A DNA stretch of 34,077 nucleotides, from the IMG/VR virus record IMGVR_UViG_3300009593_000061, positions 1-34,077 of that record; one strand, written 5' to 3'. Positions 1 through 34,077 of the stretch are shown here, piece by piece (position 1 is the stretch's first letter; every line of letters starts with the position of its first letter). This DNA comes from a virus. Position numbers and translations under genes: made by a program. Under the pieces are notes generated by a model, which worked only from the letters and a program-made list of their open reading frames with translations, had not been told where the DNA came from and did no database searches.

Positions 1-160
1 ACTTGTTGATGCTGAGTTCGCTAGTCGAACTGCGGAGCGAGAGAAAGCACTTTCTGGTCGCCAGAAACTAGCTGATCTCGGGTTAGACGAAGCAGAGATT
101 GATGCTTTGGTTGGGGCTGCACCTGAAGAGGTGCAACCAGTTCCAGAGCCAGCCGTATGA
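1..160 (+). CDS. C-terminal end of a small late protein (cut by window edge)
   Basis: An open frame enters from the left edge (codons start at base 2) and stops with TGA at 158-160. The visible 52 residues include KLADLGLDEAEIDALVG, a helical ending of a kind I recall from small phage proteins encoded next to tail fibre genes, and finish with a Pro/Val/Glu tail. No domain can be named. The stop overlaps the ATG of the next gene (ATGA), so the two are translationally coupled. The frame happens to match that of the tail fibre gene that runs off the right edge, but a direct join would delete nearly the whole S74 chaperone domain. I therefore take it as a separate downstream gene or the far end of the fibre gene. 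Confidence 0.6.
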   Translation, partial: LVDAEFASRTAEREKALSGRQKLADLGLDEAEIDALVGAAPEEVQPVPEPAV

Positions 161-309
161 GCGCTGACGTAGGTATCGAAGAAGTTATCGCTTCTTTAAG
201 TGAGCGTGGGAAGCTGGAATGGGAAATCGCTTTGATGCGAGTTCACATTGCCCAGCTCGAGGACGCTACTTGTACTTGTGATTGTTGTTGTGGGACGACT
301 GAGGAATAA
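157..309 (+). CDS. 50-residue protein with Cys-rich C-terminus
   Basis: An ATG overlapping the upstream stop (ATGA) opens a frame of 50 residues ending TAA. The first 35 residues look like a single amphipathic helix (SLSERGKLEWEIALMRVHIAQLE). The end carries CTCDCCCG, five cysteines in eight residues, followed by TTEE. The spacing suggests metal binding or disulphide formation, but no family is recognised. It sits between the fibre-associated end and the internal virion protein genes, so it may be a minor virion or assembly factor (inference). The tight coupling on the left and the Shine-Dalgarno of the next gene just after its stop support it as real despite its size. Confidence 0.6.
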   Translation: MSADVGIEEVIASLSERGKLEWEIALMRVHIAQLEDATCTCDCCCGTTEE

Positions 310-323
310 ATATAGGAGCTTAA

Positions 324-1352
324 ATGTCTTACTCTGTAATTGAGCCTTATATGACAAACCGTACTAAGGCAAAAAATAAGGTAAAGCCTGTGACGATGAC
401 GATGAGTAACCCTTCGCGTCAAAAAGCAATTACAGGGGCTGAACAACCTGACTTTCAATCGGAATACAACACTTGGAATACCCAAAAGAATATTGCTGAT
501 GGGTTACATAATGACAAAGTGGCTAAGGGCAATCAATCTTCAGCTGCTGCCAATGCGTTGAATCAAGGCATTGGCAATACTTTGGATAGTTTTGATCCTC
601 CGCAATCTTATTCCAATCTTCTTGCGGAGCAAAGAGATTGGTCTAATCAGTCTTCTCGTTATGCCGATTATCTCAATCAGGGTATTGCGGGGGCAACTAA
701 GAATCCTTTACAGTTTTTGTTGGACTCGAAGCAAAGAGATTGGTCTAACAAGTCTTCTGCTGCGGGTCAAAGTTTGAATGATGCGATTAATTCTTTGACG
801 GGTTCGCCAGCTCAGGCTTTGGCGACAGCTGCATCGAATATGGCTCCGAATAGTAATACTTCTAAGGAATTGGATTTGAATTCCAATTCGGGTGTTGTTC
901 AAGAGAACAATAATGTTCCTGAGTTTGTTCCGATAGGTGAGCTTCCAGGTACCAAATCGTTTGGTACTGGTGCAGCGTTTGATAAACGTTTACAGCTGAT
1001 GGATTTGCTGGCAAAGCTTGGGTTAATGGGTGAGCGCACTACTCAAGATTATGTGCGTGGCTTGGGTCGTATCGACAGGGCCGAAGATAAAGGTATTGCT
1101 GCGATAGACGATGCTATGCAGCGTAGGGGTATGACGAACAGTGGTGTTCGTGACACTGGTATGGGCGAATTCCTTGCCGAAGCGTTACGCAGTCGTGGTG
1201 ATTGGACGAACCAAACAAGCCGAAGGTTACAAGATTTGTTGCTCCAGCAAGGGTTGGGAGCAGAACAAGATACTCAGAGATTTGTCGATCGAGATGCTTT
1301 GAAGAGTTTCTTAAACTCTGTAGCAACTTCTGCGAATATTAGAGGAGTTTGA
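324..1352 (+). CDS. Putative internal virion protein with repeated RDWSN-type motif
   Basis: 342 residues, ATG preceded by a good Shine-Dalgarno (TAGGAGCT). No known domain is recognised. The protein is Gln/Asn/Ser-rich and carries a repeated motif: QRDWSNQSSRYADYLNQGI at about residue 103, QRDWSNKSSAAGQSLNDAI at about 137, a weaker copy GNQSSAAANALNQGI at about 69, and RGDWTNQTSRRLQDLLLQQG at about 291. The two best copies are also nearly identical in DNA. Residues 220-320 are helical and charged. It is followed after one base by the 511-residue gene and then the giant 1611-residue gene; in podoviruses a run of such proteins after the tail genes usually encodes ejected internal core proteins. 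That role is inferred from position only. Confidence 0.65.
   Translation: MSYSVIEPYMTNRTKAKNKVKPVTMTMSNPSRQKAITGAEQPDFQSEYNTWNTQKNIADGLHNDKVAKGNQSSAAANALNQGIGNTLDSFDPPQSYSNLLAEQRDWSNQSSRYADYLNQGIAGATKNPLQFLLDSKQRDWSNKSSAAGQSLNDAINSLTGSPAQALATAASNMAPNSNTSKELDLNSNSGVVQENNNVPEFVPIGELPGTKSFGTGAAFDKRLQLMDLLAKLGLMGERTTQDYVRGLGRIDRAEDKGIAAIDDAMQRRGMTNSGVRDTGMGEFLAEALRSRGDWTNQTSRRLQDLLLQQGLGAEQDTQRFVDRDALKSFLNSVATSANIRGV
629..748 (+). repeat. Two near-identical direct repeats inside the 342-residue gene
   Basis: GCAAAGAGATTGGTCTAA occurs at 629-646 and again at 731-748, 102 bp (34 codons) apart and in frame, with similar bases continuing after it. The repeat encodes the QRDWSN core of the protein motif. 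This suggests internal duplication of a 34-codon unit. Confidence 0.85.
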
Positions 1353-1353
1353 A

Positions 1354-2889
1354 GTGGGTGGCTTTCTTGGTGACTGGTGGGACGAGTGGTCAGGTGGTGT
1401 TGGTAAAGGTTTATCAACTAATCCTTTGACTGCTCCTTTGGTTGCGTTGGGGGAAGCTGCTCCTTACATAGGCAGATTCATTGGGGGCGAGTGGGCTCCT
1501 GAATCTTTGCATAGCACGAAGATGAAAGCTGATCGTGCCGAAGAAGATGCGCGTTTGCAAGATATTGCGAATGCCAGACAGTCAGCTATGTCTGGTGACG
1601 CTGAAAGAAATCTCAAAGGGTTGTCTTTCCAAGAAGGTTTACAAGCCCGCAATGCTCGTGCATCTGAAGCTGAAATGCTTCGGATGCTCGAACGGCAAGC
1701 TATGGATCGAAATCAGCCTGGTTGGGCTCCTTGGGAGGCTCCTGGCTATGTAGCTGGTGGTGGTCCTCCAACGAATCAGCCAATGGATGCTTCTATTCTT
1801 GATTGGGCTGCCCGTATGGGTATCTCTGATGAGATAGCTGCGTTGACTGGGGAAACTGTTCCTTGGGAAACTGGTTCTCAAGGAACTGGCTCTGCCGATA
1901 CTGGTGGCGGTTACGATCCGATGGGCACTATCAATGCTTGGGCGGAGGATCGTAGGGGCGATTATAAAAATAAGTTTGATAGAAGCAATAAATTTTGGCA
2001 GGACGAGCAGACGCGTCGAGGCAATGAAATTGTTGCCGATATGGAGACTTGGAAAGGTCAGCATGCTCGTTCCAACGCTGACCGTTTGGCAATGGAAGCG
2101 TTTTATGCGGCGCAGCATGAAAAGTCTGTTGGCGGCATGCAGTCGTTGTACGCCGATCAGGTTCGTGCCGCTGAAGCTAAAGCTACTGAACTTGGGTTGA
2201 ATCCTGATGCTTGGATTGACGCTGTTGGCGCTACTGAGGCTGCGTTCTTGCAGGGAACGTTTGATACGGGAGTTAATTTTGCTAATAGGTTGTCTGTTAT
2301 AGGGCAATTGGCGTGGGACAAAGTGGGTTCAGATGCTTTGCAGGGCGCTAACGCTGAGGTCCGTCGGTTAAATGCGGAGACAGCGAAAGCTATGTTCGAT
2401 GCTCAGGATCAGTATGAAGATTCGTTGATGGCTATCGAAGATGCTGTTCTGCAACGTCAGATCAGTGTCGAAGATGCTGCTGCGGCAGAGTCGAAAGCTC
2501 GGGCGCAAGCAACGCAGACAGCGCAGCTTGCTGATGCGTTAGGTCAAGAATTGTATGGTCTGTCACCTGGAATGGGTGAAGCTGCGTCTTTGGCGGGGAT
2601 TTTGGAGACAGTGTTAGGTGATGCTATGGATGTAGCGTCGAGTGCTGGGGATCAGCCTTTGGTTCCTTACACTGATGAAACGATTGGCCAAACACTGAAT
2701 TTGACTGTTGACCAGTTGTTGAAACGGTTGGGGCAAATTGACGATAAGCAACAACCTCCTCAGCTGTTTGATATTGGAGCTGAGTCTGCTTCCGAACTAG
2801 GGGTTGAACAATTCTTATCAATGGAACAGATCGAAGCGTTGTCAAAGATTGCAACTATCTTAAATAAAAACGCCATGCCTCGAGGTTAA
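1354..2889 (+). CDS. Putative internal virion protein, 511 residues
   Basis: The gene starts with GTG at 1354 behind AGAGGAG, one base after the previous stop. The first 50 residues are Gly/Trp-rich and hydrophobic (GDWWDEWSGG, then APYIGRFIGG), followed by long charged Ala/Glu/Gln helices at about residues 60-120 and 205-400, likely coiled coil. A Gly/Pro/Thr-rich stretch at about residues 140-190 separates them. No enzymatic motif is visible. Such a hydrophobic N-terminus with helical rods fits an ejection or internal core protein, as does its place between two other large late proteins, but this is inference. A minor capsid protein is the main alternative. Confidence 0.65.
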   Translation: MGGFLGDWWDEWSGGVGKGLSTNPLTAPLVALGEAAPYIGRFIGGEWAPESLHSTKMKADRAEEDARLQDIANARQSAMSGDAERNLKGLSFQEGLQARNARASEAEMLRMLERQAMDRNQPGWAPWEAPGYVAGGGPPTNQPMDASILDWAARMGISDEIAALTGETVPWETGSQGTGSADTGGGYDPMGTINAWAEDRRGDYKNKFDRSNKFWQDEQTRRGNEIVADMETWKGQHARSNADRLAMEAFYAAQHEKSVGGMQSLYADQVRAAEAKATELGLNPDAWIDAVGATEAAFLQGTFDTGVNFANRLSVIGQLAWDKVGSDALQGANAEVRRLNAETAKAMFDAQDQYEDSLMAIEDAVLQRQISVEDAAAAESKARAQATQTAQLADALGQELYGLSPGMGEAASLAGILETVLGDAMDVASSAGDQPLVPYTDETIGQTLNLTVDQLLKRLGQIDDKQQPPQLFDIGAESASELGVEQFLSMEQIEALSKIATILNKNAMPRG

Positions 2890-2893
2890 ATTT

Positions 2894-5800
2894 ATGGCTA
2901 ATTTAGGGTTTAACCCTTCTCAAGGGCAGTTCACTAAACGCCGTAAACCTAGAACGCATGATTTTGTTATTGAAGGACTCGTAAATCAGAAAGAGCCTTT
3001 GATACTTCCTTTGGGAGATCTTGCTGCTTCGCCTTCTCAAGCTGGTGAGGATAAGAATGGGTTTGATGTTCCTATCCTCGGGGATGTCTTGCGGCTTATT
3101 GATAAGCCTCGTGCTGGGATTGTTTCTGGCATTAAAGAAATAGGCGACATATTTGATTCCGATAACAGTTTCTCCGTAGGGGAATGGTGGAATCAGACGA
3201 ACGACAACATCATGATGGGCGAAGTCCTTCGTGATTGGGATGTTGATCTTCCAGGTCCTTTAGATTTTGTTGTGGGTTTGGGTTTAGACATTGCTCTTGA
3301 TCCTTTGACTTATATGGCTGGAGCTGGCCTTGCGGCTCGCGCTGCCAAAGCTGACGATGTTGTGAAAGCTTTGCAGGGTGCTGCTAAGGCAACGACGAAT
3401 GCTTCTAAAGCTGCGGAGCTTACAGCTGCCGCTGACAGGGTCAGGAAGACAAGGTCAGTGTTGTCAGCTGGGGATAGCTTGGCTGATATTGGGATTTCTC
3501 CTGGGATGCGTTTTACGATTCCTGGCACAGGGAAGTTGGGTCGTAGAATCATTGAACGTCCTTTGCGTCGTCTTGCTCCTAACTCGAAGGTTGGGAAGTG
3601 GCTTGATGCGAAGCGTGTGGAACAGTTAGCTCAGGTGAATGTTGGCCCTGGGGGTAGTTATCGTTGGATTAAGGGTGAACGTCTTTTTGATTTGAATAAC
3701 CCTAAGGCTCGGAAGTTGATTGCGGGTCGTTTGGCTCAGTTAAGGAAGATGAATAAGCAGGCTGCGAAGATTCCTTCTGGCAGTCCGTCTACTCGAGCGG
3801 CTCAGGTGGCGGCGGGTATGGCAGTGGAAATTCCTTTGTTGCGGATTCCTGGGTTGGGGAAGGCTGCTTCTGTGGCTTTTGTTGCTTCTTTGCCTGGGAA
3901 GATGATGGGGGCTGCGGCTAAGACGAAGGTTGGGCAAAGTTTGGGAGATATTTTGTCGAGCCGTTCGCAGATCAATCGGATGATTAGATCCGATGATCCT
4001 GCTGCAGTTGAGGCTGGATTGTATTTGTCTCGTATTACTAATCAAGCAACTGTTAAAAGCATGCGTTGGGAGAATCAGCGCATGATGGGGTTACGTTCTC
4101 TTTCTAAAAAGGCTTCTAAAGAGGGCATCGATTTTGATGTGTTGATGAGAGCTGCGGAAGAGCCCGCTGATACTGCTTTCCTTGGGGCTATTGATCCGAG
4201 GTTTGTTGATGATGAGGCTTGGGCTGCGGTTCATGCTGATGCTCAGAAGTGGTGGCAGGACGCTGGGGAAGCTTTCAACACGGAGTTGTCGTTGTCTCAG
4301 CTTCCTTTGATTAAGGATGAGTATTACGTTGCCCGATATTTGAATGCTGAGGGTTCTCGTTATGTGAACTCTACAGATGATGTGTTCGACTTTGCGGGGG
4401 CTGAGGGGCTTGCTGGTAGTTCTCTGAAGGCACGGAAGTATGCGACTCCTGCTGGGATGCGGCGGTTGAGGGAGACAGGGGAAATAACTGATCGAAATAT
4501 TGTTGATTCTTTGGGTTTGCAGCAAGGCGATAACATCGATGAAGCGTTTGAGGTTGCGTTGGATGAAGGCGTGGAGATCACGTTAGATAACGGCAGAAAA
4601 GTTTCTAATCGCTATTTTGGTGGTCCTTTGCGTAACGTTGAAGAAGGTGGAAGTGTCCTTACCCAAATGGAAAATATGGGTAAGGAAGCTATGGGGGACG
4701 ATGGGTGGAAAGCTTTCTTTAGTGACGACGCTCGAGCTGGCATAGCTCGTTATATGGGGACGATGACGAAACATATTCGTTCTCAAGCTGTTGTTGACGG
4801 GATGCGTGACGCTGGTGTTGTCATCCAGGGTGTTAATGGTCGCATTCAGCGTCGAATGGGTGAGGGTGTTTGGGATACGATTCATCGGGCTCAACGAGCC
4901 CAGCAACGTACTGGGGACAAGCTTGACGATGCTCGTCGGCAAGCTACTCGTTATGCGGCAGATGTTGAGAATTATACGAAAACTCCTGCCGAGTTTGGTT
5001 TGAGGGGTTCTGCTGCTGAGATGACTGAGCAGTTAGGGGAGACTGATTTTCCGAGATTGCAAACTGGGGGTGGGACTGTTAAGTCTCAGGTTTCTCGTCA
5101 GGTTGAAGAAGCTGGCGTTATAGAACAGATGTCGGAAATACAAGGAGCAGTGGATGATGTTGCGGAAGCTGTTGCGGCTTTGGAAACAGGTAATGCTGCG
5201 AATCTGAGTGCAGCTGCGAGAGAGTTGTTGAAGGGTATGGAGTTGAAGACTCCTACTCCTGCGTTGAAGAAAGCGTTAAAGAATCGTGAGGCTGCCACTT
5301 CTGCTTTGGAAGAGGCTTCCGAACGGGTTCATGTTTTAGGTTCTGAGATTAGTGATGTTCGTCGTTTGCAGGCGACGTTGAAAGCAGTTATTGCTCAGTC
5401 AGGTGATCCTGCGGTGTTTGGTGATGTGCAAGCAGCGTTGAATTCCCTCGATGAGCAGTTACGCATGTTGGAAGAGGGGTTGAGGGAAACCAATCAACGT
5501 CTTGTTCGCAACGTATTAGATAATGATCCGACTGCACAAGCCGCTGAAGCTTTAGCTCAACTTGCAGATGTCCACACTGTTGAGCAGTTGGATATGTTTG
5601 GTGTGCAGTGGAAAGAGCTTTTGGATAGCGATCCATTGTTCCGTCATTACATTGACGAAGTTGGAAAGTTGAAGCGTCTTGAGTTGGAAGTTGGGTACGC
5701 TGCAAAAACTAAGATCAGTCAGTTTATGGATGCTGCGGGTGAGGTAACTCCGAAGATTAGAGCCGAGTTTGATGCGAAACTCGCTGAGTTGGCTGCCAAG

Positions 5801-7729
5801 CGTGCGGCGATGGAAGAGCAGATAGCTAAAGGTCTTGGTTCGCCAAACGCTATCAACAAGTCTAAGGCTCGATTGAAGTATGAGGAGCTTTTGGAACAGG
5901 AAGCTCTTCTGAAAGCCCAGCTTGAGCAGCTGGAAAGCGATCAGTTGTTGCCTTTGCAAGCTGAGATTCAGTCAAAGCTTGGAACTATCACAGCAAAGCA
6001 AACTGCTACTGCTCAAGAAATCATGGAATTGCAGTTCGATATCATTGAGCAGCAACGAATCATTCTTGAGGGGATGGCAGACATTGATGCCATTGTTGCA
6101 CCTGGCGGTTTAGCCCGAGGCTTGGAAGCTTCGGAAACGCAGCTCGATGCGATTAACTTGTTGAACGCTGATCGCAGTTCACGAGGTTTGAAGTCAGTTG
6201 GTTTCTACTTCGATGATGCTGTCAACGATTATTTGTTGAACATGACTGAGTTAGGGCGATCTTTGAATCGACCCAACATCAGTAGCAAAACTAGAAACCT
6301 GTTGAGCGGTTTGTCACTTCCAGGTTCTGTTGATAACGAGTCGTTGGAGTTATTTATTGATGCCATGCAGGCAGCAGCAAAAACTCAAGATGTTCAAGCG
6401 ATGCGGCTGTTTGGCCGCAAGTACGCAAGCTTTGTGAACTGGTGGAAAGCTCAAGCTGTTAGCACACCTGGTTTCATTTTAAGAAATATGTACGGTGGCA
6501 TGTGGGTTAACAACCAAATCAACGGCGTCCCCATGTCTTACCATCGAAGAGTTAGTGAGATCCGTCGTCAGGTCCGCAAGGTTGCTGACGAACGGAGCAT
6601 TGACGAAGTCGCTGCGCTAGATGAAATCATTAATTCAGGAAAATCTATGAAGCTGAGAGGTTTGAAAGAATCTGTCAGTAATCACGAGATGAGAATGTTT
6701 AAGGAATGGTTTGAGGCTGGTTTGGGCGAGGGTGGGCAAGCTGCGTCCGAAGTTGCTTCTGCAGTGGACTCCGCTGGGTTTGGGTCAGGTCGCGGTTTCC
6801 GTGGCCGCACGGTTGGGGGGTCTTGGAATCCCCTTCGAGCAGAGTTTAAGCCATTTGCGTTTGTGCGTTCTGTGAACACGGACGCTGAGTTTATGATGCG
6901 TGGTGCTTTGGCTCACCATGCAATGATGACTGGTTCAAGTCTTGATGATGCTTGGTTCAAGGTCAGGAAATATCATTTCGATTATTCAGACTTAACTAAA
7001 GGTGATGTCGCAATCAAGCAGTTTGTGCCGTTCTGGACTTGGCAGAAAAACATTCTGCCTGTGCTCGTTGAATCTATCGGCAAGAACCCTGCTGCTTGGA
7101 ATCGGATTAGTCAAGTTAAAGGTGAAATGGAAATACACTCTCCAGTGGAGGGGCTCGTCCCTGATTACTTTGGAGAGAACATGGGCGTTCGGTTGCCATT
7201 CACGTCGGGTGGCTATCGAATGTATGCGCTTCCTGATCTTCCGTTTAAGGATTTGTCTAAGTATTTGAAAGATTTCCCTAGCGCTACTGTTCCTCCTCGA
7301 GCGGTGGTAGAGAACGTTATGCCGTTCTATAAGTTGCCTATTGAGATGTGGGCGTTGAAGAAAACATTTGCGGATATCAAGATGACAGGGAGATACGGAG
7401 AGGTTCCAGCGACCTGGAATTTTGCTATGCCTGTTTTGGGTTCTTTGGGTTTAGCTAAAAAGAATTCCAAAGGTCAGTGGGCGATGAAAGATACTTACGC
7501 TTATGCGGTTGAACAGTTTATGCCTGTGTTGGGTAGATCTCGGAGGGTGTTGCCTTCAGAAAAAGATAAACAGGATCGTTGGTTGACGACGTTCTTCTCA
7601 ACGTTCCTAGGGCTTGGGTTGCGAACTAATGATCCTGCTTCTCAAAGAAGCAAGTTGTATCAGATGCGAGAAGAGTTCTCTAAAGACATTCAGGACTTTA
7701 GAGACATCGAAGGCGTGGGATCGGAGTAA
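2894..7729 (+). CDS. Giant internal virion / DNA-ejection protein, 1611 residues
   Basis: The largest gene in the window, ATG 4 bases after the previous stop and with only a weak ribosome site, so possibly coupled. The N-terminal part holds DVDLPGPLDFVVGLGLDIAL and DPLTYMAGAG, followed by an Ala-rich hydrophobic stretch at about residues 305-340. A very long Glu/Gln/Lys/Ala helical coiled-coil section spans about residues 655-1070. A more globular C-terminal part contains TPGFILRNMYGGMWVNNQ (about 1190) and FVPFWTWQKNILPVLVE (about 1376), motifs I associate with large structural proteins of podovirus-like phages. No lysozyme or transglycosylase catalytic motif was found. By size, coils and place it most likely forms the internal core that is ejected into the cell. 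It could alternatively be described as tape-measure-like. Confidence 0.75.
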   Translation: MANLGFNPSQGQFTKRRKPRTHDFVIEGLVNQKEPLILPLGDLAASPSQAGEDKNGFDVPILGDVLRLIDKPRAGIVSGIKEIGDIFDSDNSFSVGEWWNQTNDNIMMGEVLRDWDVDLPGPLDFVVGLGLDIALDPLTYMAGAGLAARAAKADDVVKALQGAAKATTNASKAAELTAAADRVRKTRSVLSAGDSLADIGISPGMRFTIPGTGKLGRRIIERPLRRLAPNSKVGKWLDAKRVEQLAQVNVGPGGSYRWIKGERLFDLNNPKARKLIAGRLAQLRKMNKQAAKIPSGSPSTRAAQVAAGMAVEIPLLRIPGLGKAASVAFVASLPGKMMGAAAKTKVGQSLGDILSSRSQINRMIRSDDPAAVEAGLYLSRITNQATVKSMRWENQRMMGLRSLSKKASKEGIDFDVLMRAAEEPADTAFLGAIDPRFVDDEAWAAVHADAQKWWQDAGEAFNTELSLSQLPLIKDEYYVARYLNAEGSRYVNSTDDVFDFAGAEGLAGSSLKARKYATPAGMRRLRETGEITDRNIVDSLGLQQGDNIDEAFEVALDEGVEITLDNGRKVSNRYFGGPLRNVEEGGSVLTQMENMGKEAMGDDGWKAFFSDDARAGIARYMGTMTKHIRSQAVVDGMRDAGVVIQGVNGRIQRRMGEGVWDTIHRAQRAQQRTGDKLDDARRQATRYAADVENYTKTPAEFGLRGSAAEMTEQLGETDFPRLQTGGGTVKSQVSRQVEEAGVIEQMSEIQGAVDDVAEAVAALETGNAANLSAAARELLKGMELKTPTPALKKALKNREAATSALEEASERVHVLGSEISDVRRLQATLKAVIAQSGDPAVFGDVQAALNSLDEQLRMLEEGLRETNQRLVRNVLDNDPTAQAAEALAQLADVHTVEQLDMFGVQWKELLDSDPLFRHYIDEVGKLKRLELEVGYAAKTKISQFMDAAGEVTPKIRAEFDAKLAELAAKRAAMEEQIAKGLGSPNAINKSKARLKYEELLEQEALLKAQLEQLESDQLLPLQAEIQSKLGTITAKQTATAQEIMELQFDIIEQQRIILEGMADIDAIVAPGGLARGLEASETQLDAINLLNADRSSRGLKSVGFYFDDAVNDYLLNMTELGRSLNRPNISSKTRNLLSGLSLPGSVDNESLELFIDAMQAAAKTQDVQAMRLFGRKYASFVNWWKAQAVSTPGFILRNMYGGMWVNNQINGVPMSYHRRVSEIRRQVRKVADERSIDEVAALDEIINSGKSMKLRGLKESVSNHEMRMFKEWFEAGLGEGGQAASEVASAVDSAGFGSGRGFRGRTVGGSWNPLRAEFKPFAFVRSVNTDAEFMMRGALAHHAMMTGSSLDDAWFKVRKYHFDYSDLTKGDVAIKQFVPFWTWQKNILPVLVESIGKNPAAWNRISQVKGEMEIHSPVEGLVPDYFGENMGVRLPFTSGGYRMYALPDLPFKDLSKYLKDFPSATVPPRAVVENVMPFYKLPIEMWALKKTFADIKMTGRYGEVPATWNFAMPVLGSLGLAKKNSKGQWAMKDTYAYAVEQFMPVLGRSRRVLPSEKDKQDRWLTTFFSTFLGLGLRTNDPASQRSKLYQMREEFSKDIQDFRDIEGVGSE

Positions 7730-7738
7730 GGTTTGTAT

Positions 7739-8509
7739 ATGTCTCCTACAATTATTTCTAGAGCTGGGTGGGAAGCACGGCCGCCGAAAAGAAAACTGAC
7801 GCCTTTGAAGAAGTGGCGTGTTGTCGGCATTGTCTTGCATCACAGTGGTGTAAAGAACGCCCCTAAGGGCGTGACAGCTGTTAAAGCGTATGAGCGTTTC
7901 CACATGGATTCTCGAGGTTGGAATGCTATTGCTTACAACTGGTTAGTTGACGAAGAGGGAGTTATCTATGCGGGGAGAGGTCCTAGTGTCGTTTCTGGTG
8001 CTACTAAGGGTTGGAATTCTCGTACTGAGTCGATTTGTTTCACGGGCTGGGGGGATGTAGAGGTCCCTGAAGCTGCTTTGAAGTCTATTAAGTGGCTTAT
8101 TGCTGATATTCAGCATCGTTATGACAACAAATTGTGGGTTAAAGGGCATCGAGATGTGGGCAATTCTACTTGTCCAGGGAACTGGTTGTATAGCTGGTTG
8201 AAGTCTGGAATGCCTGAGAGAGTTGAAGATCCAGCTAAAGTTGACTGGGACGGCGTGAGCGCTCATCTGGAGGGCTTAAAGAACGTCGTCCTAGCTAGCC
8301 CCCTTTCGAAGCGTAAGAGGAGCCGTGGGGAGGCCGTGAGGGCCGTTCAGCAAAGATTAAAAGATCTTGGCTTTGAGCCTGGGGGGATAGACGGTATCTA
8401 CGGGTATAACACTAAAAGAGCGGTGAAATTATTCCAGGTTAGGTACGCTTCGTTTCTCAAAGTTGATGGCATAGTTGGTGGCAATACATGGGATGTGTTG
8501 TTTAGCTAG
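7739..8509 (+). CDS. Endolysin: N-acetylmuramoyl-L-alanine amidase with peptidoglycan-binding domain
   Basis: Cleaves the amide bond between N-acetylmuramic acid and the stem peptide at lysis. The N-terminal Amidase_2/PGRP domain shows the zinc ligand and catalytic pattern: GIVLHHSG (His), AYNWLVDEEGVIYAGRG, then KGHRDVGNSTCPGNW with the second zinc His and the family Cys. The C-terminal PG_binding_1 domain begins at RGEAVRAVQQRLKDLGF and includes GIDGIYGYNTKRAVKLFQ and the VDGIVGGNTW ending. A basic linker (SKRKRSRGE) joins them. There is no signal peptide, so a holin is expected. A TTG lies upstream at 7733, but ATG at 7739 with AAGG seven bases before it is the better start. The holin-like gene lies 0.3 kb downstream. 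Confidence 0.93.
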   Translation: MSPTIISRAGWEARPPKRKLTPLKKWRVVGIVLHHSGVKNAPKGVTAVKAYERFHMDSRGWNAIAYNWLVDEEGVIYAGRGPSVVSGATKGWNSRTESICFTGWGDVEVPEAALKSIKWLIADIQHRYDNKLWVKGHRDVGNSTCPGNWLYSWLKSGMPERVEDPAKVDWDGVSAHLEGLKNVVLASPLSKRKRSRGEAVRAVQQRLKDLGFEPGGIDGIYGYNTKRAVKLFQVRYASFLKVDGIVGGNTWDVLFS

Positions 8510-8545
8510 CTGGGCCACGGATAGCTCTCTATAGGAGGTACCAGA

Positions 8546-8731
8546 ATGGCTAAAGGAAAAGGGTACGGGTCGTTTGGCGACACTTTCGGCAATGCAGATG
8601 AACAACCATACGATTCATCGTCGGTTGACAATATGGCTGACATGGCTGCTAAAGCAAAAAGTGATGCTGCTTATTTGCGATCCTCTCCACTTGGCAATCA
8701 GGCGCATGGTGGACGACCGCTCGGTAAATGA
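8546..8731 (+). CDS. Small hydrophilic late protein, 61 residues
   Basis: Starts at ATG 8546 behind a strong Shine-Dalgarno (TAGGAGGTACCAG). The product is rich in Gly, Ser, Asp, Ala and Lys (MAKGKGYGSFGDTFGNADEQ at its start) and is probably disordered. No family is recognised. Its stop overlaps the start of an even smaller gene (ATGA). The position between endolysin and holin-like gene and the strong ribosome site suggest high late expression, perhaps as a minor virion component. Confidence 0.6.
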   Translation: MAKGKGYGSFGDTFGNADEQPYDSSSVDNMADMAAKAKSDAAYLRSSPLGNQAHGGRPLGK

Positions 8732-8808
8732 AAAAACCACCCAAGAAAGCGGCATATTCAAAACCAAAGAAAAGCCGTAAACGTGCGCGACGGCCAGTTA
8801 AGTACTAG
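8728..8808 (+). CDS. Very basic 26-residue peptide
   Basis: ATG at 8728 overlaps the previous stop as ATGA and the frame ends with TAG at 8806-8808. The product starts MKKPPKKAAYSKPKKSRKRA and ends RRPVKY. About half the residues are Lys or Arg and there is no acidic residue. Such a peptide could bind DNA or RNA inside the capsid, but no function is known. It is supported by coupling to the gene before it and by filling the gap to the next start. Confidence 0.45.
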   Translation: MKKPPKKAAYSKPKKSRKRARRPVKY

Positions 8809-8819
8809 AAAGGCAAGAA

Positions 8820-9014
8820 GTGACTGAAGGAACAGTTAAAACAAAATTCTCTTGGTCAGACTGGATTGAAAGATCCGTCTGGACAGGCGTTGAAGCAGCT
8901 CTAGCTGTAGTGGTTGTTACTGATGTGTCAAGTCTTAAAGCGGCAGCTACAGCGTTTGCTGCAGCTGCTATTGCTGCTCTCAAGACGTTAGCGAAGGCGC
9001 GTCTTGGCAGGTAG
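8820..9014 (+). CDS. Holin-like small membrane protein
   Basis: 64 residues from GTG at 8820 with AAAGGCAAGAA upstream. After a polar N-terminus (SWSDWIERSVW) there are two short hydrophobic segments, GVEAALAVVVVTDV (about residues 23-36) and AAATAFAAAAIAALKTL (about 41-57), and a basic tail KARLGR. Size, two hydrophobic helices, basic end and location right after the endolysin fit a class II-type holin, which would open the inner membrane to the leaderless amidase. Segments are Ala-rich, so a membrane-associated non-holin remains possible. Confidence 0.65.
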   Translation: MTEGTVKTKFSWSDWIERSVWTGVEAALAVVVVTDVSSLKAAATAFAAAAIAALKTLAKARLGR

Positions 9015-9016
9015 CC

Positions 9017-9337
9017 GTGGAAGAAGAAGCGTTTGAAGAAGACTGGGCTGACTTTATGGCAGCTCAGGGTCTTGCCCTTGAAGATGAAGTTGAAGAATCG
9101 ATTAAGGATTCCCTCGGCTTACTCGACATTCAGGACGGGACACATGCTCAATGGGTGGGCGAAGATCTTGCTGTTCTTTTCGTTTTTGACCCTAACGAGC
9201 TTGAATCGGTTTTGAACGCTTGGGATGAAGCCAGAGATGGCAACATCGTCGCTTTGGGCGCAATGCTGCACTGGTTGCAGGGACTTAGCGATTTCTTGCA
9301 AGCTTGCGTTAACTCTCATGATGAGGGTTTGACTTAG
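9017..9337 (+). CDS. Acidic late protein, 106 residues
   Basis: GTG at 9017, two bases after the holin-like stop, with GGCAGG upstream. The product is strongly acidic (MEEEAFEEDWADFMAAQG at the start), with a possible beta strand DLAVLFVFDPNE and a C-terminal helical part. No family is recognised. It is the last plus-strand gene on this side, and its 3' end overlaps the 3' end of the minus-strand sigma-like gene by 29 bp, so the two transcription units collide here. Confidence 0.65.
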   Translation: MEEEAFEEDWADFMAAQGLALEDEVEESIKDSLGLLDIQDGTHAQWVGEDLAVLFVFDPNELESVLNAWDEARDGNIVALGAMLHWLQGLSDFLQACVNSHDEGLT

Positions 9338-9833
9338 ATAGGTACTCTTGAACTACTTTTTGTTCGAGTAACCCATCTCTTAACTTGTGTGCTAGTTCGT
9401 CGCGGATTCGCGCCAAACTAGTTTTAGGGATGCCGCTTAGTTGGGCTAATGATCTTAGGGTTAAACCCCAGTCGACCAACATCTGATACAACCATTGCTC
9501 GTCATCAGTTAGAGATAGAAATACTTCTTGTACCGCTATTATTAGGTCTTCTCTGCGAGATTCCCTTTCTTCGTAAGACAAAGGGATCGTTTGGTTGGGC
9601 GCAGCTGACATCGTTGCTTCATAAATATTTTCTGGAATCGGTTTATGCCATGCATGGTGAACGTGGTCACCGTAGAGAGCGCGAGTGGCTCCCTCGAAAT
9701 TTAAGCCTCTCGTCTGGGATCTCTTTGTTACTACTTCAACCCACGGACGTTGAGGTTTTAAGGAAGGGAATTTGAAACCTTTCAGAGTTTCAAATAGTTG
9801 TTCTACCCATTCCCCCTGGTCTTCGTCATCCAC
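9309..9833 (-). CDS. Sigma-factor region-4-like HTH protein
   Basis: 174 residues, last gene of the leftward early operon, its start inside the 3' end of the gene upstream (8-bp overlap). The C-terminal half reads like sigma-70 region 4: EVFLSLTDDEQWLYQMLVDW, then LTLRSLAQLSGIPKTSLARI as the helix-turn-helix, then a helical tail. The N-terminal half has no recognisable region 2, so it would not be a complete sigma factor. It may redirect or modulate host RNA polymerase, for example to turn on late genes; this is inferred from the motif and place. A plain HTH DNA-binding protein is the alternative. Confidence 0.6.
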   Translation of the reverse strand: MDDEDQGEWVEQLFETLKGFKFPSLKPQRPWVEVVTKRSQTRGLNFEGATRALYGDHVHHAWHKPIPENIYEATMSAAPNQTIPLSYEERESRREDLIIAVQEVFLSLTDDEQWLYQMLVDWGLTLRSLAQLSGIPKTSLARIRDELAHKLRDGLLEQKVVQEYLSKSNPHHES

Positions 9834-10305
9834 TGACCCAAGGAAGAAGTTTAGAGCTTATCGATATGTAAGCTTTCCCTTCAGGGTATTTCCCGAACTG
9901 AACATCTTCTTTGTTGATTAGTTTCATCATTTCAGGCCAAGGAAGTTCAGCATAGGTTTGGCGTGTGGTTGACCACACCCAAAACCATACTGGTGTTCCC
10001 AAGTTGTTCCATTGTTCGAGGGCAGCGATTTTCTCAATCTTTATTTTCAGGGGTCTGCTGGCAATACCTTGAACTTCGACAAGTCGAGTTGGGATTTCTT
10101 GCATGTAGTCAGGCATGTAACGTAACGACAACGCAAGTTTATGTAACCTGAAATCATCCCCGTTTGGTTTCTTTGGCCTGTTGTGACCTAAGCGTGCCCA
10201 GTTTTCATTGAAATGTTCGAACATTCCTTCAGCTTCATCGCCCATTGACTCAAACCGTTCTACAAACGGTTTATCTGAAAATGCTCGTGGAGCTGTAACA
10301 GTCAT
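9826..10305 (-). CDS. Putative PD-(D/E)XK-like nuclease fold protein
   Basis: 159 residues; its ATG overlaps the RusA gene stop (ATGA). The segment MPDYMQEIPTRLVEVQGI resembles the core of PD-(D/E)XK nucleases: PD, then a strand with E-x-Q in place of E-x-K, followed by a helix KIKIEKIAALEQW. I recall phage proteins with a similar PD...EVQG pattern, and the Q variant occurs in active members of this superfamily. Sitting between a Holliday-junction resolvase and a sigma-like gene, a role in recombination or DNA processing is plausible. The call rests on one short motif, so confidence is modest. Confidence 0.45.
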   Translation of the reverse strand: MTVTAPRAFSDKPFVERFESMGDEAEGMFEHFNENWARLGHNRPKKPNGDDFRLHKLALSLRYMPDYMQEIPTRLVEVQGIASRPLKIKIEKIAALEQWNNLGTPVWFWVWSTTRQTYAELPWPEMMKLINKEDVQFGKYPEGKAYISISSKLLPWVSG

Positions 10306-10643
10306 GTTTTTTTGCCTACGATTTCGTGAATCTGGATATCATCATCGTATGCGATTCCGTTCAATCCGTCTTCGATGGCTTTAAGGTAGTTAGTAGTATC
10401 TCCTCGGAGTTTGCTTTTCTCCCGATCCATCTCAGTGATTGTTATGTGGGCTCGTTTATCGTTTAGTACTACGCTTACCTTGATTGGGCCTTCAAATTTT
10501 GGCCCGTCGTAGGCTTCCGCAACAGCTTTTTCGTAAGCTCGAGTGCTTTCCGAAGTGTAGGCGTACCCTTTCTTGGAGAAACGGGGACGCCCTTTCACTT
10601 TCGGTCGGCCAGGGACAGTGAACTTATAGCTAAGTTTTTTCAC
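10302..10643 (-). CDS. rusA: RusA-type Holliday junction resolvase
   Basis: 113 residues, the usual RusA length. It begins with the typical FTVPGRPKVKGRPRF strand, then GYAYTSESTRAYEKAVAEA, and ends with GDTTNYLKAIEDGLNGIAYD and DDDIQIHEI, which carry the conserved acidic metal ligands (Asp82, Asp92 region, Asp100-102). RusA is a dimeric endonuclease that cuts four-way junctions symmetrically; in phages it trims branched replication and recombination intermediates before packaging. The start lies within the 3' end of the primase gene (14-bp overlap), so expression is tied to the replication block. Confidence 0.9.
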   Translation of the reverse strand: MKKLSYKFTVPGRPKVKGRPRFSKKGYAYTSESTRAYEKAVAEAYDGPKFEGPIKVSVVLNDKRAHITITEMDREKSKLRGDTTNYLKAIEDGLNGIAYDDDIQIHEIVGKKT

Positions 10644-11580
10644 GGGGTTCCACTCGAGTTGACGCTGATTCCACTAGATCTCGTAAGTACTTTTCACGTT
10701 CGGCACGGTCAACGTACTTACCTAAACGATCATCAAGCTTCCTCACCCAATCAATTGTGGCATCTATTGAGTAGCCTTGCCACAATAGGCTCCCAGCAAA
10801 GGCGAACATCGCAGCTGATCTGTCTTCAAAAGTAGTTTGGTCCCAGATTTTCCTAGCTGTTCCATAGAACTCTCCATCGTTCCTATCGCCCCCAGAGTAC
10901 TGAGGGGCTTTAGGTTCTGTTGCGTCGTATAACCGAACGAGTTCCCTGAACACAGGTAGAGATACTCGGTTATCCCAGGCAGCTTCCACGAATGATTCTG
11001 CGTCGTAGAACGTTGGAGGGCTAACGTCTGGAACATACACTTCATGTCTTCCCGTAGACCTACTATGAGGGTAAGGAAGTCGTAGACAGTTCCCTATCTT
11101 CCCTTCAGGAAGAATAGTTTGCTTGGGGTAAACCTCTTTGATTGGGACATCAACTATTCGACATGCCCCAATCATTGCTTTGCGACCTATCGAGGCAGCT
11201 ATGGGCTGATCAAGATACACCCAAACGTGATACCCCTTACTTTTAGAAGTCTCCTTAAAGGAAGGAATTCCTTTTGCGGAAAGTATCTTCTGTAAGTTGT
11301 CTGCATGAACGTCGGAGGTTTTACCTTCGTCCAGGTCAACCGCCACCCAGTTCACCATCCAAACTCCATTGACTTTCCAGAGAGGGTAAACTCCAAGAGT
11401 TTTCCCTTCTCCAGAACCGTCTAGGTGTTCAGCAATTCTTTGCGTATAGGTAGGGTCTTCACAGGTTGCATAGGTTTTGTCTTCTTCTCGGAAAGGGTTT
11501 ACCCGAAATGAAACATCAGCTAAATGTCCACCAAAGTGAAGTTGGGCGAACCGTTCTACGGTTTCAGTTATTGAACCCAT
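10630..11580 (-). CDS. Archaeo-eukaryotic-type primase (prim-pol, TOTE-like)
   Basis: 316 residues. The N-terminal 175 residues match the AEP pattern seen in TOTE-type primases: LGVYPLWKVNGVWMVNWVAV leading to the metal-binding DLD (Asp82, Asp84), then SKSKGYHVWVYLDQP with the catalytic His118, then YPKQTILPEGKIGNCLRLPY, the phosphate-binding segment. The C-terminal part (about 230-316) is helical and resembles a primase C-terminal or helicase-interacting region. It would make primers and perhaps extend them. It overlaps the helicase gene by 13 bp, the usual pairing. No replicative polymerase is seen in the window, so this protein may carry more of the synthesis than a simple primase (inference). 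Confidence 0.75.
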   Translation of the reverse strand: MGSITETVERFAQLHFGGHLADVSFRVNPFREEDKTYATCEDPTYTQRIAEHLDGSGEGKTLGVYPLWKVNGVWMVNWVAVDLDEGKTSDVHADNLQKILSAKGIPSFKETSKSKGYHVWVYLDQPIAASIGRKAMIGACRIVDVPIKEVYPKQTILPEGKIGNCLRLPYPHSRSTGRHEVYVPDVSPPTFYDAESFVEAAWDNRVSLPVFRELVRLYDATEPKAPQYSGGDRNDGEFYGTARKIWDQTTFEDRSAAMFAFAGSLLWQGYSIDATIDWVRKLDDRLGKYVDRAEREKYLRDLVESASTRVEPREKT

Positions 11581-12545
11581 CTGTCGTCCTCTGGAATATC
11601 ACTCTGTAAATATTCTCGCACAAGTCCACAGTGCGGGTCCATGAAATAGTCAATTGGTGGCTGTGTGACATGGCAGGGAGGACGTTTGTTCTTGCACAGA
11701 TCGAGGGAAACTGTGACCGAATGGATGCGACGTTCTGCTTCTGAAAGTTTTGGATCATCTCTACGTCTGAAAACGTTGAGCTGCAAGATCGCATATTCAT
11801 CGGCATTAAATTTCCCATCGTCCATTCCTCTAGATGTGCCCCGAGTGGAGCCCTTACCTGACTGGTGAACTAATCCAACAGGCAGATTCTCTGTTTCTGC
11901 CCAATCTTTCAATCCCTTCAGCACGGTTGAGACACCTTCGTATCCCGATGCGCCTGGAAGTTGTTCCAAGAAATCGACCATTACGAAACGTGGACGTTGC
12001 TGCCAATAGTCTTCGCATTCTCTCATAGCATCAGACATATCTTTGAAAGACATGGCGCTAGGAAAGATTTTGACTCGATCGAGGAAACCGTGTTTTGCTT
12101 CTTCGATTTCATTCATAATGGCTTCGTCTTGTACACGAAGCGCTTGTTCTACTTCAGCCAGATTTCGCTGGTAGAGAAGCGCATACAGTTTAGAGATCAC
12201 TAATATTTCTGGTTCGTCTGGAGTGTAGATAACTCCATAGAAGTTGGGATCTTCTAAAAGGTTTCTTGCTATGGATGACAGGAGCACGGCTGATTTTCCG
12301 CTGTGTGCTCGGCCCGTTACGACGAGTACGTCACTAGGCCATACACCTCTCATCTTCTGGTCGATATCTGTTAAGCCAAGGTAGAAGCAGTCGTGGCTTC
12401 CCTTGGCGTATTCGACCCATCGCTCCACTGCGGCAGCAGTTGGTCGAAAAAATTTGTATTGAGTCTCCCCTTCTGGGATGTTGACGCTCTCTAGGAGAGC
12501 ATCAACATCCTCAGAACTGAGGGCGACTGGTCCATCGCCCGTCAT
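11568..12545 (-). CDS. DnaB/RecA-fold replicative helicase
   Basis: 325 residues with a RecA-type ATPase core. Walker A is GRAHSGKSAVLLS (about residues 78-90), Walker B is RFVMVDFLEQL (about 186-196), and the sensor-like GLVHQSGKGSTRG follows, then NADEYAILQLNVFRRRDD. The order is that of the C-terminal domain of DnaB-like helicases, but the DnaB N-terminal primase-binding domain is missing. The C-terminus ends SDIPEDDRWVQ. It most likely unwinds the replication fork together with the adjoining AEP primase. Its ATG directly abuts the stop of the upstream gene. A RecA/Sak4-type recombinase is a less likely alternative. Confidence 0.8.
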   Translation of the reverse strand: MTGDGPVALSSEDVDALLESVNIPEGETQYKFFRPTAAAVERWVEYAKGSHDCFYLGLTDIDQKMRGVWPSDVLVVTGRAHSGKSAVLLSSIARNLLEDPNFYGVIYTPDEPEILVISKLYALLYQRNLAEVEQALRVQDEAIMNEIEEAKHGFLDRVKIFPSAMSFKDMSDAMRECEDYWQQRPRFVMVDFLEQLPGASGYEGVSTVLKGLKDWAETENLPVGLVHQSGKGSTRGTSRGMDDGKFNADEYAILQLNVFRRRDDPKLSEAERRIHSVTVSLDLCKNKRPPCHVTQPPIDYFMDPHCGLVREYLQSDIPEDDRWVQ

Positions 12546-13310
12546 TTATCCCCCTTGGTGTAGCTCTGCTCGACGTGATTCCCAATCCCATTCAATTGCC
12601 TCGGCTTGGGTTTGTCCGCCTGCTTGGTCCCAGACTTTCAACGGAACGTTGGAGTCTGCTGGCTTGATCCAGATACCCACATCGCGAGCTGTGTTTAGCC
12701 CGATGTGAACCAAAGCATCTTTCGATACAGAGAAGTTCGGCATTTCTTTGCCGTTCTTGCTGATTTGCGGCGAGTAGTCATCGGTTTCCTTCACCTCGTA
12801 CACCTTGATGGTGCCGCCTGCGTTGTCAGCCCAAGCTGAAGGCTGGAAAGCCAACAGATTGAACGCTGCCTGCTGCAGTTCGGAGGACTTCCCTACGCAG
12901 AACTCGGTGCGCTTGTAAATACGCCCGCCTCCAGATGTAGGACCTGCAGGTGCAGGAGCCGAAGTGGCTACGGGTGCTGCTTGGGCAAAGGCTCCCGCGG
13001 GTTCAGCTGGCGCTGAACTCGGAGCCGCCGCCTGGGGGGTGCTTGCTTTATTATCTGAAGCCCTGGAAACGCCGCTTTTCAGGCGTCGCATCACAACCCC
13101 GTCAGGAGATAAATCCCATTCCTGACCTGATTGCTTAAGCACCTCTGCTTGCACTTGCTCGAATAGGCCCGAAGCTTCTGCAAGAATGCCTTCGTCACCC
13201 ATCGATTCAGGGACTGTCCTCTCAATAGTGAGCGTATAGTCCGCTGTTTCATATGGAGCTTCACTTACTTTCTGTGTGAAGCTAACTGTCACTTTCGCTG
13301 TGTCAGTCAT
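12546..13310 (-). CDS. Unknown protein of the replication block (possible ssDNA-binding role)
   Basis: 254 residues in three parts: an N-terminal beta-rich part (TAKVTVSFTQKVSEAPYETA, then YTLTIERTVPES), an Ala/Pro/Ser-rich linker at about residues 85-130 (KASTPQAAAPSSAPAEPAGA) and a C-terminal domain starting around GGGRIYKRTEFCVGK and containing EMPNFSVSKDALVHIGL. No family is recognised. Placed directly between the Cas4-type nuclease and the helicase, with Shine-Dalgarno GAGAAAGG, it could be a single-strand-binding or loading protein. That is a guess from context and the two-domain-plus-linker shape. Confidence 0.5.
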   Translation of the reverse strand: MTDTAKVTVSFTQKVSEAPYETADYTLTIERTVPESMGDEGILAEASGLFEQVQAEVLKQSGQEWDLSPDGVVMRRLKSGVSRASDNKASTPQAAAPSSAPAEPAGAFAQAAPVATSAPAPAGPTSGGGRIYKRTEFCVGKSSELQQAAFNLLAFQPSAWADNAGGTIKVYEVKETDDYSPQISKNGKEMPNFSVSKDALVHIGLNTARDVGIWIKPADSNVPLKVWDQAGGQTQAEAIEWDWESRRAELHQGG

Positions 13311-13325
13311 TTCTTACCTTTCTCC

Positions 13326-14108
13326 CTACCAGGGATTTTCTCCGAGGTGTTCTCCTCGGCATTTGCCCGCCTGCCAGACGGGACACCAGTCGGGGGAGCA
13401 ATGATAGCCCTCCCAATTCTGTGGCCATGTTTCTGCGTCCGACATTATTGTCGGAACCATCGACCAGCACAATTCCAGAAAAGCATTCTGATGCTGTTCT
13501 GTTCTTTCGATCTTAATTATTTGCAGTTCACCATTCGCCAATACGCAAAGTTTGAATTCTGTTTTGTCTAACGCATAACAGTATGCGTGAGATTGGATAT
13601 CCCAACGTTTTTTCTCCCAAGGTACATAGAATCGACTTGGATTCTTCCAATCCCAGATTACACCATCTTCCGCAACCCAGTCAGCTGTGCCCGTAAGGAT
13701 TAAGTTTACGTTACCTCGAACACCTAAAGATTTTTCGAAAGGCTCTTCTACGCTGACAGCTGGAAGCAATGGATCTTCCGCTCGATCTGCACCTGGAATA
13801 TACAACTCTGAATACCACACCGAAATATTTGCCATGACAGTGTCTAAAAGTTTGTCGTACTCGTGCCGCCAAACTTCAACTTCTGAAGAATAAGTATGCA
13901 CATAGTCTTCTGCTAGCTGATGTAGATCTTCTAGTTCGACAACACTCGGTGACCCGCCAGCAAATTCAAGTGCGGCATGGACAGCATTACCTCGAAGAAG
14001 GTCTGATGATTCTTTTTGCTTGACTAACTTGTATCTTTCTTGTCTTGCCTTTTCAGGACAACTCAAGAATGTGTTAATCCAGCTCTGACGTAATCTGATT
14101 TCAATCAT
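13326..14108 (-). CDS. Cas4/RecB-type PD-(D/E)XK exonuclease with Fe-S cysteines
   Basis: Start taken at ATG 14108 (GGGGAGAAA just before it); a GTG at 14159 would put the upstream hairpin inside the gene. 260 residues. Motifs in order: SWINTFLSCPEKARQERYK with Cys17, GNAVHAALEFA with His44, GTADWV with metal-binding Asp143, the catalytic DWK at 153-155, and QSHAYCYAL (QxxxY). The C-terminus has HCSPDWCPVWQAGKC (Cys237, 242, 250), which with Cys17 makes the four-cysteine set of the AddB/Cas4 4Fe-4S clamp. It is probably a 5'-3' type exonuclease for recombination or end processing. It is the first gene after a promoter-like sequence and two hairpins. Confidence 0.85.
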   Translation of the reverse strand: MIEIRLRQSWINTFLSCPEKARQERYKLVKQKESSDLLRGNAVHAALEFAGGSPSVVELEDLHQLAEDYVHTYSSEVEVWRHEYDKLLDTVMANISVWYSELYIPGADRAEDPLLPAVSVEEPFEKSLGVRGNVNLILTGTADWVAEDGVIWDWKNPSRFYVPWEKKRWDIQSHAYCYALDKTEFKLCVLANGELQIIKIERTEQHQNAFLELCWSMVPTIMSDAETWPQNWEGYHCSPDWCPVWQAGKCRGEHLGENPW

Positions 14109-14119
14109 TTTCTCCCCAA

Positions 14120-14159
14120 GTGGGTCGCCCTCGCAGGGAGAGAGACAAAGGCGACCCAC
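14120..14159 (-). promoter_or_regulatory. Leader hairpin before the exonuclease gene
   Basis: GTGGGTCGCC (14120-14129) pairs perfectly with GGCGACCCAC (14150-14159), a 10-bp stem with a 20-base loop. It lies 11 bases upstream of the chosen ATG, right before the ribosome site GGGGAGAAA. It lacks a following T-run, so it may control translation or transcript stability more than termination. Confidence 0.6.
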
Positions 14160-14171
14160 GGTTCATTTTGG

Positions 14172-14207
14172 GGGGTACCACCCTTTGAGGGGTGGTACCC
14201 CATTATA
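14172..14207 (-). promoter_or_regulatory. -10 element followed by 12-bp dyad (putative promoter/operator)
   Basis: On the minus strand a perfect TATAAT (14202-14207) is followed at once by GGGGTACCACCC (14190-14201) and GGGTGGTACCCC (14172-14183), a perfect 12-bp inverted repeat with a 6-base loop. No good -35 is seen 17 bases upstream; that region is AT-rich. The dyad would cover the transcription start, where an operator is expected, or it would form the 5' hairpin of the mRNA. It drives the recombination and replication block (inference). Confidence 0.5.
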
Positions 14208-14294
14208 GAAATACATAAATAGAAGTGTTGGATACTTCATTGATTTATTCTTGCAAAGGGGTGGGACACTAAAATTCTTTTCCCTCTAGGTCGA

Positions 14295-15068
14295 TTAGCT
14301 GACCTTCTTAGTTAAGAGGACTGTCAATCGTTTGACCTCTTCTTCAAGGTGAACGATTTTAGTTTCCAACCGTTTCGTTTTTATACGTCCAGCGGTGTTC
14401 TCAGACAAGGTGCAGGGATGCAAATGGTCGGGGTTTACACACGATTTCACTTCACATAAGTGATCCACTACCAAAAGTTCTTCCAAAGGAATGTTAAACA
14501 TCACAGAGGCAACAACTCTGTGGACTCGTTCATTCTTTCCATACCAGTGACATTTTGCGTAAACTTGACTCGCAGCCATTTGAGCAGGATTGCCATGCTT
14601 TTGCCGCTGCCAAATCAAACAGTCGCCTTCAGGACCGCCAGGTTGCACAAACGGAACAAGTTTGCCTCGAAAGTTTTTTAGATTATTTGGGTTAAGCCAG
14701 TACTCGACACGTTCCTTAGGTGGCAACATGAGGTCATACCCATTCAATAATGTCTCATCGTAGAACCCAGTTTTCACTTTGGCATATCTACAACGTTCAC
14801 ACCTAAATGATTGCGTTCCCCGCCCTTTGGTTCGCATGGCGGTTCTGGTGCAGCTTGGGGTTTTGCATTCGACCTCGATCCTTGCTCCCACTTTTCTTTG
14901 ACGAGGTTGGTAAGGGATTTTGTATCGTCTCGATGGATACAAGTCCAACTCGCCCCTATTATAAGTAGTGCGATAGCAACGTTTATGTAGTCCTCTGGCT
15001 AGATGAGGATTCTCTTCAGTCCACGGTTCGTCACATCGTAAACATTTGTCTGGTATTACGATTGCCAT
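14295..15068 (-). CDS. HNH endonuclease (HNH_3 type) with N-terminal zinc motifs
   Basis: 257 residues. The HNH_3 core is visible: GDCLIWQRQKHGNP, then VHRVVASVMF, then VVDHLCEVKSCVNPDHLHPC and TLSENTAGR. The VDHLC...CVNPDHL pattern gives the catalytic His and the metal and zinc ligands. The N-terminal half adds Cys pairs (KCLRCDEPW, ECKTPSCTR, FRCERCRYAK), so one or two zinc ribbons may bind DNA. A Lys/Glu helix (KIVHLEEEVKRLTVLL) ends the protein. It could be a homing-type enzyme or a phage DNA-processing nuclease. Its start adjoins the lysozyme-like gene stop, and it is the last gene before the promoter-like dyad. Confidence 0.85.
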   Translation of the reverse strand: MAIVIPDKCLRCDEPWTEENPHLARGLHKRCYRTTYNRGELDLYPSRRYKIPYQPRQRKVGARIEVECKTPSCTRTAMRTKGRGTQSFRCERCRYAKVKTGFYDETLLNGYDLMLPPKERVEYWLNPNNLKNFRGKLVPFVQPGGPEGDCLIWQRQKHGNPAQMAASQVYAKCHWYGKNERVHRVVASVMFNIPLEELLVVDHLCEVKSCVNPDHLHPCTLSENTAGRIKTKRLETKIVHLEEEVKRLTVLLTKKVS

Positions 15069-15422
15069 TTACTTGTACCTTCCACAGGTCCATAAACGCC
15101 AACCCTCGCCAAAGCGTTTCTCTCCCCAACTGAAAATATGCCACGCCATAGCAGCTGATCCTTCAGCTGTGTAGCGTCTATCCCAGCTGCGGCCTCGGAA
15201 TATCTCTTCCCAATATGGTCGAGATATTTGCCAAGCCCCATGATCGTCACTCTTGAAGTTGACAGCTGTCGGTGAATGGTAACTTTCGCACCAAGCTATC
15301 GACAGACTGCGAACTTGATCCCACGGGTATATGGCTGCTGCCTGGACCACTTCTTGTTGAGGTGGGTAGTCAACTCGAGCTGATCCAGCGTCAATGAGCA
15401 GCCACAAAATAATCCACTTCAA
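15069..15422 (-). CDS. Small secreted lysozyme/transglycosylase-like protein
   Basis: 117 residues with a short hydrophobic N-terminus (MKWIILWLLIDAGSA) resembling a signal or anchor. The body has the lysozyme-like fold signature: AWCESYHSPTAV with the probable catalytic Glu46, then DHGAWQISRPYW, and a C-terminal EGWRLWTCGRYK. Cys45 and Cys113 could form a disulphide. The likely substrate is the glycan backbone of peptidoglycan. It is encoded among early and middle genes, not beside the amidase, and its ATG overlaps the HTH gene stop (ATGA). It may act at the wall during infection or as a second lysin. The short N-terminus makes secretion uncertain. Confidence 0.65.
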   Translation of the reverse strand: MKWIILWLLIDAGSARVDYPPQQEVVQAAAIYPWDQVRSLSIAWCESYHSPTAVNFKSDDHGAWQISRPYWEEIFRGRSWDRRYTAEGSAAMAWHIFSWGEKRFGEGWRLWTCGRYK

Positions 15423-15727
15423 CGAACCATCTCATCTATAAGAGTGTCCAACAAAGCAGGTGCACCGTTGGGTCTGAAAGACAAGTGAGGGGGACTCGTG
15501 TTAAGAAGTCGTTCACGTCTGGCTTGAGTTACAAGGTCGTGGCCTCGAACTCGGGAAAGATTAATCTCCCTAGCAACGCTAGCGACACTACGTGGACCCG
15601 TTTCGTGGACAGCATCCAAAAAAGCGTGACGCCGTTGCCATAATGCAAACTTCATTAACGCCTCTATCCGAGTCACATTGTCGTCAGCTCGTTTCAAAGC
15701 TTCGATGTGCGTTTCTTTAGTACTCAT
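15419..15727 (-). CDS. Small helix-turn-helix protein
   Basis: 102 residues. The middle contains SVASVAREINLSRVRGHDLV, which has the A-x3-G/N-x5-V spacing of a helix-turn-helix, flanked by basic helices (KFALWQRRHAFLDAV before, TQARRERLL after). It is probably a DNA-binding regulator and one candidate to read the TCTAGAAnnnTTCTAGA sites upstream (speculative). The ATG lies inside the 3' end of the 58-residue gene before it, and GAAGGAACT precedes it as ribosome site. A winged-helix protein is possible; family not recognised. Confidence 0.55.
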   Translation of the reverse strand: MSTKETHIEALKRADDNVTRIEALMKFALWQRRHAFLDAVHETGPRSVASVAREINLSRVRGHDLVTQARRERLLNTSPPHLSFRPNGAPALLDTLIDEMVR

Positions 15728-15893
15728 TCTTAGTTCCTTCGTTGTCTTCCCAATTTGCTATTGCGTTTTCCGCTTGTTCTTTATGACGGAAAAACCGTTT
15801 ATATTGATTCCCTTGCAGTACAGCCCACCCGCCAAGTTTTAGACCTGCTCCTAGGTAAACGATGTGGGGTTTTATTTCGTAGTCAGTAGTCAT
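15717..15893 (-). CDS. 58-residue protein
   Basis: ATG at 15893 overlaps the previous stop (ATGA) and the frame ends TAA at 15717, overlapping the HTH gene start. The product (MTTDYEIKPHIVYLGAGLKL, then GGWAVLQGNQYKRFFRHKEQ, then AENAIANWEDNEGTKNEY) looks like a small beta-beta-alpha fold with strands around VYLGAGLKLGGWAVL. The pattern 'GGWAV...YKRFF..KEQAENAI' resembles small domains found in phages, but no function is known. Coupling on both sides supports it. Confidence 0.6.
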   Translation of the reverse strand: MTTDYEIKPHIVYLGAGLKLGGWAVLQGNQYKRFFRHKEQAENAIANWEDNEGTKNEY

Positions 15894-16120
15894 TCGATCC
15901 CTGCCATATCTTTCTGTGATTCACTCCAATCCAAATGAGGATTTAGTCGGATCTGTTCTATAAGCGTTGGCTGCGGTGAATAACGGGGACCACGCGAAGC
16001 GTGCCCTTGTGCAGAGTGTTGTCTGTAGTACTTCCAACATTCATGACAACGGTTCTTGCGAGTTCCGTCACACACTCCATTACACACAGGCAACCAACTG
16101 GGTTTTTGCCCTTTAGGCAT
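15890..16120 (-). CDS. Small Cys-rich (zinc-type) protein, 76 residues
   Basis: ATG at 16120 with AGGAGGAACC upstream, directly after the TAA of the preceding gene. It contains CNGVCDGTRKNRCHECWKYY, four cysteines in a C-x3-C-x8-C-x2-C layout that could bind one zinc ion, in a basic context (MPKGQKPSW start). The remainder is polar and helical. A DNA- or protein-binding zinc finger is likely, but no family is recognised. Confidence 0.6.
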   Translation of the reverse strand: MPKGQKPSWLPVCNGVCDGTRKNRCHECWKYYRQHSAQGHASRGPRYSPQPTLIEQIRLNPHLDWSESQKDMAGIE

Positions 16121-16354
16121 TTATGTAGGTTCCTCCTGGTCTTTGACAACGGTCAGAGTTGTCTGATGTTCTTCTAAATCTTCTTCGAGGCCCTCACCTG
16201 GAAAACGCTGATTTACCAGAACGCTTAACCTTTTCTCTATGTCTTCAGCATTCAGCAGCAATGCAGTCGATACCGATCTCATTAAAGAGATCGAGTCAAC
16301 TACAGAATCGAAGAAGCCAAGATCTTGGTGTTCCTCACAAAAGTTTTCGGACAT
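16121..16354 (-). CDS. Acidic 77-residue protein
   Basis: ATG at 16354 behind AAGGAGAAAG, immediately after the previous TAA. The product is acidic and helical: SENFCEEHQDLGFFDSVVDS at the start, a middle helix of about 30 residues, and a Glu-rich tail (GLEEDLEEHQTTL). No motif is recognised. Tight packing in the operon and a clear ribosome site support it. Confidence 0.6.
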   Translation of the reverse strand: MSENFCEEHQDLGFFDSVVDSISLMRSVSTALLLNAEDIEKRLSVLVNQRFPGEGLEEDLEEHQTTLTVVKDQEEPT

Positions 16355-16558
16355 TTACTTTCTCCTTATCTTCCTTTGGTCAGTCATTTGACGCATAACT
16401 TGCGCCTGTTCTCTACTTGTATTGTTAGGGGTCCAAGCAAACCATCGGTCGGTACAGGCATTACATCTGCACTCCCCAACGGCATACATAGCGATGGTCC
16501 CATGTTTGGTAAAATCTTCTTTCTCCCATCTAATTGTGAAACTGTCTTGATAACTCAT
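16355..16558 (-). CDS. Small zinc protein with HGT...CRC..C motif
   Basis: 67 residues from ATG 16558 (GGGGGTGAAAG before it); the start lies 29 bp inside the methyltransferase 3' end. The centre reads HGTIAMYAVGECRCNACTDR, the HGT-x-xx-Y-xx-GCRCxxC pattern common in small actinophage proteins, followed by WFAWTPNNTSREQAQVMRQM. One His and three Cys could hold a zinc ion. Function unknown; likely DNA or protein binding. Confidence 0.65.
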   Translation of the reverse strand: MSYQDSFTIRWEKEDFTKHGTIAMYAVGECRCNACTDRWFAWTPNNTSREQAQVMRQMTDQRKIRRK

Positions 16559-17633
16559 CTTTCACCCCCTTAGCCCATGAGTGCGGGCAGTATCGTAAGG
16601 AATGGCAATTGCAGAACTGGTGGGGCTCGAGTAGATGCAACCCAAGTAGGACTTGTTGAGGAACAACTCCATTGCCGAGAACTCGTAAAGCTGGAGTGCG
16701 TTTCTCGTGGACCTCTGTGACCCACCCGAACGGCAATCCCATCATCCATTCGACAAAGTACTCAGAAAGCTTTCCATTAAGTACAGGGGAAGGTGCTACT
16801 CGTCCGCTAGCGGCTTCCCATCTTCGAATAGCTCCGAGATAATCACCCCAGGCAAGATCCTTCTCTTCGCTTGCCGCTCGTAGTCCATGTTCCCTGTGTC
16901 TTTGTGATCTCTCGAAGTCGGGGTTGGGAGTAGACGCATCTCGATGCTCAGACTCTTCCCGTGACCGTTCCCGTTCCGTCCCTTCGCTTTCTGTTCTGCT
17001 ATCCAGTTTTCCCACCATTCGACTGTCTTGTCGTCCCCCATGTCGTTTACGACTGGAGTTGGCAGCAAGTGTGGGATGTCCCATAAGTTTTTCCCGAAGG
17101 CGTTCGCTGTCACATCTGGGGTCGCCCCATGCTTTGCTGCTTGAGCTGTCGGTGTCGGCAGGGTAGGCAACGCAGATCCATCGCGCACGTCGATGAGGTG
17201 CGTATGCGTCTGATGCTCGAACAAGTCCCCACCTACAGTCGTACCCCATTGCGGTAAGCGTTGCAATACAGCTGGGTCCTCCTTTAGTAAGGATTCCTTG
17301 AACGTTTTCCAACACAATTCGGTCTGGTCGAAGGATGCTGCAGGCATCTCCGATCCACTGAAAGATTGCTCTTTCGTCATCATTTCCTTTCCGTAGTCCA
17401 GCTGTGCTGAAGGGCTGGCAGGGAAATCCTGCAGCCACAATGTTGACTGGTTCTAGATCGTGAGGGTTTAGCTTGGTTAGATCCCCTACAGGCTTGGCCT
17501 TAGGGAACCTGGTCGCCATTACTTCTTGCGATGCTTTGTCTGTGTCGCTCCACCAAACTGTTTCAGCGTTGTAGAACAACTCGACTGCTAGGTCTAAGCC
17601 CCCATATCCTGAACAAAAACTCCCTAATTTCAT
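16530..17633 (-). CDS. DNA (cytosine-5-)-methyltransferase
   Basis: 367 residues. Conserved motifs in order: I, FCSGYGGLDLA (SAM binding); IV, GFPCQPFSTAG with catalytic Cys72; VI, VLENVQG (Glu109); VIII, APHRRARWICVAYP; then a target-recognition part at about residues 160-270 rich in Ser, Arg and Glu; the phage-typical YFVEWMMGLPFGWV; and IX-X, RVLGNGVVPQQV. It transfers a methyl group from SAM to cytosine C5 in double-stranded DNA. No restriction enzyme is adjacent, so it probably shields phage DNA from host restriction. An unusual Cys/His-rich tail (FCNCHSLRYCPHSW) follows motif X. Its ATG overlaps the gp88-like stop (ATGA). Confidence 0.93.
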   Translation of the reverse strand: MKLGSFCSGYGGLDLAVELFYNAETVWWSDTDKASQEVMATRFPKAKPVGDLTKLNPHDLEPVNIVAAGFPCQPFSTAGLRKGNDDERAIFQWIGDACSILRPDRIVLENVQGILTKGGPSCIATLTAMGYDCRWGLVRASDAYAPHRRARWICVAYPADTDSSSSKAWGDPRCDSERLREKLMGHPTLAANSSRKRHGGRQDSRMVGKLDSRTESEGTERERSREESEHRDASTPNPDFERSQRHREHGLRAASEEKDLAWGDYLGAIRRWEAASGRVAPSPVLNGKLSEYFVEWMMGLPFGWVTEVHEKRTPALRVLGNGVVPQQVLLGLHLLEPHQFCNCHSLRYCPHSWAKGVKDELSRQFHN

Positions 17634-18412
17634 TTATGTCCTTTCGATGCGAAACGAACGTTGTTGATCCCCTTGATACACATGCCGCACTCGACACAAG
17701 CACCACGGCCCAAACGATCTTCACCCCACACAACCAAAGGAACCTTGCCCGTCAACTCAGGACATTTAGGTCCCTTACGGCGATGCGGGAATGCAGCTGC
17801 TAACCCCTCAGTGTCTTCCCAAGTGTCAGCACAGAAGGCGAGATGCACCCACGGGTGCTTCCGCTCAGTCTTGATTGCTGCTTTCACGTTGTCAGGATCG
17901 ATTGATAGGTATACCGCTAGGTTGTCTGGTCCCTTCAGTCTGTGAACGAACGAGAACGAACGGGTATACATCCAGAACTGAACTTCTGGGTACCGTACTG
18001 CTATCCGTCTGATCGCCGTAGCGAACTGCTCAGTAGGCAGATCGCCGTTCCAGAACCAACGAAACACCCACTCTTCTGGTGGGATATCTCGCTTAACGTA
18101 CTGGCGGATTACTTCCTCAACTAGAGGAGCTAAAAGATCAGTTAAAGCATCAGCATCAGTTAGATGCGGCTCTACTGCCTGCCAGTTCCCTGCCAAGAAA
18201 TTGTCAACTGTTTTCCATGCTTTCTGTAACGCCAATGCATAACAGATTTCTTCGCACCATTCAGTTGACCCATAGCAAGATTTGATAGCGGGCAATCCGA
18301 AACTATTCTTAACTCGAACTGTTCCCTCATTCTCCCCCTTACCCTTCTTGCCGATTAATGGGGACACCTTACGGTCCCCCGTTAATCGTGGTTCGGTTAT
18401 TACTGTGAGCAT
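17630..18412 (-). CDS. Gp88-family phage protein with cysteine motifs
   Basis: 260 residues, ATG at 18412 with AGGGAGAGA before it. It resembles the mycobacteriophage gene product 88 family: conserved SCYGSTEWCEEICYALAL near residue 45, FRWFWNGDLPTEQFATAIRR in the middle, FWMYTRSFSFVHRLKGPDN, VYLSIDPDN, then a C-terminal cluster CVECGMCIKG. The Cys sets at both ends may bind a metal or Fe-S cluster. The biochemical role of this family is not known to me. A copy of the palindrome TCTAGAAnnnTTCTAGA sits 16 bases before the start codon, so it probably starts a regulated unit that continues into the methyltransferase. Confidence 0.75.
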   Translation of the reverse strand: MLTVITEPRLTGDRKVSPLIGKKGKGENEGTVRVKNSFGLPAIKSCYGSTEWCEEICYALALQKAWKTVDNFLAGNWQAVEPHLTDADALTDLLAPLVEEVIRQYVKRDIPPEEWVFRWFWNGDLPTEQFATAIRRIAVRYPEVQFWMYTRSFSFVHRLKGPDNLAVYLSIDPDNVKAAIKTERKHPWVHLAFCADTWEDTEGLAAAFPHRRKGPKCPELTGKVPLVVWGEDRLGRGACVECGMCIKGINNVRFASKGHK

Positions 18413-18428
18413 AACGCTCTCTCCCTTC

Positions 18429-18445
18429 TCTAGAATCGTTCTAGA
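18429..18445. promoter_or_regulatory. Palindrome copy 1 of 5, TCTAGAA-TCG-TTCTAGA
   Basis: Seven-base perfect arms around a 3-base centre, 16 bases upstream of the gp88-like ATG. It includes the TAG stop of the DUF932-like gene (18441-18443). On the minus strand TTGACG and TTTAGT, about 16 bases apart, lie just upstream, so the site falls at the expected transcription start of a possible promoter within the upstream gene's 3' end. Confidence 0.75.
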
Positions 18446-19463
18446 CTAAAGCAACGGCCCTCGTGTCGTCAAGGTCCCTTAACTTACTGTTGAATGCGTT
18501 GGTTATCGGATAATCCAGACTCCGCAACTGATCAACCTGCTTAATCACCTGCTTGTCAGGATCAGAAGACTTGGTCAGCTCATGACTCTCAGCTGATTGG
18601 ACAGCGTTCCACACTGCCCACGCAGTGCCAGGTGCTGGACCATCCTGCTCTTCCTTGTAGTAGTACCGAATTGCGGAACGCTTCTTCTCCCATGCATTCA
18701 TGGCTCGAGTGTTGGGAATCAGATCTCCCTCATCATTGAAACGTTCTTCTGGTTTCGGGACAACGTTAGCTAACATTCTCTCAAACTCAGAATTCGACAC
18801 CTTAATATCCCTCAGAAACGTGGCATGCTTAATGAAGTCTTGCAAGACACCCATTGAGTCAGCCAGAATCGTAGACCGCTCCAACAGGATCTGATCATGC
18901 CGAGTGGTCCGCTTGACCTTAAACATCACATCAGCGATGCGTTCTTGGTTCATGCACCACAACCTATGGAGGTAATGCATCCCTAATGAAGGGAAGCTTG
19001 AATCCAGTGATGCAGCCCACATCAGATTAGGGGCAATGAAATCCCCACCTCCTAAATCAACTTCTTCTCCTATCTGTTGAGTGAAGATGATCTTTCTGCC
19101 CTCATCGAGGCACTTGAATCCAGTGCATGTGCCTGGAAATAAAGCCTCAGCAGTTTCACAGAGCTGCTTATAGTTAGAAGTTGGATGAGAAGGGTGAACC
19201 ACATTTAGGAACACATCTTCGCCATCGACTCCTCCATGCTCTCTGGAGAGAATGTTTCGTTTAGGTTGGCCCTCATACTTCCCCGATTTAATCAATGGAA
19301 TAGTTCCATCAGATAGGGAAAGTGGTTCGGTCTTCACCTTAAACAAAGCACCTGCATCGAGTGCGGCATCAACCACGTTGGTAGAGGTTTCTCGGTCAGC
19401 GGTACCCATTGCGGGGTATTCGCCTCCGTCGAAGGTTCTTACCATTGGTATTCTCCTATTCAA
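18441..19463 (-). CDS. DUF932-like phage/plasmid protein
   Basis: 340 residues, ATG at 19463 with AGGAG upstream. The N-terminal part (LSLSDGTIPLIKSGKYEGQP), NYKQLCETAEALFPGTCTG, KIIFTQQIGEEVDLGGGDFI, and the Arg-rich VKRTTRHDQILLERSTILAD resemble the DUF932 (TIGR03299-type) family found on phages and plasmids, usually about 300-350 residues. Members often lie in early regions, and their activity is unclear. The gene begins 40 bases after palindrome copy 2 and its stop codon lies inside copy 1, so it forms its own cassette between two putative operators. Confidence 0.6.
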   Translation of the reverse strand: MNRRIPMVRTFDGGEYPAMGTADRETSTNVVDAALDAGALFKVKTEPLSLSDGTIPLIKSGKYEGQPKRNILSREHGGVDGEDVFLNVVHPSHPTSNYKQLCETAEALFPGTCTGFKCLDEGRKIIFTQQIGEEVDLGGGDFIAPNLMWAASLDSSFPSLGMHYLHRLWCMNQERIADVMFKVKRTTRHDQILLERSTILADSMGVLQDFIKHATFLRDIKVSNSEFERMLANVVPKPEERFNDEGDLIPNTRAMNAWEKKRSAIRYYYKEEQDGPAPGTAWAVWNAVQSAESHELTKSSDPDKQVIKQVDQLRSLDYPITNAFNSKLRDLDDTRAVALV

Positions 19464-19492
19464 TTGTAATTGGTGTACTCATGCACACCTTC

Positions 19493-19531
19493 GGGGTACT
19501 CGATCTAGAATCGTTCTAGACCGAGTGCCCC
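19493..19531. promoter_or_regulatory. Palindrome copy 2 of 5 inside a longer hairpin
   Basis: The core TCTAGAATCGTTCTAGA is at 19504-19520. Around it GGGGTACTCG (19493-19502) can pair with CGAGTGCCCC (19522-19531) with one mismatch, giving a long near-perfect dyad. It lies right after the stop of the 59-residue gene and 40 bases before the DUF932-like start, so it could be a terminator for the former and an operator for the latter. Confidence 0.75.
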
Positions 19532-19535
19532 TTAG

Positions 19536-19715
19536 CTATGCACGGTCTTCATCAAACCAATCAGCATCGGGTACATCGACCCGTCCGAAAGCCACATCGA
19601 TAATCAGCGCGGCCGCCATCTCTCGGAAAGCAGCGGCAGATTGACTAACAACATCAGCAGCTTCCATGACATCTCTGACTGACCTAATGAATTCCTGCCT
19701 AGAAGGAGGTTCCAT
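19536..19715 (-). CDS. 59-residue helical protein
   Basis: ATG at 19715 with GGGAGGAAAGGT before it and TAG at 19536-19538. The product (MEPPSRQEFIRSVRDVMEAA, then DVVSQSAAAFREMAAALIID, then VAFGRVDVPDADWFDEDRA) is predicted mostly helical with an acidic end. No family is recognised. The strong ribosome site and the fit between the 200-residue gene and the downstream dyad support it as real. Confidence 0.65.
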   Translation of the reverse strand: MEPPSRQEFIRSVRDVMEAADVVSQSAAAFREMAAALIIDVAFGRVDVPDADWFDEDRA

Positions 19716-19755
19716 ACCTTTCCTCCCGTTTCACCCCTTCACAGTTGAAGGAGAT

Positions 19756-20358
19756 CTAGTCGTGGTCTACTAGTCCCTCATCCCAGACCACTCTGGATTC
19801 TTGGCTGTAGAGCCTCTTGTCCTTGAAGACCCAACGCCAGTGAGCGTCATCTTCGCCACGCCACTCCATGTAAGGGAGTTTCTTAGGGTCAGTGGCCTCG
19901 ATGTAAGGAGCTAAAGCATTACGAAAGAACAGATGTTCTGAGCCCATCTTCGATTCATAGTGCTCAATAGATAACGTGCCTTCACCATAGAAACAGGTCT
20001 TAGGCTTAGGTTGTTTTCCATCTTTCGTTTCAGGCCACAACCAATCCTGATAGTGCCATATGCAGCACTCCTTAGTCCCATCATGGAGATGAGTTTCGAA
20101 ACCAATCATCTCAAGAATAGATTCCAGGTCTGGACAGACAGACTTGTCGTGGTAGTTCCACGGCATCCAGCTGAACCATGTGTCCTCATGAGGTTGACCA
20201 GAGCATTTAAGCTCCTCAAACTTACTGTCTCCCCCATGCCTTCCTGCCCATTTCAAACTGTTATCGAAATTGAGCGCTCGAAGAGCCTTATCGGCCTTCG
20301 ATATGTTTTTAGCTCGTATGACAGCGTTGCTGCTTACGAGATTAACGTAATACCCCAT
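19756..20358 (-). CDS. Conserved-type phage protein of unknown function, 200 residues
   Basis: ATG at 20358 with GAAGGGAGAA upstream. It starts MGYYVNLVSSNAVIRA and has LKWAGRHGG, WFSWMPWNY, LESILEMIGFETHL, LFFRNALAPYIEA and near the end YMEWRGEDDAHWRWVFKDKR. This plan (MGYYV start, 'gfe' central part, 'I/MEWRGEDxxxWRWVF' close to the end) is one I recall from other phage hypotheticals, with no known activity. It is Trp- and His-rich. It is transcribed with the early leftward genes. Confidence 0.6.
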   Translation of the reverse strand: MGYYVNLVSSNAVIRAKNISKADKALRALNFDNSLKWAGRHGGDSKFEELKCSGQPHEDTWFSWMPWNYHDKSVCPDLESILEMIGFETHLHDGTKECCIWHYQDWLWPETKDGKQPKPKTCFYGEGTLSIEHYESKMGSEHLFFRNALAPYIEATDPKKLPYMEWRGEDDAHWRWVFKDKRLYSQESRVVWDEGLVDHD

Positions 20359-20406
20359 CTAGTTCTCCCTTCGTGAGGCATTCTTATCCCATCATCCGAT
20401 GGAAAC

Positions 20407-20595
20407 CTATAGGTCTGTGATCTCAATTCTGAGATCACTACCTTCCACTATTGCAGCGACCTTCGTTTCGACCATCGGGTCTGGGTCCTGCACTCCATCA
20501 TCTAAGTACTGCTCGATTGCTGCATCTAGGTTGTCAGCTTCGATTTCGTCAGTGGAGATTGTGGTTTCTGTAGTTACGAAACAATAGTTTGGCAT
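20407..20595 (-). CDS. Small acidic protein, 62 residues
   Basis: ATG at 20595 with GAAGGGGAGAA upstream. The product is acidic, about one quarter Asp or Glu (MPNYCFVTTETTISTDEIEA, then DNLDAAIEQYLDDGVQDPDP), with a short beta, alpha, beta look. Such small acidic early proteins are often inhibitors or DNA mimics, but nothing in it proves this. A TTGACA-type promoter and palindrome copy 3 lie upstream, so it likely starts a transcript. Confidence 0.6.
   Translation of the reverse strand: MPNYCFVTTETTISTDEIEADNLDAAIEQYLDDGVQDPDPMVETKVAAIVEGSDLRIEITDL
20417..20438. repeat. Perfect 9-bp hairpin at the end of the 62-residue gene
   Basis: GTGATCTCA (20417-20425) and TGAGATCAC (20430-20438) with a 4-base loop, within the last codons of the 62-residue gene. 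There is no T-run after it on either strand. It may slow RNA decay or weakly terminate; it may also be a coding coincidence. Confidence 0.45.
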
Positions 20596-20614
20596 TTCTC
20601 CCCTTCGCCATTAA

Positions 20615-20644
20615 AAACTACCTTAGTTTTAGTGGTGTTGTCAA
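20615..20644 (-). promoter_or_regulatory. Putative early promoter with TTGACA
   Basis: On the minus strand a consensus -35 TTGACA (20639-20644) is followed after 18 bases by TAGTTT (20615-20620), a weak -10. The gene start at 20595 lies about 20 bases further. Palindrome copy 3 lies 13 bases upstream of the -35, where an activator or repressor could act. Confidence 0.4.
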
Positions 20645-20657
20645 GGACGCCTTAACG

Positions 20658-20674
20658 TCTAGAATGGTTCTAGA
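20658..20674. promoter_or_regulatory. Palindrome copy 3 of 5, TCTAGAA-TGG-TTCTAGA
   Basis: Perfect 7-base arms, 3-base centre. It contains the TAG stop (20670-20672) of the 92-residue gene and lies 62 bases before the ATG of the 62-residue gene, just upstream of a TTGACA element. Confidence 0.75.
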
Positions 20675-20948
20675 AGTTAGCGTCATTACGGACAGGATAG
20701 AAGGACAGACTGTGCCCTGGCAGCAGCTGGCACTCTCCGAAAAGAACGCCTCCACCATTGCCCTCACCATCACGCGACGGATACAGGATGCCACCATCCT
20801 CAAACTCGATGACCATCACATCCATCCAATCCATAGGGTGCTCCCATCCAGCTCGTTCAGCTTCTTCAGCAGTCATGCCTCGAGTCTCCTTGACCGTGGC
20901 ACCAACAGGCCAAGAGCCCATCATCTCATTTATCTCATTCTCAGTCAT
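20670..20948 (-). CDS. Unknown acidic early protein, 92 residues
   Basis: ATG at 20948 overlapping the stop of the gene before it (ATGA). It contains MTAEEAERAGWEHPMDWMDV, then MVIEFEDGGILYPSRDGEGN, then GGGVLFGECQLLPG. The pattern of strand, Gly-rich turn and strand (VIEFEDGGILYPSRDGEGNG) suggests a small beta barrel. I recall similar short phage proteins but know no function. Its TAG stop falls in palindrome copy 3. Confidence 0.6.
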   Translation of the reverse strand: MTENEINEMMGSWPVGATVKETRGMTAEEAERAGWEHPMDWMDVMVIEFEDGGILYPSRDGEGNGGGVLFGECQLLPGHSLSFYPVRNDANF

Positions 20949-21229
20949 TGTCTTTCCCTTCCATTCAGTAACGCCACAACGATTAGTGCGTTATCCAATA
21001 ACCGATCCATATTCAATCGTCCATCCCGCCATTCACGCCAACAAGGCGAACACATCCGAACAGACTTCGACTCCTCAGGTATCCACTCATACACTCGATC
21101 ACCCGTAGGAGTGTAAAGATCACATATCTGGCAGGCGTTCCAGTCATGCATCTCCTGCTTATAGTTAGGTGACCGTTCATCGGGCACCAACTCGTTACCC
21201 AACGTCCATCTAGTAAACGTTTCAGCCAT
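20945..21229 (-). CDS. Small zinc-ribbon-like protein, 94 residues
   Basis: ATG at 21229 with GGGAGAA five bases upstream (a GTG just before it is an alternative). It carries two Cys pairs, ACQICDLYTP and MCSPCWREW, about 30 residues apart, the layout of a zinc ribbon, and then a helix NMDRLLDNALIVVALLNGRE. Probably binds nucleic acid or a protein. It is coupled to genes on both sides. Confidence 0.6.
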   Translation of the reverse strand: MAETFTRWTLGNELVPDERSPNYKQEMHDWNACQICDLYTPTGDRVYEWIPEESKSVRMCSPCWREWRDGRLNMDRLLDNALIVVALLNGRERQ

Positions 21230-21369
21230 CACTTCTCCCTACCCTTCAGAATCCCCTCCAAAGTCCTAACCTTCGACAGATAGACATCCCGCAACGCCGA
21301 CACCTCAGCATCAGTCATCGCATGCCATCTCATCATGGCCTCGATCTCTTCCTTAACAGTAGCCATCAT
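21229..21369 (-). CDS. Small helical protein, 46 residues
   Basis: A longer open frame exists, but the ribosome site AAAGGAG directly before ATGATG at 21369/21366 points to this start, just inside the end of the membrane-protein gene. The product (MMATVKEEIEAMMRWHAMTD, then AEVSALRDVYLSKVRTLEGI) is a helical, charged, coiled-coil-like protein. No family is recognised. Confidence 0.5.
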   Translation of the reverse strand: MMATVKEEIEAMMRWHAMTDAEVSALRDVYLSKVRTLEGILKGREK

Positions 21370-21535
21370 GGCTCCTTTCATTTTCCAACATCGCATCCCA
21401 ATAGGCTGCACCTCGCAACCTGGAATTTCTTCTCCATCGCATCCAATCGACAAAGAACCCATAGAGCTGAACAAACCCAAACACCAAACAATTCGCAGAA
21501 ATCCAGGCCAAACACAACCAAGTTCCGTCCTTCAT
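21353..21535 (-). CDS. Small membrane protein, 60 residues
   Basis: Start chosen at ATG 21535, eight bases after the strong ribosome site GGAGGAGG. The product has one hydrophobic segment (TWLCLAWISANCLVFGFVQL, continuing YGFFVDW, about residues 5-31) followed by a basic stretch WMRWRRNSRLRG, so the C-terminus probably stays in the cytoplasm. It is the first gene after palindrome copy 4, which lies 22 bases upstream. Small early membrane proteins of phages often affect host envelope or exclude other phages, but no specific role can be given. Confidence 0.55.
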   Translation of the reverse strand: MKDGTWLCLAWISANCLVFGFVQLYGFFVDWMRWRRNSRLRGAAYWDAMLENERSHDGYC

Positions 21536-21557
21536 CCCATTTACCTCCTCCATCACA

Positions 21558-21574
21558 TCTAGAACGATTCTAGA
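21558..21574. promoter_or_regulatory. Palindrome copy 4 of 5, TCTAGAA-CGA-TTCTAGA
   Basis: Perfect 7-base arms around CGA, located between the T-run of the upstream terminator and the ribosome site of the small membrane protein gene. No clear -35/-10 pair is visible in the short space. Confidence 0.75.
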
Positions 21575-21585
21575 AATTCGAACCT

Positions 21586-21616
21586 AAAAAAAAGGAAATT
21601 AGTCATCGAGACTAAT
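21586..21616 (-). terminator. Intrinsic terminator, distal of a tandem pair
   Basis: On the minus strand ATTAGTC, 5-base loop, GACTAAT (21598-21616) followed by TTCC and eight T. It closes the transcript of the 271-residue gene. Confidence 0.75.
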
Positions 21617-21636
21617 CACCAAAAATAAAGGAACGC

Positions 21637-21661
21637 GAAAATGCCACCCTTGCGGGTGGCA
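21637..21661 (-). terminator. Intrinsic terminator, proximal of a tandem pair
   Basis: On the minus strand TGCCACCC, GCAA tetraloop, GGGTGGCA (21642-21661) followed by TTTT. It lies 13 bases after the stop of the 271-residue gene. Confidence 0.8.
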
Positions 21662-21674
21662 CTCTCGTATTCGT

Positions 21675-22490
21675 TTATTCGGTTAATTCGTTGACCATCT
21701 CTCTTTGGTCTACGAAATCTGGCACGTCTGCAATATTGGCTAGCACTGCTTCGGTTACGTTAGCTATAGCTTCGGCCAATTCTGGCGAAACTGTCACCTT
21801 CGGATTGTTAGTTAATCCGCTGTAGATAGTGTAAAGGTTAGCGGCTTCATTAAGAATCGCTATGTTGGATAGTTCTTTAGACTCTTCCGAATCATCACCA
21901 TCACCATCATCACCATCGCCATCGTTATCGTTACCGCTAGGCGGTTTCGGATTCGACAGGCCTAGAGTATCCCTAGCAGCCGTTCTAATAGACGAAGCGT
22001 TAGCGGTTCCATTCTCCCGCCAATCACTAGCAGTATGCCTACTTGTGATTAGGTTCCGAACGGTATCGGCATCCTTCGCCTTCGTGCAAAAGTCGCTCAT
22101 TGTTATTGCTTCTGACAACAGAATCTCAGTTCGAAATTCTTCCATAGAATCAGACGCCATTAAAGCCGCTGCCCTAATTAGGCGCTGGCAATATTGAACG
22201 GTAGAAGCCGCTTTATTGCTATCTTCTGGCATCTCCTCTAGAGCGCCATTAGGTGCACTAGCAAGGACTAGTTGAGCATGAAACGTTCGTTTCTTATCAA
22301 CCTTCGCAAAAGGCGTCTTTGTCTTTCCGAAATCCGAAAAGGCGTTATAGACCCTAGTTGCAAATTCCCACGCTTTAGCGCTAGCAGTTCTTCCTATTTC
22401 TAGGCGTTCACTGTTAAGCGTTACGACTTCGCCAATAGCGACCTCTTCGGCCGTTGGCTCAGTGCTTACAGACTCTACATCTTTCGACAT
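21675..22490 (-). CDS. First early gene: 271-residue protein with Asp-rich linker
   Basis: ATG at 22490 with TAGGGAGAA upstream. The N-terminal domain (about residues 1-175) is helical and polar; then comes a low-complexity acidic linker (about 180-200, GNDNDGDGDDGDGDDSEESK) and a C-terminal helical part (about 200-271, TVSPELAEAIANVTEAVLAN). No known family is recognised. It is the first leftward gene of the genome, has its own promoter-like sequence with a palindrome copy, and is closed by two terminators, so it is probably made early and strongly as a single-gene transcript. A host-takeover or DNA-binding role is conceivable but not shown. Confidence 0.7.
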   Translation of the reverse strand: MSKDVESVSTEPTAEEVAIGEVVTLNSERLEIGRTASAKAWEFATRVYNAFSDFGKTKTPFAKVDKKRTFHAQLVLASAPNGALEEMPEDSNKAASTVQYCQRLIRAAALMASDSMEEFRTEILLSEAITMSDFCTKAKDADTVRNLITSRHTASDWRENGTANASSIRTAARDTLGLSNPKPPSGNDNDGDGDDGDGDDSEESKELSNIAILNEAANLYTIYSGLTNNPKVTVSPELAEAIANVTEAVLANIADVPDFVDQREMVNELTE

Positions 22491-22582
22491 AGTTATTCTC
22501 CCTATTAGTTAGTGAGAACCGAATAACGCCAAAAGCGTTGTTCGTAGTCTTCTAGCGTTATTCAGTTTTCAAGGTACACGGT

Positions 22583-22599
22583 TCTAGAATGATTCTAGA
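22583..22599. promoter_or_regulatory. Palindrome copy 5 of 5, TCTAGAA-TGA-TTCTAGA
   Basis: The arms extend to 8 bases each (TTCTAGAA at both sides, 22582-22600). It lies 92 bases before the ATG of the first early gene and about 30 bases downstream of the start expected from the TTGACA promoter. Confidence 0.78.
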
Positions 22600-22636
22600 A
22601 GCCGTAGCGCTTTCGATGAATTGGCGCATGGGGACT

Positions 22637-22666
22637 AGTTAACCATTATTCGTAAGGACTTGTCAA
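22637..22666 (-). promoter_or_regulatory. Putative main early promoter
   Basis: On the minus strand TTGACA (22661-22666), 18-base spacer, TTAACT (22637-22642). A start near 22630 would give a leader of about 140 bases that includes palindrome copy 5. Confidence 0.5.
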
Positions 22667-22694
22667 GGCCCATTTACGAAACATAGAGAAGATG

Positions 22695-22910
22695 GGTTAC
22701 GCGCCTAGAGCGCACGTCCGCGGACGATTAACAATGGACTAGTGGCAGAAGTCCATCACTACGCCACGCGAGGCCCCGCGTATGTGCGCGAATGCGAGCG
22801 CCTGGGCGATCGAACAAACGTTCGGGAACAGCGAGCGACTTGACAGCGACAGCTCGACGCACGCAAACGCAGGCGGGGGTACACAGGCCCCCCCTGGGCC
22901 AGGTTCCCGC
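22695..22910. other. GC-rich, non-coding divergent intergenic block (origin or packaging site candidate)
   Basis: The gap between the leftward gene start at 22490 and the rightward gene start at 23138 is 648 bp and has no credible gene. My hand count gives about 65 percent G+C for 22701-22900, far above the flanks. It holds a perfect 12-bp palindrome CGTCCGCGGACG (22715-22726), a 7-bp hairpin ATGGACT/AGTCCAT (22734-22756), the tandem GACAGC-GACAGC near 22842, repeated GCGAGCG (about 22794 and 22831) and a GGGGGT...CCCCCC element near 22875-22892. Such features suit a replication origin, a pac site next to the small terminase gene, or a control RNA. No tRNA could be folded from it. Confidence 0.45.
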
Positions 22911-22984
22911 GTATATGTATAGATATCAATAGTCGTTGCGGGGAAAGTTTTCGTTTTGCCTTCTCACTTCTTTGATGTATTTCC

Positions 22985-23012
22985 TTGCTTATTCTTGCAT
23001 AGGCAATACAAT
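22985..23012 (+). promoter_or_regulatory. Putative late promoter
   Basis: TTGCTT (22985-22990), 16-base spacer, TACAAT (23007-23012; five of six to TATAAT). A start near 23019-23024 would place the 19-bp hairpin at the very 5' end of the late mRNA. Confidence 0.4.
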
Positions 23013-23023
23013 GAGGGGCGGGT

Positions 23024-23066
23024 GGGGGGAGAGGAGAACTGCTGGGGGCAGTTCTCCTCTCCCCCC
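23024..23066 (+). promoter_or_regulatory. Perfect 19-bp leader hairpin before the terminase genes
   Basis: GGGGGGAGAGGAGAACTGC (23024-23042) and its exact complement at 23048-23066, loop TGGGG. It is followed by CCTCTTCTATATATA, not a clean T-run. It may be a 5' mRNA stabiliser, an antitermination or attenuation target, or part of the packaging signal. It is the most stable structure I found in the window. Confidence 0.8.
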
Positions 23067-23088
23067 CTCTTCTATATATAGTGTATGG

Positions 23089-23126
23089 TGTCCCATTCGG
23101 GTTTGGGACATTTGTTTCTTTATTTT
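23089..23126 (+). terminator. Terminator-like hairpin with T-rich tail in the late leader
   Basis: TGTCCCA (23089-23095) and TGGGACA (23104-23110) pair perfectly over an 8-base loop, followed by TTTGTTTCTTTATTTT and then the ribosome site AGGAGG of the small terminase gene. This could attenuate late transcription unless an antitermination factor acts. Confidence 0.5.
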
Positions 23127-23137
23127 AGGAGGTAGTA

Positions 23138-23584
23138 ATGCCGCAGAATGGTGGTGGACGTGGTTGGACGACTGATCCTGATTCGGGGGAGAAGGTGATG
23201 CCGTCTGATTGGTCTGAGTTTTTAGATTGGTTGTTGTCGGAGGTTCGTGAGCCTGGGACTCAGAAGGAGTGGGCTGTCGAGAATGGTGTGAATGAGCGTA
23301 CTGTTCGTCGTTGGAAAGCTGATTCTCGTTTTATTCGTGAGTGGGACCGTAGGGCAGCTGAACTTAATGTTCACCCTGAGCGAACACAGGCTGTTGTGGA
23401 TGCGCTTTTTAAGCAGGCTGCTGATGGTGATGTGAAGGCTGCGACGTTGTATTTGCAGTACATAGATAAGTTCACGCCGAAGCGGCGTGTGGTGGTTGAT
23501 GATGAGCGTGATGCGTCTGGTATGTCGGATGCGGAGCTTGCAGCTGAGTTGGAGCAGCTGGTGGGGGAGTTACAGGGTGAGTGA
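23138..23584 (+). CDS. terS: Terminase small subunit
   Basis: 148 residues, ATG behind TTAGGAGG. The N-terminal third contains a helix-turn-helix (TQKEWAVENGVNERTVRRWK) as in phBC6A51-type small terminase subunits, then a helical oligomerisation part (DALFKQAADGDVKAATLYLQ) and an acidic C-terminus (SDAELAAELEQLVGELQGE) that normally contacts the large subunit. It would recognise the packaging site and form the ring that loads the motor. It is the first late gene after the divergent control region, and the large subunit follows about 1.0 kb downstream beyond two small genes and an antisense gene. Confidence 0.8.
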   Translation: MPQNGGGRGWTTDPDSGEKVMPSDWSEFLDWLLSEVREPGTQKEWAVENGVNERTVRRWKADSRFIREWDRRAAELNVHPERTQAVVDALFKQAADGDVKAATLYLQYIDKFTPKRRVVVDDERDASGMSDAELAAELEQLVGELQGE

Positions 23585-23729
23585 GTTGCAGGATTTGCGT
23601 GATGATGGGATGTGGATGCAGCTCGAGGAAATGGGTGAACGGCCTGATTTGTTAGTTGATCCGTTTTTGGATGATGTGCCGTTGGAGTGTGGGTTAGATG
23701 ATGTTGAGGTTTGCGAATCTTGTCAATGA
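23577..23729 (+). CDS. Acidic 50-residue protein
   Basis: GTG at 23577 with GGGGGAG upstream; it overlaps the small terminase end by 8 bp. The product (SELQDLRDDGMWMQLEEMGE, then RPDLLVDPFLDDVPLECGLD, then DVEVCESCQ) is strongly acidic and ends with a CESC pair. No family is recognised. The overlap and ribosome site support it; it may be an accessory packaging factor (inference). Confidence 0.55.
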   Translation: MSELQDLRDDGMWMQLEEMGERPDLLVDPFLDDVPLECGLDDVEVCESCQ

Positions 23730-23738
23730 GGGGGCGTT

Positions 23739-24029
23739 TTGTCGATAGAGGATGTTGCAGATAAGGCTGATGTTTGGTCGGAGGCTATCAAGAAGATCAT
23801 TAAGGCAATTACGGCTGCTGTGGTTGCTCTTATCGCTGCGTTTAGCGGTGTAACCATGTTGTGGTCAGGGGATGATGATCCTGAGCCTGTTCGTATAGAA
23901 ACAGAGTATGTGGGTGGTGGGAATACTTTTGGGCCTCAGTGTTCTCAGTTGATGTCAACAATCGAGCACACTTGGACAGAACAACAATGGTCTGTGTGGG
24001 AGCAGTTGCGTAAGAGTATGGGTTGTTAA
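23739..24029 (+). CDS. Small membrane protein, 96 residues
   Basis: TTG at 23739 with GAGGGGGCG before it. An amphipathic N-terminal helix is followed by a single membrane segment (KIIKAITAAVVALIAAFSGV, about residues 18-40) and then a polar C-terminal part ending HTWTEQQWSVWEQLRKSMGC. It is of unknown function; a holin or spanin-like role is possible, but the lysis genes are elsewhere. Its stop (TAA, 24027-24029) shares three bases with the stop of the antisense oxygenase gene. Confidence 0.6.
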   Translation: MSIEDVADKADVWSEAIKKIIKAITAAVVALIAAFSGVTMLWSGDDDPEPVRIETEYVGGGNTFGPQCSQLMSTIEHTWTEQQWSVWEQLRKSMGC

Positions 24030-24634
24030 CGTAGCGGTGGTCCGTTGAACCATATGACTCCGCTGTATCTTTCTCCTGATGTTATGGGGGTTACTTGGTG
24101 TTCTATGAAACTTGGGAATACAACTAGGGAGCCTCGAGGAGCGTCGTTAAAGATATGCAGTTGGTCGTAGCATCGAAGTTGAAGTTCTCCTCCTTGGTAT
24201 TCGTTGGGGTGGGAGAAGTTGACTGTCGCGGAGAGTTTTCTGACTGTGCCTTGGAATTCGGGGTACGGTGTTACGTTTAACGGAATTGGGTTGGGTGCCT
24301 GGGCGACTAGCTTTCGGGCAGCGTGTTGGTCGCAGTGTCCGTCAACGTGCCAATCATAGAATTCGTCGGTTTGGTATCTGGTGTATTGGAGTGCTTCTGC
24401 CTTTTCCAGGTCATATTGCCAGCCTGCTTCTTTGTTGGCTTGTCGTATCCAAGCGCCGATTAAAGCGTTTGGTGATTCATCGAAAATCCAAGAAACTTGG
24501 GATCTCCGATGATCTTTTTCCGTTCCGAAGTGAATTCCTTCGACTACAGTTTTTTCGGCAGCCAAGTGTTGAATCTCGTCGCACTGCTGTGGGGTTAGCG
24601 CCTCTGGGATATACCAGTAATGGTTGGTGAGCAT
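24026..24634 (-). CDS. Fe(II)/2-oxoglutarate oxygenase (PKHD-type hydroxylase)
   Basis: 202 residues on the strand opposite to all late neighbours. The metal triad is clear: DWHVDGH (His96, Asp98) and SFIEHQVTPITSGERYSGVI (His179), with Arg189 to bind 2-oxoglutarate. FQGTVRKLSATVNFS and NEYQGGELQLR are the typical jelly-roll strands, and WFNGPPLR ends the family. Such enzymes hydroxylate protein prolines, other residues or small molecules; the phage substrate is unknown. The gene exactly fills the space between two plus-strand genes: its stop overlaps the upstream gene by 4 bp, and its ATG (24632-24634) shares two bases with the ATG of the large terminase gene. No Shine-Dalgarno is visible, but TAATCT lies 7 bases before the ATG, as in leaderless transcripts. 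Confidence 0.85.
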   Translation of the reverse strand: MLTNHYWYIPEALTPQQCDEIQHLAAEKTVVEGIHFGTEKDHRRSQVSWIFDESPNALIGAWIRQANKEAGWQYDLEKAEALQYTRYQTDEFYDWHVDGHCDQHAARKLVAQAPNPIPLNVTPYPEFQGTVRKLSATVNFSHPNEYQGGELQLRCYDQLHIFNDAPRGSLVVFPSFIEHQVTPITSGERYSGVIWFNGPPLR

Positions 24635-25520
24635 GGGTACAAGATTAGCCGAGTTAAGACAAGAAGCTGAATGGCGGAAGTGTCAGCGAGATGAACAACA
24701 TTTTTTACAGAATTACTGGCACATTGCTCACCCTGCTCACGGTCGTATTCTTTTTGCTTTACGTCAGGCTCAAAAAGAAGCTATTGAACACTGGGGCTCT
24801 AATAGATATTCGCTTACGTTAAAAGCGAGACAAATTGGGTGGAGCACCTTGGTGGCTGCCCACCAGTTCTGGCTGGCGTTTTTTCATCCTGATCAGAACA
24901 TTATTGATCTCTCTCGAACTGAGAGAGAAGCCGTACTGTTGCTTAGGAAAAGTAGGTACGGGTTTCAGCATTTACCTAAATGGATGGTAGAACGTGGACC
25001 TAAGTCTTTGGTTGAGCATCAGCAACGGATGGGATTCGACAACGGAAGCCAGATTACGTCGATGCCTTCTGCTTCAGATCCTGCCCGTGGTGAATCGGCA
25101 ACACTTATCGTTGTTGATGAATGGGCATTCTTACCGAACCCAGAGGAGTCTTGGGCGTCGATAGAACCCGTGGCTGACGTGGGAGGGCGGATTATTGGGT
25201 TAAGTACAGCTAATGGTTCGGGAAACTTTTTTCATCATCTGTGGGTTGGGGCTTCTACTGGTTCAAACAAGTTTGAGCCCATGTTCTATCCGTGGTCTGC
25301 TACTGAGGACAGAGGCGATTCCTGGTACCAAGAAAAAATTGAGTCGATGCTGCCGTGGCAGCTCGCACAGGAATACCCGACAACTCCTGAAGAAGCGTTC
25401 GTCAAATCAGGAAACCCTGTGTTTGATCTAGATATCCTTGAAGAAATGGCAAAGCATGTGTCTTACGGAGAGCAAGGCTATATGTGGCGAAGCGGTAAAC
25501 AAGTTGAGTTCAGAGTATGA
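24633..25520 (+). CDS. terL: Terminase large subunit, ATPase part
   Basis: 295 residues from ATG 24633 (TTG 24624 and GTG 24627 are alternatives; no good ribosome site). Motor motifs in order: TLKARQIGWSTLVAA (Walker A-like), ATLIVVDEWAF (Walker B with catalytic Glu) and GLSTANGSG (coupling motif C), then WSATEDRGDSWYQEKIESML and TTPEEAFVKSGNPVFDLD, the end of the ATPase domain. It pumps DNA into the prohead. The usual C-terminal nuclease is not in this frame: translation stops with TGA at 25518-25520, overlapping the ATG of the next gene, which supplies it. The two together make a normal-size large subunit of about 520 residues. Confidence 0.88.
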   Translation: MGTRLAELRQEAEWRKCQRDEQHFLQNYWHIAHPAHGRILFALRQAQKEAIEHWGSNRYSLTLKARQIGWSTLVAAHQFWLAFFHPDQNIIDLSRTEREAVLLLRKSRYGFQHLPKWMVERGPKSLVEHQQRMGFDNGSQITSMPSASDPARGESATLIVVDEWAFLPNPEESWASIEPVADVGGRIIGLSTANGSGNFFHHLWVGASTGSNKFEPMFYPWSATEDRGDSWYQEKIESMLPWQLAQEYPTTPEEAFVKSGNPVFDLDILEEMAKHVSYGEQGYMWRSGKQVEFRV

Positions 25521-26191
25521 GCTTAGAAGTTTGGGAACGTCCACAAACAAATAGCGCTTACGTTATGGGCATTGACACAGCCGAAGGTTTAGGTCACGGC
25601 GATTACAGTGTCATTCAAGTTATTAATGTGGGGACAGGAAATCAGGCAGCCATATGGCATGGACATATAGCGCCTGATCTGTTGGCAGAAGAAGTTTATT
25701 CATTAGGTTTATGGTTCAACTCTGCTTTGTCTTGCGTCGAGTCCAACAACCACGGCTTGACGACTATCACTGAGCTGAGACACCTCGGATATCCAACGCT
25801 TTTTAGAAAACGTCAGTTAAATAACGTAAACAACAGAATCAGTCAAGAATATGGTTGGAAGACAACCAGGACTTCGAAACCACTTTTAATAGACGACTTG
25901 GGTTCCGCAATGAGAAACCAAGAGCTAATGATCAATGACCGCCATACTGTGGCAGAACTTCGGACTTATGTAAAAAATGATCGAGGGTCCATGTCAGGTT
26001 CACCGTATGATGACCGAGTTATGGCTTTAGCATTAGCTAACCAAATGCGTAAATACGCTTATGAACCAGAATATGTGACAGAAGTAAACGACTACTGGAC
26101 TTGGAATTGGTTTTCTCGTCTAGCTAATGGCAATGTTCAAGAAAATTCTGAAGCTACAATTGGATCAAATACTATCCGTGGGACACGGTAA
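25517..26191 (+). CDS. Terminase large subunit, nuclease part
   Basis: 224 residues, ATG overlapping the ATPase-part stop (ATGA), one base back in frame. It begins SLEVWERPQTNSAYVMGIDT, which is what normally follows the ATPase domain within one chain. RNase H-fold nuclease residues are visible: GIDTAEG (Asp20), CVESNNHG (Glu75) and SPYDDRVMALALA (Asp165/166). It cuts concatemeric DNA at the start and end of packaging. The separate gene could be a natural two-chain terminase, a product of -1 frameshifting, or a sequencing error; the neat ATGA overlap favours the first. Confidence 0.85.
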   Translation: MSLEVWERPQTNSAYVMGIDTAEGLGHGDYSVIQVINVGTGNQAAIWHGHIAPDLLAEEVYSLGLWFNSALSCVESNNHGLTTITELRHLGYPTLFRKRQLNNVNNRISQEYGWKTTRTSKPLLIDDLGSAMRNQELMINDRHTVAELRTYVKNDRGSMSGSPYDDRVMALALANQMRKYAYEPEYVTEVNDYWTWNWFSRLANGNVQENSEATIGSNTIRGTR

Positions 26192-26197
26192 ACAATC

Positions 26198-26215
26198 TAT
26201 AGAGCATGTTCTATA
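26198..26215. promoter_or_regulatory. AT-rich 9-bp inverted repeat before a small late gene
   Basis: TATAGAGCA and TGTTCTATA are complementary at eight of nine positions. It lies between the nuclease-part stop and the ribosome site AAGGAAGGG of the next gene. It may be a weak internal promoter or operator. Confidence 0.3.
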
Positions 26216-26228
26216 AGGAAGGGCTGTA

Positions 26229-26507
26229 ATGGCACGAAATATCGCTCATACACCTGGCGGCACTGTCGACGGGGCAAAGGGCAAAAATGGGAAAATGGAG
26301 CGTGGGTCGAGTGTTTCGGCTAACCCAATTTGGGAACCAGCAGGTTCGCAGTCCCCGAAACAACGTATGGATGCAGGCAAATACGCTAACCAAACTGGCG
26401 GTTACGGCGAAACCAGCATTCGGCAAACTCCCAAAAATCAGCATGGAACCACTGGCAAAGTAGAACCTGGCAAACAGCCGAATCTACGCGGTCACAACGC
26501 TGGTTAA
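26229..26507 (+). CDS. Disordered basic protein, 92 residues
   Basis: ATG with AAGGAAGGG upstream. The product is rich in Gly, Asn, Gln, Lys and Pro (GGTVDGAKGKNGKMERGSS, then GKYANQTGGYGETSIRQTPK) with no hydrophobic core, so it is probably unstructured. It is located between terminase and portal genes. No family recognised; a minor virion or packaging helper is possible. Confidence 0.55.
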   Translation: MARNIAHTPGGTVDGAKGKNGKMERGSSVSANPIWEPAGSQSPKQRMDAGKYANQTGGYGETSIRQTPKNQHGTTGKVEPGKQPNLRGHNAG

Positions 26508-26510
26508 TCT

Positions 26511-26780
26511 ATGGCTGTCCTCCCTGATGGGGCCAGCTTTCAAGAGTTTTGCGAATACGTTCTCGAACGTCGAGATGTTCCAATAACTGAACTTCGCGAG
26601 CTTTACGAACGTCGGCTTCGCCTAAAGTCAATTACTATTTCTACTGGCCAAGGCTTCCAATCGATACTCCCTCGAGATGAGCAGGGGCTGACGAAACGCG
26701 AGCGCGAGAATAAGGTTGTTTCTGAGTATCAGCAATCTGGTAGAAATATAGAAAAACTGCCTGAGAAAGCACAGTTCTAA
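26511..26780 (+). CDS. Helical protein, 89 residues, upstream of portal
   Basis: ATG three bases after the previous stop, without a strong ribosome site. The product is charged and helical (ASFQEFCEYVLERRDVPITE, then LRELYERRLRLKSITISTGQ, then EQGLTKRERENKVVSEYQ). Unknown function. Its stop nearly adjoins the portal ATG, so it belongs to the packaging/head operon. Confidence 0.6.
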   Translation: MAVLPDGASFQEFCEYVLERRDVPITELRELYERRLRLKSITISTGQGFQSILPRDEQGLTKRERENKVVSEYQQSGRNIEKLPEKAQF

Positions 26781-26781
26781 T

Positions 26782-28662
26782 ATGGCTCGACGGTCCCGCC
26801 AAGAGAAACTCGAAGATTATATAGAGAAGATTGGTCAATGCCAGAATTGGCGAACCCAAGAAGGTTACGAAGACCTATGGCGACGCCTAATTGACCTTTA
26901 CCGAGGAAAACATTGGCCTCAAACAACTTCTAATCAGCAAGATCTGATTGCAGTCAATTTAGCGTTTTCCACAGTTAACGTAATAGCGCCAAGCGTTGCA
27001 GTTAACTACCCGAAAATTGTTGTTCAAGCAAACGATCCAGCTAATGCCGATACTGCAAGTTTTGTTGAAGCAGTTGTTAACTATCTTTGGAAACACCATG
27101 ACTTTCGGACGCCTTTCCGAAACGCTGTTAAAGACTTTCTGATCTTCGGTCATGGCTGGGTTAAAATCGGTTGGAAATTTGTAGAGCAAGAACAAACTCT
27201 TTCAGAGACTGAACGTGATCAGCTCATGAACCAAGCGGTTCTTGAATCTGATCTATTCGCTATGGAAAACCCTGATCTCGCAGGGGACTTACTTACTGAC
27301 GATGAGATAGCAGCAAACATTCCGCAAACCATCGCTCGAGTAGTAGAAGACCAGCCGTTTATCGAACGAATATCCCCATTCGACGTTTTTGTTGATCCAT
27401 CTGCCACATCGGTAGACGACGCAACCTGGATAGCACAAAGAATTCTTCGACCTCTAGACGAGGCAGAGAACGACAAACGTTATAAGTCCTCTGCCCGCAA
27501 AAAACTTGCACCTAGCAGCGCTCCTGAATCGTATCCGCAATACGAAAACAAAGATCAATACCTTCCTGAGCAAGTTGTTATTTGGGAATACTACGATGTA
27601 GCAGCAAATACTTTGGCTGTTTACGCAGATGGTGCAGACGAATTTCTCGTAGACCCAACACCGATGCCTTACGCTTATGGTCAGCCGTTTGTGATGCTAA
27701 GGAACTATGACGTTCCAGATCACTTCTACCCGATAGGAGATCTCGAAAGCATTGAAAGTCTCCAGCTGGAACTAGATAAAACTCGAAGCCAGCTCATGAA
27801 CGACAGAAAACGGTATGCGAGAAAATATCTCTATCACGAACGTTCTTTCGGGCCAGAAGGCCGAGAAGCTTTGGAATCTGACCAAGACGGCCGACTCGTC
27901 CCAGTTGTGGACGAGAACAGGCCGCTTCAAGAGGTTGTTGTTCCAATGCCTCAAATCCCCGTAAGTCCAGAGATATACAACTATTCGAACACAATTGAAG
28001 CAGACATAAACACAGTTTCAGGTATCTCAGAGTATGCCCGTGGCGCAATGCCTGAGATTCGCAGAACAGCAACTGAAGCATCTATTATTGCGGATGCCCA
28101 GAATGCCCGTGCTGCCGACAAACTAGCCATCGTCGAAATTTGTATTTCCAGATGTGCCCGTCGAGTCATACAACTGATGCAACAGTTTATGACAGGTTCA
28201 GAACTGGCTAGGGTAAGCACTCCAGGCGGCGACGATGTCTTCCTTGAGTACACCCGAGAAGACATTCTCGGAGAATACGATTTTTCGGTTCAAGCTGGGT
28301 CAACTCAACCCATGAACGATACAATTCGGAAACAGCAAGCTGTAAGCTTGATGAACGCAATAGCGCCGCTTGTGGGAACGGTTATCGACCCCCAAGCGCT
28401 TGCGGTTCATGTGCTGGAGCAAGGTTTCGGAATCAAAGACCCCGAAAAATTCTTGGTACAGCAGCCTGATCCTCAAACTATGGCAGTCGAAGATCAGGTT
28501 GCTCCTCCAGCATCTGCTGGCGCAGCACCAATGCCTTCAGATCCCGCAGCAATGGACGCTTCTTTGAGCGGTGGCGGCGCATTCGCGCCCACTGGAGGTA
28601 TTCCTCCAGAACTACTAGCACAGCTCCAAGGGCAAATGGGAGTGGAACTCCCCTCCTTGTAG
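26782..28662 (+). CDS. Portal protein
   Basis: 626 residues, in the range of podovirus portals. Features include a helical, charged N-terminus (GYEDLWRRLIDLYRGKHWPQ), DLIAVNLAFSTVNVIAPSVA, FLIFGHGWVKIGWKF, PFDVFVDPSATSVDDATWIA, PFVMLRNYDVPDHFYPIGDL with LELDKTRSQL in the stem, and GISEYARGAMPEIRRTATEA, followed by a long helix and the usual Gln/Pro/Ala-rich C-terminus. The ring of twelve subunits sits at one capsid vertex and serves as the DNA channel. It is flanked by terminase and scaffold genes as expected. Confidence 0.9.
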   Translation: MARRSRQEKLEDYIEKIGQCQNWRTQEGYEDLWRRLIDLYRGKHWPQTTSNQQDLIAVNLAFSTVNVIAPSVAVNYPKIVVQANDPANADTASFVEAVVNYLWKHHDFRTPFRNAVKDFLIFGHGWVKIGWKFVEQEQTLSETERDQLMNQAVLESDLFAMENPDLAGDLLTDDEIAANIPQTIARVVEDQPFIERISPFDVFVDPSATSVDDATWIAQRILRPLDEAENDKRYKSSARKKLAPSSAPESYPQYENKDQYLPEQVVIWEYYDVAANTLAVYADGADEFLVDPTPMPYAYGQPFVMLRNYDVPDHFYPIGDLESIESLQLELDKTRSQLMNDRKRYARKYLYHERSFGPEGREALESDQDGRLVPVVDENRPLQEVVVPMPQIPVSPEIYNYSNTIEADINTVSGISEYARGAMPEIRRTATEASIIADAQNARAADKLAIVEICISRCARRVIQLMQQFMTGSELARVSTPGGDDVFLEYTREDILGEYDFSVQAGSTQPMNDTIRKQQAVSLMNAIAPLVGTVIDPQALAVHVLEQGFGIKDPEKFLVQQPDPQTMAVEDQVAPPASAGAAPMPSDPAAMDASLSGGGAFAPTGGIPPELLAQLQGQMGVELPSL

Positions 28663-28718
28663 TGGGACATAGGTATATTCTTATAGGAGCAACTGTTGAA
28701 GACTCCTAGGAGGGGCTA

Positions 28719-29447
28719 GTGCCCGAAGAAAATGAAGTTCAGATGGAATCCACAGATATTGTGGACAATCCCGAGGCTTCCATAGAAGTTTTAGAGGAAC
28801 CTGGTGATCTATATACCGTCAAAATTGACGGAGAGGAACAACAGGTTACCCTTGAAGAACTTCAAAATGGTTATCAACGTGGAGCGGACTATACCCGCAA
28901 AACGCAATTGGTAGCAGAGGAGCGTGACCGTTTAAGACAAGCTGAAGCTGTAATGAATGCCATTCAGGAAGATCCTGCAGGCACAATTCAAGCTCTTTCG
29001 AAATCATTTGGTGTGGACAATCCAATGCAAACAGAATCCGCTACAGATGACTGGGAAGATGTTGATCCAAGTGTTGCAAGAATTGCAGCATTAGAACAAA
29101 AGCTTGAGCAGCAAGAAGCAAGAGAACGGAAACAAGACCTTGAACGACAAGTAAATGTTTTACAGGAGGAATACGGAGAATTCGATACTGACGAGCTGTT
29201 AGGCCATGCGCTTAAACACAGAATCGGTAACCTCGAGGCTGCTTTTAAGCACTGGCGTTTTGATCAGACTCAAGATGCTTTGTCTAAACTACAAGCGGAA
29301 CAAGAGATTACTGAGAAAAAACGTGGTGCAGCTGTAGTCACACCTGGGGGCTCAACTCAGGTTGGAACTGAACAATCTCCTACATCTTCTCCACCTTCAA
29401 GCATTCGCGAAGCGTTTGAACGAGCAAAACAAGAACTAAGCACTTAA
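28719..29447 (+). CDS. Scaffolding protein
   Basis: GTG at 28719 with CTAGGAGGGG upstream. 242 residues. It has the acidic N-terminus and DLYTVKIDGEEQQVTLEELQ then NGYQRGADYTRKTQLVAEER, a pattern I know from phage scaffolding proteins upstream of coat genes, then long Glu/Gln coiled coil (RIAALEQKLEQQEARERKQD) and a helical C-terminus ending with FERAKQEL, which would contact the coat. It shapes the prohead and is lost before DNA filling. The 56-bp gap to the portal gene has no clear promoter. Confidence 0.88.
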   Translation: MPEENEVQMESTDIVDNPEASIEVLEEPGDLYTVKIDGEEQQVTLEELQNGYQRGADYTRKTQLVAEERDRLRQAEAVMNAIQEDPAGTIQALSKSFGVDNPMQTESATDDWEDVDPSVARIAALEQKLEQQEARERKQDLERQVNVLQEEYGEFDTDELLGHALKHRIGNLEAAFKHWRFDQTQDALSKLQAEQEITEKKRGAAVVTPGGSTQVGTEQSPTSSPPSSIREAFERAKQELST

Positions 29448-29465
29448 CCTTTTAGGAGAATGTAA

Positions 29466-30413
29466 ATGGCTGGTAACTCCAGTTTCGATGAGATTCTGAC
29501 TACGACTCTCAACAACTACGTTCCTAAGTTGACTGACAACATTTTCTCTGCTCGCCCACTTTTCTATGCTTTGACCAACGGTCAAACCATGAGAACAGTT
29601 AGCGGTGGCGCAAAGATTGTTGTTCCAATCATCTATAAAGCGAACAATACCGCTAAATCATATGCGGGAACGGAAACTATTGACATCGCTGCCCAAACAG
29701 GCATCACAGCTGCAGAATACAGCTGGGGTCAGTACGCTTCCACTGTCACAATAAACGGTCTTGAAGAAGCCCAAAATAACGGAGAGGCTCAAATCATTGA
29801 CCTCCTCGAAGGCAAAATCTTCCAGACACAAGAATCCATTATCGAGAACATGAACACCATGTTCCACGGTGACGGAACCACCAAAGCAACTGACTGGAAC
29901 GGACTCGAAAACATCGTTAACGACTCCGCCCTTACAGCTAACGCCCTTGGTGGAATTGACCCGTCAGTAACAGGCAACGGGTTCTGGAAGTCGCAAGCGA
30001 CAACTGGAACTGGTGCTTTGACTCTGGCGAAACTGGCGACACGCTACAACAGCGTAAGCGTCGGCAACGACCAGCCCACCATAATCATCTCTCAAGCAGA
30101 TGACTATGAAAGCTATGAGGCTCTGTTAACCAGCAACATCCGCTACACCGATACGGACATGGCGGACGCAGGATTCCAGAATCTCATGTATAAAGGCGCT
30201 CCGTGGACCTTCGATGCAGCTAACACCGCTGGTGTTGTCTACATGTTGAACACGAAGTACCTGCAACTGGTACGTCACTCGGATACCTGGTTTAAGCCAA
30301 CTCCGTTTGTGCGACCCAACGACAAGGATGCTGTGTACTCACAGATCCTTTGCTATGGCCAGCTGACTTGCTCAAATAGGGACCGTCAAGGTTACCTAGA
30401 GGGTGTCACCTGA
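29466..30413 (+). CDS. Major capsid protein
   Basis: 315 residues, ATG behind TTAGGAGAA. It starts NSSFDEILTTTLNNYVPKLT and has LFYALTNGQTMRTVSGGAKI, INGLEEAQNNGEAQIIDLLE, the MNTMFHGDGTTKATDWNGLE loop and a C-terminal FVRPNDKDAVYSQILCYGQL. The fold plan is HK97-type coat protein: N-arm, long helix, peripheral and axial domains. It follows the scaffold gene and its codons are the most C-ending in the region, as expected for the most abundant virion protein. A strong hairpin follows the gene. Confidence 0.9.
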   Translation: MAGNSSFDEILTTTLNNYVPKLTDNIFSARPLFYALTNGQTMRTVSGGAKIVVPIIYKANNTAKSYAGTETIDIAAQTGITAAEYSWGQYASTVTINGLEEAQNNGEAQIIDLLEGKIFQTQESIIENMNTMFHGDGTTKATDWNGLENIVNDSALTANALGGIDPSVTGNGFWKSQATTGTGALTLAKLATRYNSVSVGNDQPTIIISQADDYESYEALLTSNIRYTDTDMADAGFQNLMYKGAPWTFDAANTAGVVYMLNTKYLQLVRHSDTWFKPTPFVRPNDKDAVYSQILCYGQLTCSNRDRQGYLEGVT

Positions 30414-30428
30414 TAATTAGCTATACGG

Positions 30429-30460
30429 TGGGGGGTGGAAGCTTCCGCTTCCGCCCCCCA
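30429..30460 (+). terminator. Strong hairpin after the major capsid gene
   Basis: TGGGGGGTGGAAGC and GCTTCCGCCCCCCA form a 14-bp stem with one U-G pair and a TTCC loop. No T-run follows. It likely acts as partial terminator or as a 3' stabiliser that keeps capsid mRNA more abundant than that of genes downstream. Confidence 0.75.
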
Positions 30461-30477
30461 CAATAGTTAGGAAACAG

Positions 30478-30729
30478 ATGAGTCGCTCACTTCAAGTTGG
30501 ATACAGCGGAAACGCTCGACCTTATGGACAACCAGCAAATGATTCTCAAGGGTTAACCGTTGAGTATGTTGGTGGCCGCAAGGTAGCCCAAGTCCCTGCT
30601 TATGCAGGCGAAGAAGAGGTTGCAGCGTCGTCTTGTCTTGCCTTAACTAAAAGCGGTGCAGCTTGCAAAGCTAAACCGCTCGCAGGAACCGATTTGTGTA
30701 CTTTTCATTCTGACATGATCAAGGAGTAG
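30478..30729 (+). CDS. Small protein with C-terminal zinc-type motif
   Basis: 83 residues, ATG with TTAGGAAAC upstream. The N-terminal half is polar (SRSLQVGYSGNARPYGQPAN). The C-terminal part reads SSCLALTKSGAACKAKPLAG then TDLCTFHSD: a C-x-(A/L)-x-T-x-S-G-x-x-C ... C-x2-H motif that probably holds one zinc ion and is found on many small phage proteins. Located between coat and adaptor genes, it may be a head decoration or completion protein (inference). Confidence 0.65.
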   Translation: MSRSLQVGYSGNARPYGQPANDSQGLTVEYVGGRKVAQVPAYAGEEEVAASSCLALTKSGAACKAKPLAGTDLCTFHSDMIKE

Positions 30730-30731
30730 AT

Positions 30732-31445
30732 GTGCTTATTGAGCAAATGCGCTCATACATCAGAAGTGTTGTCGAGATTGATAGTTCCGATATTGATGAC
30801 GACACACTTAACCGTTTCCTTGGAGAAGGCTACGATCAAATCGTTTACAGCGAGAAACGTTGGCCTTGGTATGAAGCCAGCACAACTTTCACTACAACAG
30901 GCGGAGTTCAAGATTATTCTTTAGCAGTAATTGGTGCAGCTCCCGATGCAGTCACTAACGGTTTAAGAGAAATAGCTGCGCTTCGAACTGACGACATAGT
31001 TCTTACTTTCTTGGGACGCGACGCAGCAGATGTCTCCTACCCTATTGATTCTTCTGGTAGCGGTGACGCCTACTATTGGAGTTACTGGGCTGATAGCGTT
31101 CGTTTGTACCCTAAGCCTTCTGGGGCAGAAACCATTTATGTCCGAGGATACAAAAATCCTTCAGCCTTTGGTTTTGGTACATCCGACGGTACAGCTCCTA
31201 GCGACTTTCCAGAACCATTTCACATCTTGATTGCGAACTATGGAGTTTCTCGAGCGTATGATCAACAAGAAGATTTGGATATGGCTGCTGCCTACAAATC
31301 TTTGTTTATTACTGAGCTTGATAACCTTCGAGCCCGTCATCTTGATTCTCCTGCTCCACAACCTTTACGGCTAAATGGGCGTAGAAGTTCTCAGTGGATA
31401 GCGGAGTCTTATCTTCCAGGCCGTTTACGGTACAGCTGGGAGTAG
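30732..31445 (+). CDS. Head-tail adaptor protein (podovirus type)
   Basis: GTG at 30732 with AAGGAG upstream. 237 residues. It opens IEQMRSYIRSVVEIDSSDID and DDDTLNRFLGEGYDQIVYSE followed by RWPWYEASTTF, the 'LNRFLNEGYxxIV..xxWPW' pattern of gp4/gp11-type adaptors. The rest has beta strands (TIYVRGYKNPSAFGF) and a helical end. It would form a ring under the portal onto which the nozzle binds. The neighbouring nozzle gene supports this. Confidence 0.75.
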   Translation: MLIEQMRSYIRSVVEIDSSDIDDDTLNRFLGEGYDQIVYSEKRWPWYEASTTFTTTGGVQDYSLAVIGAAPDAVTNGLREIAALRTDDIVLTFLGRDAADVSYPIDSSGSGDAYYWSYWADSVRLYPKPSGAETIYVRGYKNPSAFGFGTSDGTAPSDFPEPFHILIANYGVSRAYDQQEDLDMAAAYKSLFITELDNLRARHLDSPAPQPLRLNGRRSSQWIAESYLPGRLRYSWE

Positions 31446-31448
31446 TGA

Positions 31449-33038
31449 ATGGCTAAGTCTGGTTACAAACTAGAAATGCTTCAAGACTTTAGCGGTGGTC
31501 TGAACTTACGTTCGGACCAATTCAACCTTTCTCCTTCCGAGAGTCCCGACATGCTAAACGTTGATGTCGATCCTCGAGGTGGAATCAAAATGCGGCTTGG
31601 CGTAACTAAACGAAATGGGACTGCGCTGCAAGAAAAAGTTACGGGTTTAGGTCAATACACACCTGACGGGGGCACAGCACGAGTCATATGTTCATACGGG
31701 ACAACGGTTGCCGAGTCTGCACCTGGAGATTTTGCAACGCTTAACGGTGTAAGTGTTGGAGATGGTGATCGGCTTTACGGCCAGACAACAAACAACAAAT
31801 TTTATGGAGTCTCGGGAGTTGCTTCTTCGTTTGTTTACGACGGTACCACTGCTTCTAATCTTGCTAACAACTTAAATGGGTCAACTGGTAATTACCCAAT
31901 AGCTAAATACACTTGTCATTGGAATAACTTTGCGTGGGTTGGGCATACCACTGAAGGCGGAACGGCTTATTCGAATCGTGTTCGTTGGTCAAAGCTAGAC
32001 AACCCAGAAGCTTGGCAAGAATACGATTACGTCGATGTCAACGTAGGGGAACGCGGCGACGAAATTTCGGCTTTGCTTCCTTTCTCTGACAGGCTTCTCA
32101 TATTCAAAACTAATAGCGTTCACGCTTTATACGGTCACACTTCTGATTCGTTTCAGCTAGTTCCTTTGACCCAAGACGTTGGATCTGTCTCAATGTCTTC
32201 CCCTGTGTCAACGCCATACGGTGTTTTCTTTTGGTATGACCGTCAAGGAATTTGGAATTACAACGGTAGTCAATTCGTTTGGATGTTCTCAAAGCTGCAG
32301 CCAGCTATTGATGATGGGCGAATCAAATTCGATAAGCCCCCTCAGTTGGCGTGGTTCAAAAATCGTTTATATGTTTCAGTTGATTGGGATGACAGCAACG
32401 GAGTAAACGCTCCTGTGCGTCGAGTGTTGATTTTTGACCCCACAATTGGGGAACAAGGCGCTTGGACAATGACCGACATTGATGCAAATGCTTTGTTGAC
32501 GTTTGCTCCACCTAATGATGCTCAAAGCTTGTTAGCAGCGTGCGATAGTTACGCTAACACTGGGCGAGTTATTTTACTCGAGCAAGACCTTCAAGCAGAT
32601 TTTTATGGAACGGCGAGTAAACATATAGCTTCTTCTTATACGACGAGCTGGCTTGTTGGAAAAAATCCTGTTGTTAGGAAACGTTGGGGTAAACCACGGT
32701 TCATTGTTAGCTCAGACAACACTGTTGCCTTAAACGCAAAGCTATATGTCGATTATGACACTTCTACGTTTAAGAAAGAAATGCCATTTGGTGTTCAAAC
32801 AGGTGGAGTGACAAATGCAACTTGGGCTTCTGGTGCTGGTCCCACTGGCGGTACAGGAGTTTGGGATACAAGTCTTTGGTCGGCAGAACCAAATACTGAT
32901 GTAACAAATATTGAACGTTTACCCACAGTTGGGACAGCTAAAGCTATTCAAATAAGGGTAGAAGGTCCAACTGATGTTGATGAAGCGTGGGAAGTGAACG
33001 GAATGGCGTTCACATACCTGCATAGGAGATTACGTTAA
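31449..33038 (+). CDS. Tail nozzle (tubular B-like) protein
   Basis: 529 residues, ATG four bases after the adaptor gene. It begins YKLEMLQDFSGGLNLRSDQF and NLSPSESPDMLNVDVDPRGG with MRLGVTKRN, the usual opening of podovirus nozzle proteins. Then come repeated beta blades with Trp and Asp turns (HWNNFAWVGHTTEGG, FSDRLLIFKTNSVHALYGHT, PYGVFFWYDRQGIWNYNGSQ), consistent with a beta-propeller. It makes the distal tube of the short tail. Its stop overlaps the fibre ATG (TAATG). Confidence 0.83.
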   Translation: MAKSGYKLEMLQDFSGGLNLRSDQFNLSPSESPDMLNVDVDPRGGIKMRLGVTKRNGTALQEKVTGLGQYTPDGGTARVICSYGTTVAESAPGDFATLNGVSVGDGDRLYGQTTNNKFYGVSGVASSFVYDGTTASNLANNLNGSTGNYPIAKYTCHWNNFAWVGHTTEGGTAYSNRVRWSKLDNPEAWQEYDYVDVNVGERGDEISALLPFSDRLLIFKTNSVHALYGHTSDSFQLVPLTQDVGSVSMSSPVSTPYGVFFWYDRQGIWNYNGSQFVWMFSKLQPAIDDGRIKFDKPPQLAWFKNRLYVSVDWDDSNGVNAPVRRVLIFDPTIGEQGAWTMTDIDANALLTFAPPNDAQSLLAACDSYANTGRVILLEQDLQADFYGTASKHIASSYTTSWLVGKNPVVRKRWGKPRFIVSSDNTVALNAKLYVDYDTSTFKKEMPFGVQTGGVTNATWASGAGPTGGTGVWDTSLWSAEPNTDVTNIERLPTVGTAKAIQIRVEGPTDVDEAWEVNGMAFTYLHRRLR

Positions 33039-34077
33039 TGGCAACTTTTAATCACCCAAACGTAGCCAGTCCAGGTAATGCAATTATTGCTAGCCAGCAT
33101 GAAGGCAACTGGACGTACCTTAAACAATGGCTTGAAGGGGTTCCAGGGCAAACAGACTCAAAACCTGGAGTTGTCCAAAACACAGGTGGAGCGATAACAG
33201 GAAATCTTTCTGTTACGGGTTCGGTGACAGCTGGGTCGTACAGCTCAACTGGCGCATTAACGAGTACGGGAACTGTTTCTCTTGGCGCAACAGACCATCT
33301 GTATCTGAATAGCACGCAACATAACGTTATTGGTTTGAGCACTGGTACTGATATCAATGCTGAAACTGCTGGGAGTTTCTTAAAGGATCTGAACTATCGA
33401 GCGAACTTCTTAAGCTCCTTAGCGCCAGGTGGCGTTGCTGGTCCTGGCAATAACGTCCACTGGCTTTCTAGAGGTGTAGACGTAGCTGCTCCTGCGGCTG
33501 ATGCTGGCAACTATTTGTCTGAGAGTCACCGTTATTCGGTGTACTCTCGTCGTGCTGGTGAAGGATACGTCGCTCCAGGTGGCGTAGAAACTGGTCGTCC
33601 TGCTTCTGAATATCGTTTAGTTGTTAATGGTTCTATCGCTGTTCGCGGTGACATTATTGGCTATACGGGATACAACGAAAGCGTGCCTGGGACTTCAACT
33701 GATTATTTGCTTGGTGAAGGTACTCGCTTAAATGTGAACTGGGCGAATATCTATTCCAACATTGATTGTGGTGGAGAGATTCGTGTGGGTAGCCGTTTCC
33801 AAACTGCGACGTTGTATTTCGGTGATGAGTACAGCGTTAATCAAGATTACATTCAGTGGAAAGACAATCTTCCTACTACGAATCTTCCTGGGTTTCAGTT
33901 TGTTCATAACGATACTGCTCATTTGACGATTGCAGAATCTTCAGGCAATTTGGATTTGCGTGCGGCGGCTGGTTGGCCGACGCTTGCATCAACGACAAGT
34001 GCTGGTATCACAACGACTGGTTCTCACCAGTTGGGCATTGTTTCTTCTTCGGAACGATACAAAGAAGATATTACTGA
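33038..34077 (+). CDS. Tail fibre with S74-type chaperone domain (cut by right edge)
   Basis: An ATG at 33038, overlapping the nozzle stop, opens a frame of 346 residues that runs off the window. The N-terminus (MATFNHPNVASPGNAIIASQ, then HEGNWTYLKQWLEGVPGQ) is likely the attachment part. A Gly/Thr/Ser-rich beta section with repeats such as GNLSVTGSVTAGSYSSTGAL follows, typical of trimeric fibres. The last residues, GIVSSSERYKEDIT, match the beginning of the S74 intramolecular chaperone domain (SxxRYKEDI), which helps trimer folding and then cuts itself off. The rest of that domain, normally about 100 residues, lies outside. It should bind the host receptor. Confidence 0.8.
   Translation, partial: MATFNHPNVASPGNAIIASQHEGNWTYLKQWLEGVPGQTDSKPGVVQNTGGAITGNLSVTGSVTAGSYSSTGALTSTGTVSLGATDHLYLNSTQHNVIGLSTGTDINAETAGSFLKDLNYRANFLSSLAPGGVAGPGNNVHWLSRGVDVAAPAADAGNYLSESHRYSVYSRRAGEGYVAPGGVETGRPASEYRLVVNGSIAVRGDIIGYTGYNESVPGTSTDYLLGEGTRLNVNWANIYSNIDCGGEIRVGSRFQTATLYFGDEYSVNQDYIQWKDNLPTTNLPGFQFVHNDTAHLTIAESSGNLDLRAAAGWPTLASTTSAGITTTGSHQLGIVSSSERYKEDIT

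Follow-up and report, generated by a model that had tools for sequence, protein, structure and literature searches.

A 2-oxoglutarate oxygenase gene antisense to the terminase genes of a marine phage and its putative leaderless promoter within terL

Gene arrangement at the locus

The window analysed here is the whole of one viral record, a stretch of 34,077 bases (Table 1). Its minus strand carries a gene for an Fe(II)/2-oxoglutarate (2OG) oxygenase, which is flanked on the left by genes for the small terminase subunit, a 50-aa ORF and orf96, and on the right by the two halves of the large terminase (TerL), followed by genes for the portal, the scaffold and the major head protein. A sequence-only reading of this DNA had described a complete antisense oxygenase gene; the ORF, its strand and its coordinates proved exact, and the domain call is sound. 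The same reading had pointed out that the gene shares its stop with that of orf96, in the letters TTAA, and its start with that of the terminase gene, in the letters CATG, and both overlaps are indeed there. Its description of a seamless join, with no intergenic base left, is true of the window, but the join on the stop side varies among relatives. The neighbor that it called the large terminase gene belongs to a split TerL and encodes only the N-terminal part, the ATPase.

Table 1. Coordinates of the features at the oxygenase locus
Feature	Position	Strand	Remarks
Small terminase subunit	23138..23584	+	phrog_24579, E 6e-8; strong Shine-Dalgarno AGGAGG
orf96, small protein with hydrophobic stretch	23739..24029	+	Upstream of the slot
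2OG-Fe(II) oxygenase gene	24026..24634	-	202 aa, ATG start; Pfam and phrog_61 matches
TTAA, overlapping convergent stop codons (oxygenase / orf96)	24026..24029	.	Variable among relatives
R189 codon, 2OG-binding arginine (presumed)	24068..24070	-	Invariant
H179 codon, third metal ligand	24098..24100	-	Invariant
D98 codon, second metal ligand	24341..24343	-	Invariant
H96 codon, first metal ligand (HxD)	24347..24349	-	Invariant
CATG, overlapping divergent start codons	24632..24635	.	Oxygenase ATG 24634-24632; TerL ATG 24633-24635
TerL N-terminal (ATPase) half	24633..25520	+	Host of the putative antisense promoter; Terminase_6N, E 1.5e-8; phrog_5989, E 1.1e-30
TAATCT, -10 element of the putative leaderless promoter	24642..24647	-	Inside TerL codons 4-5
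TerL C-terminal (nuclease) half	25517..26191	+	phrog_24361 'terminase', E 4e-22

Searches of the Pfam and PHROG profiles gave no family match for orf96, and an Rfam search of the window found no RNA family. Just upstream of the small terminase gene, at 23024-23066, lies a G+C-rich, terminator-like hairpin on the plus strand, with 20 pairs and a 3-base loop, where the late operon may be controlled.

Scanning viral contigs for the oxygenase protein identified 55 loci, most of which have the gene order small terminase, orf50, orf96, antisense oxygenase, N-terminal half of TerL (TerL-N), C-terminal half (TerL-C) and portal. A separate scan with TerL-N identified 80 loci, and at most of these the oxygenase again lies antisense at this position. 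At the 74 loci that show both starts, the oxygenase and TerL start codons overlap in CATG in 53 cases and lie one base apart in 19. Where loci from the TerL-N scan have both orf96 and the oxygenase, the two stops overlap in about 30 and are separated by extra DNA in about 18. Relatives that lack the oxygenase were obtained from two further TerL scans. Their slot is either empty, with an orf96-like ORF that ends at TerL, or it holds sense-strand genes that by eye resemble those for PAPS reductase and ferredoxin. The comparison of the same locus in related phages, as advised in the sequence-only reading, therefore returned both states, with the antisense oxygenase present at most TerL-anchored loci and absent from some relatives. 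On a TerL tree of 52 rows, the presence of the oxygenase requires a single change, such that one gain or one loss is enough to account for it. The comparison of loci indicates that the antisense arrangement is old.

The large terminase of the window is encoded by two ORFs (24633-26191), the ATPase followed by the nuclease, which overlap in ATGA. The relatives examined share the split, whether or not they have the oxygenase, and the gap between the halves is mostly 0-9 nt; the nearest deposited phage TerL, that of MW202803, is a single gene. In some relatives (L109, L101, L110, L116 and L121), about 835-848 bp lie between the halves. The intervening DNA of L109 (2626-3459) encodes a 277-aa ORF that by eye resembles a PAPS-reductase-type protein, and it looks like cargo inside a split terminase.

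The oxygenase and its family

The oxygenase is matched by the Pfam family 2OG-FeII_Oxy_3 with an E-value of 1.3e-11, above the curated cut-off, and over residues 4-200 by the phrog_61 profile with an E-value of 1.6e-31. The metal ligands H96, D98 and H179, along with R189, which from knowledge of the family we take to be the 2OG-binding arginine, are invariant among 28 diverse oxygenases with identity down to 44%. The His-Asp-His triad, on whose persistence in relatives the sequence-only reading had staked its claim, is therefore kept in all 28. Pairwise dN/dS is 0.05-0.25 in most pairs, and the single value near 0.3 belongs to two sequences that differ by very few changes. The oxygenase is shown by these codon comparisons to be under purifying selection, and the encoded enzyme appears intact and conserved.

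An AlphaFold2 model of the oxygenase, built on the alignment, has a pLDDT of 89.3, and the predicted structure has the DSBH fold. A fold search of the PDB gave 346 matches with E<=0.001, and the best 50 of the 346 all belong to the 2OG-Fe(II) oxygenase superfamily. The top solved structures are the PKHD-type hydroxylase 3dkq and PiuC, followed by a Pseudomonas prolyl hydroxylase (including its complex with EF-Tu), the collagen prolyl hydroxylase of PBCV-1 and PHD2; the best viral matches are oxygenases of cyanophages and uncultured phages. The structure-based comparison with PKHD hydroxylases that had been suggested from the sequence came out divided. The fold does match 3dkq and PiuC, but the NCBIfam models NF003972-NF003975 give scores of 36.8-53.7 bits versus curated cut-offs of 143-399. 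Assignment to PKHD/YbiX/PiuC was rejected for this reason, and the protein is filed as a phrog_61 2OG-Fe(II) oxygenase.

Judged by the modeled fold, the oxygenase perhaps acts like a peptidyl hydroxylase, and its product most likely hydroxylates a protein, as a peptidyl and probably prolyl-type enzyme. That the substrate is instead a nucleic acid or a small molecule is possible but somewhat unlikely. Such roles have been proposed, without proof, for the homologues in cyanophages, both in DNA repair (PMC2984593) and in a tie to 2OG and nitrogen status or signalling (PMC3037559). The sequence and fold matches of the window protein are to PKHD/PiuC and to peptidyl-prolyl hydroxylases, and the absence of AlkB-type proteins among the top matches listed is suggestive of a protein substrate, and only that. 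The window encodes no collagen-like or notably proline-rich protein that would point to a substrate. In the ocean, 2OG oxygenases of phages are widespread, with no proven substrate in the literature surveyed, and homologues of the cyanophage type are enriched in seasonal marine phages (PMC11561400).

A conserved -10 box within terL

On the minus strand, the hexamer TAATCT is followed by 7 bases and then by the ATG of the oxygenase; the plus-strand letters across it are AGA TTA, which are codons 4-5 of TerL. At 62 of the 74 loci, a TANNNT hexamer precedes the oxygenase start by exactly 7 nt, and at none is the distance 6 or 8 nt. The loci were thinned to 30 lineages with TerL nucleotide identity below 88%, and 26 of the 30 have the box, versus 2.4-2.5 expected from TerL codon usage given the amino acids, in counts of lineages or loci that are not independent, given the shared ancestry of the sequences. 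The sequence-only reading had placed a promoter inside the terminase gene and had taken TAATCT, seven bases before the ATG, to fit a leaderless start. The conserved -10 box supports the first proposal, and comparison across relatives lends strong support to the second.

The 7-nt position ranks first for TANNNT among 834 antisense positions of TerL-N, with a z of 11.6 versus 4.0 for the next, when the expectation is drawn from 400 codon resamplings. Within the hexamer, the three inner bases vary, and positions 1, 2 and 6 are fixed. The box is kept by eleven pairs of TerL codons, which combine AGA, AGG, AGC, AGT, ACT or ACC with TTA, CTA or ATA, and swaps among Arg, Ser and Thr at codon 4 still keep it. 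The wobble base of codon 5 has the top conservation of 280 TerL columns (z 8.2), but other columns reach a z of 6.6, such that wobble conservation alone is not decisive. The TG of an extended -10 element, supplied by codon 6, accompanies the box in 21 of the 26 box lineages; the box of the window itself is without it. A sigma-70 scan for paired -35 and -10 elements found no promoter at the oxygenase, and a scan for -35 wobble conservation in TerL codons 11-13 gave no signal. As far as comparison can define it, the oxygenase promoter is recognizable only as a conserved -10.

Of 22 lineages of relatives that lack the oxygenase, 1 has the box, versus 0.7 expected from their own codon usage. Their GC3 is 0.57, versus 0.43 in the other group, and with the codon usage of each group taken into account, neither codon bias nor GC explains the contrast. 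The four oxygenase lineages without the box (L012, L028, L034 and L131) all have a start codon 3 nt closer, and the box is present in every lineage with the 7-nt geometry. At the level of loci, the box-less sub-clade comprises L012, L022, L028, L031-L035, L041, L131 and L132, with the antisense oxygenase kept and its start 3 nt closer; another promoter or leader must therefore serve, at least there. Four oxygenase-less loci, L275, L277, L280 and L282, have TAATCT or TAACCT at TerL codons 4-5. These amount to the 1 of 22 at the lineage level, which is the chance expectation, and they could be a remnant.

The start of the oxygenase gene also has the marks of leaderless initiation. A sequence like that of Shine-Dalgarno lies upstream of it at 1 of the 74 loci, and Shine-Dalgarno sequences are common at the remaining genes of the window. 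Of the oxygenase start codons, 63 are ATG, 10 are GTG and none is TTG, with one fragment unreadable, and TTG starts do occur elsewhere in related phages. In mycobacteria, a 5'-terminal ATG or GTG is both required and enough for leaderless initiation, with TTG ineffective (PMC4633059). Leaderless genes, which are commonest in Actinobacteria and Deinococcus-Thermus, are marked by TA-like boxes some 10 bp upstream (PMC3160421). The oxygenase combines a -10 box in the range of 6-9 nt upstream, the lack of a Shine-Dalgarno sequence and the sole use of ATG or GTG. At 72 of 74 loci, a pyrimidine precedes the start codon, suggesting that the preferred purine of the initiation window would be that of the start codon itself.

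A search for leaderless starts in the phage at large was negative: its other genes, 496 in the count, have no TANNNT peak at 6-8 nt. The leaderless signal is therefore special to the oxygenase.

The box could be conserved for the sake of TerL, as A-rich, weakly structured early codons or as part of a cos or pac packaging sequence, rather than as a promoter. It does sit in the first TerL codons, where A-rich codons aid initiation, and several further TerL columns show wobble conservation. This reading is nevertheless quite improbable, given that the box tracks the oxygenase when each group is held to its own codon usage, that TerL codons 7-10 have no excess of A, that the box is gone where the oxygenase start lies 3 nt closer and that only the three hexamer positions predicted by a -10 box are fixed. 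Alternatively, the oxygenase might be translated from a longer leftward transcript that begins deeper in terL or beyond, with the box as a minor or secondary promoter. Some other route exists at least in the sub-clade that has the oxygenase without the box, and the box is not accompanied by a -35 element. As a general account it is improbable, because the lack of a Shine-Dalgarno-like sequence at 73 of the 74 loci would leave a leadered mRNA poorly translated, and because a 7-nt spacing, together with the exclusive use of ATG or GTG, is the signature of leaderless genes.

It has also been considered that the antisense pair is a regulatory timing switch, with a dual-coding start of terL. Early in infection, the oxygenase promoter, which covers the TerL start, would fire from the host polymerase and hinder TerL; late in infection, readthrough of the late operon would shut off the oxygenase. 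The promoter and the TerL start do occupy overlapping DNA, and the layout of the late operon is such that it would traverse the oxygenase as antisense. However, relatives without the oxygenase manage without such a switch, and the slot otherwise holds ordinary sense-strand cargo. The switch is rather unlikely, and it would be compatible with the main explanation, as an added layer.

Proposed expression and comparison with known systems

The main explanation, which is probably correct, is that a cargo oxygenase is expressed from a leaderless promoter of its own, which lies within terL and is mostly of the extended -10 type. The oxygenase would be an auxiliary, or moron, gene of a lineage of marine phages, in the slot that separates terL from the small terminase genes, with a history of one gain or of one loss in the sister group. 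It would be transcribed leftward and separately, from a leaderless promoter encoded in codons 4-6 of the split terL. From the sequences we infer that host RNA polymerase would begin the transcript some 8 nt downstream of the box, on the first purine, which would be the A or G of the oxygenase ATG or GTG, and that a ribosome would then initiate on the bare 5' end of the mRNA. Such a leaderless mRNA would yield the enzyme independently of the late operon. The rightward late operon, if read through from the small terminase, would pass the oxygenase as antisense and may damp it late in infection. Such antisense RNA had led the sequence-only reading to propose that the gene may work only early.

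Actinomycetota are the likely candidates for the host of the phage. A protein of the GP88 family (PF17338), which is known from actinophages, is encoded at 17630-18412 and is also found in 11 of 15 related phage records. A relative with an 87% identical oxygenase was binned in an Acidimicrobiaceae TMED189 MAG. The leaderless TANNNT peak of that MAG is at 6 nt, not 7 (33 versus a mean of 7.5). The host link by MAG is weak, because the GC of the TMED189 MAG is 34% versus 46% for the phage contig and because another relative was binned in a 'Euryarchaeota' MAG. No tRNAs for host matching were found.

Phage cargo genes need to be expressed without upsetting the core operon that surrounds them. The oxygenase is a clear comparative case of cargo that is apparently expressed by way of a promoter antisense in an essential packaging gene, in which the choice of terL codons keeps the promoter across wide divergence, among oxygenases as little as 44% identical. 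Sequence alone revealed the putative promoter, which gives an exact predicted start position. The finding suggests a search for hidden antisense genes, by way of opposite-strand TANNNT hexamers about 7 nt before ATG or GTG that are conserved against codon usage.

The oxygenase belongs to the same family as the phrog_61 oxygenases of cyanophages and of the pelagiphages HTVC008M, HTVC023P and HTVC033P, which, like it, are auxiliary genes of marine phages with a putative function. The closest deposited phrog_61 relatives are about 36% identical to it over the full length. In HTVC023P and HTVC033P, the oxygenase lies on the strand of its neighbors, as part of a run that also includes another oxygenase gene and a gene for a putative ferrochelatase, whereas in the window it is a single copy, antisense beside terL, with its own putative embedded promoter. 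Among solved structures, the PKHD-type proteins YbiX and PiuC (3dkq, 9ghl and 9qn0) are the best matches in both sequence and fold, with an HxD...H...R core in common, but the identity is about 20%, the sequence match covers the C-terminal core only and the best score is 53.7 bits versus 143. The Pseudomonas P4H (EF-Tu), vCPH of PBCV-1 and PHD2 share the fold class, with TM of about 0.6-0.75, but these peptidyl-prolyl hydroxylases have under 22% sequence identity to the oxygenase.

The leaderless genes of Actinobacteria, with TANNNT about 10 bp upstream and a 5' ATG or GTG, have the -10 spacing, the lack of Shine-Dalgarno and the RTG start in common with the oxygenase. Unlike theirs, the putative promoter in the window is antisense within a phage packaging gene and is conserved by the codon choice of TerL. 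The cI gene of lambda, as transcribed from PRM, is likewise read from a leaderless phage mRNA, with its own promoter and against the neighboring unit, but PRM lies in an intergenic operator and not inside a structural or packaging gene. In short, the oxygenase is a known kind of enzyme, and the putative leaderless antisense promoter, embedded in terL and conserved through its codons, is a new form of a known kind.
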